This document shows positions 1 through 64,000 of a stretch of 64,000 nucleotides of DNA, piece by piece. This DNA is from Phycisphaerales bacterium (GTDB lineage: Bacteria; Planctomycetota; Phycisphaerae; Phycisphaerales; UBA1924). Below the pieces are notes generated by a model. That model searched no databases. It worked only from the letters and a program-made list of their open reading frames with translations, and was not told the DNA's origin. The DNA lies in contig JADLFW010000010.1 in the NCBI GenBank assembly GCA_020849615.1, forward strand, positions 1-64,000, given 5' to 3'. A program made the position numbers and the translations under genes. Within the stretch, counting starts at the first letter, position 1; every line of letters starts with the position of its first letter.

Positions 1-385
<385 letters not shown>

Positions 386-579
386 CGATCGCACCAACCA
401 GCCGCCGCGGAAAGGCGCCGCGCCTTCCCCGATCCTCACCGGATCGCGGATCGCCGGAGTCTCTTCCTAACGGCGCTGCAAGCTTCAATCTCCCGCGTCC
501 CCTCACCCGGGGCGCGGGGCACTTCACATCAATCATCCATCCGGTTACTTCCCGTCCGGGCCGAGAGGCCCGGGCGTGA
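386..579 (+). other. 23S-5S intergenic spacer
   Basis: This spacer of about 190 bases lies between 23S and 5S. I see no tRNA cloverleaf in it. It presumably contains rRNA processing stems, but I could not assign a specific one. Confidence 0.6.
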
Positions 580-691
580 TTTGTCGGTGAACATGAGCAA
601 AGGGTGACACCTGTTCCCATCCCGAACACAGCAGTTAAGCCTTTGCTGCCGATGATACTGCACCGCGGGAAAGTAGGTCATCGCCGACGCT
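580..691 (+). rRNA. rrf: 5S ribosomal RNA
   Basis: The typical 5S core 'TCCCATCCCGAACACAG' lies at about 614-630, and 'GGGAAAGTAGGTCATCGCC' closes the molecule. The ends pair: GTCGGTGA near 583 with TCGCCGAC near 681-688, forming helix I. At about 112 nt it is slightly short, so the ends are approximate. Confidence 0.93.
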
Positions 692-692
692 T

Positions 693-731
693 GGGCTCCT
701 TCAGGTAAACCTGGAGGAGCCCTTTTCGTTT
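693..731 (+). terminator. Intrinsic terminator of the rRNA operon
   Basis: The arm GGGCTCCT-tCAGG pairs with CCTG-gaGGAGCCC around a TAAA loop, and TTTTCGTTTTT follows directly. It sits straight after 5S and ends the rRNA transcript. Confidence 0.9.
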
Positions 732-853
732 TTGAGTTCGGCATTCGGCATCGCGCGGACCCCCGCCGTCGCGACGGGCTGGTGAAGCGGGCGCATCCCC
801 CTGATCAGCGGCTCGGCGACATCGCGCCGGCCCGACCAGGAGCACGGCCCGTG

Positions 854-1924
854 ATGCCCAGATCCTTGCTCATCTTCAGCCTGACCGCCCAGTCCTTGGC
901 GCCGGGCCCGGCGTCGGCGGAGCCGCCACCGGCGCCCCCGGCGATCATCACCCCCGCCATGGACCTCGGCACGATCTTCGACCGCTACCAGACCATCGAT
1001 CGCTACGGGCGGGTGATCACGTACTACGTGTCGGCGGAAGGCACGAAGGCATCAGGCGCGGAGGGAGGAGAAGAGCCCACGAAGCTGCCGCTCATCGTGT
1101 TCATCCAGGGGTCGGGGTGCAGCTCGGCGTTCAGCCGCAACCCCGAGGGCAAGGTCGGCGGCGGGATCCAGATGCTGATCTGTCGGCAGGCCAATCAAGG
1201 CTCGGCCCGGCCGCGCGCGAGGGTGATGGTCGTCGAGAAGCCGGGTGTGAACTTCTGCGACAGCCCCGGCCAGCCCGGCACCGCGATGGACTGCTCGGAG
1301 GAGTTTCTGCGCGAGCAGACGCTGGAGCGCTGGGCCGGCGCGGTGAGCGCTGCGCTGGAGTCGGCGCTCGCGCTGCCGGGGATCGACCCATCGCGAGTGC
1401 TGGTGTCGGGGCATTCGGAGGGCGGGATCGTGGCGGCGGCGGTGGCGGCCCAGCGGGCTGAGGTGACGGCGGTGGGGGTGCTGGCCTGCGGCGGGCCGAG
1501 CCAGCTCTTCGACATGGCGGAGCTGGCCCGGCGGCCGCGGTTTGATGGCGAACCGGAGGAGGACCGCGAGGCGCGTGTCGAGGAGGTTTACAACGCGTGG
1601 TCGCGGATCGCGGCCGACCCGATGAGCACCACCAAGTTCGAATGGGGTCATCCGCACCGGCGGTGGTCGACGTTCCTCTCGACATCGACGCTGGATGAGC
1701 TGCTCAAGAGCCGGGCCAGGGTCTACATCGCGTACGGCACGGCTGACCAGGCGGTGCCGGTGGCGTCGACCGATGTGCTGCGGGCCGAGCTGGTGCGGCG
1801 CGGGCGGGAAGTCACGTGCGAGCGCATCGTGGGCGTCGATCACGGGTATGCGATGGCGGGCAAGGCCGGGCACGAGGGGCTGCGCGGAGTGATCGCGCGG
1901 ATGACCGAGTGGTTCCTGGAATGA
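854..1924 (+). CDS. Secreted alpha/beta-hydrolase
   Basis: 356 residues with an N-terminal signal peptide (MPRSLLIFSLTAQSLA then A-rich, cleaved near ASA). The fold shows a beta-strand plus oxyanion-type loop 'IVFIQGSG', the nucleophile elbow GHSEGG (Ser188), an acid in 'GTADQAVPV' (Asp298) and a late His in 'VDHGY' (His330). This is a complete Ser-Asp-His triad, so an esterase or peptidase-like activity outside the cytoplasm is likely; the substrate is unknown. AGGAG at 838-842 supports a start at GTG 851 or ATG 854, rather than the longer frame opening at 782, which would bury the signal peptide. It stands alone downstream of the rRNA operon. Confidence 0.8.
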   Translation: MPRSLLIFSLTAQSLAPGPASAEPPPAPPAIITPAMDLGTIFDRYQTIDRYGRVITYYVSAEGTKASGAEGGEEPTKLPLIVFIQGSGCSSAFSRNPEGKVGGGIQMLICRQANQGSARPRARVMVVEKPGVNFCDSPGQPGTAMDCSEEFLREQTLERWAGAVSAALESALALPGIDPSRVLVSGHSEGGIVAAAVAAQRAEVTAVGVLACGGPSQLFDMAELARRPRFDGEPEEDREARVEEVYNAWSRIAADPMSTTKFEWGHPHRRWSTFLSTSTLDELLKSRARVYIAYGTADQAVPVASTDVLRAELVRRGREVTCERIVGVDHGYAMAGKAGHEGLRGVIARMTEWFLE

Positions 1925-2023
1925 AACGACCGCTGTTTGGCGGCAACCGCGGCGGGGGACTTTCCCGTATGGTATGTTGAGGCCCGGCGTGGACTGCGCG
2001 GGCACACCCGGGAGGCCCGCGCG

Positions 2024-3610
2024 ATGGATGCTGCGCTGCGCACCGTACTCCGATCGTTGATGGCCGTGCTGGTGGTGATCGGGTGCGCGGGCCCGGCGTT
2101 CGGCGATGGGTGCGCGTTCTTTGTCGCCAAGCCAATGGCGGAGATGCCGGGCCAGCAGGCGCTGATCGCCCATGAGAACGGCATCGAGACTCTGGCGATT
2201 GAGACGCGGCTCGTGGGGGAGGGCGCGGACTGCGCGTGGGTGGTGCCGTTGCCGGCGAGGCCCGAGGTCAGCCCGGCGAGCACGGGAGTGTTCCCATCGC
2301 TGCGGGCGATGTGCTTGCCGGTGATCGAGCGGCATCAGTCGTTTGCCGCGCCGCTCGCGGTGCTGGTGATCATTGGGCTCGTATTGATGGTGACGGGCGG
2401 GTGGCGCGGGATCGCGCTGGTGGGGTTCCTGCTGCTGCTGCTCCTGATCACATTGATGCCGGCGTTGGGGAGGGCGCGGGGCGCGGGCGGGCCGGTGGCG
2501 GGTGTGAGCGTGGTCGATCGGAAGGTGGTGGGGGCGTTCGAGGTGGTGACTCTGGATGCGTCGGCGGGGGATTCGCTGCTGGCGTGGCTGAATGAGAGCG
2601 GCTTCAACGTGCCGGAGCAGGCCCGGCCCGTCGTCGAGGCGTACATCCAGGAAGGCTGGTGCTTCGTCGCGAGCAAGCTGTACCACGAGCCGGGGAAGGA
2701 AACGACGCCGCACCCGCTGGTGTTCAGGTTCCGGGCCGAGAAACCGGTGTACCCGATGAGGCTGACCGGGCTGCAGGGCGGGCCGCTGGACCTGGAGTTG
2801 TATGTGTTCGGGCCCGGCACAGCGAAGGTGAAGGGCATGGAGGTCGAGACGACGGGCCCGGTCAAGCGAGGAGAGTATGTCGGCGTGGGACGCCGGCCCT
2901 ATCCGGGACGGGACGGGATCGTGCTGTCTCACGCGGGGATCGAGGCGATTGCGGGGGACACCGCGCACCTGACGAAGTTGGTCGGGACGTTCTCTCCGAA
3001 GCAGATGGCGGAGGACATCCAGCTTTCATTTGGCCCGGGCGAGCTGAGTGGGCGGGTCGCGATGTCGAAGGATGATGCCTTCTGGCGCAGCATGGATGCC
3101 GGGCTGCTGGTGGCGGGGTGCGGGCTGGTCCTGGGGGCGGTGGTGCTGGCGGCGAGGCGGGTGAGTGTGAAGGCGCCGGGCGCGCGCATCGCGGTGATGG
3201 CTGGCGCGCTGGTGGTCGGCGGGGCGACGGGGCTCATGATGGCGGCGACCGGCCCGCGCGCGGTGGCGGTGCAGCGGTGGCGGCCCTACCGCGTGGAGTG
3301 GTATTGGGGTTTCTATGGCCCGCTTTGGGAGCGCAGCGAAGCGGCGAAGAAGGCTGGTGAGGCGGTCACGATCGACTGGGTCCGGGCTGAGGTGAAGCGG
3401 ATCCTGGAGAGCGGGGAGATCATCTATGAGGACCCGGAGTTCCCGACGCCGCTGCCGATCGAGGAGGATTCGCCCGGCAACTACACGCTGCGCGAAGTGC
3501 CGGGCGGGGTAGCGCTGGTGCCGGTGAATGAACTGGGGCAGGAGATGAACGAGATGGGCGCGGGCCAGGGCATGATGCTGATTGAGTTGCCGCCTTTGCC
3601 AGCTCGATGA
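2024..3610 (+). CDS. DUF2330-type secreted/membrane protein
   Basis: 528 residues. The start at 2024 has GGAGG eight bases upstream and opens a signal peptide ('LMAVLVVIGCAGPAFG'). The mature start 'DGCAFFVAKP' and the later 'CAWVVPLPARPEV' resemble the DUF2330 family, whose members begin with a Cys-containing exported segment followed by 'WVVPVP'. A pair of hydrophobic helices lies near residues 108-143 and two more near 363-410, so the protein is probably membrane-anchored with large extracytoplasmic loops. The function of the family is unknown. A GC hairpin repeat follows its stop codon immediately. Confidence 0.7.
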   Translation: MDAALRTVLRSLMAVLVVIGCAGPAFGDGCAFFVAKPMAEMPGQQALIAHENGIETLAIETRLVGEGADCAWVVPLPARPEVSPASTGVFPSLRAMCLPVIERHQSFAAPLAVLVIIGLVLMVTGGWRGIALVGFLLLLLLITLMPALGRARGAGGPVAGVSVVDRKVVGAFEVVTLDASAGDSLLAWLNESGFNVPEQARPVVEAYIQEGWCFVASKLYHEPGKETTPHPLVFRFRAEKPVYPMRLTGLQGGPLDLELYVFGPGTAKVKGMEVETTGPVKRGEYVGVGRRPYPGRDGIVLSHAGIEAIAGDTAHLTKLVGTFSPKQMAEDIQLSFGPGELSGRVAMSKDDAFWRSMDAGLLVAGCGLVLGAVVLAARRVSVKAPGARIAVMAGALVVGGATGLMMAATGPRAVAVQRWRPYRVEWYWGFYGPLWERSEAAKKAGEAVTIDWVRAEVKRILESGEIIYEDPEFPTPLPIEEDSPGNYTLREVPGGVALVPVNELGQEMNEMGAGQGMMLIELPPLPAR

Positions 3611-3611
3611 C

Positions 3612-3639
3612 GGGCACAGGCGGGACGCCTGTGCCACCC
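3612..3639. repeat. Palindromic intergenic repeat (GGCACAGGCG...CGCCTGTGCC)
   Basis: A near-perfect inverted repeat of 10 bp arms around GGACG, followed by ACCC. It starts one base after the stop codon of the DUF2330 gene and 19 bases before the next start. One edge carries GTGCCAC, a heptamer also present in the repeats at 21707 and 38494. Confidence 0.75.
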
Positions 3640-3658
3640 TGAACCTAGACTTGGGTGA

Positions 3659-5752
3659 ATGCTGGCCCGATACAAGAGCAGTCGGTCGAGGTACGCGGAG
3701 TATCTCCGCAATCACCGGGCCGCGAAGAACTACATCGATGAGCCGGTGGATGACACCGGCAAGCGCAAGGAGAAGCACAAGCGGGCCCGGTCGTTCGGGA
3801 CGCTTTTTCGCGAGTTCCTGGGGCTGCTGGCCGGGCACCGGACGACGATCATCCTGGCGCTGATGACGCTGACGTTCTCGGTTGTTGTCGGGCTGGTGAT
3901 CCCGACATCAACGAAGCTGGCGATCGACTACGCGATGACGGACCACCCGGGCCCGGCGGGCATTCCGGCGTGGCTGGGGGTGCCCGAATCGTGGAAGCAG
4001 GATCGGGTGGGGCTGCTGTGGCGGCTGGGCGGGGCGATGGTCGGGCTGTCGGCGGTGAGCGTGCTGATCGGCATGTGGGGCCGGTGGCAGATGACGCGGC
4101 TGACGAAGCGCACGCAGGCGCTGCTGCGCCGCCGGGCCTTCGAGCACGCGGCCCGGCTGCCGCTGCACCGGGTGCAGCAGCTCAAGAGCGGCGGGGTGAC
4201 GAGCATCCTGCGCGAGGATGCCGGGCAGACGGCGGACCTGCTTTTCAGCATGATCTACAACCCGTTCCGTGCGGTGGTGCAGCTGACCGGGACGCTGATC
4301 ATCCTGGCGGTGGTGGACTGGCGGATGGTGGCGGGCGCGGCGATCCTGGCGCCGACGATCTGGCTGACGCACCGGACGTGGATCAGCCGGATCCGGCCCG
4401 TCTTCCGGGATATCCGCATGACGCGGCAGGGGATCGACTCGCACACGACCGAGGCGTTCGGCGGGATGCGGGTGGTGCGGGGGTTCAACCGGGAGATGGG
4501 TGAGGCGGGGCGGTTCACGCGCGGCAGCCACTACATGATCCGCCAGGAGATCCTGGCGTGGTGGTGGTCGCGGATCATCGACATCGCGTGGTCCCTGCTG
4601 GTGCCGACGGCCTCGGTGGGCGTGCTGATCTACGGCGGGTCGCGTGTGGTGAAGGGGCAGATGACGATCGGGGATGTCATGATGTTCATGACGTACCTCC
4701 TGATGCTGCTGGGCCCGCTGGAGGCGTTGACATCGACGGCGGTGAACATCCAGACGAACCTGGCGGGGTTCGACCGGGTGCTGGACATCCTGGCCGAGCC
4801 CTCCGAGTTTGCGGATTCGCGGCCCGATGTGCTGGCTGATCGGGCCGAGGTGCGCGGGCGGGTGACGCTGAACGACGTGTGGTTCAGCTACCCGGCCCGC
4901 AAGGCGCGGTTGGCGAGCGCATCGGAGGACCGGCCCGGCGCGAAGGAGCCGGCGCGGGCGGGCCCGGCCGGGCCCGGCGTGAACGGATCGGTGGCGCCGC
5001 GGCCCGACGCCGGTAATGAGGCCGCGCAGCCCGTCATCAAGGGGGTGAGCCTGGATGTGAACCCCGGGGAGACGATCGCGCTGGTGGGGGCGAGCGGGGC
5101 GGGGAAGACGACGCTGTGCAACCTGATCGCGCGGTTCTATGACCCGTCCAAGGGAACGATCGCGCTGGACAGCGTGGACCTGAAGCGGATCGAGCCGTCG
5201 AGCTACCGGCGGCTGCTGGGGATCGTGGAGCAGGATGTCTTCCTGTTCGACGGGACGATCACCGAGAACATCGGGTACGCGCGGCGGGATGCGACGATGG
5301 AGGAGATTACTGAGGCGGCCCGGGCCGCGAACGCGCACGATTTCATCCAGAAGCTCGAGCAGGGGTACGACACGCTGATCGGGGAGCGCGGGGTGCGGCT
5401 CTCGGGCGGGCAGAAGCAGCGGATCGCGATCGCGCGGGCCCTGCTGGCCGATCCGGTGATCCTGATCCTGGATGAGGCGACGAGCAACCTGGATGCCGAG
5501 AGCGAGGCGCTGATCCAGAAGAGCCTGGCCCGGCTGATGCTGGGCCGGACGTGCTTCGTGATCGCGCACCGCCTGAGCACGATCCGCAACGCGAACCGGA
5601 TCGTGGTGCTGGAGGATGGGGCGGTGCGGGAGATCGGGACGCACGAGCAGCTGCTGGCGGCGGGGGGGCGGTACGCCGACCTGCTGCGGACGCAGCTGGA
5701 GGCGGGGCAGGTCGCCCCCGCGGCGGTCCGAGAAGCCGCTTCCCGGGGATGA
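3659..5752 (+). CDS. ABC exporter, fused membrane and ATPase domains
   Basis: 697 residues. A basic cytoplasmic N-terminus (about 55 residues) leads into six membrane helices (about 60-360) of the type I exporter class (MsbA/LmrA-like), then the nucleotide-binding domain: A-loop 'VWFSYP' near 408, Walker A GASGAGKTT near 477, signature LSGGQ near 580, Walker B 'VILILDEATSNLD' near 600 and H-loop AHR near 635. It probably works as a homodimer exporting a lipid or drug-like molecule; the substrate cannot be read from sequence. Unusually, a low-complexity insert rich in Ala/Gly/Pro/Arg (about residues 415-458) separates the A-loop from the strand before Walker A. Confidence 0.92.
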   Translation: MLARYKSSRSRYAEYLRNHRAAKNYIDEPVDDTGKRKEKHKRARSFGTLFREFLGLLAGHRTTIILALMTLTFSVVVGLVIPTSTKLAIDYAMTDHPGPAGIPAWLGVPESWKQDRVGLLWRLGGAMVGLSAVSVLIGMWGRWQMTRLTKRTQALLRRRAFEHAARLPLHRVQQLKSGGVTSILREDAGQTADLLFSMIYNPFRAVVQLTGTLIILAVVDWRMVAGAAILAPTIWLTHRTWISRIRPVFRDIRMTRQGIDSHTTEAFGGMRVVRGFNREMGEAGRFTRGSHYMIRQEILAWWWSRIIDIAWSLLVPTASVGVLIYGGSRVVKGQMTIGDVMMFMTYLLMLLGPLEALTSTAVNIQTNLAGFDRVLDILAEPSEFADSRPDVLADRAEVRGRVTLNDVWFSYPARKARLASASEDRPGAKEPARAGPAGPGVNGSVAPRPDAGNEAAQPVIKGVSLDVNPGETIALVGASGAGKTTLCNLIARFYDPSKGTIALDSVDLKRIEPSSYRRLLGIVEQDVFLFDGTITENIGYARRDATMEEITEAARAANAHDFIQKLEQGYDTLIGERGVRLSGGQKQRIAIARALLADPVILILDEATSNLDAESEALIQKSLARLMLGRTCFVIAHRLSTIRNANRIVVLEDGAVREIGTHEQLLAAGGRYADLLRTQLEAGQVAPAAVREAASRG

Positions 5753-5845
5753 TCTTGGCGCGGGAGTGGGAACCCGGGCCGGGGGCCGGGCGTCTACGTG
5801 AATCTCGAACGGGCCCGGCCCGATCAGCATTCCGAGGCCCCGGGA

Positions 5846-6244
5846 ATGAGCATGCTGCCGCGTCTGATCCTCATGCTGTGCCTGGTGGTGCAGCCCGCGA
5901 TGGGCTGGTGGCGGGCCGGTGCGGCCTCGGCCGAGCGCGAGACGACCGACTCCTGCTGCTGCCTCGGGATGGAAGCGGAGCCCGGCGCTCCGACCTGCGA
6001 GCCGGGGCGGGGGTGTGCCCCCGCGCCGGGCCGGGCCGGGTGCTGCACGGATGTGCAGCGGCTGCTGACCTCGGGCCCGCGCGTGCTGCGGACGACGGAG
6101 CGCGACACCGACGGGCGCGGGCCCGTCGATGCGCGGGCCCGGCGCATCGCGCATGACCTTGCCGGGGCCGGGTACTCAGCCCGGCCCGCGGCGCAGCGGC
6201 CCGCACGTGAAATCCGATCGGCGATGTGCGTGTGGGTGATCTGA
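5846..6244 (+). CDS. Small secreted Cys-containing protein, unknown
   Basis: 132 residues. The start ATG 5846 has GAGG upstream (5834-5837) and opens a signal peptide (MSMLPRLILMLCLVVQPAMG). After cleavage come 'DSCCCLGME', 'CEPGRGCAPAPG' and 'GCCTDV', so the first half of the mature protein has paired cysteines. The C-terminal half is Arg/Ala rich and shows no recognised domain. I do not recognise a family. It precedes two other small Cys-rich exported proteins on the same strand, so a metal-related or disulfide-rich role is possible but only inferred from the neighbourhood. Confidence 0.5.
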   Translation: MSMLPRLILMLCLVVQPAMGWWRAGAASAERETTDSCCCLGMEAEPGAPTCEPGRGCAPAPGRAGCCTDVQRLLTSGPRVLRTTERDTDGRGPVDARARRIAHDLAGAGYSARPAAQRPAREIRSAMCVWVI

Positions 6245-6370
6245 ATGCGCGGGCCCGCGCGCTGCGCGCGGAGTGATCCGGTGTTGCTGTGAAACCCAGT
6301 ACAAGGCTGGGTCGCGGGCTGTGAGGCTCGCGGCCCGGTCGATCAACCCATGCATTCGAAAGGATCTGTC

Positions 6371-6589
6371 ATGTTGACGTTGTCCATGCTGTTGGTGTCG
6401 TTCCTCCCGGTCCAGCTGCCGATGCCGGCGGTGGAGGCTCCTGCCGCGGAGAGCTGCTGCTGCGGCGCGGCGTGCGCGTGCGATTCCTGTTCGTGCGAGG
6501 AATCCTGCGGGGACTGCTGCGGGCAGGGGTGCGGGACCTGCGCCGGCGACACCTGCGGAGAGTGCTGCATCCCGGTCGATGATTGTTGA
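6371..6589 (+). CDS. Secreted cysteine-rich mini-protein
   Basis: 72 residues. AAGGA six to seven bases before ATG 6371 fixes the start. A signal peptide (MLTLSMLLVSFLPVQLPMPA) is followed by a short mature region with 16 Cys in about 46 residues (SCCC, ACACDSCSC, GDCCGQGCGTC, GECC), plus Asp/Glu and Gly. The CxC and CC pattern resembles metallothioneins, but the protein is exported, where disulfides are also possible. I recognise no named family. The gene directly downstream encodes a lipoprotein with a metal-type CC-x-x-C motif, which suggests metal handling at the envelope as a hypothesis. Confidence 0.65.
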   Translation: MLTLSMLLVSFLPVQLPMPAVEAPAAESCCCGAACACDSCSCEESCGDCCGQGCGTCAGDTCGECCIPVDDC

Positions 6590-6772
6590 AATCGTGATTC
6601 AGCCGGCCCGGGCCTGCTTCGCGGCGGGCCCGGGCCATTGGCGTGGCGACGGAGCGGGATGGCCCGTGATAGGATGCCCGCGGAACGGGTGGATCCACTC
6701 GTGATGTCCGCCCGCGGACGGCGGGGCCGTGTGGCCCGGCTCGTCGCTGCGGGCTCAGAGCCGGAGAGTTCT

Positions 6773-7060
6773 ATGAAGCTCGGGATGATGGTGTGCGCGG
6801 CGGTGCTGGCGGCGGCGATGGCGGGCTGCAGCAGCGAGCAGAAGACCACGGCGAAGGCCGAAACGAAGGCCGAGGCGCCCGCGGCGATGTCGGTGAACAA
6901 GACCTGCCCGATCGGCGGCCACGCCGCGGTCGCGAGCAAGACGGTGGCGTACAAGGGCAAGACGATCGGCTTCTGCTGCTCCGACTGCATCGAATCCTTC
7001 AACGGGATGAGCGAAGCCGAGAAGGATGCCGTGCTGGCCAAGGCCACCACCGGCAAGTGA
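6773..7060 (+). CDS. Lipoprotein with YHS/TRASH-like metal motif
   Basis: 95 residues. GGAG at 6763-6766 sets the start at 6773. A lipoprotein signal ends in 'AAAMAGC', with Cys21 the predicted lipidated residue, then comes an Ala/Lys/Glu/Thr linker. The C-terminal domain has 'KTCPIGG' and 'YKGKTIGFCCSDCIESF', the spacing of YHS/TRASH-type small metal-binding domains (C-P-x-x-G ... F-C-C-x-x-C-x-x-x-F). It probably binds a transition metal such as copper at the envelope. An intrinsic hairpin ends the transcript just downstream. Confidence 0.75.
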   Translation: MKLGMMVCAAVLAAAMAGCSSEQKTTAKAETKAEAPAAMSVNKTCPIGGHAAVASKTVAYKGKTIGFCCSDCIESFNGMSEAEKDAVLAKATTGK

Positions 7061-7097
7061 GCGACGGGCCGTGGCCCGGCCATGACCTCGCCATGAA

Positions 7098-7126
7098 AAA
7101 GGCCCGGGGCTCATGCCCGGGCCTTT
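7098..7126. terminator. Bidirectional hairpin terminator
   Basis: AAAGGCCCGGG pairs with CCCGGGCCTTT around a short loop. There is a run of A on the left (7096-7100) and TTTGTCGTTT on the right, so it can stop both the forward lipoprotein gene and the convergent reverse gene ending at 7154. Confidence 0.8.
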
Positions 7127-7153
7127 GTCGTTTGGAGTTGATCGGAGGGTGAT

Positions 7154-8008
7154 TCAGCGCGGGCCGCCGCCACCCCCGCCGGGCCCGCGTCCGCCGCCCG
7201 GCCCCCCGGGACCACGCCCGCCACCGCCGAACATACGGCCGCCGCCCTGCCGGGCCATGCGCTTGAACATCTCGGTGCGCAGGCCCATGCTCTGGGCGCT
7301 GCCGGTGTTGATGGCGGCGCCCAGGCGCTCATCCATGCGCTTTCGCATCTCCTCCTGGCGGCGCTGGCGCTCCTCCTCCTGCTTCTGCTTCTCCTCCTCG
7401 GTCATCTTGGCCTGGCGGTCCTCCCACTCCTTGCGCATCTTCTCCCATTCCTTGCGCTGCTCCTCGGTGGGGGGCTGGCCGCCGCGTCCGCCCGGGCCGA
7501 ATCCCATGTTCTCGAGCTCCTGGCCGCGGGCGAAGCGCTTGGCGTTCTCATCCATCTGCTCCTCGCGCATGCGCATCATGGCATCGCGGAAGCGGGGGTC
7601 ATCGCGCAGGGCCCGGCGCTCATCATCGGGCAGGGCGCGGATCAGGCGCTGGGTCTCCTCGACGAACTGGTCCTTGCGGGCCTCATCGAGGTTGTCGAAC
7701 CGGGCCGAGTTGATGATCGCGACGGCCTGGGAGGCGCTGGTGGGCAGGCCCGGCGCGGTCATGGACCAGGCCTTCCAGAAGCCGAAGGAGAGGGCCGCGA
7801 CGCCGCCGACGGCGGCCAGGGCGCCGACGAAGGCTTTCTTGCGCTTGGACCACGCGGCATCCATCGTGCGGCCCGCGCTCTTGCGCGCGGGCGCGGCCTT
7901 CTTGATGTTCGCCTTGCCCTTGGCGGGCTGGCCCACGGCGGCCATGTCGGCATCCAGGAGCGAGGGAAGCTTCGGGGGTTGCTGAGAGGGATGGGGCTGC
8001 TGGGACAT
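7154..8008 (-). CDS. Membrane-anchored coiled-coil protein with Gly-rich tail
   Basis: 284 residues. The cytoplasmic N-terminus is Pro/Gln then Lys rich, and a single membrane helix lies near 62-82 ('AFVGALAAVGGVAALSFGFW'). A helical domain follows (about 90-165, 'LPDDERRALRDDPRF'), then a highly charged Glu/Arg/Gln coiled coil (about 175-225), and the last 35 residues are almost only Gly, Arg and Pro. The start has GGAG upstream. It lies 32 bases downstream of a pseudopilin gene on the same strand, so the two may be co-transcribed. I recognise no family. Confidence 0.7.
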   Translation of the reverse strand: MSQQPHPSQQPPKLPSLLDADMAAVGQPAKGKANIKKAAPARKSAGRTMDAAWSKRKKAFVGALAAVGGVAALSFGFWKAWSMTAPGLPTSASQAVAIINSARFDNLDEARKDQFVEETQRLIRALPDDERRALRDDPRFRDAMMRMREEQMDENAKRFARGQELENMGFGPGGRGGQPPTEEQRKEWEKMRKEWEDRQAKMTEEEKQKQEEERQRRQEEMRKRMDERLGAAINTGSAQSMGLRTEMFKRMARQGGGRMFGGGGRGPGGPGGGRGPGGGGGGPR

Positions 8009-8040
8009 GACGGGCTCCGTTCGATCAGCGGGCGCTGCGG

Positions 8041-8697
8041 TCAGCCCGCGCGCTTGCCGTACTTGCCGACGTGACCATCGACGAACAGGACGTTGCGGGC
8101 GGCGTGGAAGTAGTTGACGGTGACGGCCTCGCCCTCGACCTGGGTCTCGAAAGTCCCACCGTCGAAGTCGTACGAGACGGGTGTGTCAGAGGGGGACTTC
8201 TTGAGGAAGGTGAAGTAGAAGGTCTTCTCGTAGGGCTGGCCGCTCAGGCTGACCATGTAGGTGTACGACATGCCGCACTTCTTGAGCTGACCATCCCGGG
8301 TCTTGTAGGGCATGTCGAAGACGATCTTGTCGCCCGGGCACTTGTAGACCCTGGATTCGCCGGAGTCGGGGTCGATGTACTTCGACAGCACCGTGTTGAG
8401 CGGCGGGTCGGGGTCGCCGCTGAGCCACGGCGGGGGCATGTACCGGGCTGCCGGGAAGACCTCCTTGAAGTCGTTCTTGTACATCTCGACGACCTGCCCG
8501 ACGTTGCGCAGATTCGAGGCGCAGGCGACCCGCTTGCCGGCATCCCGCGCCTTGGGGAGCACGGGCAGCAGGATCCCCAGAAGCAGGGCGATGATGAACA
8601 TCACCACCAGCAGCTCGATGAGCGAAAAGCCGCCCTGCGCGCTGGGGGAGTTCCGAACGGTCGGAGAGCGCGGAACGCTGGAGCGTCTGAGGCACAT
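8041..8697 (-). CDS. Prepilin-like protein (type IV pilin/pseudopilin N-terminus)
   Basis: 218 residues from ATG 8697. The class III signal is clear: 'QGGFSLIELLVVMFIIALLLGILLP', shown here by its key elements GG/FSLIE cleavage site, Glu at +5 and the following hydrophobic helix. The rest is a globular domain with 'RKVACASNLRN'-type planctomycete features (here GKRVACASNLRNVGQ) and the H-x(n)-DG ending 'FHAARNVLFVDGHVG'. Such proteins are numerous in planctomycetes and are processed by a prepilin peptidase. A start at 8763 is possible but lacks support. Confidence 0.85.
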   Translation of the reverse strand: MCLRRSSVPRSPTVRNSPSAQGGFSLIELLVVMFIIALLLGILLPVLPKARDAGKRVACASNLRNVGQVVEMYKNDFKEVFPAARYMPPPWLSGDPDPPLNTVLSKYIDPDSGESRVYKCPGDKIVFDMPYKTRDGQLKKCGMSYTYMVSLSGQPYEKTFYFTFLKKSPSDTPVSYDFDGGTFETQVEGEAVTVNYFHAARNVLFVDGHVGKYGKRAG

Positions 8698-8939
8698 GAG
8701 TGTGGATTCCGGTTGGGGCCGGGTGATGGTCGGGATCGGAGTCTCGAGCGGAATGCCCTGCAAACGCAGAACGAGTCTACCCAGGCTTTATTGCCAGTGA
8801 AAACCTTGGCCGCGAGGGGCCGCCATTTTCACGTGCACCCGAAGATCGGCGCGGCGGGGTTGTTTTCGTGACCGCAATGTCCGCCGGGATGGCCCGGTTT
8901 GTCGCATGGAGGCGGGGGAGCCAGCAAGGAGATGGAGAG

Positions 8940-9959
8940 ATGCGGACTGTTGTGATCGCGGCGGTGACGGCGGCGGGCGTGGCGGTGGCGGCGGGACTGC
9001 TGCGGGCGGGCCCGCTGAGCCCGGGCGCTGGCCCGGTCGGCCCGACGTACAAGACGCTGGGGGAGATCGAGCCGCGGGTGGCGATCGGCCCGGCCACGAC
9101 GCCTGAGGACAGCGAGTCCCTCTACGTGATCGCGCAGCCCGGCTCGTACTACCTGACCGGGCCGGTGCAGGGGGTCGCGGGGAAGTACGGAATCAAGATC
9201 ACGGCGGCCGGGCCCGTGGCGATCGACCTCGGCGGCTTCCCGCTCGACGGTTCGGTGGCGGCGGGGGAGACGCCGACGCTGGATGGCATCCGCGCGGCGA
9301 ACGCGCAGACGCGGTTGTACATCCGCGGCGGGGTGATCCGAAAGTGGGGTGGGGGCGGGCTGAGGGCGCAGGTCGGCGGGGCGATCGTCGAGAACCTGCG
9401 GGTGGACGGGAACGAGGGGATCGGGCTGTACGTTGGGCAGGAGTCGGTGGTGAGCGGGTGCATCGCGTACGACAACGCCCTGGGCGGGATGAACATCGGG
9501 ACGGCAACGAGCATCAGCCGCTGCACGGCGGTGAACAACGGCGCCTACGGCTTCAATGGGGCGGTCGGCGTGGTGATGGAGTCCTGCACGGCGTTCTTCA
9601 ACGTCGGTGACGGGGTTGTCTTGTCTTCGCACTCGGCGGTTTCCCGGTGCGCTTCGAACAACAACGGCCAGGATGGGTTCCAGCTGACCGCCAACTGCCG
9701 GATCAGCGACTGCATCGCCAACGTCAACAGCGTCGCGGGGATCCGCGCGGCTCTCGGCGCAAACGACATCCAGGGCAACACGGTGCAGGGCAACGGGATG
9801 GGGATCGACCTGGACCAGCCCGGCAACTTCGTGGCCCGAAACACCGCCAGCGGCAACACGACCAACTACAACATGCCCGGAACGCAGACCACGGGCCCGG
9901 TGATCACCGCGACGGGGACGATCACGACGACCAACCCGTGGGCGAACTTCTCGAACTGA
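8940..9959 (+). CDS. Secreted right-handed beta-helix repeat protein
   Basis: 339 residues. AAGGAG at 8926-8931 and a second GGAG support ATG 8940. The signal-like N-terminus 'MRTVVIAAVTAAGVAVAAGLL' is followed by about 100 residues and then a run of beta-helix rungs with the pattern 'G.v..C.a..N...G' (for example SGCIAYDNALGGMNIG and ESCTAFFNVGDGV). Such folds bind or cut polysaccharides, but no catalytic residues are identifiable. It lies at the head of tail cluster A but ends 'WANFSN', without the paired EF-hand tail of its neighbours. Confidence 0.75.
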   Translation: MRTVVIAAVTAAGVAVAAGLLRAGPLSPGAGPVGPTYKTLGEIEPRVAIGPATTPEDSESLYVIAQPGSYYLTGPVQGVAGKYGIKITAAGPVAIDLGGFPLDGSVAAGETPTLDGIRAANAQTRLYIRGGVIRKWGGGGLRAQVGGAIVENLRVDGNEGIGLYVGQESVVSGCIAYDNALGGMNIGTATSISRCTAVNNGAYGFNGAVGVVMESCTAFFNVGDGVVLSSHSAVSRCASNNNGQDGFQLTANCRISDCIANVNSVAGIRAALGANDIQGNTVQGNGMGIDLDQPGNFVARNTASGNTTNYNMPGTQTTGPVITATGTITTTNPWANFSN

Positions 9960-10093
9960 GCGGGCGTTCGGTGTGTGATCGGCGGGCCGGGAGGAAATCT
10001 CTGGCCGGCCCGGCCGCACTTTCCGCATGAAACGAAGAAGCCTTGGAGTCGTGGTCGGTATCCATTAGACTTCGAACCGGAACGAGGTGCCGC

Positions 10094-10759
10094 ATGGCGA
10101 GGAAGTCGGCCTTGAGATGGGCGTGTGTGGCGGTGGCGGCGGGTTCGCCGGCGGCGCTGGCGCAGTCGGACATCGACCCGGTGCTCAAGTACGCCTGGCA
10201 GGAGAACGTCGGCTGGACCAACTGGCGTGATGCCGCGGCGGGGGCGCAGGGCGTCTTCGTCGGGTCCGGGCAGTTCCTCTCCGGCTTCGTGTGGGGGGAG
10301 AACATCGGGTGGATCAACTGCGGCGACGGCACGCCGGGCGGGGGCAGCTTCTACACCCAGGCGCCGGTCGCGGGCGTGCTCGACTTCGGCGTGAACATCG
10401 CGGGTGATGGCGCCATGTCGGGGTACGCCTGGGCCGAGAACGTCGGGTGGATCAACTTCGGGGTCTTCGCGACGCTGCCGGCGGCGCAGCGGGCCCGGTA
10501 CGACTTCACGGCCCGGCGTTTCCGCGGGTACGCGTGGGGTGAGAACATCGGCTGGCTGAACCTGGATGACGCGGCCCATTACGTGGCGCAGCGCTGCCTG
10601 GCGGACCTGAACGGGGACGGGCTGGTGGATTTCTCCGACTACCTGGAGTTCCTGAACCTGTACGACGCCGGCGACCCGGCGGTGGACTTCAACGGGGACG
10701 GGCTGGTGGACTTCTCCGACTACCTGGAGTTCCTGAACTACTACGACGCGGGCTGCTGA
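10094..10759 (+). CDS. Secreted WGENIGW-repeat protein with GC tail
   Basis: 221 residues; GAGG at 10084-10087 supports ATG 10094. A signal peptide (to about residue 24) precedes four copies of a short motif 'YAWGENIGWIN' (variants with V, Q, A, L), each spaced about 40 residues, a pattern rich in Trp and Asn that could form a small beta-repeat ligand-binding domain. The last 50 residues are the shared tail: two copies of D-x-N-G-D-G-L-V-D-F-S-D-Y-L-E-F-L-N and the terminal AGC. Each copy resembles a calcium-binding EF-hand loop as in dockerins. The two copies are almost identical at DNA level. Confidence 0.75.
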   Translation: MARKSALRWACVAVAAGSPAALAQSDIDPVLKYAWQENVGWTNWRDAAAGAQGVFVGSGQFLSGFVWGENIGWINCGDGTPGGGSFYTQAPVAGVLDFGVNIAGDGAMSGYAWAENVGWINFGVFATLPAAQRARYDFTARRFRGYAWGENIGWLNLDDAAHYVAQRCLADLNGDGLVDFSDYLEFLNLYDAGDPAVDFNGDGLVDFSDYLEFLNYYDAGC

Positions 10760-10809
10760 GCGCGGGCCGGCCCGCGCTGATGTGAAGGCGGGCGCGGGAG
10801 CGACCGGTG

Positions 10810-12321
10810 ATGGCTGAGCGGGCGGGAGCGGGTTTTCGGGTGTGGCTCCTGGGCCTGGTTGTGCTGTCCACCGCGGCGCGGGCCGGGGCGCAGCAGACGT
10901 GGTACGTCGATGATGATGCGCCGGGCGATCCGGGCCCGGGCAACCCGTCGGTCAGCGACCCCCTCGAGAACGGCAGCCCGGAGCACCCCTACGACGCGAT
11001 CCAGCAGGCTGTGAACCGGGCCGCGAGCGGCGACCGGGTGCTGGTGCTGCCGGGCACCTACCGCGGGACCGGCAACCGGAACATCTCGTTCTTCGGCAAG
11101 GGGCTCGTGGTCGAATCGCGGGACGGGCCCGTCACGTGCACGGTCGATGCGCAGGCGCAGGGCCGCGGCTTTGAACTGGCTTCGGGCGAGCCTCCCGGGA
11201 CGCAGATCCGCGGGCTGACCGTGCGCGGCGCCAGCAGCGGCGGGGTCTACGCGGTGGTGTCGTCGCTGCGGCTGGTCGACTGCCGGCTCATCAACAACGG
11301 CTCGCCGGGGTTGATCGCGGATGTGCAGGCGTTCGTCGAGGTGTACGGCACGACCATCTCCGACAACTCGACCTCGCTCGACGGCGGGGGTGTGCGGGTG
11401 GACACCGATTCGATCGTCATCCTGGCGGAGTGCGTGGTGCAGCGCAACTCGGCCTCGCGGGATGGCGGCGGCATCAGCGCCAGCGGCAGCAACGTGCTGG
11501 TGTACAACTCGCTGATCACCGACAACACGGCGGGCGGCAGCGTCTTCGGCGGCGGGGGGGTCATCTTCTACGGATCCACCGGAGGAGTGGCCAACTCGGT
11601 GATCGCCTGCAATCGCACCAGCGCCCGCGATGGCGGGGGTGTGCTCATCAACGAGGGCAGCGAGGCGTCGCTGCGGGGCAACACCATCGTGCAGAACCGC
11701 GCAGCGCGGGCCGGGGGAGGGCTCTTCGGCGATGCCAGCCCGATCTCCGAGGTCGCCAACTGCATCCTGTGGTCAAACCTCCCCCAGGCCATCACGCAGC
11801 CGACGGGCCCGATGCCCATCGTCTTCAGCGCCGTGCAGGGCGGTTGGGCGGGTGATGGCAATATAACCGCCGACCCGGTGTTCATCGACCCGGCCGGGCC
11901 CGATGGCAACCCGCAGACGTGCGCGGACAACAACTACCGGCTCGGCGAGATATCCCCGTGCATCGACGCCGGCGACACGACGCGGGTGGCCGTCGACAGC
12001 GCGGACCTCGATGGCGACACCGTGTACGGCGAGCTGACGCCGTTCGACCTGGATGGCGAGATGCGGCTGTCCAACGTTCCCGGCGTGCCGGATACCGGGC
12101 TGGGGCCGCCGGGAGTGGCGGTGGTGGACATGGGCGCGTATGAAGTCGCCGGGGATTGCCGGGCGGATCTCACCGGGGATGGCGTGGTGGACTTCGGCGA
12201 CTACCTGGAGTTCCTGAACCTGTTCGATGTGCTGGACCCGCGGGTCGACTTCAGCGCCGACGGAGTGGTGGACTTTGGTGACTACCTGGAGTTCCTCAAC
12301 CTGTACGATGCGGGATGCTGA
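10810..12321 (+). CDS. Secreted parallel beta-helix protein with GC tail
   Basis: 503 residues starting at ATG 10810 (GTG 10807 directly before it is possible). The signal peptide ends near 'ARAGA'. 'YVDDDAPGDPGPG' and 'YDAIQQAVNRAASGDRVLVLPGTYRG' are typical of the DUF1565/polysaccharide-lyase-like beta-helix entry. Rungs such as 'NSASRDGGGISASGS' and 'GGGVLINEGSEASLRGNTI' follow to about residue 330, then 'ISPCIDAGDTT', usual at the end of this fold. The tail has two EF-hand repeats and ends DAGC. The role is probably carbohydrate binding or degradation at the surface; the substrate is unknown. Confidence 0.82.
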   Translation: MAERAGAGFRVWLLGLVVLSTAARAGAQQTWYVDDDAPGDPGPGNPSVSDPLENGSPEHPYDAIQQAVNRAASGDRVLVLPGTYRGTGNRNISFFGKGLVVESRDGPVTCTVDAQAQGRGFELASGEPPGTQIRGLTVRGASSGGVYAVVSSLRLVDCRLINNGSPGLIADVQAFVEVYGTTISDNSTSLDGGGVRVDTDSIVILAECVVQRNSASRDGGGISASGSNVLVYNSLITDNTAGGSVFGGGGVIFYGSTGGVANSVIACNRTSARDGGGVLINEGSEASLRGNTIVQNRAARAGGGLFGDASPISEVANCILWSNLPQAITQPTGPMPIVFSAVQGGWAGDGNITADPVFIDPAGPDGNPQTCADNNYRLGEISPCIDAGDTTRVAVDSADLDGDTVYGELTPFDLDGEMRLSNVPGVPDTGLGPPGVAVVDMGAYEVAGDCRADLTGDGVVDFGDYLEFLNLFDVLDPRVDFSADGVVDFGDYLEFLNLYDAGC

Positions 12322-12376
12322 GGAGGACTGGATTCGGGATTCGAGAGTCGGGCGTGGGGTGTCGGGAGGATGACCG

Positions 12377-13969
12377 ATGCTGACGATCGCGGCGGCAGGA
12401 TTAATGACGGCGGTGCTGGCGCAGCCGTTGCCGGCGCACCGGATGAAACACGAGGAGCGGCCGTGGGTGGGGTTCCGCGGCCCGGTCGCCCCCGCAACCC
12501 CCGGAGAGCGCAGCCGCCCGGCCCAGCCTTGGTCGCCGCGCGACAACCGGGCCGCCGTGCAGGTGAACGTCGATGCGATGGGGATGAACATCATCGGCGA
12601 TGCGGCCAACGAGCCCTCGATCGCGGTGGACCCGACCAACCCGGCCCGGATGGCGATCGGCTGGCGGCAGTTTGACACCATCGACTCGGCCTTCCGCCAG
12701 GCGGGCTACGGCTACAGCGCGACGGGCGGGCGCAGCTGGACGTTCCCGGGCCGGCTGGATGCCGGCATCTTCCGCTCCGACCCCGTGCTGGATTCGCTCG
12801 CCGATGGCGCGTTCCTGTACTACAGCCTGACCAACATCACGGGCCTGTTCACGTGCGATGTCTTCCGCTCGACCGACGGCGGCGCGGTGTGGACGGGCCC
12901 GATCCCCGCCGCGGGGGGCGACAAGAACTGGATGGTCACCGACCGCCGGGCCGATGCGCCGCGCGGCCACGCCTACGGCACGTGGAACTCGTTCTACAGT
13001 TGCTGCGGCGAGACCGGCTTCGTGCGGTCGATCAACGGCGGGGTGAGCTTCCAGGGGCCAATCGAACTGCCCGAGGATCCGTATTGGGGCACGCTCGCGG
13101 TGGATGCCTCCGGTGATCTCTACATCCTGGGGATCTCCGATGCCGGTACCGAGCCGTTCTACGAGTACATCGTGCTGAAGTCGGCCGACGCGAAGATCCC
13201 GACGGCCACGCCCACGTTTTCCGTCATCGCCCGGTTCGATCCCCGCGTGTTGGGCGAGATCACCGGTTTCACCGACGACACACCCAACCCCGGCGGGCTG
13301 CTGGGCCAGGGGTGGATCGATGCCGACACCTCGACGGGCCCGACGCGGGGCAATCTGTATGTCTGCTGGTCGCTCGATCTGGATGGATTCGAGGGGCCCG
13401 ACCCGCTCGAGGTCGTATTCACCCGAAGCACCGATGGCGGCGCCACGTGGTCGCCGCCGCGGCGGCTCAACGATGACGCCGCGGACGCCTGGCAGTGGTT
13501 CGGCACCATGTCGGTGGCACCCAGCGGCCGCATCGATGTGGTGTGGAACGACACCCGCAACAGCGGCGGCCGGGCCAACATCTCCGAGCTGTTCTACACG
13601 TCCTCCGCCGACGGCGGCGCGACGTGGTCGGCCAACGAGCGGCTGGGCCCGGCGTGGGACAGCTGGATCGGCTGGCCGCAGCAGAACAAGATCGGCGATT
13701 ACTACCACATGGTGTCGGATGTGTACGGCGCCGACCTGGCGCTGGCCGCGACGTTCAACGGCGAGCAGGATGTGTACCACCTGCGGATCGGCCGGGAGGT
13801 CTGCCGGGCCGATTTCGACATGGATGGCATCGTTGACTTCACCGACTACCTGGCTTTTCTTAATCTCTACGACGGGGCCGACCTGCGGGCGGATCTCAAC
13901 GGGGATGGCCTCGTGGATTTCGCGGACTACCTGGAGTTCCTGAACCTCTACGATGGCGGGTGCGCCTGA
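12377..13969 (+). CDS. Secreted BNR/sialidase-like propeller with GC-type tail
   Basis: 530 residues; GGGAGG precedes ATG 12377 by about ten bases. It has a short hydrophobic N-terminus, then Asp-box/BNR motifs: 'YSATGGRSWTFP', 'RSTDGGAVW', 'RSTDGGATWSPPRRL' and 'SSADGGATWSANERL'. These S-x-D-G-G-x-x-W signatures mark a sialidase-like beta-propeller, but the Arg triad of true sialidases is not obvious, so the enzyme activity is unproven. The tail has two repeats ('DMDGIVDFTDYLAFLN' and '[18 protein letters not shown]') but ends GGCA, one residue beyond the usual terminal Cys. Confidence 0.82.
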   Translation: MLTIAAAGLMTAVLAQPLPAHRMKHEERPWVGFRGPVAPATPGERSRPAQPWSPRDNRAAVQVNVDAMGMNIIGDAANEPSIAVDPTNPARMAIGWRQFDTIDSAFRQAGYGYSATGGRSWTFPGRLDAGIFRSDPVLDSLADGAFLYYSLTNITGLFTCDVFRSTDGGAVWTGPIPAAGGDKNWMVTDRRADAPRGHAYGTWNSFYSCCGETGFVRSINGGVSFQGPIELPEDPYWGTLAVDASGDLYILGISDAGTEPFYEYIVLKSADAKIPTATPTFSVIARFDPRVLGEITGFTDDTPNPGGLLGQGWIDADTSTGPTRGNLYVCWSLDLDGFEGPDPLEVVFTRSTDGGATWSPPRRLNDDAADAWQWFGTMSVAPSGRIDVVWNDTRNSGGRANISELFYTSSADGGATWSANERLGPAWDSWIGWPQQNKIGDYYHMVSDVYGADLALAATFNGEQDVYHLRIGREVCRADFDMDGIVDFTDYLAFLNLYDGADLRADLNGDGLVDFADYLEFLNLYDGGCA

Positions 13970-14109
13970 GGGACGGGCCTGCGCCGGGTGCGGGCCGGGC
14001 GGGGCGGGAATTTCGGGCCCGTCGCCACCGGCAAGGCCCGGCGTGCGTATCTGGGGGGCGAGCGGCGTTCCGGGCCCGCGGCCCGGCGTCTACACGACAG
14101 GGGGAATCC

Positions 14110-16392
14110 ATGATCATGAACACCCGGGCCCGCGCGTGCGTGGCGGCGGTGGCGGTGGTGCTGGCCGGGGCTGCGCGGGGTGATGAGCCCCCGAACCCGA
14201 CGTGCTCGCACGCCAAGGCGTTGCGTGCGCCGCGGCCCGTCGATCCGGAACTGCCGTGGGTTTCGCGGATGCTGCGCGAGGCGATGCCGCTGACCGATGT
14301 GCTGCACAACGACCTGGACATCGAGGTGCTGCCGGCGACATCGTCGGTCGCGGGCGGCAACACGATGACGGTGAAGAGCCTGGCCGATGGGCTCCGCGAG
14401 TTCACGTTCCGCCTGCGCGGCAACATGACAATCTCGGCGTGCGTGCTGAACGGCTCGACGCCCGCGGCGTGCCAGCTGGTGGGCACGACGGCCCGGGTGG
14501 TCACGCTCGACCGGGCTTACGACCGCGGCGAGGTCTTCACGCTGAAGGTGAGCTACTCGGGCGTCCCGGCCCGGATCGACGATGCGATCACCTTCTCGAC
14601 CACGCCGGATGGCTTTCCGAATATCTACACGCTGAGCCAGCCGTTCGGGGCCTCGGCGTGGTGGCCCTGCAAGGATGTGGACTACGGCCAGCTCGGCGAC
14701 AACTCGGACAAGGCGACGCTGGATTTCGCCGTGACGGTCCCGGCGAGCATCAGCGTGACCGCCAACGGGATGCTGGTCGGAGTTGACGACCTCGACGGCG
14801 CCCGGCGGCGCTACCGCTGGGCCACGAGCTACCCGATGGCGACGTACCTCGTCGCGTTCTCCGCCGGCAAGTACAGCACCTGGACCAGGCCGTTCGACTA
14901 CGCCGGCGGCTCCATGCCCGTCGAGTTCAACCTCTACGCCTACGCCGACTCGCCCACCCGCCGGGCCAACATGGAGAAGGTGATCCCGATGCTGGGGACC
15001 TTCGGCGGCGCGTACGGGCTGTATCCCTTCATCGCCGAGAAGTACGGCCTCTACCAGTTCGGCTGGGGCGGCGGCATGGAGCACCAGACCAACACGGGCC
15101 AGTGCTGCTTCAACAGCGAGTGGCTTTCCGCGCACGAGCTGGCCCACCAGTGGTGGGGCGATGATGTCACCTGCAGGACGTGGGGCGACATCTGGCTCAA
15201 TGAGGGGTTCGCCACCTATTCCGAGGCGATCTGGGAGGAGCGCAAGCCCGGCTCCCCCGGGGCCTCGGCGCTGCGGGCCGCGATGAGCAACCGCAGGCCC
15301 GGCTCGGTCAGCGGCACCGTTTACCGCTACGACACCAGCAGCTTCGGCTCGATCTTCAGCGGCACGTACGCGTACAACAAGGGCGCGTGGGTGGTCCACA
15401 TGCTCCGCGGCGTCGTGGGCGATGAGAGGTTCTTCGACATCCTCGCGGCCTGGCGCAACGCGTACAGCGGCTCGGCGGGGACGACCGACGACTTCGCGGC
15501 GATCGCCTCCAGCGTGTCGGGCCTGGACCTGACGCGGTTCTTCGATCAGTGGGTCTACCTGGGCGGCGCGCCGGCGTACACCTACGGCTTTCAGAACGTG
15601 ACGATCGGCGGGCAGCGATACCTGCGGCTGCACATCCGCCAGACGCAGCAGACCTCGTACGGTGTCGATGGCGTCTTCGAGATGCCCATCACCGCGCGGC
15701 TGTCGATCGCGTCGGGCTCGGTGGATGTCGTGCTTGAGAACTCGGCCCGGCTGCAGCACTACGTGATTTCCGTGACGGGCCCGGCGACGCCGGCGATCGA
15801 CCCCGACAACTGGATCCTGTGGACCAACGTCTCTGCCGAGTCCTACATCCCCGGCCCGCCCAAGGTGGTGTCGGCCGATCCCGCGGTCGGCGCCTGGTAC
15901 GCGGCGGTGGGCCCGTCGAGCCTGTCGGTGACTTTCAGCGAGGATGTGAGCGTGGATGCCGGGAAGCTGGGGCTGACGGGCCCGGCCGGGCCCGTGCCCT
16001 TCACGGTCGCGTACGACCCGGCGAAGTTCACCGCGACGCTTTTATTGGCGGAGGCGTTGTCGCCCGGCGTTTACGCGTTGTCGGTCTCGGATTCGATCAC
16101 TTCGGCCGCGAGCGGCATTCCGCTGGATGGCGAGATCGCCGACCCCTTCCGGGCCGGCTCGCTGCCCTCGGGCGATGGTCTGCCGATGGGCACCACGATC
16201 ATCGGCTTCGAGGTGCGCGCAGCGGCCTGCCGCGTCGATCTCAACGGCGATGGCACGGTGAGCTTCGCGGATTATCTTGAGTTCCTGTCGCTCTTTGACG
16301 CCCTCGATGCACGGGCCGACTTTGACGGCGATGGAACGGTGAATTTCTCGGACTATCTCCAGTTCCTGAACGAATTCGAGGCGGGATGCTGA
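14110..16392 (+). CDS. Secreted M1-family metallopeptidase with GC tail
   Basis: 760 residues; AGGGGG at 14099-14104 supports ATG 14110. Signal peptide to 'ARGDE'. The catalytic zinc site HELAHQWWG (His342, Glu343, His346) with the third ligand in 'NEGFATYSE' about 19 residues on, and the exopeptidase-type motif 'GGGMEHQTNT' just before, define the gluzincin family M1 (aminopeptidase N-like). A C-terminal Ig-like domain ('VVSADPAVGAWYAAVGP...') precedes two EF-hand repeats ending EAGC. It likely trims peptides at the cell surface. A paralogue lies at 60277-62697 in cluster B. Confidence 0.9.
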   Translation: MIMNTRARACVAAVAVVLAGAARGDEPPNPTCSHAKALRAPRPVDPELPWVSRMLREAMPLTDVLHNDLDIEVLPATSSVAGGNTMTVKSLADGLREFTFRLRGNMTISACVLNGSTPAACQLVGTTARVVTLDRAYDRGEVFTLKVSYSGVPARIDDAITFSTTPDGFPNIYTLSQPFGASAWWPCKDVDYGQLGDNSDKATLDFAVTVPASISVTANGMLVGVDDLDGARRRYRWATSYPMATYLVAFSAGKYSTWTRPFDYAGGSMPVEFNLYAYADSPTRRANMEKVIPMLGTFGGAYGLYPFIAEKYGLYQFGWGGGMEHQTNTGQCCFNSEWLSAHELAHQWWGDDVTCRTWGDIWLNEGFATYSEAIWEERKPGSPGASALRAAMSNRRPGSVSGTVYRYDTSSFGSIFSGTYAYNKGAWVVHMLRGVVGDERFFDILAAWRNAYSGSAGTTDDFAAIASSVSGLDLTRFFDQWVYLGGAPAYTYGFQNVTIGGQRYLRLHIRQTQQTSYGVDGVFEMPITARLSIASGSVDVVLENSARLQHYVISVTGPATPAIDPDNWILWTNVSAESYIPGPPKVVSADPAVGAWYAAVGPSSLSVTFSEDVSVDAGKLGLTGPAGPVPFTVAYDPAKFTATLLLAEALSPGVYALSVSDSITSAASGIPLDGEIADPFRAGSLPSGDGLPMGTTIIGFEVRAAACRVDLNGDGTVSFADYLEFLSLFDALDARADFDGDGTVNFSDYLQFLNEFEAGC

Positions 16393-16461
16393 TCGCGATG
16401 TCCTTGCTCCGTCCGTAGCCTGACTCAGAATGGCCGGATCGGGAGAATGAAGGAGGACGTC

Positions 16462-17565
16462 ATGCGCATCAGCGAAGCAGCGGTGATACTCAGCGTGGCG
16501 GTGTGGGCGGGCGCGGCGATGGCCCAGCCCGGCCTGGTCTCGCGCTGGTCGGCGGAGGGAACGACCGCCGACTCGGCCGGGCCGAACCACGGGCTAGCCC
16601 AAGGCCCGGTGGCGTACCAGCCCGGCATCGTCGGGCAGGCGTTCCTGCTGAAGAGCGAATCGTGGATCGACGTGCCCAGTCCCGTGGCGGGCGGGCTGCA
16701 GTCGCCGACGGGGTTCACGATCGCTGCGTGGATCCGTGCCGATTCGTTCGTCAACACGGCGTCGGTCATGAACCTGCGGACGACGGCGAACGCGAGCGGC
16801 TTCACGCTCGAGAATCTGTACCTGGCCCCCGGCACGATGCTCTTCGCGGTGAACAACACGGGCGTGCCGGAGGGCTTCGCGACGGTCACTTCGGCGGGAT
16901 GGCAGGCGGGAAGAACGTACCACCTCGCGGCGTCGTTCGACGCAGCGACGGGCACGATGCGGATCTACCGGGATGGCGACCCGGTGGCGTCGCGGACGGA
17001 CCTGCCGCACACGAGTATGGCGACCAACCCCAGCTCGCTCTTCCAGATCGGCCGCAACATCGTGGCGAACCGGAAGTGGGACGGGCAGATCGACGAGGCG
17101 CAGGTGTTCAGCCGCGCCCTGTCGCCGTCGGAAGTCGCGTGCATGGTGCAGCCCGGGCGCATCGCGCGGCAGCCCGTGGGCGGCGCCCTGTGCCCGGGCG
17201 CGGCAGTCGAGCTGAGCATCGCGGTGCGGGGCGACCTGGCCAGGACCTACCTGTGGCGTCAGGACGGGCGGCCGATCGACGGCGCGATCACCGACACGCT
17301 GACCGTCATCATGACGGACGCGGGCGATGCGGGCGAGTACGACTGCGTGGTGACGACCGATTGCGGGACCGTCATCAGCGAGCCGGCGGTCGTGACGTAC
17401 TGCGTGGTTGACCTGAACTGTGACGGGCTGGTGGATTTCACGGATTACCTGGAGTTCCTGAACCGGTACGACAGCTCCGACGCCAGCGTTGATTTCACGC
17501 AGGACGGGCTGGTCGATTTCGGGGATTACCTCGAGTTCCTGAACCTGTACGATGCGGGGTGCTGA
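16462..17565 (+). CDS. Secreted LamG-like lectin/Ig protein with GC tail
   Basis: 367 residues; the strong AAGGAGG at 16450-16456 fixes ATG 16462. Signal peptide to 'AMAQP'. Residues about 22-210 are a concanavalin-like LamG domain ('LVSRWSAEGTTADSAG', 'FTIAAWIRAD', 'IYRDGDPVASR', 'DGQIDEAQVFSRALS'), which usually binds glycans. An Ig-like domain follows (about 215-310, 'LWRQDGRPIDGA', 'AGEYDCVVTTDCG'). The tail is two EF-hand repeats ending DAGC. The next gene runs towards it, with only 11 bases between the stop codons, so the two tail regions face each other. Confidence 0.85.
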   Translation: MRISEAAVILSVAVWAGAAMAQPGLVSRWSAEGTTADSAGPNHGLAQGPVAYQPGIVGQAFLLKSESWIDVPSPVAGGLQSPTGFTIAAWIRADSFVNTASVMNLRTTANASGFTLENLYLAPGTMLFAVNNTGVPEGFATVTSAGWQAGRTYHLAASFDAATGTMRIYRDGDPVASRTDLPHTSMATNPSSLFQIGRNIVANRKWDGQIDEAQVFSRALSPSEVACMVQPGRIARQPVGGALCPGAAVELSIAVRGDLARTYLWRQDGRPIDGAITDTLTVIMTDAGDAGEYDCVVTTDCGTVISEPAVVTYCVVDLNCDGLVDFTDYLEFLNRYDSSDASVDFTQDGLVDFGDYLEFLNLYDAGC

Positions 17566-17576
17566 GGTGACCGGGC

Positions 17577-18236
17577 TCAGCAGCCCGAGTCGTAGAGGTT
17601 GAGAAACTCCAGATAGTCGGCGAAATCGACCATGCCATCGTTGTTGTAGTCAACGGTGGTGTCCCCGATGTCGTAGAAGTTGAGGAACTCGAGGTAGTCG
17701 GCGAAGTCGATGAAGCCATCGCGGGTGAGGTCGGCCCGGCAGTCGCGGGCGAAGGTCAAGGTGTAGACCTCGCTGTCGCTGTACCGCCCGCTGGTGTCGC
17801 GGAGGAAGAGACGGATCTCGAACTGGCCCTGGCCCGCGCCGGGCGACAGGTTCCAGATGGGGTGGATGTGGAAGAACGGCGAGCCGATCTGGTAGCTCTC
17901 GCCGGGCGTCATCCAGTGCGAGCCGTCATCGCTGAGCAGGCTGGCCTCCGGGTCGGTGCCCACCAGGATCATCCTGATATTGCTGTCGGGAGCGAGGGTG
18001 AAGAGGTCCTCCGCGGGGTCATCCGTCGGGTTCGAGATGATCGCCGGCTCGAAGTGCGTCCAGCCCGGGAGATCGGGGAAGATCGACTCGGTGAGGATGA
18101 ACGGCATCGGAACATGCACGTGCAGAGCCAGTTGGTTGGCGCTGGTTCGGCCGATCGCGATTTCATCGTGCGCGAGCGCCGGGCCCGCCGTGAATGCGGC
18201 GATGCCGGTCACCAGGACGGCTTGATAGGTGTTCAT
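17577..18236 (-). CDS. Secreted His-rich protein with GC tail, unknown
   Basis: 219 residues from ATG 18236, which has GGGAG upstream. Signal peptide to 'PALAHD'. The central domain has scattered His pairs ('HVHVP', 'THFEP', 'FFHIHPIW') and no family I can name with confidence; such His spacing could bind metal. '[17 protein letters not shown]' closes a beta-rich region before two EF-hand repeats ('[16 protein letters not shown]', '[16 protein letters not shown]') ending DSGC. Confidence 0.75.
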
Positions 18237-18458
18237 TCGGTTATTCTCCCATTCGGGCGGTCGATGCGGGATTCCAGCGAAGCCGAATGTTCGATGGACG
18301 GGCCCGGCTGGCACAGGGCGTGCAAATTCCCGCCCGCGTTCGTGTTGCGGCGGTGGATTCGGCCCGGCGGGTGGAGCGTTCGGGCGGGCTCCCTAACATT
18401 GGCCCCGACCGCGATGAGCCGCGGCGGGCCAGCCCAACAGGACACCCGCGGAGTCGCC

Positions 18459-19562
18459 ATGGAAGCCGGGATCGTCGGTCTGCCCAACGTCGGCAAGAGC
18501 ACGCTGTTCAACGCCCTGACCAAGGCCGGGGCCTTGGCCGCCAACTACCCCTTCGCGACCATCGAGCCCAACGTCGGGGTGGTGCCGATCCCCGATGCGC
18601 GGCTGGAGATCATCCGCAGGCACATCGAGAGCCAGAAGATCATCCCCGCCATGCTCCGCCTGGTGGATATCGCGGGGATCGTGAAGGGGGCGAGCGAGGG
18701 CGCCGGGCTGGGCAACAAGTTCCTCTCGCACATCCGCGAGGTCGATGCGATTCTCCAGGTTGTACGGTGCTTCACCAAGGCCCCGGGCGGCGAGGACATC
18801 ACCCACGTCGAGGGGACGGTCGATCCCATACGCGACATCGAGACGATCAACACCGAGCTGGTGCTGGCCGACCTCGAGACCGTCAGCGGGGCCCTGGGCA
18901 AGGCCGAGCGGGCCGCCAAGAGCGGCGAGAAGGAACAGGTCGCCCGTTACGAGGTGCTCAAGAAGCTGGCGCCGGTGCTGGACACCGGCAAGCCGGCCCG
19001 GTCGGTGAAGTTCGATGACCCCGAGCAGGCCAAGGCCCTCAAGGGGATGAGCCTGATCACCTCCAAGCGGGTCCTGTTCGTCATGAACGTCGATGAGGAT
19101 GATGTGAACGGCGAGGGGCCCATGGCCCGGCTGGTCCGCGACTATGCCGCGAAGGAGCACGCCGAGTGCGTGCCGGTGTGCGCCAAGATCGAGAGCGAGC
19201 TGGCCGAGCTCTCCGATGAGGACCGCATGGAGTTGCTCAAGTCCATGGGCATGGAGGAGCCCGCCCTGAACCGCCTGGCCCGCGCCGCCTACAAGCTGCT
19301 GGGGCTGCAGAGCTTCTACACCGCCGGGCCTAAGGAGATCCGGGCCTGGACGGTTCCGATCGGGGCCACCGCCCCCCAGGCGGCCGGCGTGATCCACACC
19401 GACTTCGAGCGCGGCTTCATCCGGGCCGAGATCTACTCGGTCGCCGATCTCGAGAAGTACAAGAACGAGAAGGCCATCAAGGACGCCGGCAGGATGCGCA
19501 TCGAGGGCAAGGACTACATCATGCACGACGCCGATGTCTGCCACTTCCTGTTCAACGTGTGA
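18459..19562 (+). CDS. ychF: Redox-regulated ATPase YchF (OLA1 family)
   Basis: 367 residues, usual length for the family. The start ATG 18459 has GGAG five bases upstream and begins directly with the P-loop '[14 protein letters not shown]'. '[10 protein letters not shown]' is the G3 region. The G4 position reads 'NVDE', the altered motif that makes YchF prefer ATP over GTP. The C-terminal TGS domain ends '[17 protein letters not shown]', very conserved. It acts in the cytoplasm in ribosome/stress-related control of translation. Confidence 0.97.
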
Positions 19563-19650
19563 GCGATTGATCGTATTTTGTTAGGATGATTCAGATCCGC
19601 GGAACGCGGCGGGTATTGGTCGCCCGCGTCCGCGCGGGTATGCTGGACTC

Positions 19651-20265
19651 ATGCGGGATGCCACCAGCTCCAACGGGCCTTGCGCAAGTCCAGCCGCCGA
19701 CGGGTGTTGTCAATCACCCTCGGCCCGTTTCCCGGCCCTGGCCGAGCTGATCGGCTACCTGGAATCGATCCGGGCTCGGGCGGATCTGGCGGTTCTGTCG
19801 AGGCTGCTGGGGCAGATCCGGGTGAGCCGGGCCGACATCGAGCCGATCTGCACCTTCGGTGTCCGTGGTTATCGGCGCAACACCATCGCCCGGTCGGACT
19901 GGTTCGAGTTGCTGGCCCTCTGCTGGCGGAGCGGGCACTGCACCCCGATCCACGACCATGTGGGGTCGAGCTGCGCGTTCCGGGTGGTGGAGGGCACCGG
20001 GACCGAGATCCGATTCCTGCCAACGCCCTCGGGGCTGATCTGCCCGGCCGAGACGATCCGCATGGCGCCGGGGTACGTCTGCGCCGCGAAGGATGAAGAC
20101 ATCCACCAGGTCGCCAACATGCAGGCGGCCGGGCAGGACCTGATCACGCTGCATATCTACTCGCCGCCGATATCGAAAATGCGGACCTACCAGTTCGCGA
20201 CTTCCGAGGGCGCGGAGACCGGCGCGGTGTACGCCGGGCAGTCGGTCGTCGAGTGCGCGATCTAG
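19651..20265 (+). CDS. Cysteine dioxygenase, cupin family
   Basis: 204 residues. The cupin motif 'PIHDHVGSSCAFRVVEG' supplies His101 and His103, and 'EDIHQVAN' supplies His152: the three-His iron site of type I cysteine dioxygenases. Cys108 and Tyr170 ('HIYSPP') match the residues that cross-link in many members. It oxidises cysteine to cysteine sulfinate in the cytoplasm. The next gene, 45 bases on, encodes a PLP enzyme, suggesting a small sulfur-amino-acid pathway. No clear ribosome-binding site is seen before ATG 19651, so the exact start is uncertain by about 20 codons. Confidence 0.88.
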   Translation: MRDATSSNGPCASPAADGCCQSPSARFPALAELIGYLESIRARADLAVLSRLLGQIRVSRADIEPICTFGVRGYRRNTIARSDWFELLALCWRSGHCTPIHDHVGSSCAFRVVEGTGTEIRFLPTPSGLICPAETIRMAPGYVCAAKDEDIHQVANMQAAGQDLITLHIYSPPISKMRTYQFATSEGAETGAVYAGQSVVECAI

Positions 20266-20310
20266 CCGGATCGCTGCGTAGACAACGGGCCGGATGCCGA
20301 TAAGGTTGGC

Positions 20311-21702
20311 GTGAAGCCCGCCCTCCTGGATGTGCCCGTGACCCGCCACGCCGCCGCCTCAGTCCAGACCACCCCGACACCCGCTCCGGCCCCGGCGCCG
20401 GCGATGGCCTCATCGGGCCCGCTGCCGTTCGGCCCGGCCGCTCAGGCCGCCGAACGGGCCGCGACGGCGGAGCTGGCCCGGCGGATGTCCGCGCTGTGGG
20501 AGCTCGAGGCCGACCTGACCTTCCTGAACCACGGCTCGTACGGCGCGTGCCCCCGGCCTGTCTCGCAGGCGCAGGCCAGCCTCCGGGCCCGGATGGAGCG
20601 TGAACCCGTCCGGTTCTTCAAGTCCGACCTCGAGGTGCTGCTGGATGAGGTCCGCGAGCGCGTCGGCGTGTTCGTCAACGCGCCGGGCCCGGACATCGCC
20701 CCGATCCGCAACGCCACCCTCGCCATCGCCACCGTGCTGGCCAACACCCCCCTGGCCGCGGGCGATGAAGTCCTGCTGACCGACCACGAGTACACCTCGG
20801 GGATCAACGAACTGGAGCGGATGACGGCGCGGACCGGCGCCAAGGTCATCACCGCCGCGATCCCCTTCCCGCCGCGCGGGCCGGAGGCGGTCGTCGACGC
20901 CATCATGGCCGCCGTGACCCCGCGGACGCGGCTGGCCATCATCAGCCACATCACCAGCGCCACCTCCCTGGTCTTCCCGGTCGCCGAGGTCACCCGGCTG
21001 CTGCGGGAGCGGGGGATCGAGGTGCTGGTGGATGGCGCCCACGGGCCGGGCCAGACTCCCGTCGACATCCGCGGGCTTGACCCCACGTACTACATCGGCA
21101 GCCTGCACAAGTGGGTGTGCGCCCCCAAGGGCACCGGGTTCCTGTACGTGAATCCGGCCCGTCAGCGCGGGTTCCGGCCCGTCTTCCTGTCGAGCCGGGC
21201 CGCCAAGGTCCGCCCCGACCGCGAGTTGTTCCTCCGCGACTACGACTACATGGGCACCGATGACTACTCCGCGATCCTGGCCTCACCCGCAGCGCTGGAG
21301 TTCATGGGCGGGCTGCTGCCGGGCGGGTGGCCCGAGGTGATGCGCCGGAACCGCGACCTGCTGCGCCGCGGCCGCGGGATCATCTGGCGGGCGCTCTCGG
21401 CGGAGTTCGGCGATGAACTGCCCGGGCCCGCGCCCGAGTCGATGCTCGGCAGCATGGCGACGCTCAGCCTTCCCGAGCCGCCGGTCGAGCTGCTGAACCG
21501 GCCGACGAAGTACGACGATGCGCTGCAGGATGCCCTGCTCGAAAAGCACCGGGTGGCGACGCCGATCTGGCGGTGGGGGCCGCAGGAGCGGCGGGTGATC
21601 CGCCTATCGGCCCAGCTGTACAACCACGATGCGCAGTACGAGCGGCTGGCGGAGGCGCTGGTCGCGGAGTTGAAGGCCGAGCGGGCAGTGACGGGGCGGT
21701 AA
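20311..21702 (+). CDS. Class V aminotransferase (isopenicillin-N-epimerase-like)
   Basis: 463 residues from GTG 20311, with AAGG five bases before. The fold-type I PLP enzyme shows the substrate-entry motif 'FLNHGSYGACP', the PLP-Asp region 'VLVDGAHGPGQ' and the Schiff-base Lys267 in 'GSLHKW'. This combination is typical of the isopenicillin N epimerase/cysteine-desulfurase-like branch of class V. The N-terminal 50 residues are Ala/Pro rich and probably disordered. Next to cysteine dioxygenase, it might act on cysteine sulfinate or another sulfur amino acid; that is inference from context only. Confidence 0.85.
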   Translation: MKPALLDVPVTRHAAASVQTTPTPAPAPAPAMASSGPLPFGPAAQAAERAATAELARRMSALWELEADLTFLNHGSYGACPRPVSQAQASLRARMEREPVRFFKSDLEVLLDEVRERVGVFVNAPGPDIAPIRNATLAIATVLANTPLAAGDEVLLTDHEYTSGINELERMTARTGAKVITAAIPFPPRGPEAVVDAIMAAVTPRTRLAIISHITSATSLVFPVAEVTRLLRERGIEVLVDGAHGPGQTPVDIRGLDPTYYIGSLHKWVCAPKGTGFLYVNPARQRGFRPVFLSSRAAKVRPDRELFLRDYDYMGTDDYSAILASPAALEFMGGLLPGGWPEVMRRNRDLLRRGRGIIWRALSAEFGDELPGPAPESMLGSMATLSLPEPPVELLNRPTKYDDALQDALLEKHRVATPIWRWGPQERRVIRLSAQLYNHDAQYERLAEALVAELKAERAVTGR

Positions 21703-21706
21703 GTCC

Positions 21707-21737
21707 GTGCCACTGGCGGCTTGCCCGCCAATGGGCA
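21707..21737. repeat. GTGCCAC-linked palindromic repeat
   Basis: GTGCCAC followed by TGGCGG-CTTGC-CCGCCA. It begins four bases after the stop codon of the aminotransferase gene and lies between convergent genes. It belongs to the same style of repeat as those at 3612 and 38494. Confidence 0.65.
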
Positions 21738-21795
21738 GATCACGCACGGGCGGACAACCGCTCCTGGCACAGCGGGCAGGTCTGAACACACCCCA

Positions 21796-23544
21796 TCACC
21801 CCATCGGCGGGCTGAACCGCTGCGCGATCGGGAATCTCCGGCCCGTGCCGAAGGCGACGGAGGTGACCTTCAGGCCCGTCGCGGCCTGCCGCCGCTTGTA
21901 CTCGGAAAGATCGATGAGTCGGACGACCTTGGCGACGACGGCGGGGTCGAGGCCCGCCTCGCGGATGATCTCGGCGGGAGTTCGGTGGCCCTCGACATAC
22001 ATCGCGATGATCCGGTCCAGCTCGTCGTACGGCGGCAGGCTGTCCTGGTCCTTCTGGTCGGGCCGCAACTCCGCGCTGGGCGGCTTGGTGATCGAGCTCT
22101 CGGGGATGGGTTGCACGGCGAAGCCGCAGTCGCGGTGCGCGGTGTTCATGTGCCGCGCGAGGGCGTACACGAGCTGCTTGGTGACATCGGAGAGCACCGC
22201 CAGTCCGCCGTTCATGTCGCCGTAGAGCGTGCAGTAGCCGACGGCCAGCTCCGATTTGTTGCCGGTGGTCAGCACGATCGCGCCGGTGCGGTTGGAGAGC
22301 CCCATCAGGATCGTGCCGCGGGCCCGGGACTGCAGGTTCTCTTCGGTCAGGTCGGGGAGCTGCACCCCCAGCCGCCGCTTCTCCATCGAGTCGAACGCCG
22401 GGTCCAGCACCTCGCGGAAGCCATCGACGGGCGGGTCGATGGGGATCGTGATGCACCGCATCCCCAGCCGCCGGGCCAGGTCGTAGGCATCGCTCCTGGA
22501 GTGCTCGGAGGAATAGTGCCCAGGCATCGCCACGCCCAGCACGTTGTCCGACCCCAGCGCGGCGACCGCGATGGCGGCGGTGACGGCCGAGTCGATGCCG
22601 CCGGATAGGCCGATGATGGCGGATTTGAAGCCCGTCTTGCGGCAGTAGTCGCGCACGCCCATGACGAGGGCTTCGAAGAGCTGGTGCTCGGCGGGCGTGG
22701 TCGCCACGGGATCGGGCGATTCGCCCGCGCGGGCGCCGTCGAGCGGCAGGTCGATCACCGTGAGCGCTTCGCGGAAGCCGGGCCCGGCCGCGATCAGCCG
22801 CCCGTCGGGGTCGAGCAGCGCGGCGTGGCCATCGAAGAGCAGGTCATCATTGCCGCCGACCTGGTTCACGGCGGCGACGAAGACGCGATGCCGGGTGGCG
22901 TGGGAGGCGAGGATCTCGCGGTGGCGGCGGCCCTTGCCCAGCACGAAAGGGCTGGCGGAGGGGTTGAGAACGATCTGGGCGCCGGCGGTGATCAGGCCCG
23001 GCACGGGGTCATCGCGATCGTTGTAGCGGTGGGCGAAGCCGGCATCCTTGCCCTTCCAGAGGTCTTCGCAGATGGAGAGCCCGGCCCGGATGGCGGGCCC
23101 GGCGCGGGTGGGGATGTCGATCACGACCGCGCGGTCGCCGGGGGTGAAGTAGCGGTGCTCATCGAACACGTCGTAGGTGGGGAGGAGGCGCTTGTCGTAG
23201 TAATCGAGCAGGCGGCCATCGCGGTAGGCCAGCAGCGAGTTAGCGATGCGGGTGCCGCCGGCGTCGGACTGCCCCGGCCCGCCCGCGGGGAGAGGGCAGC
23301 CGAAGATGGCGGTGATGCCCCGGGTGTGCTTCTCTCCGAGCTGCCGGGCCGCATCGATGCAGGCCCGCATGAACCCGCCCGCGAGCAGCAGGTCCTTGGG
23401 TGGGTAGCCGCAGAGGGCGAGCTCGGGAAGGACGATGGCATCCGCAGAAGCGGCGCGGGCCTGCTCGATAAAGTCCGCGATGCGCTGGGCGTTGCCCGGG
23501 ATGTCGCCGACGGTGGGGTTGATCTGGGCAAGAGCCAGACGCAT
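21796..23544 (-). CDS. nadE: Glutamine-dependent NAD+ synthase
   Basis: 582 residues. The N-terminal nitrilase-type amidase domain (about 1-260: 'LALAQINPTVGDIPGN', 'VLPELALCGYPPKDL', 'GLSICEDLW' with the catalytic Cys) supplies ammonia from glutamine. The C-terminal synthetase domain has the P-loop 'GLSGGIDSAVTAAI' near residue 300 and 'TGNKSELAVGYCTLYGDMNGG'. It converts deamido-NAD to NAD in the cytoplasm. The start at ATG 23544 ('MRLALAQINP') fits the family; the upstream open frame is not coding. It may be the last gene of a three-gene reverse-strand run. Confidence 0.96.
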   Translation of the reverse strand: MRLALAQINPTVGDIPGNAQRIADFIEQARAASADAIVLPELALCGYPPKDLLLAGGFMRACIDAARQLGEKHTRGITAIFGCPLPAGGPGQSDAGGTRIANSLLAYRDGRLLDYYDKRLLPTYDVFDEHRYFTPGDRAVVIDIPTRAGPAIRAGLSICEDLWKGKDAGFAHRYNDRDDPVPGLITAGAQIVLNPSASPFVLGKGRRHREILASHATRHRVFVAAVNQVGGNDDLLFDGHAALLDPDGRLIAAGPGFREALTVIDLPLDGARAGESPDPVATTPAEHQLFEALVMGVRDYCRKTGFKSAIIGLSGGIDSAVTAAIAVAALGSDNVLGVAMPGHYSSEHSRSDAYDLARRLGMRCITIPIDPPVDGFREVLDPAFDSMEKRRLGVQLPDLTEENLQSRARGTILMGLSNRTGAIVLTTGNKSELAVGYCTLYGDMNGGLAVLSDVTKQLVYALARHMNTAHRDCGFAVQPIPESSITKPPSAELRPDQKDQDSLPPYDELDRIIAMYVEGHRTPAEIIREAGLDPAVVAKVVRLIDLSEYKRRQAATGLKVTSVAFGTGRRFPIAQRFSPPMG

Positions 23545-23570
23545 GGGAAGGATGATACGGGAGGAGGGGA

Positions 23571-23587
23571 AGGCACGAAGGCACGTG
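23571..23587. repeat. Short GCACGAAG tandem repeat
   Basis: AGGCACGAAG-GCACGTGG: two imperfect 8-bp units, in the 44-base gap between nadE and the membrane protein gene, ending one base from the latter's stop codon. It is the same unit as at 44911 and 45378 (reverse complement CTTCGTGC). Confidence 0.55.
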
Positions 23588-23588
23588 G

Positions 23589-24689
23589 TCATGGGAGCGG
23601 CGGCGTCTCGCGAGCGTTTCGGAAGAGGCGGTCCGGGCGGAGCCAGGCGAGCCCCAGCCCGGCCGCGGCGAGGTAGGCGATGGCCTCGGTGGCGCTGACG
23701 AGCAGGGCTACGACAGCGAAGTTCTGACCCGCGGAATCTCCGTACGGCAGCAGCAGGGCGGCGATGCCGGTGGCGCCCGCCTCGCGAGTGCCCAGGACCC
23801 CGAACGGGCTGAGCACGCCGATGATGAAGAACGTCGCGGCGACCAGGAAGGCGCTGTCCCACGGGATCGGGGCGCCGATGATGACCGACGCCAGCGCGAA
23901 CCGGGCCGAAATGATGACCAGGTCGAAGAGCCGCAGGCCCACCGCGGCGGTGGTGCACCCCGGATGGCCCAGCATGTCGAAGCCGCTGTGCAGCTGGGTG
24001 AACGCGCGGGTGTGCGTGGCGGGCCCGGCGATCGGGAGCCGCCCGAACATGCGGTGGAGGCGGGCGAGGCCCGGCGGGCCCGCGAACAGCCGGGCCATGA
24101 GGATTGCCGCGGTTGTGAGCGAGATGACGGCGGCGGCGGTCGTGAGCAGCCACGGGCCATCGAGGGATTTCCGCCACAGACCGGCCAGGGCTGGGGGCCA
24201 GATGGCGATTGAGAGCGTGATCGCCATGGCGGCGAACCAGGCCCCGATAGTGAGGAGCGGGAGGCGGTCGCGGCGGTTGTGGATGGCGATGCGTACGACA
24301 AGCCCCAGCTTGAACGGGAGGTAACCCAGGAACGTGGCGATGGCGTTGGTGGCGAGCACATCCGCGGCGTTCAATCGCCGGGCCGGCCGGATGCTGACCC
24401 AGAAGATCAGGCCGTTGACCAGGAGGGTTGCCAGCGACAGCCCCAGCAGGCCCAGCAGCTGCGCGGCCGAGGCCTCGCGCAGGTGTTCGAGCTGGTGCCG
24501 GTTCTCGGGCTTGAAGGCCAGCGATACGCACCAGCCCAGCAGCGCCAGCCCGGCGATGAAGCCGGCGCACTGGATGGCGATGCGGGCCAGGCGGCGGGAG
24601 CCGGGCGGCTGCGCGGGCCCGTCGGGTTCGGGCGAATCCGGGGGCGGTGTCGGGGATTGAGGGGCGGGTTCGGTCATCATCGCGGTCAT
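23589..24689 (-). CDS. YbhN/LPG-synthase-type integral membrane protein
   Basis: 366 residues. A Pro-rich cytoplasmic head (about 35 residues) precedes about eight membrane helices. 'FLGYLPFKLGLVVRI' and the late 'LSPFGVLGTREAGATGIAALLL' are hallmark motifs of the lysylphosphatidylglycerol synthase TM-region/UPF0104 (YbhN) family, predicted lipid or lipid-linked substrate flippases. Its start codon overlaps the stop of the upstream membrane glycosyltransferase-like gene by four bases (ATGA), so the two are translationally coupled and probably act in one envelope pathway. Confidence 0.85.
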   Translation of the reverse strand: MTAMMTEPAPQSPTPPPDSPEPDGPAQPPGSRRLARIAIQCAGFIAGLALLGWCVSLAFKPENRHQLEHLREASAAQLLGLLGLSLATLLVNGLIFWVSIRPARRLNAADVLATNAIATFLGYLPFKLGLVVRIAIHNRRDRLPLLTIGAWFAAMAITLSIAIWPPALAGLWRKSLDGPWLLTTAAAVISLTTAAILMARLFAGPPGLARLHRMFGRLPIAGPATHTRAFTQLHSGFDMLGHPGCTTAAVGLRLFDLVIISARFALASVIIGAPIPWDSAFLVAATFFIIGVLSPFGVLGTREAGATGIAALLLPYGDSAGQNFAVVALLVSATEAIAYLAAAGLGLAWLRPDRLFRNARETPPLP

Positions 24690-27058
24690 CGCGGCGAGCC
24701 GGAGGGTAGCGGCGGCCCGGCCGAGACGGAGAAGAGCACCTGGCCCGGCCAGTCCTGCACGATTCGACCTTCAGTGCGGATCCACTCGGCGATGCGCTCG
24801 GGGACGAGGTCGGGGTCGAGCCAGCCTGATCGCCGCAGCCGCTCGAGTTCGGCGAAATTCACGAGGATCAGTCCCTCGCCCGAAGGGAAGATGGAGCCTG
24901 CCCAGGCGCCGGGGTCGGTGGGGTGTGCGCGCATGGCCCGGGCCAGGGGGTTGGTGTCCCAGGTGGTCGAGTAGCGGAGGGGGATCGAGTAGTAGAAGGG
25001 GGCGGAATCTCCGACGAGAAGAACGGGCTCGCCGGGGGGCTGAAGGTTGAGGAAGAGCACGGGCCCGGCGCGCAGGGCGGCGGCCCACTGATCGGCGGGC
25101 AGGTCCTGGCGGGCGGCGCGGAGGGCATCGCCGGAGAAGAAGCCGGGCCCGGCGACGAGAGCGCCGTTGGGATGGCCCGGCCCGATGGGCTGGCCCGCGG
25201 TGTCGAGGTCGCGCTGCTGGTTGGAGAAGTTCCGCCAGGCGAGGGCGGCCTGGATCCAGAGCGGGGTCTGGGCGAAGACCAGCGCGAAGATCAGCAGCTG
25301 GGCCTTGGCGGAAGGTCGCGCGGTCGAGCCGCTGCGGTAGGCGGCGGAAAGGTCGCGCAGCCCGGCCCGTCCGGTTTCGCTGAGGGGCGCCAGCGCCAGG
25401 GCCACCAGCCCGGCGCCGGGGATGAGCATCGGGAGCAGGAAGCGCGACTGGATGTGGGTGGCGGCGAGCCAGGCCACCAGTTGGGCGGCGAGGAACGCGA
25501 TCAGAAGGAGGGCGGCGGGACGTGTGCGGCGGATGGCGAGTGTCGGGATGCAGGAGAGGAGCACGATCGGCAGGAACAGGCCCCATTGCGGGTGCATCAG
25601 GCCGCGGTGCCGGGCGCCCGCGGGGTCGGTCGGATCGGGGAGGATCAGAAACCGCAGCGCATCCAGGATGGAGTCCCGGAACTGGTGGCCGGCGGTGAAG
25701 CGGGCGGCCTGTTCGGGAGTCCAGTGCGCTGTACCGAAGAGCGCGGAGAGCGCCGGGAAGACAGGATTACCGCCCGCGAGCCCGTTGCGGATGAGCCAGG
25801 GGGCGAGGGCGGCCGTGCCGGCGAGGATGCCGGGGGCGGCGAGCTTCCACCAGTCCCGGGGCGCGACTGTGACCGCCAGCAGGAGCGCCACGGGCGGGGC
25901 GGCGAAGAGCAGGGCGGTGGGCTTGGCGCAGCAGGCGATGCCGACCAGCCATGCGGCCAGGGCGGTGCGGCGGCCCGGGGTGATGGCGGTGTCGCCGGCC
26001 GCGATGAGGGCCGCGGCGAACATGGCGAGGACGGCGGGCTCGTTGTAGGCCAGCGAGCCTGTGACCTGCACCCATGGTGTGAGGATGACCAGCGTCCCGG
26101 CGGCGAATGCGCCCGACGATGCCGCGGCATCACCGAATCCCAGCCGGGCCAGGCCCGCGCGGGCCCAGCGGGCGGTGAGCCACGCGGCGATGACCGCGAA
26201 CCCGGCGGCGAGAAGCTGGCACGACATGGCGCGGGAGCCATCGCCCGCCAGCAGCCCGTACCCGGCGCCATCGGCGGCGAACCGGGCCGGCGCGCCCGAG
26301 AGCGATGCGAGGTGCGCGAACGCCGATTCGGCATAGCCGGGGAGATAGGAGTAGATGTTGTGCTCGACGGGCCAGATTCGGCCCGCGGCGATCCACTCCT
26401 GCGGGAGCTGCAGGTGGTAGCTCAGCGCATCGTAACCCCCGAACTCCGAATCCCAGAGCCAGCCCGGCGGGCTGCACGCCGCGACCAGCATGATGGCCGC
26501 GCCGATCCCGGGGATCAGGAGCTGCAGCGGCCGGGCCCAGCGGTCGCGGGGCGGGGGATCGACGGCAGGGTCCGAGGCCCGGGCCCGCGCGCGGAACTGA
26601 TGGGCCAGCAGGATGAGGCCGATCGCGGCGAGCGCGATCGTGATGATCCGGCCCGTGGGCCCGGCGAGCAGCCCGGTGATGCCCAGCAGGTGGCTGAGGG
26701 TGAGCTGGATGGAGAGGCCCAGGCCCGCCTGGAGCGCGGTTCGGTCGGTCACGGCGCGGAAGAGTGGCATGAGGGGCCGGGCCAGGCCGATGCCGGAGAG
26801 GATGTAGATCAACGGGCCCGGCGCGGCGGTGAGGATCAGAGAGAGCACCCGGGCCAGCCCGGATGCGCCGCCGCCCGGCGATTGCGATTCGCCCAGCCCG
26901 GCGAGGATGCGGATGACGATCAGGAAAACCACCCCGAAAACGAGCCACGGGAGGAGCGCGGGCCAGAGCGACCGGGTCGCAGCGAGCGCAGGGACCGGTC
27001 CGCCGCCGGGACGGCGCGAGTCGGAGATTCCCGGGGATCTGGTCTTCGCGCGTCGCAT
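24686..27058 (-). CDS. Polytopic membrane protein, GT39-like
   Basis: 790 residues with about 12-14 hydrophobic helices. The first periplasmic loop region carries 'WDSEFGGYDALSYHLQLPQEW', like the Asp-containing loop of dolichyl-phosphate-mannose (GT39/GT-C) glycosyltransferases. The final 190 residues are soluble and probably periplasmic. It most likely transfers sugar from a lipid carrier to an envelope acceptor, perhaps with the coupled YbhN-type protein. Fur-family gene starts divergently only 23 bases away. The catalytic motif assignment is moderate. Confidence 0.75.
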   Translation of the reverse strand: MRRAKTRSPGISDSRRPGGGPVPALAATRSLWPALLPWLVFGVVFLIVIRILAGLGESQSPGGGASGLARVLSLILTAAPGPLIYILSGIGLARPLMPLFRAVTDRTALQAGLGLSIQLTLSHLLGITGLLAGPTGRIITIALAAIGLILLAHQFRARARASDPAVDPPPRDRWARPLQLLIPGIGAAIMLVAACSPPGWLWDSEFGGYDALSYHLQLPQEWIAAGRIWPVEHNIYSYLPGYAESAFAHLASLSGAPARFAADGAGYGLLAGDGSRAMSCQLLAAGFAVIAAWLTARWARAGLARLGFGDAAASSGAFAAGTLVILTPWVQVTGSLAYNEPAVLAMFAAALIAAGDTAITPGRRTALAAWLVGIACCAKPTALLFAAPPVALLLAVTVAPRDWWKLAAPGILAGTAALAPWLIRNGLAGGNPVFPALSALFGTAHWTPEQAARFTAGHQFRDSILDALRFLILPDPTDPAGARHRGLMHPQWGLFLPIVLLSCIPTLAIRRTRPAALLLIAFLAAQLVAWLAATHIQSRFLLPMLIPGAGLVALALAPLSETGRAGLRDLSAAYRSGSTARPSAKAQLLIFALVFAQTPLWIQAALAWRNFSNQQRDLDTAGQPIGPGHPNGALVAGPGFFSGDALRAARQDLPADQWAAALRAGPVLFLNLQPPGEPVLLVGDSAPFYYSIPLRYSTTWDTNPLARAMRAHPTDPGAWAGSIFPSGEGLILVNFAELERLRRSGWLDPDLVPERIAEWIRTEGRIVQDWPGQVLFSVSAGPPLPSGSPR

Positions 27059-27081
27059 GAGAACAGGCTTAGGATACAGCG

Positions 27082-27546
27082 ATGAAGCTTGAGCCGATGT
27101 CGTCGCTGGATCTGCCCAATATCCGGATCATGGAGCCTTTGTGCGCTGTGTTCCGGCGGAAGCTCAAGAGCGAGGGTCTCAAGTACACCCCCGAGCGGGC
27201 CCAGGTCCTGGACACCATCATGCGCTTCGATGGGCTCTTCGAGGCCGAGCGCATCATCGACGACCTCAAGAAGTCGGGATTCCGGGTCTCCAAGGCCACG
27301 GTGTACCGCACGATCAAGCTGCTGCAGGATGCCGGCATCATCCAGCGTGTGCTCTTCGACCAGGAGCAGTCGCACTACCAGCTCGTGTACGGGCAGAAAC
27401 CCCGGGACTTCATCATCCGCGTCGATACCCGCGAGGCGATCCCCATCGACATCCCCGAACTGGTCGCGATCCGCGAGCGTCTCTGTCGCGATCACGGGGT
27501 CCGGGCCGAGGGCCACCGGCTGCAGATCTTCGCCACGGGGATGTGA
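27082..27546 (+). CDS. Fur-family DNA-binding regulator lacking metal ligands
   Basis: 154 residues. The winged helix is intact (about 28-95: 'YTPERAQVLDTI', 'VSKATVYRTIKLLQDAGII'), as in Fur/Zur/PerR. The dimerisation domain keeps the fold ('IPELVAIRERLCRDHGVRAEGHRLQIF'), but the usual HHDHLIC-x-x-C region is 'QKPRDFIIRVDT', so both the His-rich regulatory site and the first CxxC structural zinc pair are missing, and there is no second CxxC at the end. It may respond to another signal or need no metal. The upstream gap is too short for separate divergent promoters. Confidence 0.85.
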   Translation: MKLEPMSSLDLPNIRIMEPLCAVFRRKLKSEGLKYTPERAQVLDTIMRFDGLFEAERIIDDLKKSGFRVSKATVYRTIKLLQDAGIIQRVLFDQEQSHYQLVYGQKPRDFIIRVDTREAIPIDIPELVAIRERLCRDHGVRAEGHRLQIFATGM

Positions 27547-27576
27547 ACACCTTCCGTCAGCATCGGGCTGCGTGAT

Positions 27577-28026
27577 CTACTTCACCTCGATCAGCCCGAC
27601 CTTGCGGATCCCGGCCCGGAAGCACAGCTCGTGCAGGCGGACGACCTCGTCGTAGGGGACGCTGTTCTGCGGCGCAACGAGGATGATGATCTCGGCGCCA
27701 TCGGCTGTTGCCAGGCGATCGACCAGCCGGGCGTGAACCGCCGCCAGCGGCATCGGCTCGCCGCCGTCGATCGATGCGACGGTGGGGGAGGCGCCTTCCT
27801 TGCGGAGCTCGATGCGGAGGCGCAGTGGCTGCTTGGCGGGGTCGATCATGGGCGCTGCCTGGGCCCGGGGGAGCGCGGATTTGAGGAACCACTCGGGCCC
27901 GAGCACCGAGGCGCTGGCCATGAAGAAGATGAGGATGACCATGACGACATCGACCATGGGCGTCATGTTGGGCCCGTAGTGGAGGTCCCAGACCGCGCGG
28001 GCGTTGCGGCGGCGGAGGGGGTTCAC
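27577..28026 (-). CDS. ExbD/TolR-family proton-channel subunit (second copy)
   Basis: 149 residues. One N-terminal membrane helix with the functional Asp in 'NMTPMVDVVMVILIFFMASAS' and a periplasmic domain ending 'LHELCFRAGIRKVGLIEV', as in ExbD/TolR. With its partner ExbB/MotA-type protein it uses proton motive force to energise an outer-membrane process. Its start overlaps the stop of the upstream ExbD-like gene by four bases, so it is the last gene of a three-gene operon. Confidence 0.92.
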   Translation of the reverse strand: MNPLRRRNARAVWDLHYGPNMTPMVDVVMVILIFFMASASVLGPEWFLKSALPRAQAAPMIDPAKQPLRLRIELRKEGASPTVASIDGGEPMPLAAVHARLVDRLATADGAEIIILVAPQNSVPYDEVVRLHELCFRAGIRKVGLIEVK

Positions 28027-28451
28027 GGCGACCGCTCCGTGGCCAGCCGCACGCTGGCCAGGCCCGTGCGGCGGCAGGCTTCGATGACCGGGGCGATGGC
28101 CCCGTAGTCCAGCGAGCGGTCGGCGCGGAGCTGGATGTTCAGGCCCGGCGTCGCGGCGAGCTGGGCCTTGAGCACGTTCTCGAGGTCGGCCTCGGCGACG
28201 GGCATGTCACCGACGAGGATCCTGGGGCGGGCCTGGCCCGGGTCCAGCGGCATGATGTTGATCACGATCGCTCGCTCGGAGCCCTCGGGGGCGCCGATGC
28301 CGGCATCGGGGAGCTGGATGCGCGCCTGGCGGTCGGCCGCGAGCTTGCCGACGATCAGGTAGAAGACGATCAGGCACATGACGACATCGATCAACGGCGT
28401 GACGTTGATCTTGCCGACGGGCTGCTGGGTATGGAGGATTCGGCGTCGCAT
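28023..28451 (-). CDS. ExbD/TolR-family proton-channel subunit (first copy)
   Basis: 142 residues. 'GKINVTPLIDVVMCLIVFYLI' holds the conserved Asp in the membrane helix, and the periplasmic domain ends 'VIEACRRTGLASVRLAT'. It differs clearly from the second copy, so the channel may be heteromeric, as seen in several two-ExbD systems. It is coupled to the next gene by ATGA overlap and lies 27 bases downstream of the TolQ/ExbB gene. Confidence 0.92.
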   Translation of the reverse strand: MRRRILHTQQPVGKINVTPLIDVVMCLIVFYLIVGKLAADRQARIQLPDAGIGAPEGSERAIVINIMPLDPGQARPRILVGDMPVAEADLENVLKAQLAATPGLNIQLRADRSLDYGAIAPVIEACRRTGLASVRLATERSP

Positions 28452-28478
28452 GCGCGGGGCGGGTTGCGGGCCCGGAGA

Positions 28479-29252
28479 TCAGTCGCGGGAGGCTTCGGTG
28501 GCCCGGCGGGCCGGCTTGTCGGCGGGGAGCTCCTCGGGGATCTGCTCGACCAGGCGTCCGCACAGCACCATGCCGCGCGTGCACAGGCGGTCGACCTTCG
28601 AGCGGTAGAGCCCGAAGAAGAGCAGGCAGGGGATCGCCAGGCACAGGCCCAGCAGCGTGTGAAAGAGGGCCTTGGAGATGCCCAGCGAAAGATCGGACGG
28701 GCCGGCCTGGCCGCCCGTCTCTCCCAGCGAGGTGAACGCCAGGATCATGCCCCACACGGTGCCGGCCAGCCCGATGAGCGGACCGAGGTTGCCGATGATG
28801 TTCAGGAGCTCGATCTTGCGGAACCACCGGGCCGATTCCTCGGAGGCCGCCAGCTCCGCGGCCTCGTGGATCGACTGGTGGCTGCCGCCCGACTTGAACG
28901 CCGCATCCAGCACGCGGCCCACGAACGAGCTGTCCCGGGTCACGAACTCCTTCAGGTCATCCCAGCGGCGGCCCCGGGCCAGGTCGTCGATGGTGTCGAG
29001 CGACCGCCGCGGCAGGATGCGCGAGGTGCGGATGTCGATCGCGCAGCTGATGATCACGGCCACCGCGACGACCGAGCCCGTGACCAGCAGCACCGTGAAG
29101 ATGTCGAACGACTGCCGGAACAGCGACCACAGCCCCATCGCGGGGGCATCGGCCGCCCGGGCCTGCGCGGCCAGGGCGAGCACCAGGAGCAGAGCGCCCG
29201 CGGGGGCGGTGCGGAATCGGCGGATGAGCGGGCGTGACAATCGTGAAAGCAT
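28479..29252 (-). CDS. MotA/TolQ/ExbB-family proton channel
   Basis: 257 residues. A cleavable signal-like N-terminus ('LLLVLALAAQARA') is followed by a first helix (about 50-72), a cytoplasmic segment, and the paired pore helices 'IIGNLGPLIGLAGTVWGMILAF' and 'ISKALFHTLLGLCLAIPCLLFF', which are diagnostic. First gene of the operon with two ExbD-type partners. No TonB gene is adjacent, so the process it powers cannot be named. Confidence 0.92.
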   Translation of the reverse strand: MLSRLSRPLIRRFRTAPAGALLLVLALAAQARAADAPAMGLWSLFRQSFDIFTVLLVTGSVVAVAVIISCAIDIRTSRILPRRSLDTIDDLARGRRWDDLKEFVTRDSSFVGRVLDAAFKSGGSHQSIHEAAELAASEESARWFRKIELLNIIGNLGPLIGLAGTVWGMILAFTSLGETGGQAGPSDLSLGISKALFHTLLGLCLAIPCLLFFGLYRSKVDRLCTRGMVLCGRLVEQIPEELPADKPARRATEASRD

Positions 29253-29261
29253 GGGCCGATT

Positions 29262-29939
29262 CTATTGCGGCCCGGCCGAGGCGGCGTCGTCATCGGGCGT
29301 GATCTCCCGGCTGACCGTGTACGCGCCCGTGAACCACTTGTTCAGGTCGGCCAGCCGGGCCCGTTCATCAAAGAACGGGTAGGTCGCCGCCGTGGGTGAA
29401 ACCCAGCGCCCGGTGGTCCGGCAGAGCGTGGGCTCCCGCTCGATGAAATGCGCGGCGTTCGCGCGGGCCGACCACGATTCCGGCAGCTCGATCGTCACTT
29501 TCCGCGATGCGGGCCCGGCGGGGTCGAGGCGGATCTTCACCACGCGGTCGCCGGAGGGAGCTGCTTCACCCAGCCGGTCGGGCCATTCGATGAGCGCGAC
29601 AATGTGGTCGTGGGCGCGCCCGGCGGGGTCGAAGAACCGGTCCCAGCCGAGGGCATCGAGGTCATCGCCGCCCGTGAGTCGGTAGGCATCGATGTGGATG
29701 ATCTGCGCTCCCGATGGTGCCGGGAGCGGGTACTGGTTGACCACGACGAAGGTGGGGCTCGAGACCAGGCGGGGGTCCGCGCCCCTGGCTTCGGCGACCG
29801 CACGGGTGAAGAACGTCTTGCCGGCGCCGAGCGGGCCCGTCAGCAGCACGGTGTCGCCCGGCATCAGGACATCGGCCAGCCCGCGGGCGAGGGCCGCGGT
29901 GGCTTCAGGAGTTGGGCAAACTCGGGTGATCGAGGGCAT
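29262..29939 (-). CDS. tsaE: tRNA t6A synthesis ATPase TsaE with C-terminal extension
   Basis: 225 residues from ATG 29939. The P-loop 'LLTGPLGAGKTFFTRAVAE' (near 33-48), 'SPTFVVVNQYP', 'IIHIDAYRL' and 'ALIEWPDRLGEAAP' define TsaE/YjeE, needed for N6-threonylcarbamoyl-adenosine at tRNA position 37. Typical TsaE is about 150 residues; here some 70 extra residues follow the core, with 'CRTTGRWVSPTAATYPFFDERARLADLNKWF' as an ordered-looking block (shown only as a description of its key Trp/Phe/Arg content). It lies just downstream of thiL. Confidence 0.9.
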   Translation of the reverse strand: MPSITRVCPTPEATAALARGLADVLMPGDTVLLTGPLGAGKTFFTRAVAEARGADPRLVSSPTFVVVNQYPLPAPSGAQIIHIDAYRLTGGDDLDALGWDRFFDPAGRAHDHIVALIEWPDRLGEAAPSGDRVVKIRLDPAGPASRKVTIELPESWSARANAAHFIEREPTLCRTTGRWVSPTAATYPFFDERARLADLNKWFTGAYTVSREITPDDDAASAGPQ

Positions 29940-29986
29940 CCCGGCAACCGTAGGAGAGAACGGGCCGCGGCCGCGTTCAATCTTCC

Positions 29987-30940
29987 TTAGCGATGATCCC
30001 AGCCCAGCCCGGAGGCGTCGATCAACGTGCTCCCATCGCGGATGAAGCACCCCGAGCCGGCGATCAGCATGCCAATCCGGATGATGGGCGTGCCCGTCGC
30101 CGGGCAACTCGCTGGAGGTGCTGCGCCGGGCCCGAGGGCGAACAGGAGTTCGTGATCCTCGCCATCGGAGGCGGCCCGTCGCCAGTCGGGGGCTTCCGCA
30201 TGGCGGGGGATTGCTGCCGCTTCGATTTCGATCCGCACGCCGGACGCCTTCGCGAGCCGCCCGGCATCGCGGCCGAGACCATCCGAGACATCCATCATGG
30301 CCCGGAGCTGATCGCCGAAGGTGTCGCACAGCCACCTGGCTTCCTGCAGTCGCGGCTCGAAGGTGAGGTGCCGGCCCAGCCCGGTCGCGGGGTCGAGCGA
30401 GCCGCCCAGCGCGCCGGTGACGTAGAGCGAATCACCCGCGCGGGCCCCCGACCGCAGCACGGGCCCGCGATGCTCGTGCGGCAGGCCGATCACCGAAACG
30501 CTCAGCACAAGCCCCCCTTCGAGCCTTTGTGCCCCCGCCGCTTCTGCCTTCCAGCTCGCGATATCGCCCCCGACCAGCGGGCAGCCCCAGTGACGGGCCC
30601 ACTTCGACATGGCATCGAACAGGTCATCTGCGTAGATGCATTCTGGCGGGAGCGTGGCGGCGGCGAGCGCGGCGACGGGGCGGCCGCCCGCGGCGGCGAT
30701 GTCGGAGATGGCCCGCGCGATGGACTTGCGGGCGATGAGGTCGAGCGGAGTCGCCGAACCAGCCGGGCCGCGGAAGTGCGTGCCTTCGACAAGCTGATCG
30801 ACCTTGAGGAGGATCGAATCGCCCTTGGGAAGGGCGATGACCGCGCAGTCATGGCCGGGCCCGGCGAGGATGTACGGGAACTCGCGGGCGAGGCCGGCGG
30901 ATCGGCCGTAGATGTGCGAGAGCAGGTCGGACTCGCGCAT
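29987..30940 (-). CDS. thiL: Thiamine-monophosphate kinase
   Basis: 317 residues from ATG 30940 ('MRESDLLSHIYG', close to the usual opening). 'GHDCAVI' near 30, 'KVDQLVEGTHF', 'AISDIAAAGG', 'MMDVSDGLGRDAGRLA' and 'DGEDHELLFAL' are the metal/ATP-binding signatures of ThiL/PurM-fold kinases. It phosphorylates thiamine phosphate to thiamine diphosphate in the cytoplasm. No TPP riboswitch is visible in the 40 bases upstream. Confidence 0.94.
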   Translation of the reverse strand: MRESDLLSHIYGRSAGLAREFPYILAGPGHDCAVIALPKGDSILLKVDQLVEGTHFRGPAGSATPLDLIARKSIARAISDIAAAGGRPVAALAAATLPPECIYADDLFDAMSKWARHWGCPLVGGDIASWKAEAAGAQRLEGGLVLSVSVIGLPHEHRGPVLRSGARAGDSLYVTGALGGSLDPATGLGRHLTFEPRLQEARWLCDTFGDQLRAMMDVSDGLGRDAGRLAKASGVRIEIEAAAIPRHAEAPDWRRAASDGEDHELLFALGPGAAPPASCPATGTPIIRIGMLIAGSGCFIRDGSTLIDASGLGWDHR

Positions 30941-30980
30941 GGTCAAGGGTAGCGATGAGCCCGATGGCTCGGCACGCAAC

Positions 30981-31733
30981 TCAATGGGGCAGCGGCCTTA
31001 CCCAGATATTGCGGTACGCCACGCGGTTGCCGTGGTCCTGCAGGTAGAGCGGGCCATCGCCCGGCTCTTCCTTGAAGGGCGCGTACCCGGTCGGGCCATC
31101 CAGCTCGACATCGTCGTGGATCAGGATGCTGTTGTGCAGCACCGTGGCCCGGGCCTTGGCGGTGCGCTGTCCTTTGTCATCGAAGCGCGGGGCGTGGAAG
31201 ATGATGTCGTAGGCCTGCCACTCGCCGGGCTGGCGGCAGGCGTTGACGAGCGGGACATGCTGCTTGTAGAACGCGCCGCATTGGCCATCGGGGTAGGTCT
31301 CGTTCTTGTACGAATCGAGGACCTGGACCTCGTAGCGGCCCTGGATGTAGACGCCCGAGTTGCCGCGCTCCTGGCCCGTCTTGCCGGCGTCGGCATCCTC
31401 CTTGGGCGTCAGGAACTCGATGTGGATCTGGCAGTCGCCGAACTTCTGCCTGGTGATGATGGAGCCCCCGCCCGGCTTGACGGCCATCGGACTGCCGATC
31501 TGGCCCGTCACGCCCCACGTGATCGGCTTGCCCTCCATCGTGCTCCAGGCATCGGAGTTGGTGCCGTCAAAGAGGGAGATGGCATCGGAGGGCGCGGTGG
31601 TGGAAGCGCCGGGCCCGGGCGAAACGACGCGGGGCGCGGTGGCGGGGGTTGGCGGGGCGGGGACAGGGGAGGGGACGGGTGAGGCGGGCTGGGCCTGCAT
31701 CACGGCGAGCACGGCAAAGATCATGGGCTGCAT
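30981..31733 (-). CDS. Secreted DUF1080 protein (3-keto-disaccharide hydrolase type)
   Basis: 250 residues; start chosen at ATG 31733 directly after a GTG, with ATG 31724 also possible. A short signal and a Pro/Ala/Ser linker (to about 50) are followed by 'ISLFDGTNSDAWSTMEGKPITW', 'CQIHIEFLTP', 'NSGVYIQGRYEVQVLDS', 'CGAFYKQHVPLVNACRQPGEWQAYDIIF' and the ending 'GDGPLYLQDHGNRVAYRNIWVRPL', the strongly conserved end of the DUF1080 family. Members have a concanavalin-like fold; some cleave 3-keto-glycosides. Exported sugar hydrolysis is likely. Confidence 0.9.
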   Translation of the reverse strand: MQPMIFAVLAVMQAQPASPVPSPVPAPPTPATAPRVVSPGPGASTTAPSDAISLFDGTNSDAWSTMEGKPITWGVTGQIGSPMAVKPGGGSIITRQKFGDCQIHIEFLTPKEDADAGKTGQERGNSGVYIQGRYEVQVLDSYKNETYPDGQCGAFYKQHVPLVNACRQPGEWQAYDIIFHAPRFDDKGQRTAKARATVLHNSILIHDDVELDGPTGYAPFKEEPGDGPLYLQDHGNRVAYRNIWVRPLPH

Positions 31734-31767
31734 CACGGTTGAATCTCCAGTCTGCGATTATGCGCCG

Positions 31768-32820
31768 TCATTCGCCGGGGGGCGCGGGCGGGTGGTAGCC
31801 ATCGACCATGCGGGAGACCGCTTCATCGCGGGTGAGCGTCCCCGCGATGTACCCGGCCCACACCGGGCGGACGGCCTCGGCCGCGGGCTTGACGCGGTCG
31901 TAGTACCCGCCGGTGATGCCGTAGTCCTGGTGCTGCGGATCGATCACGCGGCGGATCGTCGCTGCCGCCTGCACGAAGATGACCGTGTGCGGCACCTCAC
32001 GCCACCCCGGCGAGGGGCGCAAGCCATCTCCGCGCAGCCGGGCCCGGAGGTCGTTCAGCACGGTCGGCTGCTCCGTTGATGCAACATCGATCGCGTGCAG
32101 CGATTCGTGCAGCACCGCTTCATCCAGCGCGGTCCCCCGGTGGGCCGAGACATCGACGATGCACACCGCGCCGCCGCGCGTCCGGTACGTGATGCCGCCG
32201 GGCGGGGGCGCATGCACAACGAGGTACACCGGGATCTCGATGACGGGGTCGGTAATGCCCAGCTTCGACGTCGCATCGGCCACGCACTCGGCCTCTTTGG
32301 CGAGCAGCGATGTGCGCAGGTGCGCGGACGCCGCATTGAGCGTCTGCTGATGCGCGGGCCAGACCTTCTCCAGGAACGCCGGCTCGACGGCGGCCAGCGC
32401 CTCGATGAGGTCCTTGGGGCCCGGCGTCGGTTCGGCTTGCCGGGCGTTGGGGCGATCGGCCGCCAGACGGACAGCACCGGCCCAGGCCCGGGCCTGCTCG
32501 ACGTCGGTGCAGCCCGCGAGCCCGCCGTCGATGAGCGCCCAGGCCCGGTCGCCCGAGTTCTCGCTGATCTTCCGCGCTGTCGCCACCGCGACGTCGAAGC
32601 CCTCGATCGGCGGCGCCTCGGCGTTCCCCGCGGCGGCGGCCCGGACCAGCAGGTGGAGGCTGAGGAAGGGGTTGGTGCGCAAGGCCAGATGGCTGACGGA
32701 GCGCACCGACTCGGCAGGTTCGGCGGGTTTGCTGGGGATGGGCGCGGGCTCGCCGGGCTGGCCCGGCGCCAGCGCCATGATCGCGCCGGCGAACACGGTC
32801 ATTATGATCTGGTGTCGCAC
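31768..32820 (-). CDS. Secreted HExxH protein, unknown
   Basis: 350 residues. GAGGAG five bases before GTG 32820 supports this start, which opens a signal sequence ('IIMTVFAGAIMALA'). A helical middle region (about 50-190) leads to 'IPVYLVVHAPPPGG' and 'ALDEAVLHESLHAIDVA', where HESLH is a zincin-type HExxH motif in a credible helix. 'VPHTVIFVQAAATIRRV' follows. I do not recognise the family; a secreted zinc peptidase is plausible, but the third ligand is not certain. Confidence 0.65.
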   Translation of the reverse strand: MRHQIIMTVFAGAIMALAPGQPGEPAPIPSKPAEPAESVRSVSHLALRTNPFLSLHLLVRAAAAGNAEAPPIEGFDVAVATARKISENSGDRAWALIDGGLAGCTDVEQARAWAGAVRLAADRPNARQAEPTPGPKDLIEALAAVEPAFLEKVWPAHQQTLNAASAHLRTSLLAKEAECVADATSKLGITDPVIEIPVYLVVHAPPPGGITYRTRGGAVCIVDVSAHRGTALDEAVLHESLHAIDVASTEQPTVLNDLRARLRGDGLRPSPGWREVPHTVIFVQAAATIRRVIDPQHQDYGITGGYYDRVKPAAEAVRPVWAGYIAGTLTRDEAVSRMVDGYHPPAPPGE

Positions 32821-32907
32821 ATCAACTCCTCGGGACGGGCCTGCCGGGCTCTGCGAACAACGAGAGCCGCGGCGCACAGCGTACCCGGCCGGGCCCGGGC
32901 GCGATCA

Positions 32908-32937
32908 AGAAAAAACGCCCGGCGCGGGCCGGGCGTT
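32908..32937 (-). terminator. Intrinsic terminator of the FKBP gene
   Basis: Read on the minus strand, AACGCCCGGC-ccg-CGCCGGGCGTT is followed by TTTTTT. It lies 24 bases beyond the stop codon at 32961. Confidence 0.85.
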
Positions 32938-32960
32938 GTCGTCGGGCTGGTCGACAAATC

Positions 32961-33791
32961 TCAGCGCCGCCGCTGCGTCGGCAGATTCCGCATCGCGATC
33001 AGGTCCAGCTCGATCACCATCGGCACCTCCGACGGCCGGGCCGACTGGAGCTGGGGGTTGGCGATGTTCATTTCCTTGGGGATCGAGAGGCGGCGTTTGC
33101 CGCCGACCTTCATCCCTTCGATGCCGAACTGGATCCCCTCAAGCTCGCCCGGGAACCAGATGTAGGGGTTGGCGGCCTCGACCTTCTCGATCTCCTTGCC
33201 ATCCTTGTCCTTGATGGTGTGGGTGGTGACGGCGACGCACTGGCCCGTCGCGGCCTCGCCGGTCCCTTCCTTCAGATCCTCGATCTGCAGCGCATCGACG
33301 AGCTGGATGATGAAGATCAGGTCGGAGTTCGGCGGGATGTCCTCACCCGCGCCGGCGGCGCCGTAGCCCATGGCCGCGGGGACCGTGAGCCGGCGGATGC
33401 CGCCGACTTTCATGCCGGGCACACCCTTCTGCCAACCCTGGATCACGCCGTTGAGCGGGAAGACCAGCGGCTCGCCGCGCTCGAAGGAGGAGTCGAAGAC
33501 CTTGCCGCCTTCCTTGAGCGTGCCGTGATAGTGCGCCACGACCGCCCCGCCCGGCTGCACCTCGTACCCCTCGCCGATCTTCATGTCCTCGATGACGAGC
33601 CCGCCTTCGAGCTCGGTGGTCTTGATGACGGGCATCTCGGGCACGGTGATTCCTTTCGGGGTCGGCGGCGGGGCGGGTGGCTGCACGGCGGTCGTGCCGG
33701 GCTGCGCGGCGGCGCTGCCGCCGGCCGAGTTCTGGGCGAGCGAGCCGGCGGTCAGCCCGGCGGCGATGATGATGGAGAGCACAGCACGCAT
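32961..33791 (-). CDS. Exported FKBP-type prolyl isomerase, two-domain
   Basis: 276 residues. Signal peptide (to about 19) and a Pro/Ala linker (to about 50), then an FKBP domain (about 60-168): 'GGAVVAHYHGTL', 'GKVFDSSFERGEPLVFPL', 'VIQGWQKGVPGMKVGG', 'LTVPAAMGYG' and 'PNSDLIFIIQLVD'. A second, FKBP-like half (about 172-270) keeps 'GIEGMKVGGKRRLSIP' but lacks the aromatic pocket residues, so it is probably inactive or a chaperone part. It folds or isomerises proline bonds in exported proteins. Its own terminator follows. Confidence 0.9.
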   Translation of the reverse strand: MRAVLSIIIAAGLTAGSLAQNSAGGSAAAQPGTTAVQPPAPPPTPKGITVPEMPVIKTTELEGGLVIEDMKIGEGYEVQPGGAVVAHYHGTLKEGGKVFDSSFERGEPLVFPLNGVIQGWQKGVPGMKVGGIRRLTVPAAMGYGAAGAGEDIPPNSDLIFIIQLVDALQIEDLKEGTGEAATGQCVAVTTHTIKDKDGKEIEKVEAANPYIWFPGELEGIQFGIEGMKVGGKRRLSIPKEMNIANPQLQSARPSEVPMVIELDLIAMRNLPTQRRR

Positions 33792-33860
33792 GCAGGGGTC
33801 CTTTGTAAGAGGGGAGCGGGAAGCATAGCGCTGCGACGCGGCGTCCCGGACGGGCCCGGC

Positions 33861-34181
33861 TCAGGCGCGGGGGTTTCGCCGGGCCCAGGGCCTGAGCACG
33901 ATGTGCAGCGGAACAGCGGTGGGCGAGCCGCGCCGAGTCGTCAGCAGCTGGCGTCCGGCCAGGTGCTCCAGCGCGTGCTGCACGGTGCTGCGCGACAGCC
34001 CGGTCGCGTCGGCGATGCGCTGGTGGCTGAGGCGCACGCCCGCGGAGGGGTCGTCGGCGGTGCGGTGCCAGAGCCAGAGATAGACCAGGAACGCCGAGGG
34101 ACGCTGGTCGTGCCCCGCCAGGTCCCGCATGAGCGTGTTGACGATGTACGGGTCCAGGCCCGGCCGGTCGGAGCTTGCCAT
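33861..34181 (-). CDS. Winged-helix DNA-binding protein
   Basis: 106 residues from ATG 34181 ('MASSDRPGLDPYIVNTLMRDL'). 'VRLSHQRIADATGLSRSTVQHALEHLAGRQLL' contains a textbook helix-turn-helix (S-x-x-x-V-Q-x-A-L-x-x-L) and a wing 'TTRRGSPTAVPLHIVLRPW'. It is a small one-domain regulator; its target is unknown. It is divergent from a glyoxalase gene about 160 bases away. TATAGT lies about ten bases before the start on the minus strand and could be a -10 element. Confidence 0.75.
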   Translation of the reverse strand: MASSDRPGLDPYIVNTLMRDLAGHDQRPSAFLVYLWLWHRTADDPSAGVRLSHQRIADATGLSRSTVQHALEHLAGRQLLTTRRGSPTAVPLHIVLRPWARRNPRA

Positions 34182-34338
34182 CCCCGCACTATACCGTTTA
34201 ACACTCAAGCATTCATCGGCGCGATCTTGGCCCGTCCCCCGCGGAAGGGCTCGCGGCGCGGGACTCGGGCGTGTAGCGTGATCCTCGTGCCGGGCCAATC
34301 GCCCGGGCCCGTGTCCCCGCCCGCCAGGAGCCGACCCG

Positions 34339-34701
34339 ATGATCAAGATGCTGAAGTTCGCCGGGATCCCCGTCCGCGACCAGGATGTCGCCCTCGAGTT
34401 CTACACCCAGAAGCTCGGCTTCCTCGTCGTCACCGACAAGCCCATGGGCCCGGGCCAGCGCTGGATCGAGATCAAGCCGCCGCGCGGAGAGACGGGCCTG
34501 GCGCTCTTCACTCCCGAAGGCCACGAGAAGCGCATCGGCGAGTTCCAGGGCCTCTCCTTCAAGTGCGATGATGTCGAGAAGACCTACGAGGAGCTCCGGG
34601 CCGCGGGTGTCGAGTTCGAATCCCCGCCCCAGAAGCAGCCGTGGGGCTCCTACTGCATCTTCAAGGACCCCGATGGCAACAAGTTCGTCCTGGGCTCGTA
34701 A
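34339..34701 (+). CDS. Glyoxalase/VOC-superfamily protein
   Basis: 120 residues. 'MIKMLKFAGIPVRDQDVALEFYTQKLGF' and 'KDPDGNKFVL' are the start and end signatures of a single vicinal-oxygen-chelate domain with paired beta-alpha-beta-beta-beta units. 'GLSFKCDDVEKTYEELRAAGVEFESPP' is the typical second half. Activity is not predictable; many such proteins are dioxygenase- or resistance-like. Confidence 0.88.
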   Translation: MIKMLKFAGIPVRDQDVALEFYTQKLGFLVVTDKPMGPGQRWIEIKPPRGETGLALFTPEGHEKRIGEFQGLSFKCDDVEKTYEELRAAGVEFESPPQKQPWGSYCIFKDPDGNKFVLGS

Positions 34702-34710
34702 TGGGGATGC

Positions 34711-37077
34711 TCACCGCACGGCGGCAGGCTCGCTGCGGACGCTCCGCCCGGCGGCGAGGTCGTGCACCGACCCGCTCGGCATGATGGCCCGGGCCCGCAC
34801 GCCCGCCGGGACCTCGCACTCGAGCGTGAACACCCCGCCGTCGATGCTCCACCGGGAGGCCACCCGCCCGCGCGGGCTCGTGAACTTCGCCTCCGCGGTG
34901 CGGATCGCGTTGGGATTCGCCAGGTCCGCCGGGCCCGGCGGCTGCGGCGCGATCAGGATGTCGGCCCAGCCCACCGAGCCCTCGCGCTGGCGGATCCCCG
35001 CGACGTACGCGAAATGCCACTCCATCAGGTGCCCCAGCATGAAGTGGTTCATGCTGTTTCCCGTGCCGGGCTTGGCATCCCAGCTTTCCGGCAGCGCCGT
35101 CAGCCCGCTCTTCACCATGTACCCGTACCCGCCGCGCTCTTCGCGGTTGTAGATCTTGTGCAGCACATCGCCGCGCCCGTTTTCGGCCAGGGCCCGCACC
35201 AGGAACACCTGCAGCACCTCGCCCGTCGTCTGCTGCCAGCCGCGCGATTCCAGGTCCCTCACGACCTGGTCCAGTACGGCGCCCCGGTCGGCTTCCGGCA
35301 CGAGCCCGATGCACAGCGCAGCGCTGCTCCCCGCCTGGCACGAGCCGTTGTTCCTGAACGTATGCGCTGCGGGGTCGTAGAATGCCGCGATGAAGCGGTC
35401 GCGGATCCGCGCGAAGCCGGCCCGGTGCTTCGCCGCTTCATCCGGCTTCCCGATGACCTCGGCCCAGCGGGCGAGCGTGGATTCGCCCAGCGCCCATACG
35501 GCCGTCGCGGAGAGCTCGTTGGGTGTCCACCGGGATGGGCCATCACCCTTGCCGTGCCCGTAGTCGTACCAGTCGCCCAGGTTGCTCGTGATCAGCCCGT
35601 CCTTGGCTGTCGATGTGAGATAGTCAACATACCGCCGGGCCGAGTCGTACTGCCGCTCCAGGATGGCCCGGTCGCCGTACCACTCGTAGATGTGCCAGGG
35701 CACGAGCACTCCCGCGATGCCCCACTCCGCGGCCTCGTTCCAGTAGCCGTGCGGCGGAACACCGACCAGGTAGTTGGGGCTGTTGGTCGTGATGTGCCCA
35801 TCGGGGAGCTGCGTGTCCGCGATGTCGCGCGAGAGCTTGCCGTACCAGTCCTTGATGTCGAACCGGTACGACATGGCCCGGGCCATGTGCCAATCCTGCT
35901 CCAGCCAGCTGTTCTTCTCGCGGTGCGGGCAGTCGGTCGGGATATGGCTCATGTTGGAGCGGATCGACCAGTCGATCAGCCGGAAGGCGCTGTTGTGCAG
36001 GGGGCTGGAGCTGGTGAACTCGCCGACCTCATCGCACGCGGCCCGGGTGTGCACCAGTTCGATCTTCTCGATCACCGGCAGCCGATCGGGGTTGTCATCG
36101 CGCGCCGCGACCGCCCCCTCGACCTGCACGTACTGCGCGCCCGCGTAGAAGAACAGCGGCTGGTGGGTTTCCGGCGTTTCGGGGCCGCCGCGCAGCGTGT
36201 AGTCCAGCCAGATGTCCTTGTTCGTGCCCCAGGTGTACGTGAACTTCACCCGCCCATCCGGGCCGAGGTACTCGCAGGGCTTGAGCCTGACCTTCGCGCC
36301 CGCCGGCCCGCGCACCGTGAAGCGGACCAGCGCGGAGCAGTTCTGCGGGAAGATGTAGGTCCGTGTGCGGGCATCGGGCCGCTTGATCTCGACTGGCGCG
36401 AAGACCTCGAAGGTCTTGAGCCCGGGCCCATCCAGATCGACCACCCGGCCCGGCGGCGCGGCAACCACCTCGGCCCGGGCCCACTTCGAATCGTCGAAGA
36501 GCGGGGCATCCCAGCCCGTCGGCACGCGGCGGGCATCGAAATCCTCCCCGGCGTAGATGTTCGAGAACATCACAGGCCCGTCCGTCCATTTCCAGCCATC
36601 ATCGCTTACCAGCACAAGTTCACCCGCCGGCGTCACGACCCGGGCCTCGGCCCATAGCAGGTACGGGCGGCCCGCCGAGAAATCGGGCATGGCATCGGTC
36701 TTGGTAAACCGCTGTTCATCGTTCGCCGGGCCCACGCGCCAGAACGAATCGCCCAGCGACACGGCCAGCACGTTCTCCCCGGCCCGGAGGTGCGGCGCCA
36801 GGTCGAACCGCTGCGCATAGATCGTCTTGTCGTACTGCGACCAGGACTGGTTGATCACCGTGTCGCCGACGACCCGCCCGTTGCAGCGCAGTTCGTAGTG
36901 CCCCAGCCCGATGATGCGGATCTCGGCCTTGGCGGGCTGCTCATCGAGCGTGAACGATCGGCGCAGGATCGGGCAGGGCTGCCCGGGCCCGGCGGTAGTG
37001 GGGGTGGGGGCGATCCAGCGCGGGGTGGGGTCGGCGGTGAAGAACGCGAGGAGCACGGCGAGCAGGGGAAGGGGCAT
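34711..37077 (-). CDS. Secreted alpha-L-rhamnosidase, GH78
   Basis: 788 residues. A signal peptide (MPLPLLAVLLAFFTA) is followed by N-terminal carbohydrate-binding beta domains ('LGHYELRCNGRVVGD', 'AGENVLAVSLGDSFW'). The catalytic (alpha/alpha)6 domain (about 350-690) has the family marker 'DCPHREKNSWLEQDWH', acidic residues in 'AAEWGIAGVLVPWHIYEWYGD', and 'GDWYDYG'. The C-terminal 'GGYGYMVKSGLTALPESWD' and 'NHFMLGHLMEWHF' agree with GH78. It releases rhamnose from plant or algal glycans outside the cell. Confidence 0.92.
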   Translation of the reverse strand: MPLPLLAVLLAFFTADPTPRWIAPTPTTAGPGQPCPILRRSFTLDEQPAKAEIRIIGLGHYELRCNGRVVGDTVINQSWSQYDKTIYAQRFDLAPHLRAGENVLAVSLGDSFWRVGPANDEQRFTKTDAMPDFSAGRPYLLWAEARVVTPAGELVLVSDDGWKWTDGPVMFSNIYAGEDFDARRVPTGWDAPLFDDSKWARAEVVAAPPGRVVDLDGPGLKTFEVFAPVEIKRPDARTRTYIFPQNCSALVRFTVRGPAGAKVRLKPCEYLGPDGRVKFTYTWGTNKDIWLDYTLRGGPETPETHQPLFFYAGAQYVQVEGAVAARDDNPDRLPVIEKIELVHTRAACDEVGEFTSSSPLHNSAFRLIDWSIRSNMSHIPTDCPHREKNSWLEQDWHMARAMSYRFDIKDWYGKLSRDIADTQLPDGHITTNSPNYLVGVPPHGYWNEAAEWGIAGVLVPWHIYEWYGDRAILERQYDSARRYVDYLTSTAKDGLITSNLGDWYDYGHGKGDGPSRWTPNELSATAVWALGESTLARWAEVIGKPDEAAKHRAGFARIRDRFIAAFYDPAAHTFRNNGSCQAGSSAALCIGLVPEADRGAVLDQVVRDLESRGWQQTTGEVLQVFLVRALAENGRGDVLHKIYNREERGGYGYMVKSGLTALPESWDAKPGTGNSMNHFMLGHLMEWHFAYVAGIRQREGSVGWADILIAPQPPGPADLANPNAIRTAEAKFTSPRGRVASRWSIDGGVFTLECEVPAGVRARAIMPSGSVHDLAAGRSVRSEPAAVR

Positions 37078-37110
37078 GGCGCCAGCTTACCGCTCCGGCC
37101 GGCGCATGAA

Positions 37111-37139
37111 AAAGCCCGGGGCAGGTGCCCCGGGCTCTG
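37111..37139 (-). terminator. Intrinsic terminator
   Basis: On the minus strand AGCCCGGGGC-acct-GCCCCGGGCT is followed by TTTTTC. It serves the gene ending at 37163. Confidence 0.82.
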
Positions 37140-37162
37140 GATTCGTTGCAGTTCGGCACGTC

Positions 37163-38329
37163 TTACCGCGCCCCGGCCCGCTTCTTGCCGCCGGTGGCGG
37201 CGAAGTTGGGCACGCCTTCACCCTTCTCGAAGAGGTCGCTGAACTTGAAGCCCTTCCGCTTCTTCCAGTCGCCGCGGTGGTAGGCATCGCTGGCCAGGAT
37301 CGGGAAGAGCGCGGTCAGCTCGCCGAAGACCATCTGCTCGTGGACGATGTCCACCTTGCCCCAGGTGCACGCCTCGCGGAGCGTGGAGCCCGAGAGGGCG
37401 CCATCGCGGCTGTCGGCCACCGTCATCTGGATGGCGTACTTATGCATGCCAACATCGCCCCGGGCCCGGCCACCCTTGCGCTCGGCGAGCAGCTCGGCCG
37501 CCACCACGATGTCCTGCGCGAAGTTCTTGGGCACACCACCGCCCAGCATGAGCAGCCCGGTGTCCTTGCACGCCAGCTTGATGTCGGTCAGCTCGCGGAA
37601 GTCCTTGCCGCTGTCGAAGGCGACCATCGGCTCGCCCGTCTCGAGCTTCTCGGTCTGGTGCAGCACGATGCCGAAGCCCGCCGAGCAGTCGCTGAAGGCC
37701 GGGCAGAAGATCGGGATGCGCTTCAGGTACGCGGTCTTCACCAGGCTCTGGTTTCTGGGGTGGTGCTTCGCCAGGTACGAGCCCATGGCCTCGACGAACT
37801 CGCGGCTGGAGTACGCCCCGGGGGCGAAGGCATCGAAGATCTTCTTCGTGGTGTCATCGCAGGCCCGGAGGTCATCCTCATCGATGTAGGTGTCGTAGAT
37901 GCGGTCGATCATGAGGTTCCGCAGCGTCATGTCGTCAACCGGGGGCGCTTCAGGACTTCCGGGGGCGATGTAGTGCTGGAAGCCCAGGCCCTCGAAGAAG
38001 TCCTGGTCGACGATGTTGGCGCCGGTGGAGACGATGGCATCCACCATGTTGTTCTCGAGCAGCGTGATGATCGCCTGTTTCAGGCCCGCGCTGATCACAG
38101 AGCCCGCCAGCGTCAGGATCACCGCGCAGTCCTTGTCCTTCAGCATCATCGAGTAGATGTCCGCGGCCTGCGCCAGCGTCCTCGAGGAGTACGCCATGTC
38201 GCGGTAGCTGTCGATGATCTTGCGGGCATCGAAGCTCGTGATGTCCACGTGCTCGATGGGCCTCGAGAGCAGTTCCTTCTTGGTCCACTTGTTGGGGGTG
38301 CCGGGGGTACCGGGGGTGCCGTTGGCCAT
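37163..38329 (-). CDS. Deoxyhypusine-synthase-like protein
   Basis: 388 residues from ATG 38329, with GGGAG upstream. A short 'GTPGTPGTP' repeat at the N-terminus precedes the deoxyhypusine-synthase fold. 'GSVISAGLKQAIITLLENNMVDAIVSTGANIVDQDF' region holds NAD-binding residues (G-S-x-x-S and S-T-G-A-N), 'VGMHKYAIQMTVAD' follows, and 'EACTWGK' includes the lysine that forms the enzyme intermediate in the eukaryotic enzyme. Bacteria lack the eIF5A substrate; bacterial relatives have been linked to polyamine (homospermidine-type) synthesis, so this role is possible. Confidence 0.88.
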   Translation of the reverse strand: MANGTPGTPGTPNKWTKKELLSRPIEHVDITSFDARKIIDSYRDMAYSSRTLAQAADIYSMMLKDKDCAVILTLAGSVISAGLKQAIITLLENNMVDAIVSTGANIVDQDFFEGLGFQHYIAPGSPEAPPVDDMTLRNLMIDRIYDTYIDEDDLRACDDTTKKIFDAFAPGAYSSREFVEAMGSYLAKHHPRNQSLVKTAYLKRIPIFCPAFSDCSAGFGIVLHQTEKLETGEPMVAFDSGKDFRELTDIKLACKDTGLLMLGGGVPKNFAQDIVVAAELLAERKGGRARGDVGMHKYAIQMTVADSRDGALSGSTLREACTWGKVDIVHEQMVFGELTALFPILASDAYHRGDWKKRKGFKFSDLFEKGEGVPNFAATGGKKRAGAR

Positions 38330-38493
38330 GTTCAAACTCCCGCGCTCCCGCGCGGGCCTCCAGTTCGCCAAGCCCCCCTGGCGCGTGCTGCTTGGTATGG
38401 CCCGGCCGGGGGTGGCGGCGGGCAACCTCATCATAGTGCCGCTCGCGCCGATTTGTTCGTGAAATTTCCCTGAGGGAGCGGCGGGGATTCTCA

Positions 38494-38592
38494 TGGCACC
38501 GCCTTCCAGCTGGTGATTCGCGCCTTGCAGTGGCACCGGCTTCCAGCCGGTGATTTGCGCTTTGCAGTGGCACCGGCTTCCAGCCGGTGATC
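38494..38592. repeat. 37-bp tandem repeat with GTGGCAC and palindrome
   Basis: Two full and one partial copy of TGGCACCGGCTTCCAGCCGG plus TGATTTGCGCTTTGCAG (units starting 38494, 38531 and 38568). Each has a palindrome ACCGGCT-tcc-AGCCGGT. The third unit runs into the stop codon of the aquaporin gene at 38591. No spacers differ between units, so this is not CRISPR. Confidence 0.8.
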
Positions 38593-39232
38593 AGGCCTTG
38601 GCCCGCCCATGCTGCACCCCATACACCACCGCCGCCAGCGCCCCGCCCGCCAGCGGGCCGACGATGTACAGCCAGACGTGCCCCAGCGACTTGCCCCCCT
38701 GGACCGCATCCACGATGCACAGCCCCAGCCCCACCGCCGGGTTGAACGCCCCGCCCGAGACGGGCCCGGCCGCGAACGCCCCCACCAGCACCGTCAGCCC
38801 GATCGCCGCCCCGAAGTAGCTGTTCCCGGCCGTCTTCTTCGAGCACGCCGTGTTCAGCACCACCAGCACCAGCGCGAAGGTGAACAGGATCTCGGCCACC
38901 AGCGCCTGCACCGCCGTCACGTTCGCACCCGGCGCGGGCGCCGGGTGCTGCCCCGACAGGAACAAGCCCACCCCCGCCGCCGCCAGCCCGCCCACGATCT
39001 GCGCGATCATGTACGGGCCGAAATCCTTCACCGGCAGGTTCCCCGTCAGGAACGCCCCCGTCGAGACCGCCGGGTTGTAGTGCCCCCCGCTGATGTGCCC
39101 GCCCATGTAGACCATCGTCATCAGGATCACGCCGATCGCAACCGGCGCCAGCGGCCCGGCGAACGTGACCGCCAGCGCCACGGTCAGCACCAGAAAGAAC
39201 GTCCCGATGAACTCGGTCAGCAGCTTGGACAT
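38591..39232 (-). CDS. Aquaporin Z-type water channel (MIP family)
   Basis: 213 residues. Six membrane helices with both pore motifs 'SGGHYNPAVS' and 'SGGAFNPAVG', flanking the two half-helices of MIP channels. The N-terminal half starts with the typical 'LLTEFIGTFFLVLTV'. The length suits an orthodox aquaporin rather than a glycerol facilitator. It sits in the cytoplasmic membrane. The repeat at 38494 touches its stop codon. Confidence 0.92.
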   Translation of the reverse strand: MSKLLTEFIGTFFLVLTVALAVTFAGPLAPVAIGVILMTMVYMGGHISGGHYNPAVSTGAFLTGNLPVKDFGPYMIAQIVGGLAAAGVGLFLSGQHPAPAPGANVTAVQALVAEILFTFALVLVVLNTACSKKTAGNSYFGAAIGLTVLVGAFAAGPVSGGAFNPAVGLGLCIVDAVQGGKSLGHVWLYIVGPLAGGALAAVVYGVQHGRAKA

Positions 39233-39277
39233 GGGGCCCTCCGAGTGTGTCCGGAAAGCCCGATACTACCACACCGC

Positions 39278-40585
39278 TCAGCCGCCGATCTCGCTCCGCC
39301 GCAGCGCCAGCGTCTCCAGGATCGCGACCGCATCCTCGGGCCGCGTGATCCCCGCCGCCGCGGCCCGGATCACTCCGATCACGATCATCTCGTACTGCAG
39401 CTTCCCGTGCAGCCCGCGCCTCGTCACCTCGGCCGCGATCGCATCCGCGATGTCGCGCATGTTGTCCGGCGTGACGGGCGGCGGCGCCGCCAGCTCCGGC
39501 CCGCCCACGGGCTCGGGCTCGCGCGCCGGGCCCGGCTGCGCCCCCGGGCTCTCGCTCGCGGGCCGGGCCGGGGGCTCCGGCTGCCGCTCGGGCTCAGGCT
39601 GGATCGCCACATCATGGGCCCGGGGATTGAAATCCTCATCCTCCGGAACCCAGCCGCGCTCGGCCACTTCTTCTTCATGCACCGGCGGGGGATCTTCCGG
39701 GTACGGCTTTACCGCGATCGCCGCGATCGGCATCACCGGGGGCGGGGGTGGGGGCGCGGGCCGGGCCGGACGCTGCGATGCCGCCGTCTGCGAGGCGCTC
39801 GCGCCTCCCCGCCGGCTGGCCCGCACATCCAGCAGGATGCCCAGCTCATCCAGGTCGGCCGCCGAGCGCCCGAGCGCCGCCTGCAGCTCATCCAGGTACC
39901 CCTCCCACGGCAGCTTCTCGTGCTCACCCTCAAGGATCCGGTAGCGCTCGTTGCGCAGGTCAAGCTCGAGCTTCAGGTCGTAGCTCGTGCCGGGGTACTG
40001 CAGCAGCCGCAGTTCGGCCCGGCCGTCGGGCCGCATCTCCGCGCGGGCATCCCAGTACGTCGTCTTCAGGTCCAGCAGGCAGTCGCCGGTGGGGATGTGC
40101 ACGATCCGCGGCGGGCAGATCCAGTCCGACATCCGCCAGCGATTGGTGGTCAGGTCGATCAGGTAGTCGCCATCGCGCGAGCCCACATCCACGCCGCTGG
40201 GGGCCCGCACATCCTTGAAGGGATCGGCGGGCCAGCTGTGCACCAGCGAGTTGTTGGCCGCGTACTCCCGGTGAAACTCGGCGACCGTCATGTGCCCCGC
40301 GCCATCCGCCGGGGCCCACACGCCATCTTCCATGTCGAACGTGCCCTCGGTCGTCCGGCCCGATTCGATGTGCACCAGCGTCAGGTCGAGGAACAGCCCC
40401 TCCTCGCGGAACTCGTGCCGGGTGCACGACCACGGCCCGTCGATCACCTCGATCGCGGTGACATCGGAGGTCAGGTGCTTGATGCGCAGGTCCTCGGCCC
40501 AGCCCGCCATGGCGGTCTGGCGCGGCCACGCCATCAGCTGCCATGGCCCGGCGAGATCAGCGTTGTCAGGGCCCATACGAGACAT
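39278..40585 (-). CDS. Hypothetical protein, soluble, Pro/Glu-rich linker
   Basis: 435 residues from ATG 40585 (40576 is also possible). The first 220 residues form a beta-rich domain with many Trp, Asp and Arg ('GPWQLMAWPRQTAMAGW', 'DLTTNRWRMSDWICPPRIVH', 'LDLKTTYWDARAEM'). A long low-complexity stretch rich in Pro, Ala and Glu (about 265-375) follows, then a helical C-terminal domain ('DNMRDIADAIAAEVTRRG'). No signal peptide, membrane helix or known family is seen. Confidence 0.6.
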   Translation of the reverse strand: MSRMGPDNADLAGPWQLMAWPRQTAMAGWAEDLRIKHLTSDVTAIEVIDGPWSCTRHEFREEGLFLDLTLVHIESGRTTEGTFDMEDGVWAPADGAGHMTVAEFHREYAANNSLVHSWPADPFKDVRAPSGVDVGSRDGDYLIDLTTNRWRMSDWICPPRIVHIPTGDCLLDLKTTYWDARAEMRPDGRAELRLLQYPGTSYDLKLELDLRNERYRILEGEHEKLPWEGYLDELQAALGRSAADLDELGILLDVRASRRGGASASQTAASQRPARPAPPPPPPVMPIAAIAVKPYPEDPPPVHEEEVAERGWVPEDEDFNPRAHDVAIQPEPERQPEPPARPASESPGAQPGPAREPEPVGGPELAAPPPVTPDNMRDIADAIAAEVTRRGLHGKLQYEMIVIGVIRAAAAGITRPEDAVAILETLALRRSEIGG

Positions 40586-40855
40586 CCACTCGGCGGGTGT
40601 CTGGCCCCCGCGGGTGCTTCTCGAACCTCCATCCCCCGCGCGCTGCATCGGCAGCACCCGGGCCCACGGAATGGAGCGATACGCGCGGGCCGCCAGATCC
40701 AGGGCTCCGGCCCGCGCACCAATCCCCCCGGAAGATCGGCAAGTTGGGCCGACCGGTTCAGCCTACCACCAGATTCCGGGTGTAGTTGCCCACGAAACTG
40801 CGGGGCCCGACAGTGGCGAATGGGGAGTCGCGAATGGCGAATCTAGTTCTCGGGC

Positions 40856-41239
40856 CTACGCCTGCAGATCCAGCGACCGACCCACGCTGACCCCCGTCGC
40901 GGCCGCGTTCAGGTCGGCCGGGCGGCGGTGGAGCTGCAGGGCCCCGGCCTCTCCGGGGGCCAGGATGCCGCCATCGGCGACCGTGAAATCGATGGTTCCC
41001 GGCACCCGGGCCGCGACCAGCGAGGCGATCCGCTGCCGGGCCGCGACGTTGCTGGAGAGCTCGACCGTGTCGGTACCGATCCGCCCGGCCCCGAAGCTTC
41101 CATCCGCGACGCGGTCCGCCCCTGCCGAAACCGGGGAGACAGGCCGAACGGGCTCCACGGGGTAGACCGCCCGCGCCGGGCCCGCGCCGTACGCGTTGGC
41201 GATGCGGAGGGCGAACGGGTTGTTCTGGATGGGGTCCAT
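40856..41239 (-). CDS. Small hypothetical protein
   Basis: 127 residues from ATG 41239 (a TTG five codons upstream would also work). 'YPVEPVRPVSPVSAGADRV' is a Pro/Val linker, 'TDTVELSSNVAARQRIASLVAARVPGTIDF' looks amphipathic, and the rest is simple. The D-x-V-E-L-S pattern faintly recalls anti-sigma-28 (FlgM) proteins, but the match is too weak to call. Confidence 0.45.
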   Translation of the reverse strand: MDPIQNNPFALRIANAYGAGPARAVYPVEPVRPVSPVSAGADRVADGSFGAGRIGTDTVELSSNVAARQRIASLVAARVPGTIDFTVADGGILAPGEAGALQLHRRPADLNAAATGVSVGRSLDLQA

Positions 41240-41415
41240 CGAGTGTAGAGACAAGAGCTATCGGAGCAGGAACTGCTCGGACTGCGCAAGATAACTCGTG
41301 ATGGGCGTGCGGTTTTTGCGCTTCCTGGCCGCGCCCCGGCGAGGCGGGCTTGGGATGTGAACGATTTCATTCCCGCGGCCCGTCTGGCCTGCGCGGGGGG
41401 CGAACTGGCTTCTAC

Positions 41416-41850
41416 ATGCTGGACTGGCTGATGGAGCACCGGGAGTCGGTGGCGTGGATGACGGGCCTCGCGGTGGCGGCGATCATCCTGGGCGCGATCG
41501 CCGCTCCCATCCTCATCGTTCGGCTTCCGGATGACTTTCTTGAGCAGCGGAAACGTTCTCGCAGCGCCGACCACCCTGTCCGGCAGGTCGCGCGCAATAT
41601 CCTCGCCTGGGTGCTGATCGTGGGGGGCTTGGCGATGCTGGCCCTGCCGGGCCCCGGCGTCATTGTTCTGCTCATCGGCGTGGCGCTCGCCGATTTTCCG
41701 GGCAAGCGAAGACTGATCAGGTGGATCCTTTCGCGCGGCCGCATCCTCGGCCGGATCAACCGGCTGCGGGCGCGGTACGGAAAGCCGCCGCTGCGGGTGA
41801 AGGAGTCGGCCCCGTCGGCACGCGGCGGGGATCAGTCCGGCGAGCCATAG
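41416..41850 (+). CDS. PGPGW-type transmembrane protein
   Basis: 144 residues. Two hydrophobic segments: 'TGLAVAAIILGAIAAPILIV' and 'ILAWVLIVGGLAMLALPGPGVIVLLIGVALAD', the second with the P-G-P-G motif that names the family, followed by a basic amphipathic tail. Function unknown. ATG 41416 is chosen because the earlier in-frame start only adds a low-complexity leader. Confidence 0.8.
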   Translation: MLDWLMEHRESVAWMTGLAVAAIILGAIAAPILIVRLPDDFLEQRKRSRSADHPVRQVARNILAWVLIVGGLAMLALPGPGVIVLLIGVALADFPGKRRLIRWILSRGRILGRINRLRARYGKPPLRVKESAPSARGGDQSGEP

Positions 41851-41858
41851 AGTTCGAG

Positions 41859-42275
41859 ATGCCGGAGCCGGTCATCCATCCAGCCCCACGCCGCTGCCCA
41901 CGATGTGAGTACGACTTGCGAGGCCTGCGAGGGACCACCTGTCCGGAATGTGGCGGCGATGTCGGGCAACCAAGACCGTTCTGGCGCGATGGGGATTTCC
42001 ACTACGCGTGGGCGGCGGCAGCGATCGTCGTTCCCAGTGCCTTGTTGCATTTCCCGCCAGGATTCGTTGTCAACGCCTTGTACGGGCCGGGACTGGTGGG
42101 TTGCTGGATCGTGCCTTGCCTTGTGATCGCCCATCTGACGCTGGCGATCTGGCTTGCGGGCCGGGGGTCCGGCCGATGGCTCGAAGAGCGGGTCGGCGTG
42201 GTGCTCGCAATTGTGATCCCCTTTGACGGCTTTGCCCTGCTGATGCACTGGCTCTACCAGTTTGTCGGGGCGTGA
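41859..42275 (+). CDS. Zinc-ribbon membrane protein, unknown
   Basis: 138 residues, beginning eight bases after the previous stop codon. A zinc ribbon at the N-terminus, 'CPRCEYDLRGLRGTTCPECGG', is followed by three hydrophobic segments ('AWAAAAIVVPSALLHF', 'GCWIVPCLVIAHLTLAIWL', 'VVLAIVIPFDGFALLMHWLY'). This combination is common in planctomycete genomes with no assigned function. It is probably co-transcribed with the PGPGW gene. Confidence 0.72.
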   Translation: MPEPVIHPAPRRCPRCEYDLRGLRGTTCPECGGDVGQPRPFWRDGDFHYAWAAAAIVVPSALLHFPPGFVVNALYGPGLVGCWIVPCLVIAHLTLAIWLAGRGSGRWLEERVGVVLAIVIPFDGFALLMHWLYQFVGA

Positions 42276-42343
42276 CGCTCCGCAACTTCGGGCGATCGAG
42301 CCAATGACGGCCACACCCCCGCACACGGTTACGATCCGCTTGC

Positions 42344-43135
42344 ATGCTCCCCTACCTCCTCGTCTGCTGCACGGCCCTGCTCGTCGCGGCGCTCACCCTC
42401 TTCTCCGGGTTCGGGCTGGGGACGCTGCTCCTCCCCGCCTTCGCGATCTTCTTCCCGCTGGAGGTCGCGGTCGCCGCGACGGCGGTGGTGCATCTGGCGA
42501 ACAACCTGCTGAAGCTCGCCCTGCTGGGCAAGCACGCGAACTGGCCCGTGGTCCTTCGCTTCGCGGTCCCCGCGGTGATTTTCGCGCTGATCGGCGCGTG
42601 GCTGCTGGCCCGGCTGTCGCATATCCCGCCGATCACCACCTACATGATCGGGGATCGCGAGCACCGCATCACCCCGATCGGCCTCGTGCTCGCCGCGATC
42701 ATCGCGGTCTTCGCCGTTCTCGAGCTCTGGCCCCGCTTCGAGAAGCTCAGCTTCCCGCCCAGGTACATGCCGCTGGGCGGCGCCATCTCCGGCTTCTTCG
42801 GCGGGCTGTCGGGCCACCAGGGCGCCCTGCGGGCCGCCTTCCTGATCCGGGCCGGGCTCTCCAAGGAGGCCTTCATCGGCACGGGCGTCGCCTGCGCGGT
42901 GATCATCGACTGCACGCGCCTGCCCGTCTACGCCGCGACCTTCTTCGACCGCGACTGGAAGCTCCTCCGCGACCACGGCGGCGTGGGGCTGGTGATCGCG
43001 GCGACGCTGGCGGCGTTTCTGGGCACGTTCATCGGGGCCCGGCTGGTGAAGAAGGTGACGCTGCGCGGCGTGCGGCTGATCGTGGGGGTGATGCTGCTGC
43101 TCATCGCGGCGGCGCTGGCGGCGGGGCTTGTTTGA
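42344..43135 (+). CDS. TSUP (TauE/SafE) family permease
   Basis: 263 residues with about eight membrane helices in two similar halves. 'GFGLGTLLLPAFAIFFPLEVAVAATAVVHLANNLLKLAL' and 'GAISGFFGGLSGHQGALRAAFL' are the repeated motifs of the sulfite/organosulfonate exporter family. The substrate is unknown. A 171-bp nested palindrome separates its stop codon from convergent rpoN. Confidence 0.88.
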   Translation: MLPYLLVCCTALLVAALTLFSGFGLGTLLLPAFAIFFPLEVAVAATAVVHLANNLLKLALLGKHANWPVVLRFAVPAVIFALIGAWLLARLSHIPPITTYMIGDREHRITPIGLVLAAIIAVFAVLELWPRFEKLSFPPRYMPLGGAISGFFGGLSGHQGALRAAFLIRAGLSKEAFIGTGVACAVIIDCTRLPVYAATFFDRDWKLLRDHGGVGLVIAATLAAFLGTFIGARLVKKVTLRGVRLIVGVMLLLIAAALAAGLV

Positions 43136-43304
43136 ACGCAGTGGCCGCGGAGGACGCAGAGAATCGGCCACGGATCGATACGGATCGATACGGATCGGAA
43201 CAGGAACGGAACTGAACCACTCGGATCTCTCCGATCTGCGTTCATCCGTGTGATCCGTGGCCTATCTTCTAGTCTTCTCTGCGTCCTCCGCGGCCTCTGC
43301 GTTC
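43134..43304. repeat. Nested 171-bp inverted repeat between two stop codons
   Basis: The outer arms GAACGCAG-x-GGCCGCGGAGGACGCAGAGAA (left near 43134-43168, right its reverse complement near 43276-43304) enclose a second pair, GGCCACGGAT (left) and ATCCGTGGCC (right, near 43254), with GGATCGATAC repeated inside the left half. It starts inside the TSUP stop codon and ends five bases before the rpoN stop codon. Confidence 0.85.
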
Positions 43305-43308
43305 GATC

Positions 43309-44904
43309 TCAGAACGTCTTGCGCATCCGCGCCGAGGGGATATTCAGCTGATCGCGGTACTTGGCCACCGTGCGCCTCGCGATCTCCAGCCCGCGTTTCT
43401 TGAGCTCCTCCGCCAGGGCCTCATCGCTCAGCGGCTTGCTCTTGTCCTCGGCGTCGATGACTTCCTTCAGCGCCACCTTGATCGCATCCCAGGCGACTTC
43501 CTCGCCGCTGTCGGTCTGCACGCCGCCCGAGAAGAACTTGCGGAGCGGCACGACGCCGCGCGGGGTCTGGATGTACTTGTCCGCGACGGCCCGGCTGACC
43601 GTCGCGACGTGGATCCCCAGCTGGTCGGCCACCAGCGTCATGGGCAGGGGCTTGAGGGCCTGCGGCCCGTAGTCGAAGTACTCGCGCTGGGCCTGCACCA
43701 CGGCGTTCACCACGCGCAGCAGCGTGTGCTTCCGCTGGTTCACCGCGTCGATCAGCCACTGGGCGTTGCTCAGGTTGGTCTTGAGAAACTCGCGGTCCTT
43801 CTTCTCGACCCCGCGGTCCTTGGCCATCAGCGCGTACTCCTGGTTCACGCGCAGGTTGGGCATCCGCGCATCGTTCAGGTACGCGATGTAGCGGTCCTCC
43901 TCGGCGTCATACTCCACGATCGCATCGGGGATGATCGGCTTGACCGACTCGTTCACCAGCCGACGGGCCGGCGCCACGCTCAGCTTGCGGATCACGCCCA
44001 GCGCATCGCGGATCTGGTCGAGGCTCATCCCCGTCGACTCCGCGATCCGCGGCAGCCGGTTCTTCGAGAGGTCCTCGAGGTGCCTGTCCACCAGCACCCG
44101 GGCCTGCGCGATCTGCTCGGGCCCGGCGATCACGCCGCCGTCATCGCTCACCTCGGGCAACGCATCCAGCTGCAGCAGGAGGCACTCCCGCGCATCCCGC
44201 GCCGCGATGCCGGGCGGCTCCAGGAACAGCTGCACCGCGGGCAGCGCTTTCTCCAGTTGCTCCACCGTCAGCCGGGCCGGCGCTGCGCCGGGCTCCGGCG
44301 CTGCCGGGGGCGAGCGGTCGGCGATCGTCTCCAGCGGCGTCCTCAGGTACCCATCATCATCCAGGAAACTGATGATCGCCTCGCCCGGGATGCGGATCGC
44401 CGGCTCAACCTCGACCAGCGCCCACTGATCGAGCAGCTGCTCGGTGAGCGAGGCCGACCGCGCGGGCGCCGCGGCCATGGCGTCCATCTTGCCATCGCGC
44501 TCGCCGTCGTTGCGGGCCCGGCCGTAGCTCTCGCCATCATCGAACCGGTCGGCGCTACGGGGCTCGTAATCGCTGGCGCTGAACTCGTTCTCGGCGGCGT
44601 CGGGGTGGGTCGATTCGAAGGACTCGAGGCGCTCAAAGTCGGAGCTCGCGGAGCCATCATCGACCTTGAGGGGCCGCTCCAGCTCGCGGGCATCGCGCTC
44701 GACCTCGGTGCGCTCCTGCTTGATCTCCTGCGCGGTCCGCTCGCCCTCGGCCAGCTCCAGGGCGACGTTGTTCTCGAGCTCCTGCTCGATGCGCTCCTCC
44801 AGCTCCGCCAGCGGCATCTGGAGGATCTCCATCGACTGGATCATGCGCGGCGCCAGCTTCATCTGCTGGCCGAGCTTCATCTGTTGGGAAGTCTCAAATC
44901 GCAT
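43309..44904 (-). CDS. rpoN: RNA polymerase sigma-54 factor
   Basis: 531 residues. Region I 'LGQQMKLAPRMIQSMEILQMPLAELEERI' contacts activators and the polymerase; an acidic linker (about 55-140) follows. The core-binding domain, a helix-turn-helix region ('LIHVATVSRAVADKYIQTPRG' type, here 'LGIHVATVSRAV') and the RpoN box 'ARRTVAKYRDQLNIPSARMR' at the end are all present. It is the only sigma factor in the window and needs ATP-driven activators, none of which is adjacent. Confidence 0.97.
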   Translation of the reverse strand: MRFETSQQMKLGQQMKLAPRMIQSMEILQMPLAELEERIEQELENNVALELAEGERTAQEIKQERTEVERDARELERPLKVDDGSASSDFERLESFESTHPDAAENEFSASDYEPRSADRFDDGESYGRARNDGERDGKMDAMAAAPARSASLTEQLLDQWALVEVEPAIRIPGEAIISFLDDDGYLRTPLETIADRSPPAAPEPGAAPARLTVEQLEKALPAVQLFLEPPGIAARDARECLLLQLDALPEVSDDGGVIAGPEQIAQARVLVDRHLEDLSKNRLPRIAESTGMSLDQIRDALGVIRKLSVAPARRLVNESVKPIIPDAIVEYDAEEDRYIAYLNDARMPNLRVNQEYALMAKDRGVEKKDREFLKTNLSNAQWLIDAVNQRKHTLLRVVNAVVQAQREYFDYGPQALKPLPMTLVADQLGIHVATVSRAVADKYIQTPRGVVPLRKFFSGGVQTDSGEEVAWDAIKVALKEVIDAEDKSKPLSDEALAEELKKRGLEIARRTVAKYRDQLNIPSARMRKTF

Positions 44905-44910
44905 AGGTAG

Positions 44911-44946
44911 GCACGAAGGGACGGAGGCACGAAGGCACGAAGGGAA
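44911..44946. repeat. GCACGAAG repeat, left flank of the four-helix gene
   Basis: GCACGAAG at 44911, 44927 and 44935 with variant spacing. It is the reverse complement of the CTTCGTGC repeat at 45378. Together they bracket the four-helix-bundle gene. Confidence 0.7.
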
Positions 44947-44961
44947 GAGGCGGAAACGACA

Positions 44962-45336
44962 TCATTGGGGCGACTGCTTTCGACACAGACTGGTGATGAG
45001 GCCCTGCAGAACGCGATCAGTCTCGGCGATCAGTTCGCGCGCGGTGGGGTCGAGGCCATGGGACCCGATTTCGATGCCCAGCCGGTGCTGGGTGGGCAGT
45101 TCGGCAAGTGATCCGCGGGCGATGCGGAGGAACTTGATGTAGTCCTTCAGGCTCCCCCGGGCGTATCCCTCGGCGATATTGGAAGGCACGGAAACGGCAG
45201 CGCGGCGCATTTGAAGCCGAAGGCCGAAGGTCTCCGCAGCGGGCATCGATTCTGTGATGCGGTAGACCGTCTTGGCCAGGGCCATCGCGCACTGCCAGGC
45301 AATCAGGTCCTCGTAGGTGCGGATCTGGGAACTCAT
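44962..45336 (-). CDS. Four-helix-bundle protein (S23/23S-IVS family)
   Basis: 124 residues. 'TYEDLIAWQCAMALAKTVYRIT' , 'LRLQMRRAAVSVPSNIAEGYARGS' and 'YIKFLRIARGSLAELPTQHRLGI' are the conserved helices of the family first seen in 23S rRNA intervening sequences and related to the Avd protein of diversity-generating retroelements. Function unknown; the basic surface suggests nucleic-acid binding. Its position between inverted CTTCGTGC repeats suggests spread as a unit, since the gene and both arms are only about 540 bases long. Confidence 0.9.
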   Translation of the reverse strand: MSSQIRTYEDLIAWQCAMALAKTVYRITESMPAAETFGLRLQMRRAAVSVPSNIAEGYARGSLKDYIKFLRIARGSLAELPTQHRLGIEIGSHGLDPTARELIAETDRVLQGLITSLCRKQSPQ

Positions 45337-45377
45337 CGGTTCGACTCCTTCCCCGAACTCCCTCGCGTATAGAAATC

Positions 45378-45447
45378 GCCTTCGTGCCTTCGTGCCTTCG
45401 TGCCTTCGTGCCTTCGTGCCTTCGTGCCTTCGTGCCTTCGTGCCTTC
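45378..45447. repeat. 8-bp tandem repeat (GCCTTCGT)x8
   Basis: Eight exact copies of GCCTTCGT and one partial copy, ending inside the stop codon of recR. Frame-independent translation gives spurious Leu-Arg-Ala-Phe-Val-Pro-Ser runs, so open frames here are not genes. Confidence 0.95.
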
Positions 45448-46201
45448 AATCCACCGCCTGCCGCCCCTCGATCGCGTCCGCCAGCACCGCCTTGTTCGCG
45501 TACTCGAGCTGCGAGCCCGTCGGCAGCCCCCGGGCCAGCCGCGACACTTTCACACCGCGGCGCCGGATCTCCTGCGTCAGGTAGAGCGCGGTGCCATCAC
45601 CCTCGACCGTCGGGTTCAGGCCCAGCACCACCTCGCGGACGGGCGTGCCCCCCGCGTTGACGGAAGGGTCATCCAGCCGGCGGAGCAGATCGGCGACGGT
45701 CAGGTCGCCGGGCCCGATGCCATCCAGCGGGCTGAGGCGCCCCATCAGCACGTGGTACACACCCCGGTACATCCCGGTCTGCTCGAGCGCGATGAGGTCC
45801 TTGGGCTGCTCGACCACCATGATCAGACCGCGGTCGCGGCGGTCGTCAGCGCACACACCGCACAGTTCGCCATCGCTCAGGTTGGAGCAGATCCGGCAGT
45901 GCCGGACCGACTTCTTCACATCGGTGATGGCCCGGGCCAGCCGCATCGCGGTGGCCTCATCGGACTTGAGAATGTGGAACGCCAGGCGCTCCGCGCTGCG
46001 GCGGCCGATGCCGGGGAGCGTCGCCATTTCCTGGATCAGGCGATCCACGGGTTCGGGGTAGGCGGGGGAGCGCGGGCCGGGGCGGTCGTGGGAAGTTCGT
46101 GTCCCCGGGCCTGCGGCGGCCGCTCCGCCAGTCGGCGCAGGGCCCGGCCCCGGTTCCGGGGTTACGGGGTCGCGTCGGGCTTTGTCCGGGTCGGTGGCCA
46201 T
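45446..46201 (-). CDS. recR: Recombination protein RecR
   Basis: 251 residues; the first 50 are a Pro/Gly/Ala extension not seen in typical RecR (about 200 residues). Then the helix-hairpin-helix 'MATLPGIGRRSAERLAFHIL', the zinc finger 'CRICSNLSDGELCGVCADD' and the Toprim domain 'IMVVEQPKDLIALEQTG', 'GDGTALYLTQEI'. It loads RecA onto gapped DNA with RecF/RecO. The family start may be the later ATG near 'MATLPGIG', but the RecR fold needs the residues just before it. Confidence 0.95.
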   Translation of the reverse strand: MATDPDKARRDPVTPEPGPGPAPTGGAAAAGPGTRTSHDRPGPRSPAYPEPVDRLIQEMATLPGIGRRSAERLAFHILKSDEATAMRLARAITDVKKSVRHCRICSNLSDGELCGVCADDRRDRGLIMVVEQPKDLIALEQTGMYRGVYHVLMGRLSPLDGIGPGDLTVADLLRRLDDPSVNAGGTPVREVVLGLNPTVEGDGTALYLTQEIRRRGVKVSRLARGLPTGSQLEYANKAVLADAIEGRQAVD

Positions 46202-46234
46202 TACGTGATCCTACGGGACCTATGATCGGCCCGG

Positions 46235-47002
46235 ATGCGACCAGATTCCCCAAACCCGGGAATGCCGGGCCAAACCGGGCAGCTCCAGACGGGCGGCGCC
46301 GCCGGATCACCCGCCGCCGCGCCGGGCCGCCGGACCCGCTGGCCCGGTGTTGTGCTGGGGCTGTTGCTGCTGATCGTGGCCGGGGCCGTCACGTGGAAAG
46401 TCGCGATCGCCCCCAACCTTTTCCCGCATAACTTCGGGGTGGTCGAGCCCGGCAAGATCTACCGCTCCGGTCGGCTGACCCCCGCGGCCCTCGAGCGGGC
46501 GTACCACAAGTATCAGCTCAAGACGATCATCGACTTCGGCGGCTACGAGCCGGGGTCGGACCACGACCGCCGCGAGCAGCGCACGGCCCGGGCCCTGGGC
46601 CTGAAGCGGTACGTGCTGCGGCTGGAGGGCGATGGCACGGGCAATCCCAACAACTACGTCGAGGCCTTGCGCCTGATGAGCGACCCGGAGAACCAGCCCG
46701 TGCTGGTGCACTGCTCGGCTGGCACACAGCGGACGGGGTGCGCCGTGATCCTCTACCGTCACATCGTGCAGCACCGGCTGGTCATGGATGCGTTCCGCGA
46801 GGCCCAGCGCTACGACCACGACTGGGCCGACAACCCGGCGCTGCTGGGCATGATCGCCGAGTACGGCGATGAGGTGGCCCGGGCCTACCGCGAGGGCGGG
46901 TGGATCCCGGGATTCGCCGCCGCCGAGAACACCGCCGATGCGGAGCCCGCGCTGACCGCCGGGCCGTCCGCCGCTCCCCAGTCCGCGCCCAAGGCGCAAT
47001 AG
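46235..47002 (+). CDS. Membrane-anchored tyrosine/dual-specificity phosphatase
   Basis: 255 residues. A Pro/Gly head, one membrane helix ('WPGVVLGLLLLIVAGAVTW', about 36-55), then an extracytoplasmic phosphatase domain: 'GKIYRSGRLTPAAL', 'IIDFGG' and the catalytic C-x5-R loop 'VHCSAGTQRTG'. The Ala/Pro-rich tail is probably disordered. Divergent from recR by 33 bases. The substrate may be an envelope phosphoprotein or phospholipid; the family includes both. Confidence 0.85.
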   Translation: MRPDSPNPGMPGQTGQLQTGGAAGSPAAAPGRRTRWPGVVLGLLLLIVAGAVTWKVAIAPNLFPHNFGVVEPGKIYRSGRLTPAALERAYHKYQLKTIIDFGGYEPGSDHDRREQRTARALGLKRYVLRLEGDGTGNPNNYVEALRLMSDPENQPVLVHCSAGTQRTGCAVILYRHIVQHRLVMDAFREAQRYDHDWADNPALLGMIAEYGDEVARAYREGGWIPGFAAAENTADAEPALTAGPSAAPQSAPKAQ

Positions 47003-47049
47003 CGACCGCCCGGGCCCGCCCGGCGGGCCCCGGTATGCTCGGGCTCTCC

Positions 47050-48609
47050 ATGATGCGGCGCCTCTTCACCGACATCCGTCTCCAGGCGGCGCTGATCCTC
47101 GCCGTGTGCGCGCTGGTCTACTGGCCGATGCTGGGCCGGTCGGGCTTCTCATCGACCGAGGGCCATCGCGTCATTCCCGGCTGGGAGATGCTGGACCGGG
47201 CGGGCTCGTCCGGCCGCGACGGCGAGATCGACCGGTGGCTGGCGCCGCGGATGTTCGGGCAGGTTTATCTGCGCAAGCCGCCCGGCATGCCGTGGGCGGT
47301 GGCGGCGTCGGCGGCGGTGCTGGGTGAATCGGAGTGGTCAGCGCGGGCCGTGTCGGCGCTGGCCGCGACGCTGGGGGCGCTGGTCTCGTTCATCTTCGCG
47401 ACGAGGTGGTTCGGCGCCCCGTTCGGGCTGGCGGCGGGCATGGTGTACGCGCTGACGCCGTGGTTCTGGTCCTCCGGGCGATCGGCGGAGATCGAGGCCC
47501 TGAACAACTTCGCGGTGCACAGCGCGGCGCTGCTGATGCTCGACCTGCTGCTGGGCCCGCGAGCAAGGTCGGCGTGGGGCGCGGGGGTGCGGCCCGCGCT
47601 GGCGGCGGCGGCGATCGTTATCGCGGGGCTCGCCAAGGGCCCGGCGGGCGCGCCGGTGCTGGGGGCGGTGATCCTCGCGGCGCTGATCGTGAAGCGGTCG
47701 TGGCGGCCCGCGCTGAATCCGGCCTTGATCGCCGCGCTGCTGGTGTCGGGCGCTGCGCTGGCCGGGCTCGCGATGGCGATATCCGGCGCGGCGGCCCGGG
47801 CCGGGCAGTCTGTGGTCACGCAGGGCGTGAGCGATTTCCTGTGGGAGCCATCGCGGATCCTCGGCGTGCTGACATTGCCCGTCGCCGCGCTGGCGGCCGG
47901 GCTGCCGGGGTCGCTGGGGCTGCTCTTCGCGTGGAGCCCGGCCGGGCGGATTGCGCTCTCGACGCGGCAACGGGCCGCGGAGCCGGTGGAGGATGGCCCG
48001 TCATTCATGGCGCGAGGGCTGGCGTGGTCTTGCCTGCTGAGCCTCGTGATCCTGCTGATCGCGGGTGTGAGCAATCCGCGGTACACCATGCCGGCGATGG
48101 GGCTGCCCGCGGTGCTGACGGCGCACGCGGCGTCGGTGGCGGCATCGGGACGCGAGGCCAAGGGCACTCGCGTGTGGCGGCTGCTGACGCTTTCGCACCC
48201 GGCGATCGTGCCTGTCATCCTGGTCATCGCGGCGATCGTGTACATCCCGGTTTCGGAAGCGCAGCGCGAGCGATCGAGCGGGCGGGCCGCGGGCCATGCG
48301 ATCGGGGGATTGCTCCCCGATGGCGCCACGGTGTGGGCCGATCATGTCGTCGAGGCCCGGCCCGAGGTGCTGCTGTACGCGCAGCGCCGGGCCCGTGAGC
48401 TCGGGCGCACGGTGGAGGTGCGCTGGAAGCCGGCGTCACCGGCCGCTCCCAACCCGTTGCCGCCGCCGGGTCAGTTCCTGCTGCTGCGCGGCGATGAGGC
48501 CTCGGGCGAAGCGGCCCGGTACGCGGCGGCGGGCATCGCGCTGCGGCGAGTCTGGACGGGCCGGGTACACAAGTTTGACTGCGTCTTGTCTCAACTCTCC
48601 GCGGAATGA
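47050..48609 (+). CDS. Polytopic glycosyltransferase, GT39/ArnT-like
   Basis: 519 residues from ATG 47050 (ATG 47035 is also possible). About eleven hydrophobic helices; the first periplasmic loop has 'GFSSTEGHRVIPGWEML' and 'YLRKPPGMPW', the arrangement seen in ArnT/PMT-type (GT-C) transferases, where an acidic loop residue is catalytic and K-P-P is conserved. The C-terminal 130 residues are a soluble domain. It likely adds a lipid-carried sugar to an envelope molecule. Confidence 0.82.
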   Translation: MMRRLFTDIRLQAALILAVCALVYWPMLGRSGFSSTEGHRVIPGWEMLDRAGSSGRDGEIDRWLAPRMFGQVYLRKPPGMPWAVAASAAVLGESEWSARAVSALAATLGALVSFIFATRWFGAPFGLAAGMVYALTPWFWSSGRSAEIEALNNFAVHSAALLMLDLLLGPRARSAWGAGVRPALAAAAIVIAGLAKGPAGAPVLGAVILAALIVKRSWRPALNPALIAALLVSGAALAGLAMAISGAAARAGQSVVTQGVSDFLWEPSRILGVLTLPVAALAAGLPGSLGLLFAWSPAGRIALSTRQRAAEPVEDGPSFMARGLAWSCLLSLVILLIAGVSNPRYTMPAMGLPAVLTAHAASVAASGREAKGTRVWRLLTLSHPAIVPVILVIAAIVYIPVSEAQRERSSGRAAGHAIGGLLPDGATVWADHVVEARPEVLLYAQRRARELGRTVEVRWKPASPAAPNPLPPPGQFLLLRGDEASGEAARYAAAGIALRRVWTGRVHKFDCVLSQLSAE

Positions 48610-48787
48610 ACAGCGGCTGTTAAGTTGGGCAAGCAGGCGGCGGGCGCGGCGTGATTCTGATCGAACCTTGCTCAAAACGGGGTGGATTCTCGATTGCGGG
48701 CCAGGGCTGGGCGCAGTAGGTTCATGCTTCAATACGCCCGCGGCCGCATCCGACCGGCACCGAGAGAGACAAGCGGGCGTCAACTCA
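48610..48787. other. Intergenic leader to a strong hairpin
   Basis: About 180 bases between the glycosyltransferase gene and the terminator at 48788. No open frame with a ribosome site is evident. It could be a 3' untranslated region or a small RNA gene; the sequence alone does not decide. Confidence 0.4.
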
Positions 48788-48847
48788 CAGCAGTCCGCGT
48801 CCTCCATCACCGGAGAGAGGAAGAGGAGCGCGGGCTGCTGTCTTTTT
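48788..48847 (+). terminator. Long GC hairpin with T-run
   Basis: CAGCAG-TCCGCG-TCCTC pairs with GAGGA-g-CGCGGG-CTGCTG, giving a stem of 17 base pairs with one bulge, directly followed by TCTTTTT. It ends a forward transcript, 180 bases after the stop of the glycosyltransferase gene, and faces the convergent tail-protein gene. Confidence 0.8.
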
Positions 48848-48871
48848 GGAGATCCCGGCCCGCGCCCGACT

Positions 48872-49546
48872 TCAGCAGCCGGCTTCGTAGATGTTCAGGA
48901 ACTCGAGGTAGTCGATGAAGTCGACGAAGCCGTCGCCGTTGAGGTCGGCGGAAGGGTCCTGTGCGTCGTAGCGGTTGAGGAACTCGAGGTAATCGGCGAA
49001 GTCGATGAAGCCATCGCAGTTGATGTCGGCGGGGCACACGAAGCGCACGATGTCGGCCCGGCCGGTGGTGAAGGTCATCGAACCGACGAGCGAGGCCGGG
49101 CTGAGGACAACGTTGGTCAGGTTGAAGTAGGCGATGTTGTCGGCCCGGATGCCGACCTCGATGTTGGCGGAGAACGTCACCGTGACGCCGAGGATGACCT
49201 GCGATCCGCTGAACGGAGCGCTCAGGAGAACGGCGGGGTGGGCGCCGCCCGGGTTGAGGGCCCGGCCCGTTAGGAACGCCGAGGAACCGGGGCTGAGCGT
49301 TTCGAGCGCCTGCGCCAGGGGAGTCGGGTTGGGGAAGAGCGCGCCGAGCACGAGGCCCGAGCCCCGCACCATGCCGTCGATGGAGTAGTCGTAGTAGCAC
49401 GAGGGGTTGATCGTGCCCGCGCTGGTGCGGCTCTGGTTGGTGGCGTTCTTGATCTGCACGCCCGTCAGGTCGATGAACGTGGCTTCCTGAGCCAGGCCCG
49501 CGCCCGCCAGGGCCGAGCCGATCAACAGCGCCGCGATGGTCTTCAT
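48872..49546 (-). CDS. Secreted beta-rich protein with GC tail, unknown
   Basis: 224 residues from ATG 49546. Signal peptide to 'AGLAQE'. The domain 'ATFIDLTGVQIKNATNQSRT' ... 'MTFTTGRADIVRF' is beta-rich without a known family; it contains several hydrophobic strands that suggest a jelly-roll-like fold. The tail is two EF-hand repeats ('[16 protein letters not shown]', 'NGDGFVDFIDYLEFLN') ending EAGC. It is the last member of cluster B. Confidence 0.72.
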   Translation of the reverse strand: MKTIAALLIGSALAGAGLAQEATFIDLTGVQIKNATNQSRTSAGTINPSCYYDYSIDGMVRGSGLVLGALFPNPTPLAQALETLSPGSSAFLTGRALNPGGAHPAVLLSAPFSGSQVILGVTVTFSANIEVGIRADNIAYFNLTNVVLSPASLVGSMTFTTGRADIVRFVCPADINCDGFIDFADYLEFLNRYDAQDPSADLNGDGFVDFIDYLEFLNIYEAGC

Positions 49547-49648
49547 GAGGAGGCTCTCTTTCGCGGGTGTGGAGCCGGGCCCGGTGCTCCGGTTCGCGCA
49601 AAGCGGCAGTCTACCGCGGCGGGCCACGAACTCGATGGCCACGCATGA

Positions 49649-49679
49649 ATAAAAACCGGGGCCCGCGATGGGCCCCGGA
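49649..49679 (-). terminator. Intrinsic terminator of the RRM gene
   Basis: On the minus strand CCGGGGCCC-atc-GCGGGCCCCGG is followed by TTTTTATT. It lies about 40 bases after the RRM stop codon. Confidence 0.85.
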
Positions 49680-49717
49680 GGGTTATTCGACTGCTTCGAC
49701 GTTGCAGGGTTCCGAGA

Positions 49718-50086
49718 TTACCAGCCGCCGCGGCCACCACCGCCTCCGCCGCCGTACCCGCCACCTCCGCCGCCGTAACTGCGGCCACCGCCGCCGCCGC
49801 CGCCACCCCAGCCGCCACGGCCGCCGCCCGCCGGGCGGGCCTCGCGGGGCTTGGCTTCGTTCACCACGAGCTTCCGCCCGCCCATGTCCTGGCCGTTCAT
49901 CGCCGCGATCGCGGCCTGGGCCTGCTGGTCATCGGCCATCTCGACAAAGCCGAAGCCGCGGGAGCGGCCCGTCTCGCGGTCGATGATCACCTGGGCTTTG
50001 CGGACCTCCCCGTGGGGGGAGAACATCTCCTGCAGTTCGCTGTCCGTAGTGGAGTAAGGGAGGTTCCCGACGTAAATGTTCACCAT
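49718..50086 (-). CDS. RNA-binding protein, RRM plus Gly-rich tail
   Basis: 122 residues. One complete RRM (about 1-80) with RNP2 'IYVGNLPY' and RNP1 'RGFGFVEM', then a tail of almost pure Gly with Arg, Tyr and Trp (about 88-122). This is the architecture of cyanobacterial and planctomycete cold-responsive RNA chaperones. It stands alone within cluster B, flanked by its own terminator and an 11-bp inverted repeat upstream. Confidence 0.94.
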   Translation of the reverse strand: MVNIYVGNLPYSTTDSELQEMFSPHGEVRKAQVIIDRETGRSRGFGFVEMADDQQAQAAIAAMNGQDMGGRKLVVNEAKPREARPAGGGRGGWGGGGGGGGRSYGGGGGGYGGGGGGGRGGW

Positions 50087-50100
50087 CTCAGGATCGATCC

Positions 50101-50150
50101 TTGCCCGAGTGCGCTGCGTTCAACTGGAACCGATGCCGACACTCGGGCAA
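50101..50150. promoter_or_regulatory. Leader inverted repeat before the RRM gene
   Basis: TTGCCCGAGTG at 50101 and CACTCGGGCAA at 50140 are perfect 11-bp arms with a 28-base loop. They lie 15-64 bases upstream of the RRM start codon and would fold into a stem in its mRNA leader. A TAATAT hexamer on the minus strand near 50210 could be a -10 element further upstream. Regulation by temperature or autoregulation is a guess. Confidence 0.5.
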
Positions 50151-50322
50151 TCGCCGTCCCGGTCCACCAACGGGCACCGGATCCCACCATTGGAGCCGGG
50201 CCGCCGAAAATATTACGATCATTGAGACCGGGTTGCACGCCAATTTGAGCGTGATTTCCCAGAATTGAGAACCAGATGCCCCGCCTGGCCGGCACCGTCG
50301 GAATGATCCCCATTTGCGGGGA

Positions 50323-51153
50323 TCAGCACCCGGCGTCGTACAGGTTCAGGAACTCCAGATAGTCGGAGAAGTCCACGATGCCATCGTGGTTGAAGTCCAC
50401 GCGCGGATCCAGGGTCTCGTAGAGGTTCAGGAACTCCAGGTAGTCGGAGAAGTCGACGATCCCATCGCCGTTCAGATCGGCGGGGCACGCCGAGGGCGGC
50501 TCGAACGTCAGCTTCATGGTGATCAACCCCTGCGCGTACCAGCTATCCGGTTGGGTGTAGCTGGAGACCCCGAGGGCCTGCGAGTCCGGGCTGCTCACCG
50601 TGTCGAGCGAGCCGTTGAGACCCACATCGTTGCCGGTGTGGCGGATCGTCAGGAGCAGGTTGCCGCCCTTGTACTCGTAGGGGGTTGCGAAGGGGATGAC
50701 CTGCCCGAAGGGATTGACCGCCGGCGCCATCGCCCCGCCCGGAAAGAAGGCATCGGCGATCGAGATCGGGCCCGCGCGAACCTGCACGGCATCAGGCCCG
50801 ATGTTGTCGGTGTAGGTCGTCGACAGCGAGCCCGGGGCCCGCAGCGAGGTGCTCAGCGTGATGTCGTAGGCCACCCAGTCCGCGCTGAGCCCGGCGCCGG
50901 GCCAGCTGGCGAACACCTGCCACGTCGGCCGCCGCCACGTGATCCCCGTGATCATCGAGCCGGCGGGCATGTCCTCCAGCTCGCTGGGCCCGACCACGAG
51001 CTGATACGAGCGCGGCTGGCTGTGCAGCAGGGTGCTGTACCCGCCGGGCCCGGCGGTGGTGGGGGCGTGGTTGGGGATCACGATCTCATCGGCGGCCGCG
51101 GATCCGGCGATGGCCAGACCGGCCGACAGGGCGAGCAGGGTGGGCTTGAACAT
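50323..51153 (-). CDS. Secreted beta-sandwich-like protein with GC tail, unknown
   Basis: 276 residues. AAGGAG lies upstream of ATG 51153. Signal peptide to 'GSAAADE'. A domain of about 200 residues rich in Ser, Thr and Gly ('TTAGPGGYSTLLHSQPRSYQLVV', 'DWVAYDITLSTSL', 'KGGNLLLTIRHTGNDVG') is typical of exported beta-sandwich proteins of unknown role. Two EF-hand repeats end DAGC. A perfect 8-bp hairpin, TGATCCCC-GGGGATCA, overlaps its stop codon (50304-50325). Confidence 0.72.
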   Translation of the reverse strand: MFKPTLLALSAGLAIAGSAAADEIVIPNHAPTTAGPGGYSTLLHSQPRSYQLVVGPSELEDMPAGSMITGITWRRPTWQVFASWPGAGLSADWVAYDITLSTSLRAPGSLSTTYTDNIGPDAVQVRAGPISIADAFFPGGAMAPAVNPFGQVIPFATPYEYKGGNLLLTIRHTGNDVGLNGSLDTVSSPDSQALGVSSYTQPDSWYAQGLITMKLTFEPPSACPADLNGDGIVDFSDYLEFLNLYETLDPRVDFNHDGIVDFSDYLEFLNLYDAGC

Positions 51154-51230
51154 CTCGGGGCTCCTTGATTGATCGAGAAACCCAATGTACCGCCGCGGCC
51201 CGCGCGGGCCAAGGGCTTCGCGGCGCCAAC

Positions 51231-53558
51231 TCAGCATCCGGCGTCGTAATGATTCAGGAACGCAAGGTAATCGGGGAAATCCACGACTCCATCCCCGGTC
51301 AGGTCGGCCCGGGGGTCCTGGGCATCAAAGAGGTTGAGGAACTCGAGATAATCGGCGAAATCGACGAGGCCATCGCCGGTGAAGTCCGCAGCGCACGGCG
51401 GGCATCCCCACCGGGCCCAGTACGCCGAGGCCCGACCGCCGGCGGCGAGGAAGTCGCCGCCCGCGACCAGGTCGTCCCTGAATGAAACCAGCGCGCGCAC
51501 GGTGGGGCCGCTCGGGGCGATCGTCGGGCTCACACCGCTGTCGAGCGGCAGCCAGGCCACTCCATCCCAGCGTGCGATGTGGCCGACGGTCAAGCCACCG
51601 GCTTGCGGGAACTCGCCGCCGGCGTACAGGTCGCCATCGCGCACGGCGAGGGCGTAGACCACATCGTTCTGGGCGCCGATGCCCCCCGAGAGCGCGGCCC
51701 AGCGGGAGCCGTTCCAGCGGGCGATGTTCCAGGCCGCGATGCTGTCGGCGTTGAAGAACCGCCCGCCCGCGATCAGCTCGCCGCCGTAGACCGCGAGGGC
51801 GTAGACCGAGCTGCTGCCGCTGATGGGCGGGATGTCGTCGATGCCGCGGGCCAGCCCGCTCCACGCAGCGCCATCCCACCGCGCAATGTGGAAGATGGGC
51901 ACTCCGCCCGCGCTCGTGAACTTGCCGCCGGCGATCAGACTGCTGTCGTAGACCGCCAGCGAGAAGACCTCATGCGAAAGCCCCGGGCCCAGCGGCGCCC
52001 ACGCCGCGCCGTCCCAGCGCGCGATGTTCCTGGCGGGCACTCCCCCGGCCGCGGTGAACAGCCCGGCGGCGTAAAGGGCGCCGTCATGCACCAGCAGGGC
52101 GCTGATGCGGGTGGTGCTGCCGCCGGTCACTCCGGCACCGAGTGCTTCCCATGCCGAGCCGCTCCACCGGGCGATGTCCATCGCGCCCTGCGGAGAAACA
52201 AAGTCGCCGCCGACGATGATCTGGCCCTCGTAGCGCGCGATGGCTTTCGCCTCGCCCTCGAGGCGGCCCAGCGGCGCCCAGGCGGCGCCATCCCACCTTC
52301 CGATGCGGTGCGCGGACGGGCCCGGTCCACCGGTCGAGAACTCTCCCGCCACCAGGATCGAGTCCCCTTCGTCAAGGAAAGCGCTCACCTCCCCTGTCAG
52401 CCCGCCCGATGGAGCCCGCCAGGACAGCGTGTCCGGGTTCCCGATGGCCATCGAAGCCGCGCCGATGCCCCCGATGATGCTGAACGCCCCGCCCAGCACC
52501 AGCTCGCCGCGCAGCGAGCCCGCGGCGAAGAGACGGGCCGTTCCGGTGCCGCTGACATCGCCCGCCACGGGCGACCACGCTGCGCCATCCCACATCGCCG
52601 CCTGATCGACGGCCACGGCCCCGACGGATGTGAACCGCCCGACAGCGATCAGGCGCCCATCGTGCACCGCGAGGTCCTCGATCGCCGCGGGGCAGCAGGT
52701 CTCCGCGCTGATGAAGCCGGGCCCGACCTGGGTCCACACCGCTCCATCCCACGCCAGCAGGTGGTTCTCGGTGAGCAGCCCATCGCCATCGAGTCGCCGA
52801 CCGCCCGCGATGAGCCGATCGCCGTACACCTCGAGCTCCATGACTTCGGCCGCGCTGGTGCTCGAGGTCCACCCCGTGGAGACCCACGCCGTCCCATCCC
52901 ACCGGGCCACGCGATCAAGGAAGGCGCCGCCCGCCAGCAGGTCGCCGCGGAAGACCGCCAGCGAGCTGACAGTCTGACTGAAACCGTCGCCGAGCGGGCT
53001 CCAGGTCGAGCCATCCCAGGCGCCGACCTGGCGCATCTGCACGGGCCCGGCCGAGCTGAAGCCGCCCGCCGCGATCAACCGGCCGTCGTGCACCGCGAGC
53101 GCCGACACCGGATTGGAGAGGTCCTGCTCCCCGGCCCGCAGCCCGTGCCACGCCGCGCCGTCATACCGCGCGATGTACCGGGCCGGAACCCCGCCGGCGA
53201 ACCAGAACGATCCGCCCGCGTAGAGCTGCCCATCCATCACCGCCAGCGAGCTCACCGGCCCGCCCACGCCGCCACCGAGGCCGTGCCACGCCGACCCATC
53301 CCACGCGGCGATGTTCTGCGTGAGGATGTCCCCGGCGATATCAAAGTCGCCGGCGACGATGAGCCACTCCGGTGTCGGGCCCGGCCCGTCCGGATCCCAG
53401 GAGATGATCGCCTTGATGTTGCCCTCGACGCCGGGTGAGCCGTGCTCGGGCCCGTTCAGCCAGCCCGGCTCGCACTGGGCCGAGGAAAGGCCCGAGAGCG
53501 CTGCAACCAGCGCGGCGGCCAGCTCCGCCCGCGCACGCGTGGAGAGATCCTTGCTCAT
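51231..53558 (-). CDS. Secreted WDGxxW-repeat propeller protein with GC tail
   Basis: 775 residues; GAGG lies nine bases before ATG 53558. Signal peptide to 'LSSAQ'. About thirteen repeats of 45-50 residues share 'GGxFxxAGGVPAxxIARWDGAAWxPLGxG' features (one degenerate, with 'TLSWRAP'), which suggests one or two beta-propellers (Kelch-like). Such proteins usually bind ligands or proteins. The tail has two EF-hand repeats ('[16 protein letters not shown]', 'TGDGVVDFPDYLAFLN') ending DAGC. Confidence 0.85.
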   Translation of the reverse strand: MSKDLSTRARAELAAALVAALSGLSSAQCEPGWLNGPEHGSPGVEGNIKAIISWDPDGPGPTPEWLIVAGDFDIAGDILTQNIAAWDGSAWHGLGGGVGGPVSSLAVMDGQLYAGGSFWFAGGVPARYIARYDGAAWHGLRAGEQDLSNPVSALAVHDGRLIAAGGFSSAGPVQMRQVGAWDGSTWSPLGDGFSQTVSSLAVFRGDLLAGGAFLDRVARWDGTAWVSTGWTSSTSAAEVMELEVYGDRLIAGGRRLDGDGLLTENHLLAWDGAVWTQVGPGFISAETCCPAAIEDLAVHDGRLIAVGRFTSVGAVAVDQAAMWDGAAWSPVAGDVSGTGTARLFAAGSLRGELVLGGAFSIIGGIGAASMAIGNPDTLSWRAPSGGLTGEVSAFLDEGDSILVAGEFSTGGPGPSAHRIGRWDGAAWAPLGRLEGEAKAIARYEGQIIVGGDFVSPQGAMDIARWSGSAWEALGAGVTGGSTTRISALLVHDGALYAAGLFTAAGGVPARNIARWDGAAWAPLGPGLSHEVFSLAVYDSSLIAGGKFTSAGGVPIFHIARWDGAAWSGLARGIDDIPPISGSSSVYALAVYGGELIAGGRFFNADSIAAWNIARWNGSRWAALSGGIGAQNDVVYALAVRDGDLYAGGEFPQAGGLTVGHIARWDGVAWLPLDSGVSPTIAPSGPTVRALVSFRDDLVAGGDFLAAGGRASAYWARWGCPPCAADFTGDGLVDFADYLEFLNLFDAQDPRADLTGDGVVDFPDYLAFLNHYDAGC

Positions 53559-53641
53559 GGTCCACCTCGCCGAAATCGCTCGTGTTGATCGCCGGGGGTG
53601 GCGGCTTCGGCCGGATCAGGCCCGGGCATCAGCGCCGGGCC

Positions 53642-55309
53642 TCAACATCCTCCATCGTACAGGGTGAGGAACTCGAGGTAATCGCTGAAGTCCACGAGTC
53701 CATCCTGGTTCAGGTCCGCCGAGGGGTCCTGGGTGTCGTAGCGGTTCAGGAACTCGAGGTAGTCGCTGAAATCGACCTGGCCATCGCCGGTGTAGTCGAT
53801 CGGGCAGGTGCCCACGATGGTGAAGTCGGCCGGGCTGCTGTCAAAGCCGGTCAGCCCGTCCCCATCCCGGGCCACGATCCGAACCCGCGCGTGCGTCGTC
53901 GGGATGTTGGGCACGGTCCACAGGTGCGAGCCGTCGTCGGCCGTCATCGAGGCGATGACCGTCGGGTAGGTTGCGCCGCCGTCGGTCGAGAGGAGCAGAT
54001 CGATGTTGGCCACCGCCGCCTGGTCGTCATCGGTGCTCCAGGTGATGCTCACGGTGTCGCCGGCGTCGAAGGTCTCCCCGCCGCGCGGCGAGCGGATGAG
54101 CGCCGAGGGGTTGGCGCCGCCTGCCGGGGCGGGGATGTGCATCATGACGCAGTGCATGACGCCCGCGGAGGTGACCAGGGCATCGCTGTTGACCTGCACG
54201 ACCTGCTTGCCGGTGCCCGCGAGGGCGGTCTGCCACGCGGACAGGGCCTGCGGGTTATAGGGCACCATCGTCGCGTTGGTGTACGTGGGGATGCACACCA
54301 CGCCGTTGCACATCATGACGTTGGTGTACGTGTAATGCACGCCCGAGACGCTCCGGGCCGGGATCCGCGTCACCGTGTACCCCATCGACTGCATGAGGGC
54401 CGCGGTCTGGTCGCAGACGACATCCTGCGTGGTCCCCGGGTTGGCGGGCCAGTCGCTGATGACCACGGCCCGGTCGCCGACCACCTGCATCCACATGTCG
54501 ATGTGCTGCGTCGAGTCGATGGTGGTGGGGAACGGGTTGGTGAGCGTGGTGTCGACGTTCTGGTAGCTGTTCCACAGCGCGATGATCTGCGGCTCGGTCA
54601 GGGAGGGGTTCTCGTTGGCGATGAGGCGGGTCGCGTAGGAGTCGCCCGCGCTGCTGATGTGGTAGTTGCCTCCGCCGTGGATGAGCGGGATGACGTAGTT
54701 GGGGATCTTCCGCTGCGCGGCGTACCACGAGGTGAGGGCATCGTCGTTGGGGCGCGGGCGGTTGTAGGTGTGGTCGATCGTGGCCCGGATGTTGCCCTCG
54801 TAGATGTAGCGGGGGCCGTAGTCGCGGATCCAGATCGTGTCGGTCGTGCGGATGAGGTAGTCGATCTTCGAGGTGTCGATCCCGCCGCTCGAGAGCGAGG
54901 AGGCGACGGTGCTCTGCTCGGAGGCGCTGTCGACGACGACGAAGGCCCGCGCGTTGCCCTTGGCCGGATCGACGGCGTTGCGGATCATCTCGCGGAGGAT
55001 GTTGTTCTGCGCGGTGGTGCCCTCCCACGCGACCATGATCGCCGCGGCGGGGTGGTACTCGCCCGGGCAGAAGACCGGGCCCGTCGGCGGCGCGGCCCGT
55101 GTGCCCGGAGCGGTGATCGGGTGCTCGCGGATCCAGGCCCGCTCGAGGTCGGTCAGCCCGCGCGGGACGTCAGCGCCCTCGGGGTACACCAGCCGGCCGC
55201 CAACGAGCGCGGGCCCGGCCGCCGCGGGCTGACCCGCCGCCGTGCCTGTCCATGTCGCGGCCAGGCCCGCCACCAAGACCAATCCGCCGAGAGAGCGCAG
55301 GTTCCGCAC
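53642..55309 (-). CDS. Secreted peptidyl-arginine-deiminase-like protein with GC tail
   Basis: 555 residues. Signal peptide to 'GTAAGQP'. The catalytic domain (about 70-400) has 'TDTIWIRDYGPRYI', 'HIDMWMQVVGDRAVVISDW' and 'GVMHCVMMHIP', matching the Asp/His/Asp and late Cys of the agmatine-deiminase/PPAD guanidino-modifying superfamily. Unlike agmatine deiminase it is exported, as is the Porphyromonas protein deiminase, so surface protein citrullination is possible. An Ig-like domain (about 405-500) and two EF-hand repeats follow, ending DGGC. Confidence 0.85.
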   Translation of the reverse strand: MRNLRSLGGLVLVAGLAATWTGTAAGQPAAAGPALVGGRLVYPEGADVPRGLTDLERAWIREHPITAPGTRAAPPTGPVFCPGEYHPAAAIMVAWEGTTAQNNILREMIRNAVDPAKGNARAFVVVDSASEQSTVASSLSSGGIDTSKIDYLIRTTDTIWIRDYGPRYIYEGNIRATIDHTYNRPRPNDDALTSWYAAQRKIPNYVIPLIHGGGNYHISSAGDSYATRLIANENPSLTEPQIIALWNSYQNVDTTLTNPFPTTIDSTQHIDMWMQVVGDRAVVISDWPANPGTTQDVVCDQTAALMQSMGYTVTRIPARSVSGVHYTYTNVMMCNGVVCIPTYTNATMVPYNPQALSAWQTALAGTGKQVVQVNSDALVTSAGVMHCVMMHIPAPAGGANPSALIRSPRGGETFDAGDTVSITWSTDDDQAAVANIDLLLSTDGGATYPTVIASMTADDGSHLWTVPNIPTTHARVRIVARDGDGLTGFDSSPADFTIVGTCPIDYTGDGQVDFSDYLEFLNRYDTQDPSADLNQDGLVDFSDYLEFLTLYDGGC

Positions 55310-55347
55310 GTGTCTTTCTCCACTGTGATCGCCGGGCCGGGCCCGGC

Positions 55348-57081
55348 TCAGCCGCAGATGCCGCTGTACAGGTTCAGGAACTCCAGGTAATCCGCGAAAT
55401 CGACCAGCCCGTCGCCGTTGAAGTCGACGGTTTCATCCTCCGCATCGAAGCGGTTGAGGAAATCGAGGTAGTCGGTGAAGTCGGTGACCAGGTCGCCGTT
55501 GAGGTCGGCGCTCCGGAGCACCAGCCGGGCCGGCGCCGAGACGCTGGAAGCGCACGCGTTGCTTACGACGACGTCGTACACGCCCGCGGTCGCCGCCGAG
55601 GCCGCGACCTCCAGCGAAACGCCCGTGGCCCCGGCGACCGGCGCGCCATCGCGGCGCCACTGATAAGCCAGGGAAGCGCCCCCGCTCGCGGCGGCGCCGA
55701 AGGCGACCGTCGCGCCCGGGCACGCCGCCGCGCGGGCCGGCTGGCCCGTGATGCTCGGCGGGCCCAGCACCAGGTTGCAGACCGATTCGTAGTCAAGGAA
55801 GGTGACGATGCGTTCGATGACGCGCGGGCCGTAGGTCAGGCAGATGTTGGACATCCCGCCCGCGCACCCGTGGCAGTAGCTCATGATCGTGCCGCACCAG
55901 GCCGCGGAGCAGTCGCCCAGGCCGCAGCCGTCGATGGGGGGTGTGTAGCCGTCGTGGGTGTGGAACGTGCCGAAGTTGTGGCCGATCTCGTGCGCCGTGA
56001 CGAACGGATCCCAGTTCTGGCCGTGGTGGTCCTGCAGCGGCAGCGGGAAGTACCCGCTGAGGTTGGCCGAGAGCCCGTAGTCGTACTCCGGGTAGCACAG
56101 GGCCCCGACGTACGCCACGCCGCCGCCCAGGGGCCGCCCGGACAGGTAGTGCACGGCGGTGCGCTGGATGTGCGTCATCTGCGCGTTCCAGTACGCGCGG
56201 AACTCATCGAGCTGCGCCCCGGTGCCGCCCGCCGTCCACGGATCGGCCGGGTCCTCCCACAGCCGCAGGTAGGTGATGCGCAGGCGCGTGTTGAACTCGC
56301 GCTGCTGGATCTCTGACACCGCGCCCAGCAGGATGGCGGAGTACGCCGACGCCGCCATCGTGCTGCCGCCGAAGAGCGACGCCGTGAACTCGTGGTCGGT
56401 CTCGATGGCGAAGTACGCCTCGCGGCAGGTCATGTCGCGCTGCGGCGGCGCGGGCCTGGGCGACGCCTCGACGACCTTCATCGGATGCCCCGGTATCGGG
56501 ATCGCTCCGCCGCAGACGGGCTGGCTCCACGACACCAGGCCCGGCGCCATCGCGCCCACGCGGTAGGTCTGCATCACGCCGTCGCCGGTGAACGGGCCCG
56601 GCGAGAGGATGTAGGTCTCGCCGCCCGCCTGGATGTGGCCCTGGCAACCGCCGGGCGAGAGCGCCAGGAAGACGATAGAGCCCGGCTCGCCGAAGACCGT
56701 GCCGCGGAAGAGCGTCACATCGGGCCTGTCCAGCTCGACCTCGCGACCATCGCGGACCGACACGATCCGCGCATCGGGCGTGAAAACCTCGAACCGCTCG
56801 AGGTCGAGATCGAACGTGTGCTGCGGGTCCGCCGCGTAGCCGGTGAGGATGGCGCGGGAGGCTTCCCTGAGCCGGCCGTAGGCCCCCGCATCCAGCGTGA
56901 CCTTCAGCGTGCCCAGGCCCGTCATCGCGCCGGCGCTGAGCGGGCTGGGCATGACGACCTCGCCCGCGGGCTCCGCGGCCCGGGCCGAGCCCGTGAGGCC
57001 GATGGCCACGATCGCGCTGCGCGCAGCGCCCCACGACACAAGTCCGCCGGCCCGTCCCGACCCCCGAACCCTGTTCATCAT
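55348..57081 (-). CDS. Secreted metzincin peptidase (M12-like) with variant tail
   Basis: 577 residues from ATG 57081, with AGGGAG upstream. Signal peptide ('IVAIGLTGSARA'). A propeptide-like region leads to the catalytic helix 'AHEIGHNFGTFHTHDG', i.e. HExxHxxxxxH, and 'GTIMSYCHGCAGG' as the Met-turn: a metzincin of the reprolysin type. An Ig-like domain follows ('PPSITGQPARAAACPGATV'). The tail has two repeats ('NGDLVTDFTDYLDFLN', '[16 protein letters not shown]') but ends SGICG, with the Cys not last. Its start codon lies ten bases after the stop of the upstream gene. Confidence 0.9.
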   Translation of the reverse strand: MMNRVRGSGRAGGLVSWGAARSAIVAIGLTGSARAAEPAGEVVMPSPLSAGAMTGLGTLKVTLDAGAYGRLREASRAILTGYAADPQHTFDLDLERFEVFTPDARIVSVRDGREVELDRPDVTLFRGTVFGEPGSIVFLALSPGGCQGHIQAGGETYILSPGPFTGDGVMQTYRVGAMAPGLVSWSQPVCGGAIPIPGHPMKVVEASPRPAPPQRDMTCREAYFAIETDHEFTASLFGGSTMAASAYSAILLGAVSEIQQREFNTRLRITYLRLWEDPADPWTAGGTGAQLDEFRAYWNAQMTHIQRTAVHYLSGRPLGGGVAYVGALCYPEYDYGLSANLSGYFPLPLQDHHGQNWDPFVTAHEIGHNFGTFHTHDGYTPPIDGCGLGDCSAAWCGTIMSYCHGCAGGMSNICLTYGPRVIERIVTFLDYESVCNLVLGPPSITGQPARAAACPGATVAFGAAASGGASLAYQWRRDGAPVAGATGVSLEVAASAATAGVYDVVVSNACASSVSAPARLVLRSADLNGDLVTDFTDYLDFLNRFDAEDETVDFNGDGLVDFADYLEFLNLYSGICG

Positions 57082-57091
57082 CCCATCTCCC

Positions 57092-60019
57092 TTAGTGCGA
57101 GCACCGATCATACAGGTTGAGGAACTCGAGGTAATCCGCGAAGTTGATGAGCCCATCGCCGTTGAGGTCGATCGCGCCGACGAGCGGCTGCGTTTCGTAG
57201 CGGTTCAGGAAGACCAGGTAGTCCTGGAAGTCGATCAGCCCGTCGGCGTTGAGGTCGGCCCGCGGGTCGGAGCTGTCGAAGAGCGACAGGAAGTCGAGGT
57301 AGTCGGAGAAGTCAACGACGCCATCACCGTTGAAGTCGATCTCGATCTGGCCGACCTCGTAGCGGTTCAGGAACTCGAGGTAGTCGGCGAAATCCACGAT
57401 CCCATCCTGCGAGAAATCCACCGCGCAGCAGCTCAGCTGCCCGCTGAAGACATACGCCGAGCCGGGGATGCCCGCCGGATCGGCGCCGAGGCCCGACCCC
57501 GATCCCACACCCGTCGTCTCACCGACGATGAAGTCCTCGCGGTCGTCGTCATCGACATCCACCCCGCCCGCCAAGGCCGCCCCGAAGTGCCCGCGCAGGC
57601 GCTTGCCGGGGAACGACTGCAGCGCAGCGCCGTCGGCGCCCGACGCAATGAGCACCGACCCGACCTCCACGAACACCCCCTCGCGGCCCGGCGCGCCGAT
57701 CGCCACATCCGGCACGCCATCACGGTCGAGGTCGCCGACCCCGGCCACCGCCGCGCCGAACCTCTCGCCCGTGCGCTGGCCGGGCCATGAAAGCAGCGCC
57801 AGCCCGCTGGCGCCCGAGTACAGCCGGGCCGCGCCGGCGCCGGGCTCTTCCCCCGTCGCCAGCGGAGACCCGATCAGCACATCCGCAGCGCCATCGCCGT
57901 TGAGATCGCCGGGCCCGGCGATCGCCGTGCCGAGCCTCTCCCCACCCGACCCGTCGATCCGGCGGATCAGCGATCCAGTGACGCCCGAGCAGATGAAGAC
58001 CGAGCCTGCGCCCTCCAGCGCGCCGGGCGCGCCGATGGCGAGGTCCGGGCCGCCATCGCCGTTCACATCGCCAAGCCGGGCCAGCGAAGCTCCGAAGTCA
58101 GCGCCCGGGCCCGCCTCTCCGCCCGGCACCATGCGGATCAACCCCCCGGTCGCGGCGGAGATGATCTCCACGAGCGCCGGCACGGGGCCGCCGCCCGGCG
58201 CGCCCACAGCCAGGTCGGCCCGCCCGTCGCCGTCAAGGTCGCCCGCGGCCGCAACGCTGGAGCCATACCGGTCGCCAGGCGCTGCGCCCGCCAGCTCGCG
58301 GATCGTGGCGCCGTTGGCGCCCGAAATGATCCGGACCCGGCCCGGCGCGGGCGGCGGCGACATGAGCGAGTTGATGATCCGCCGCGATAGTTCGCCGTAG
58401 CCCTGGGCGGTCAGGTGGGCGTGCACCTCGTCGGTGTACCAGTCCATGGCCCGGGCCTCGGCCTCGGTCATCATGGCGCTGAGGTCGATGCACGTTGAGC
58501 GGGGCCATTCCGCCGCCAGGTCGCGCGTGGTCTGCCTCAGCGCGATCAGTGGCTCCTCATCCAGCTTGGACGGGTCATCGCTCAGGACGTGGTAGCCCAG
58601 CATGACAAAGTACAGTTCGGACAGAGGCCAGCCGCTGGCGGTCCACACCGCCTCGATCCGCTCCTTGATGAACTCCATGTTGTCCCGATAGCCCTCGGGG
58701 GTCCGTGAGATGCCCCGGGCGCGGATGCTGGGACGGGTGTCGCCGCGGTCGTTCCCGCCCTCCTCGATGTAGATGACCACCTTCTTGTCCGGGCCCTGCA
58801 GGCGCCGGACCTGCCCGTAGAAGTTGGCGAGGCTGGGCAGCGGCGTGAGCGAATAGAACACCGCCGCATCGCGCGCCGACCGCCCCCCGACCGCCCACAG
58901 CGTGCTGAACGCGTAGCCGGTCGGCCGATCGAGGTTCTGGGCCCGCATCCACAGCAGGAACACGGGCCCGACCAGCGGCGGATCGCCCGGCACGGTCCAG
59001 CGCAGCAGCATCTCGGCATCGCGGGCCGGGTCGGCGGGCAGTTCGAACTCGACGCGGCGCATCTCATCCTGCACCGCCGGGCCCGTGCTCACGCGGTCGT
59101 AGCGCTGGATCAGCGAGTACGGAGGCTCGCCCATCCGCACCTCGGGGGTGAAGCTGCTGCCGCCGGATGCGAACACGCCGTAGTCCATCGAATAGCCGAG
59201 CCGGCTTCCCACACCCATGGGGTGGTAATGGTGAATGAGCAGCCCGTGCGCCGCTTCGGAGAGCATGCCGGCGTCGGGCTCCCAGTACGCGTAGCGGTGC
59301 AGCGTCTGGCCCGTCGCGGGGACCAGGTCCACATTCCACACATCCCCGAAGATGCCGGGAGCTTCGGTGAACCGGCCCAGCGGGCCGCCCGTGCTGTTGA
59401 TCGCCTGCGAGCCCCACCGCGTCGCCACCAGCCCGTTGTTCTCGTTGGGCGAGTGCACCTCGGTGGCGTAGCACGGCACACGCTGCGACAACGCCACCTG
59501 CAGCCCGGCGTTGTACCCGTACTGGAAGTAGAAGTGGTTCGAATCGCCCGCCCCGCAGACCACATCGACCCGATGCGCGGCCATGGCCTCGATGACGGGC
59601 CGGATCTTGGCGGGCTGGGTGTTGGCCGGCGTGGTGAAGCCGTCGCTCCGCGGGGCGCCGACAGCCAGGTCGGGCGTGCCGTCGCCGTTCACATCATCCA
59701 GCGCGGCGATCGACCATCCGAAGAGCTCGCCCGTCTCCACCCCGGAGAGCGTGAGCAGCACCGACGCATCCCGCCCCGAGTACACCCGCACCACGCCCGA
59801 GGAAGGCGCTGCGCCGCTCTCGCGGGGTGATGAGACGGCGTAGTCCGGGGTGCCGTCGTGGTTGATGTCGCCGAGCCACGCCACCGCGCGGCCGAACTCA
59901 TCGAGGCTCCGGGAGGCGTTCACCTGGTGGACTTCGCGCGGACATTGACCTCGCGCGGACCCCGCGAGAGCGATGAGACCGATAACCCCCAGCTTTCCGA
60001 GATGGCGGCTTGCGCCCAT
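57092..60019 (-). CDS. Secreted FG-GAP propeller with SGNH esterase insert, four-repeat tail
   Basis: 975 residues; GGGAG lies upstream of ATG 60019. Signal peptide to 'GSARGQ'. FG-GAP blades ('GWSIAALDDVNGDGTPDLAVGAP', four or more) make a propeller; between the second and third blades (about 130-560) sits a domain with 'CGAGDSNHFYFQYGYN' (nucleophile Ser), 'YIEEGGNDRGD' and 'WYTDEVHAHLT' (Asp-x-x-His), the signature blocks of SGNH/sialate O-acetylesterase-like enzymes. The tail has four EF-hand repeats, not two, and ends DRCSH. Confidence 0.82.
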   Translation of the reverse strand: MGASRHLGKLGVIGLIALAGSARGQCPREVHQVNASRSLDEFGRAVAWLGDINHDGTPDYAVSSPRESGAAPSSGVVRVYSGRDASVLLTLSGVETGELFGWSIAALDDVNGDGTPDLAVGAPRSDGFTTPANTQPAKIRPVIEAMAAHRVDVVCGAGDSNHFYFQYGYNAGLQVALSQRVPCYATEVHSPNENNGLVATRWGSQAINSTGGPLGRFTEAPGIFGDVWNVDLVPATGQTLHRYAYWEPDAGMLSEAAHGLLIHHYHPMGVGSRLGYSMDYGVFASGGSSFTPEVRMGEPPYSLIQRYDRVSTGPAVQDEMRRVEFELPADPARDAEMLLRWTVPGDPPLVGPVFLLWMRAQNLDRPTGYAFSTLWAVGGRSARDAAVFYSLTPLPSLANFYGQVRRLQGPDKKVVIYIEEGGNDRGDTRPSIRARGISRTPEGYRDNMEFIKERIEAVWTASGWPLSELYFVMLGYHVLSDDPSKLDEEPLIALRQTTRDLAAEWPRSTCIDLSAMMTEAEARAMDWYTDEVHAHLTAQGYGELSRRIINSLMSPPPAPGRVRIISGANGATIRELAGAAPGDRYGSSVAAAGDLDGDGRADLAVGAPGGGPVPALVEIISAATGGLIRMVPGGEAGPGADFGASLARLGDVNGDGGPDLAIGAPGALEGAGSVFICSGVTGSLIRRIDGSGGERLGTAIAGPGDLNGDGAADVLIGSPLATGEEPGAGAARLYSGASGLALLSWPGQRTGERFGAAVAGVGDLDRDGVPDVAIGAPGREGVFVEVGSVLIASGADGAALQSFPGKRLRGHFGAALAGGVDVDDDDREDFIVGETTGVGSGSGLGADPAGIPGSAYVFSGQLSCCAVDFSQDGIVDFADYLEFLNRYEVGQIEIDFNGDGVVDFSDYLDFLSLFDSSDPRADLNADGLIDFQDYLVFLNRYETQPLVGAIDLNGDGLINFADYLEFLNLYDRCSH

Positions 60020-60276
60020 GCTGGACTCCCGCCCCCGCGATCATGACGGTGCTCGGCCCGGCGACCGGGCCGAAGGGCTTGCGCGAAAGGTCAGTCTACC
60101 GGCTACCCCTGCGCCGACTCCAGCTTTTTCGGCGGTCCCCGCCGCCGGGTCCCTCCTTGGGTCCCTTCCAATGCCAGTTTGCCCCGGATGGCTCTGGCCC
60201 GGCCGCGCACCCGCCTGTCCACGGGGTCACCCGGCCCCGCGCCGGGCCTCGTGCCTTTGTTCCTTCGCGCCCTTCT
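60020..60276. other. Intergenic region, 257 bases
   Basis: It contains GC-rich sequence and, at 60249-60276, a degenerate CTTCGTGCC-type repeat that ends at the stop codon of the next gene. Otherwise I see no open frame or RNA gene. Confidence 0.5.
60249..60276. repeat. Degenerate CTTCGTGC-type repeat
   Basis: CGTGCCTTTGTTCCTTCGCGCCCTT reads as three altered copies of the 8-bp unit seen at 45378, and it touches the stop codon at 60277. Confidence 0.4.
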
Positions 60277-62697
60277 TCAGCACCCCGCGTCGTACAGGTT
60301 CAGGAACTCGAGGTAGTCGGCGAAGTCCACGATCCCATCACCGTTGAAGTCCACGGCGGGATCGAGGGCATCGTACAGGTTCAGGAACTCGAGGTAGTCG
60401 GCAAAGTCCACAACGCCATCGCCGTTGAGGTCCACCGCGCACGTCGCGGGCTCGACGGTGAAAGTCCACATCGCGCCGCCGCCCGCCAGGCCATCGCCGC
60501 TGGGCAGGCTCGCGGCCGAGGCCGGGTCGGCGATCTCGCCGTCGAGCTTCGTCGATCCGCCCGAGACCGTGATGTCATCGGCGGCCGAGACCGTGTAATC
60601 ACCCGCGGGGAGCGCAGCGCTGAAGGCCAGCGTCGCGCGGAAGTTCACCGCGTCGTACGACAGCGTGAACGGCACCGGGCCCGACGGGCCCGTCACCGTG
60701 AAGTTCGGCGCCGACGCCGTGATGTTGGCGCTGAAGCCGATGACGACCTGCTCGGGAGAGGAGGCCGCCGGCGACACCGAGCCCGGGCCCGGCGCTGCGG
60801 TGATGATCTTGGCCGGGCCGGCGGCGTACGTCTCGGAGGTCTTGCCGGTGTTGAGGATGTAGTCGAGCGGGTCGATGGTGACCGAGGTGGCGGCCGCGGG
60901 TATCGGGATCACGAAGTGCTCGGAGCGCGCGTCGTTGAGGATGCGGTAGGTCTGGCTGCCGCCGGAGTAGTTCACCTTCACGCTGACCGGCATGGCGAAG
61001 ACGCCGCCGATGCCGTGCGTCGTGGCCTGCGTCTGGCGGAGCCGCAGCCGCAGGTACGGCTGGCCCGCGATCGTCACGTTCTGGTAGCCGTAGGCGTAGG
61101 CCGGCGCGCCCGTGCGGTAGACCCACTGATCGAAGAAGACCGCGAGGTCCTGGCCGTAGACGCTGGAGGCCACATCACGGAAGTCCTCGGTGGTGGCGCC
61201 GCTGCCGCCGTAGGCGTTGCGGTAGGTCTGCAGGGTGTCGAAGAACGCCGCATCGCCCATCACGCCCCGCAGCATGTGCAGCACCCAGCCGCCCTTGAGA
61301 TAGGTCGACTCGCCGTAGAAGATGCGGTTCATGTCCGAGACGTCATCCACGTAGACGGTCGTGTCGGTGTCGCCCGGCTTGCGGTTGTTCATCGCCGACT
61401 GCAGGGCCGCCGCGCCGCTCGAGCCCGGCTTCTTCTCCTGCCACAGCGCCTCGCTGTAGGTCGCGAAGCCCTCGTTGAGCCAGATGTGGTTCCACGTTCG
61501 GCACGTCACGTTGTCGCCCCACCACTGGTGGGCCAGCTCGTGCGCCGTCAGGCTCTCGCCGAACCCGCCCTGCCCCGTGTTGGTCTGGTGCTCCATGCCC
61601 CCGCCGAAGCTGAACTGGTAAATGCCGTACTTCTCATTCACGAACGGGTACAGCCCGTACCACGGCGCGAACGTCTCCATCATCTGGATGCACCGCTCCC
61701 AGCCCTGGCGGTTGGACGGCGAGTCGTCCCCCGGGAAGATGTTGAACTCCACCGGCATCGTCGCCGTCCCGCCTCCCGGCGGCGTGTACGTGTAGTTCTG
61801 CGTCCACGTGTTGTAGTTGGTCGAGCTGAACGACACCAGGTACGTCGCGGTCGGGTAGTCCGACCTCCAGCGATACTTCTTCCGCCCGCCGCTCAGCGTG
61901 TCCACGCCCTGCAGCAGGCCGTTGCACACCGTCCGCATGGTCCCCGGCGCCGTCACCGCGAGCTCCAGCGTCGCCTTGTCCGCGTTGTCGCCCGCCTCGC
62001 CGAAGTCGGCGTCCTTGGCGGGCCACCACGTCGCCGCGAAGTACGCCTCGCTCAGCGTGTGCACCAGCGGCTGCCCGCCCTGGGTGGTGAACTCGATCGA
62101 GCCGAACCCGCGCGACACCGCCGTCCCGGTGTACACGATCTTCAGCGTGAACTCCTCGCCCGCGTTGTACGCCCGGTCCAGCGTCACCAGCCGCCCGTAC
62201 GACCCCACCGACGAGTGCGCCACCGGCGTCGTCCCGTTGACCAGCAGCTGCGTGATCGTGTAGTTGCTCCGCAGCCGGAATGTGAACTGCGTCAGCCCCG
62301 CCACCAGGCTCCGCACCGTCATCGTGTTCGACCCCGTGATCACATCCGTCGACGGGATGATCTCGAGGTCGACGTTGTTGTGCAGCACATCCGTCGCCGT
62401 CGCCGCCTCACGCATCATCGTGCGCACCCAAGGCAGCTCATCCTCCTGCCACTGCTTCCCCGCCTCGAACCGCCGGCGCAGCTCGCACGCCTTGCCGCAC
62501 CCGTACTGCTCGACGGGCCGGTCGCACGCATCCGCCGGCGGGATGCCCCATCCGCCCACCGCGCCTTCCGTCTGCCCCAGCGCCGGCATCGCCAGCCCGG
62601 CCACCGCCGCCAGCACAACGCCCAGAGCCCGGCCCGGCACCCCCGGGCCACGGCGCGCGACGACTCCATCCACCGACGGGTACTTGCCACTCATCAT
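60277..62697 (-). CDS. Secreted M1-family metallopeptidase with GC tail (paralogue)
   Basis: 806 residues. AAGGGG six bases before ATG 62697 supports this start (M62703 would overlap the ribosome site). A signal region ('LGVVLAAVAGLAMPALGQ') is followed by the M1 domain: 'GGGMEHQTNT', 'TAHELAHQWWGD', 'NHIWLNEGFATYSEAL'. An Ig-like domain ('PGPGSVSPAASSPEQVVIGFSANI') and two EF-hand repeats ending DAGC complete it. Region by region it is similar to the 14110 protein, so the two are paralogues in separate clusters. Confidence 0.9.
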   Translation of the reverse strand: MMSGKYPSVDGVVARRGPGVPGRALGVVLAAVAGLAMPALGQTEGAVGGWGIPPADACDRPVEQYGCGKACELRRRFEAGKQWQEDELPWVRTMMREAATATDVLHNNVDLEIIPSTDVITGSNTMTVRSLVAGLTQFTFRLRSNYTITQLLVNGTTPVAHSSVGSYGRLVTLDRAYNAGEEFTLKIVYTGTAVSRGFGSIEFTTQGGQPLVHTLSEAYFAATWWPAKDADFGEAGDNADKATLELAVTAPGTMRTVCNGLLQGVDTLSGGRKKYRWRSDYPTATYLVSFSSTNYNTWTQNYTYTPPGGGTATMPVEFNIFPGDDSPSNRQGWERCIQMMETFAPWYGLYPFVNEKYGIYQFSFGGGMEHQTNTGQGGFGESLTAHELAHQWWGDNVTCRTWNHIWLNEGFATYSEALWQEKKPGSSGAAALQSAMNNRKPGDTDTTVYVDDVSDMNRIFYGESTYLKGGWVLHMLRGVMGDAAFFDTLQTYRNAYGGSGATTEDFRDVASSVYGQDLAVFFDQWVYRTGAPAYAYGYQNVTIAGQPYLRLRLRQTQATTHGIGGVFAMPVSVKVNYSGGSQTYRILNDARSEHFVIPIPAAATSVTIDPLDYILNTGKTSETYAAGPAKIITAAPGPGSVSPAASSPEQVVIGFSANITASAPNFTVTGPSGPVPFTLSYDAVNFRATLAFSAALPAGDYTVSAADDITVSGGSTKLDGEIADPASAASLPSGDGLAGGGAMWTFTVEPATCAVDLNGDGVVDFADYLEFLNLYDALDPAVDFNGDGIVDFADYLEFLNLYDAGC

Positions 62698-63000
62698 GCT
62701 CATCCCCTTGAATCGCCCCACCCAGGAATATCGCCCCACGCAGGAACATCGCCCCACCCGGAAAGATCACAGCCACGCCGCCCCACGCCGCCCCCACGCC
62801 GATCCACGCCCGGCCGCCGAGTGGAACTCAGACGAGATACCGGACCCGGCCCGTCCGCCATCGGACAGGCCAGCGGGTTCGATACGGGCCGAGCCGCTCC
62901 ATCGGTTGCCGCTCAATGTTGAATAACGGGAATCACCGTCCCGGTCAAGCGTTGCTTTCCCCCGGGACTCCCGCGGGGCGTACCCCCGGCGGCCGTGCTT
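62698..63000. other. Intergenic region, 303 bases
   Basis: It holds the leader of the M1 gene, including a three-copy 18-bp tandem repeat at 62712-62765, and GC-rich sequence. I see no RNA gene or credible open frame in the rest. Confidence 0.6.
62712..62765. repeat. 18-bp tandem repeat in the M1 gene leader
   Basis: Three copies of ATCGCCCCACCCAGGAAT-type sequence (units at 62712, 62730 and 62748, 2-5 mismatches). They begin about 15 bases upstream of the start codon on the minus strand. Confidence 0.85.
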
Positions 63001-63600
63001 CTATTGGTGAAGCCGCGCCGCCAGCTTCGCCACCTTCGCGCCCACCGCTTTCACCGCCGCCTCCTGCTTGGGGTCCTTCAGCCGCCCGGCGGGATCCATC
63101 GCCTCGTTGGCCCGCACCACCGCCACCTGCTCGGGCAGCACGATCACCCCGATGTTGCCCAGCACCGCCCGCAGGTGCACCAACCCGCGCAGACCCCCCA
63201 GCGCCCCCGGCGAGGCCGACACCAGCCCGCACACTTTCCCCGTGAAGCACTCCAGAGGCTTCTCGGGCTTGCCATCCGGGCCCGTCGTCGGGCGGCTCGC
63301 CCAGTCGATCGCGTTCTTCAGCGCCGCCGAGAACGAGCTGTTGTACTCCGGGCTCGAGATCAGCAGCCCACCAGCCGCCAGCAGGTAGTCCTTCAGCTTC
63401 CGGGCGTTGGGGTGCAGCCCCTCGCGCTGCTCGAGGTCCTCATCGAAGATCGGCAGAGGCAGGTCGGCCAGGTCGATCACCGTCACCGATGCGCCCGCCT
63501 CCCGGGCCCCTTCGGCCGCGATCTTCACCAGCTTCTTGTTGTACGACTCCTTGCGGAGACTGCCGGCAAACGCCAGAACGCTCGGGGTGCTCATGCCCAT
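63001..63600 (-). CDS. NADPH-dependent FMN reductase family protein
   Basis: 199 residues. 'VLAFAGSLRKESYNKKLVKIA' is the phosphate-binding loop of flavodoxin-like reductases, 'SSPEYNSSFSAALKNAIDW' is the conserved P-E-Y-N motif, and 'GKVCGLVSASPGALGGLRGLVHLR' follows. It probably reduces quinones, chromate or azo compounds using NAD(P)H, in the cytoplasm. ATG 63600 is preferred; ATG 63594, two codons later, is equally likely. Confidence 0.93.
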   Translation of the reverse strand: MGMSTPSVLAFAGSLRKESYNKKLVKIAAEGAREAGASVTVIDLADLPLPIFDEDLEQREGLHPNARKLKDYLLAAGGLLISSPEYNSSFSAALKNAIDWASRPTTGPDGKPEKPLECFTGKVCGLVSASPGALGGLRGLVHLRAVLGNIGVIVLPEQVAVVRANEAMDPAGRLKDPKQEAAVKAVGAKVAKLAARLHQ

Positions 63601-63760
63601 CAATGTACCCGACCCGCCGGGCCCGTACCCGCCCGGGCCGCCTCGCCTCACGCGGATTCTTCGCCGCCATCCGTGAGAGCCGGGCCCGGTTCACGCTTGT
63701 GCAGCGGGGCCCATCTTCCCGGCCCGTTCGTGCACCAAGCCCCACTCACGGAGAAATCCC

Positions 63761-64000
63761 ATGCTGTTGCGTCGCACCCTGCCGAGCGCTGCTCTCCTCT
63801 GCTCCCTCGCCCTCGCCGCCCCCGCCGATGAGGCCACGCTCCGCCTCGGCCCGTCCTTCGGCAGCGAGCCGGGCCTGATGACCGTCTCCATCGGCGCCGA
63901 CAGCGTTTCTATCCACATCCCGCCGATGAGCCCGCCCGAGATCAAGGCCCAGTTTGTCGCGCAGGCCCTCACCGCCAGCGCGTACGCCGCCGAGTTCTTC
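63761..64000 (+). CDS. Secreted protein, 5' part only
   Basis: The first 80 codons of an open frame that runs past the window. GGAG eight bases before ATG 63761 and a clear signal peptide ('LLCSLALAAPADE') support it. The visible mature part ('LRLGPSFGSEPGLMTVSIGADSVSIHIPP') is beta-rich and resembles no family I know. It may be another tail-bearing protein, but its end lies outside the window. Confidence 0.6.
   Translation, partial: MLLRRTLPSAALLCSLALAAPADEATLRLGPSFGSEPGLMTVSIGADSVSIHIPPMSPPEIKAQFVAQALTASAYAAEFF

Follow-up and report, generated by a model that had tools for sequence, protein, structure and literature searches.

What could three small cysteine-rich genes do that follow one another on the same strand, just behind an ABC exporter gene, in a planctomycete contig? 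The initial annotation of the 64,000-nucleotide stretch analysed here (the window) had recorded three neighbouring exported proteins rich in cysteine at 5846-7060. The frames are real, and the coordinates and cysteine content of ORF1, ORF2 and ORF3 match that description. The middle frame is as cysteine-dense as described, since 16 of its 72 residues are cysteines and all of these fall within the last 44 residues (36%). The lipoprotein features reported for the third frame are also seen, with a lipobox (AMAG-C) and the motifs CPIGG and FCCSDC. The genes and predicted RNA features of the region are listed here, with the basis of each assignment in brackets.

3659-5752, + strand: ABCB-type exporter, a half-transporter (Pfam ABC_membrane and ABC_tran; PDB relatives ABCB1/4, Sav1866 and MsbA)
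5846-6244, + strand: ORF1, cysteine-rich leader-like protein, predicted exported, 132 aa with 9 Cys (translation; same slot in 11 genomes)
6206-6241, + strand: conserved ORF1 tail codons, [C/G]-x-W-x-x-stop (alignment and tail matrix test)
6255-6271, + strand: predicted RNA hairpin CCGCGCG-CUG-CGCGCGG just 3' of the ORF1 stop (fold of 6245-6380)
6305-6340, + strand: predicted second stem-loop of 16 bp in the ORF1-ORF2 spacer (fold)
6359-6364, + strand: Shine-Dalgarno-like AAAGGA of ORF2 (sequence)
6371-6589, + strand: ORF2, metallothionein-like mini-protein, predicted exported, 72 aa with 16 Cys (translation, composition, synteny)
6602-6642, + strand: strong G+C hairpin between ORF2 and ORF3 (fold, z -2.07)
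6773-7060, + strand: ORF3, lipoprotein with a YHS/TRASH-like site, 95 aa (relatives, invariant Cys, sub-threshold Pfam YHS)
7106-7125, + strand: terminator-like hairpin 3' of ORF3 (consensus scan)

Rfam matches at 7008-7147 scored below the gathering scores and overlapped a plain terminator-like region, and were discarded. Elsewhere in the window, four neighbouring large proteins at 10043-16392 share the same C-terminal dockerin-like repeat. Hexamers of the type CGGGCC/GGCCCG occur at 9.3 per kb across positions 1-64000, compared with 1.0-4.0 per kb in the loci of other genomes with 62-71% G+C.

A gene cassette conserved in one bacterial family

The order ORF1, mini-protein (mini) and YHS protein is found on one strand in 11 genomes from six genera of a single family, among 163 family genomes searched. 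The contig of one counted genome, G029, ends before the YHS gene. Judged from sequence and gene order, the cassette is a real, conserved set of one bacterial family. The G004 cassette was read from the DNA around ORF3 relatives and encodes an ORF1-like protein, a 62-aa mini with 15 Cys and a YHS protein. In G003, the ABC exporter is also found upstream and is 59% identical to the exporter of the window. The cassettes of G115, G091, G029 and G210 were reached via orthologues of the ABC exporter, and those of G320, G321, G212 and G188 were added by a seven-row profile of the minis. The same profile detected no carrier outside the family in a class-level search of 317 genomes, while a first profile of three rows missed most members and otherwise returned noise. 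Phylum-level matches in G573 and G688 were rejected upon inspection. Three further genomes (G014, G148 and G227) carry a YHS lipoprotein 3' of the ABC gene, with no mini detected. In two of these, the YHS lipoproteins (L168:3696-4028 in G148 and L171:204-605 in G227) have an additional cysteine-rich stretch preceding the YHS portion, as though the lipoprotein had taken over the role of the mini. No published description of such a cassette was found in the open-access papers searched.

In 10 of the 11 genomes, the gene immediately 5' of the cassette encodes the ABC exporter, G004 being the exception. The mini could thus be a secreted peptide with disulfide bonds, of antimicrobial or structural function, that is exported by its neighbour. 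We regard this as very improbable. Cysteine numbers are odd and vary among minis from 11 to 18, and the many CC and CxC pairs fit a fixed disulfide pattern poorly. The mini brings a signal-like N terminus of its own, Pfam reports no peptidase domain in the exporter, and the ABC gene is present in many relatives without the cassette. As the exporter is of an ordinary ABCB type and common without the cassette, we treat it as a neighbour rather than a proven part.

The mini-protein frame is under selection in one genus

For ORF2, the ATG at 6371 is the most likely start because AAAGGA lies 6 nt upstream, while the alternative ATG at 6350 has no Shine-Dalgarno-like site. AAAGG(A) is also found upstream of most minis in g65, the best-sampled genus. 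The signal peptide was assigned by eye, and its n-region contains neither Lys nor Arg when read from 6371. The predicted mature part starts at about 6440 and comprises 49 residues, with F, W, Y, H, K, R and M all absent. ORF2 has the composition by which metallothioneins are recognized, being small, with about 20-35% Cys or more, CC and CxC motifs, and few or no aromatic residues. This composition recurs across the cassettes. The cysteine domain contains 28-58% Cys in all but one of the 11 minis, the exception being G210 with 20%, and aromatic residues and His are absent from nine.

Frames with at least 11 Cys in 46 residues were found only as cassette minis among the short frames of the 64 kb window and several hundred kb of relatives' loci, which argues against ORF2 being a chance product. 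Lack of conservation of the frame had been named beforehand as grounds for rejecting the initial annotation, and the mini is conserved, with a same-sense cysteine-rich frame in the slot in 11 genomes. Among the g65 minis, the frame is free of stops and the pattern SCCC..SC.C..C.C is largely kept. Comparisons within g65 (6 genomes, 15 pairs) gave pN/pS of 0.33/0.64 for the mini, 0.43/0.65 for ORF1 and 0.26/0.65 for the YHS gene, values that yield only rough ratios with pS near saturation. On these sequence comparisons, purifying selection acts on the mini frame in g65. Across genera, pairwise BLAST among the minis produced no match. With a leave-one-out profile, the mini of the window scored above all of 1000 full shuffles, and 54 of 1000 shuffles of the cysteine domain only reached its score. 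As far as these searches resolve it, kinship among minis outside g65 shows in position and architecture only. ORF2 has no match in Pfam, NCBIfam or PDB sequences, three of its relatives have none in Pfam, and ORF2 as a query retrieved no credible relative from GTDB genome contigs or IMG/VR. The failure of direct searches probably stems from a cysteine-rich sequence that defeats seeding.

An antisense frame of 246 aa (6343-7083, minus strand) overlaps both ORF2 and ORF3, which could then be mere shadows of a real gene on the other strand. The frame is long and its composition score exceeds those of ORF2 and ORF3. However, the recurrence of same-sense cysteine-rich frames in the slot, pN below pS in g65, and the conservation of ORF3, which has relatives in 42 of 61 genomes when that of the window is counted, leave this explanation with a negligible probability.

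A different role for the mini would be that of a regulatory peptide, whose stretch of Cys codons would act as a sensor of cysteine (or metal) while being translated, with attenuation of the lipoprotein gene as the outcome. The mini lies just 5' of ORF3 with a strong hairpin in between, and one relative's mini has up to six consecutive Cys codons. There is also precedent in polycysteine attenuator ORFs, namely the mycobacterial poly-cysteine short ORFs of Canestrari et al. 2020, as cited in PMC9094748. Nevertheless, minis carry 10-18 Cys spread over 19-54 residues rather than a terminal run, have a Shine-Dalgarno site of their own, and retain a hydrophobic signal-like N terminus, which would be superfluous for a cysteine sensor acting at the RNA level. 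We consider a regulatory peptide unlikely, and ORF2 is probably a metal sponge outside the inner membrane, with metal binding predicted from its sequence.

The ORF1 tail resembles those of cus-operon leaders

Cysteine-rich leader genes head cus operons in the same order of bacteria. Cus leaders consist of a signal peptide, cysteines arranged as CC..CC..C..C.C, a proline-rich middle and a C-terminal NE.QALLGIW[RQ]T-stop. The tail NEIQALLGIWRT was found in the loci L106-L134 (e.g., L115:1446-1500 and L107:1404-1515, both on the minus strand). Most loci read have the leader about 90-110 nt upstream of cusC. The genes 3' of the leaders encode OEP/CusC-type, CusB-type (with HMBD) and CusA/CzcA-type proteins, with YHS proteins 3' of cusA in four operons and a copper-type P-type ATPase near one. 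Of 201 genomes in the order, 36 have a match to a profile in which cus leaders predominate. The stop codon is TAG in 23 of 25 cus leaders versus 18% of 507 background genes, with the leader sequences being related and not independent. A conserved AGGGANNNTGCGCGC-like element follows about 14-30 nt past the stop. Consensus RNA folding of this element returned no pairs, leaving sequence conservation only. Such a tail stands before many cus operons of the order and is a candidate element for translational control in response to metal, distinct from DUF2946.

ORF1 has a hydrophobic N terminus, and its cysteines occur as CCC, as CC and spaced. No significant match for ORF1 was found in Pfam or NCBIfam, and the full-length cus-leader profile scored the ORF1 of the window at 4.0 bits, not above shuffles. 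The C-terminal tail of ORF1 in the window reads REIRSAMCVWVI. Using a tail matrix made from cus leaders only, the last 12 residues of the ORF1s of the window, G003 and G004 took ranks 4-6 of 542 genes, with the window fourth behind three true leaders. A profile of the same three ORF1s led to leaders in G320 and G274 that end in NSIQSLLCVWVV and NSIQSLLCVWIV and have a CusC-like gene next. These tails, with their SLLCVWVV ending, are intermediate between ORF1 and cus-leader tails. Based on the tail ranks and these intermediates, it is plausible that ORF1 has at least the tail in common with cus leaders. The genome of the window (G000) also has a separate cus operon on contig C31 (L064:166-9923). 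Its cysteine-rich leader is a different one, ending in ..LLRMHCALTI, and is followed by YHS, CusC, CusB and CusA genes and a P-type-ATPase-like frame.

Structured spacers and candidate regulation

The spacers between ORF1 and the mini fold into more structure than their dinucleotide shuffles do, with a mean z of -2.45 (n = 11), and cus-leader spacers are less structured (mean z -1.06, n = 25). In the window, the fold of 6245-6380 has an overall z of -2.08. In five of the six g65 genomes, bases just past the ORF1 stop are complementary over 6-9 bp to the Shine-Dalgarno region of the mini. In G321, for instance, CCUUUCGU can pair with ACGAAAGG, and in G188 UUUCGUGCG can do so with CGCACGAAA. Tested against shuffles, the five pairings gave p-values of 0.002, 0.010, 0.010, 0.114 and 0.282. 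The paired segments vary yet stay complementary (UUUCGU/ACGAAA versus UUUCGC/GCGAAA). G004 has a 7-bp match of the same kind, and the pairing is absent from the window, G091, G029, G210 and G003. The window carries CTGCGCGC inside the hairpin at 6255-6271, as in cus-leader spacers, which may or may not be the cus-leader post-stop element. By analogy, the layout of anti-Shine-Dalgarno and Shine-Dalgarno segments in g65 matches that of CutF control, in which the stem covering the downstream Shine-Dalgarno site is opened when a ribosome slows on the leader (PMC9973294). Control of CruR proceeds via Rho instead (PMC9426467).

The third gene encodes a YHS-like lipoprotein

ORF3 carries the cysteine ligand pattern CP ... 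[FL]CCxxC, with C45, P46, C68, C69 and C72 invariant in 17 relatives. The protein scores 17.9 bits against Pfam YHS (PF04945), under the gathering score of 30.3, and a two-domain YHS relative from a cus operon reaches 30.4 bits. A search of the PDB returned nothing similar by sequence. The single-sequence AF2 model is weak (mean pLDDT 67) and suggests a beta-hairpin followed by a helix. Its best PDB matches have E values of at least 2 and include phenol hydroxylase and a small ribosomal protein. A 145-aa cysteine-rich protein, by eye similar to Csp/DUF326 copper-storage proteins, is encoded near YHS genes at L067:12308-12745 and L075:3491-3928.

A putative periplasmic copper buffer

Taken together, the composition and probable export of the mini, its TRASH/YHS-like partner and the Cus-type leader suggest metal sequestration outside the inner membrane. 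We suggest, with slightly better than even confidence, that the cassette is a small periplasmic soft-metal buffering unit, most likely for Cu(I), with a leader in control and a metallothionein-like payload. ORF1 would belong to the type of leader gene found at the start of CusCBA operons in this order, acting as an exported cysteine-rich nascent chain. Its C-terminal tail and stop region might couple the perception of metal to the expression of whatever gene follows. In this cassette, that gene, in a presumed common transcript, would be ORF2 and not an efflux pump. The exported metallothionein-like peptide could chelate several metal ions through thiolate clusters, and the TRASH/YHS-type cysteine site of the lipid-anchored ORF3 may hold metal at a membrane or hand it on.

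The envelope metal-handling set proposed in the initial annotation is well supported by the conserved gene order, the metallothionein-like composition and the ORF1- and ORF3-like proteins that flank CusCBA-type efflux genes in relatives. The part given to ORF1 has changed, as it looks like a leader or sensor gene and not like one more metal binder similar to the other two. The set had also been left without a match to any named system. It can now be placed, given that it resembles cus operons in its leader and its YHS protein, here combined with a metallothionein-like payload.

The same cassette could serve a metal other than copper, such as Zn, Cd, Ag or Hg, or provide general thiol or oxidative protection outside the inner membrane. 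Among the metals that metallothioneins bind are Zn, Cd, Cu and Ag, and the CusA/CzcA family of the related operons spans several metals. The resemblance of the leader to Cus-type leaders, the copper-type P-type ATPase near one operon and a nos cluster adjoining one cassette all lean towards copper, so that we see roughly a one-in-five chance for these options. The G004 cassette (L048:8428-17519) lies beside genes for a MauE+HMA protein, a cytochrome c, a nosZ-like protein and nosD. Nitrous oxide reduction is a copper enzyme system, and the nosZ-like and nosD neighbours thus fit copper. CutF-like leaders have been reported adjoining nitrous-oxide reductase genes (PMC9973294).

A copper buffer under leader control raises a more specific possibility. 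A nascent-chain metal sensor without DUF2946 and with its own [C/G]xWxx-stop tail may control translation of an exported bacterial metallothionein, which we put forward tentatively and with less than even confidence. If true, a "sequester" output would be attached to a kind of switch that elsewhere in the order precedes the "export" output of CusCBA. Bacterial metallothioneins have been treated as cytosolic (PMC7558416). With a conserved exported metallothionein, the known routes of export and storage would be joined by an extracytoplasmic sink.

Comparison with known systems

The closest parallels to ORF1 are CutF and CruR, exported copper-sensing leader proteins with DUF2946 that have broader relatives in CzcI and CopL (PMC9973294, PMC9426467). 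Similar to these leaders, ORF1 is the first gene, with a signal-like N terminus, cysteines in the mature part, a conserved C-terminal end and a structured spacer. The segment of g65 that could hide the Shine-Dalgarno site is reminiscent of CutF, and leaders related to ORF1 stand before CusC-type genes. However, the DUF2946 profile matched neither ORF1 nor its relatives or the cus leaders tested. ORF1 lacks the RAPP or proline-rich end and has the [C/G]xWxx-stop tail instead, and the payload is a metallothionein-like peptide. The ORF1 of the window contains no CXXC or CXXXC, and some of its relatives have such a motif.

ORF2 shares with the bacterial metallothioneins SmtA and MymT its small size, a cysteine content of about one-third, CC and CxC motifs and the absence of aromatic residues (PMC7558416). 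Unlike both, it has a signal-like N terminus, no profile match and a constant position, flanked by a leader gene on one side and a YHS gene on the other. It further differs from SmtA in having neither a zinc-finger fold nor His ligands (PMC7558416). Csp1 provides a parallel as an exported, cysteine-rich copper sink (PMC7558416), features that are predicted (export) or proposed (copper sink) for ORF2. Csp1 is a four-helix bundle with cysteines lining the core and a Tat signal (PMC7558416), whereas the mature ORF2 of about 49 aa is rich in Gly, Ser and Cys, falls below the length of a helix bundle and has no twin-Arg motif.

ORF3 resembles YHS and TRASH domains (PF04945, PF24273; CopM/CopT, PMC5328820) in its CP... 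and FCCxxC cysteine ligands, and differs in being a single, lipid-anchored domain below the Pfam gathering score. At the level of the whole locus, the cassette has no pump gene, in contrast to CusCBA and CzcCBA operons. Yet the operons of its relatives carry the same kinds of parts, with ORF1-type leaders at one end and YHS proteins at the other.
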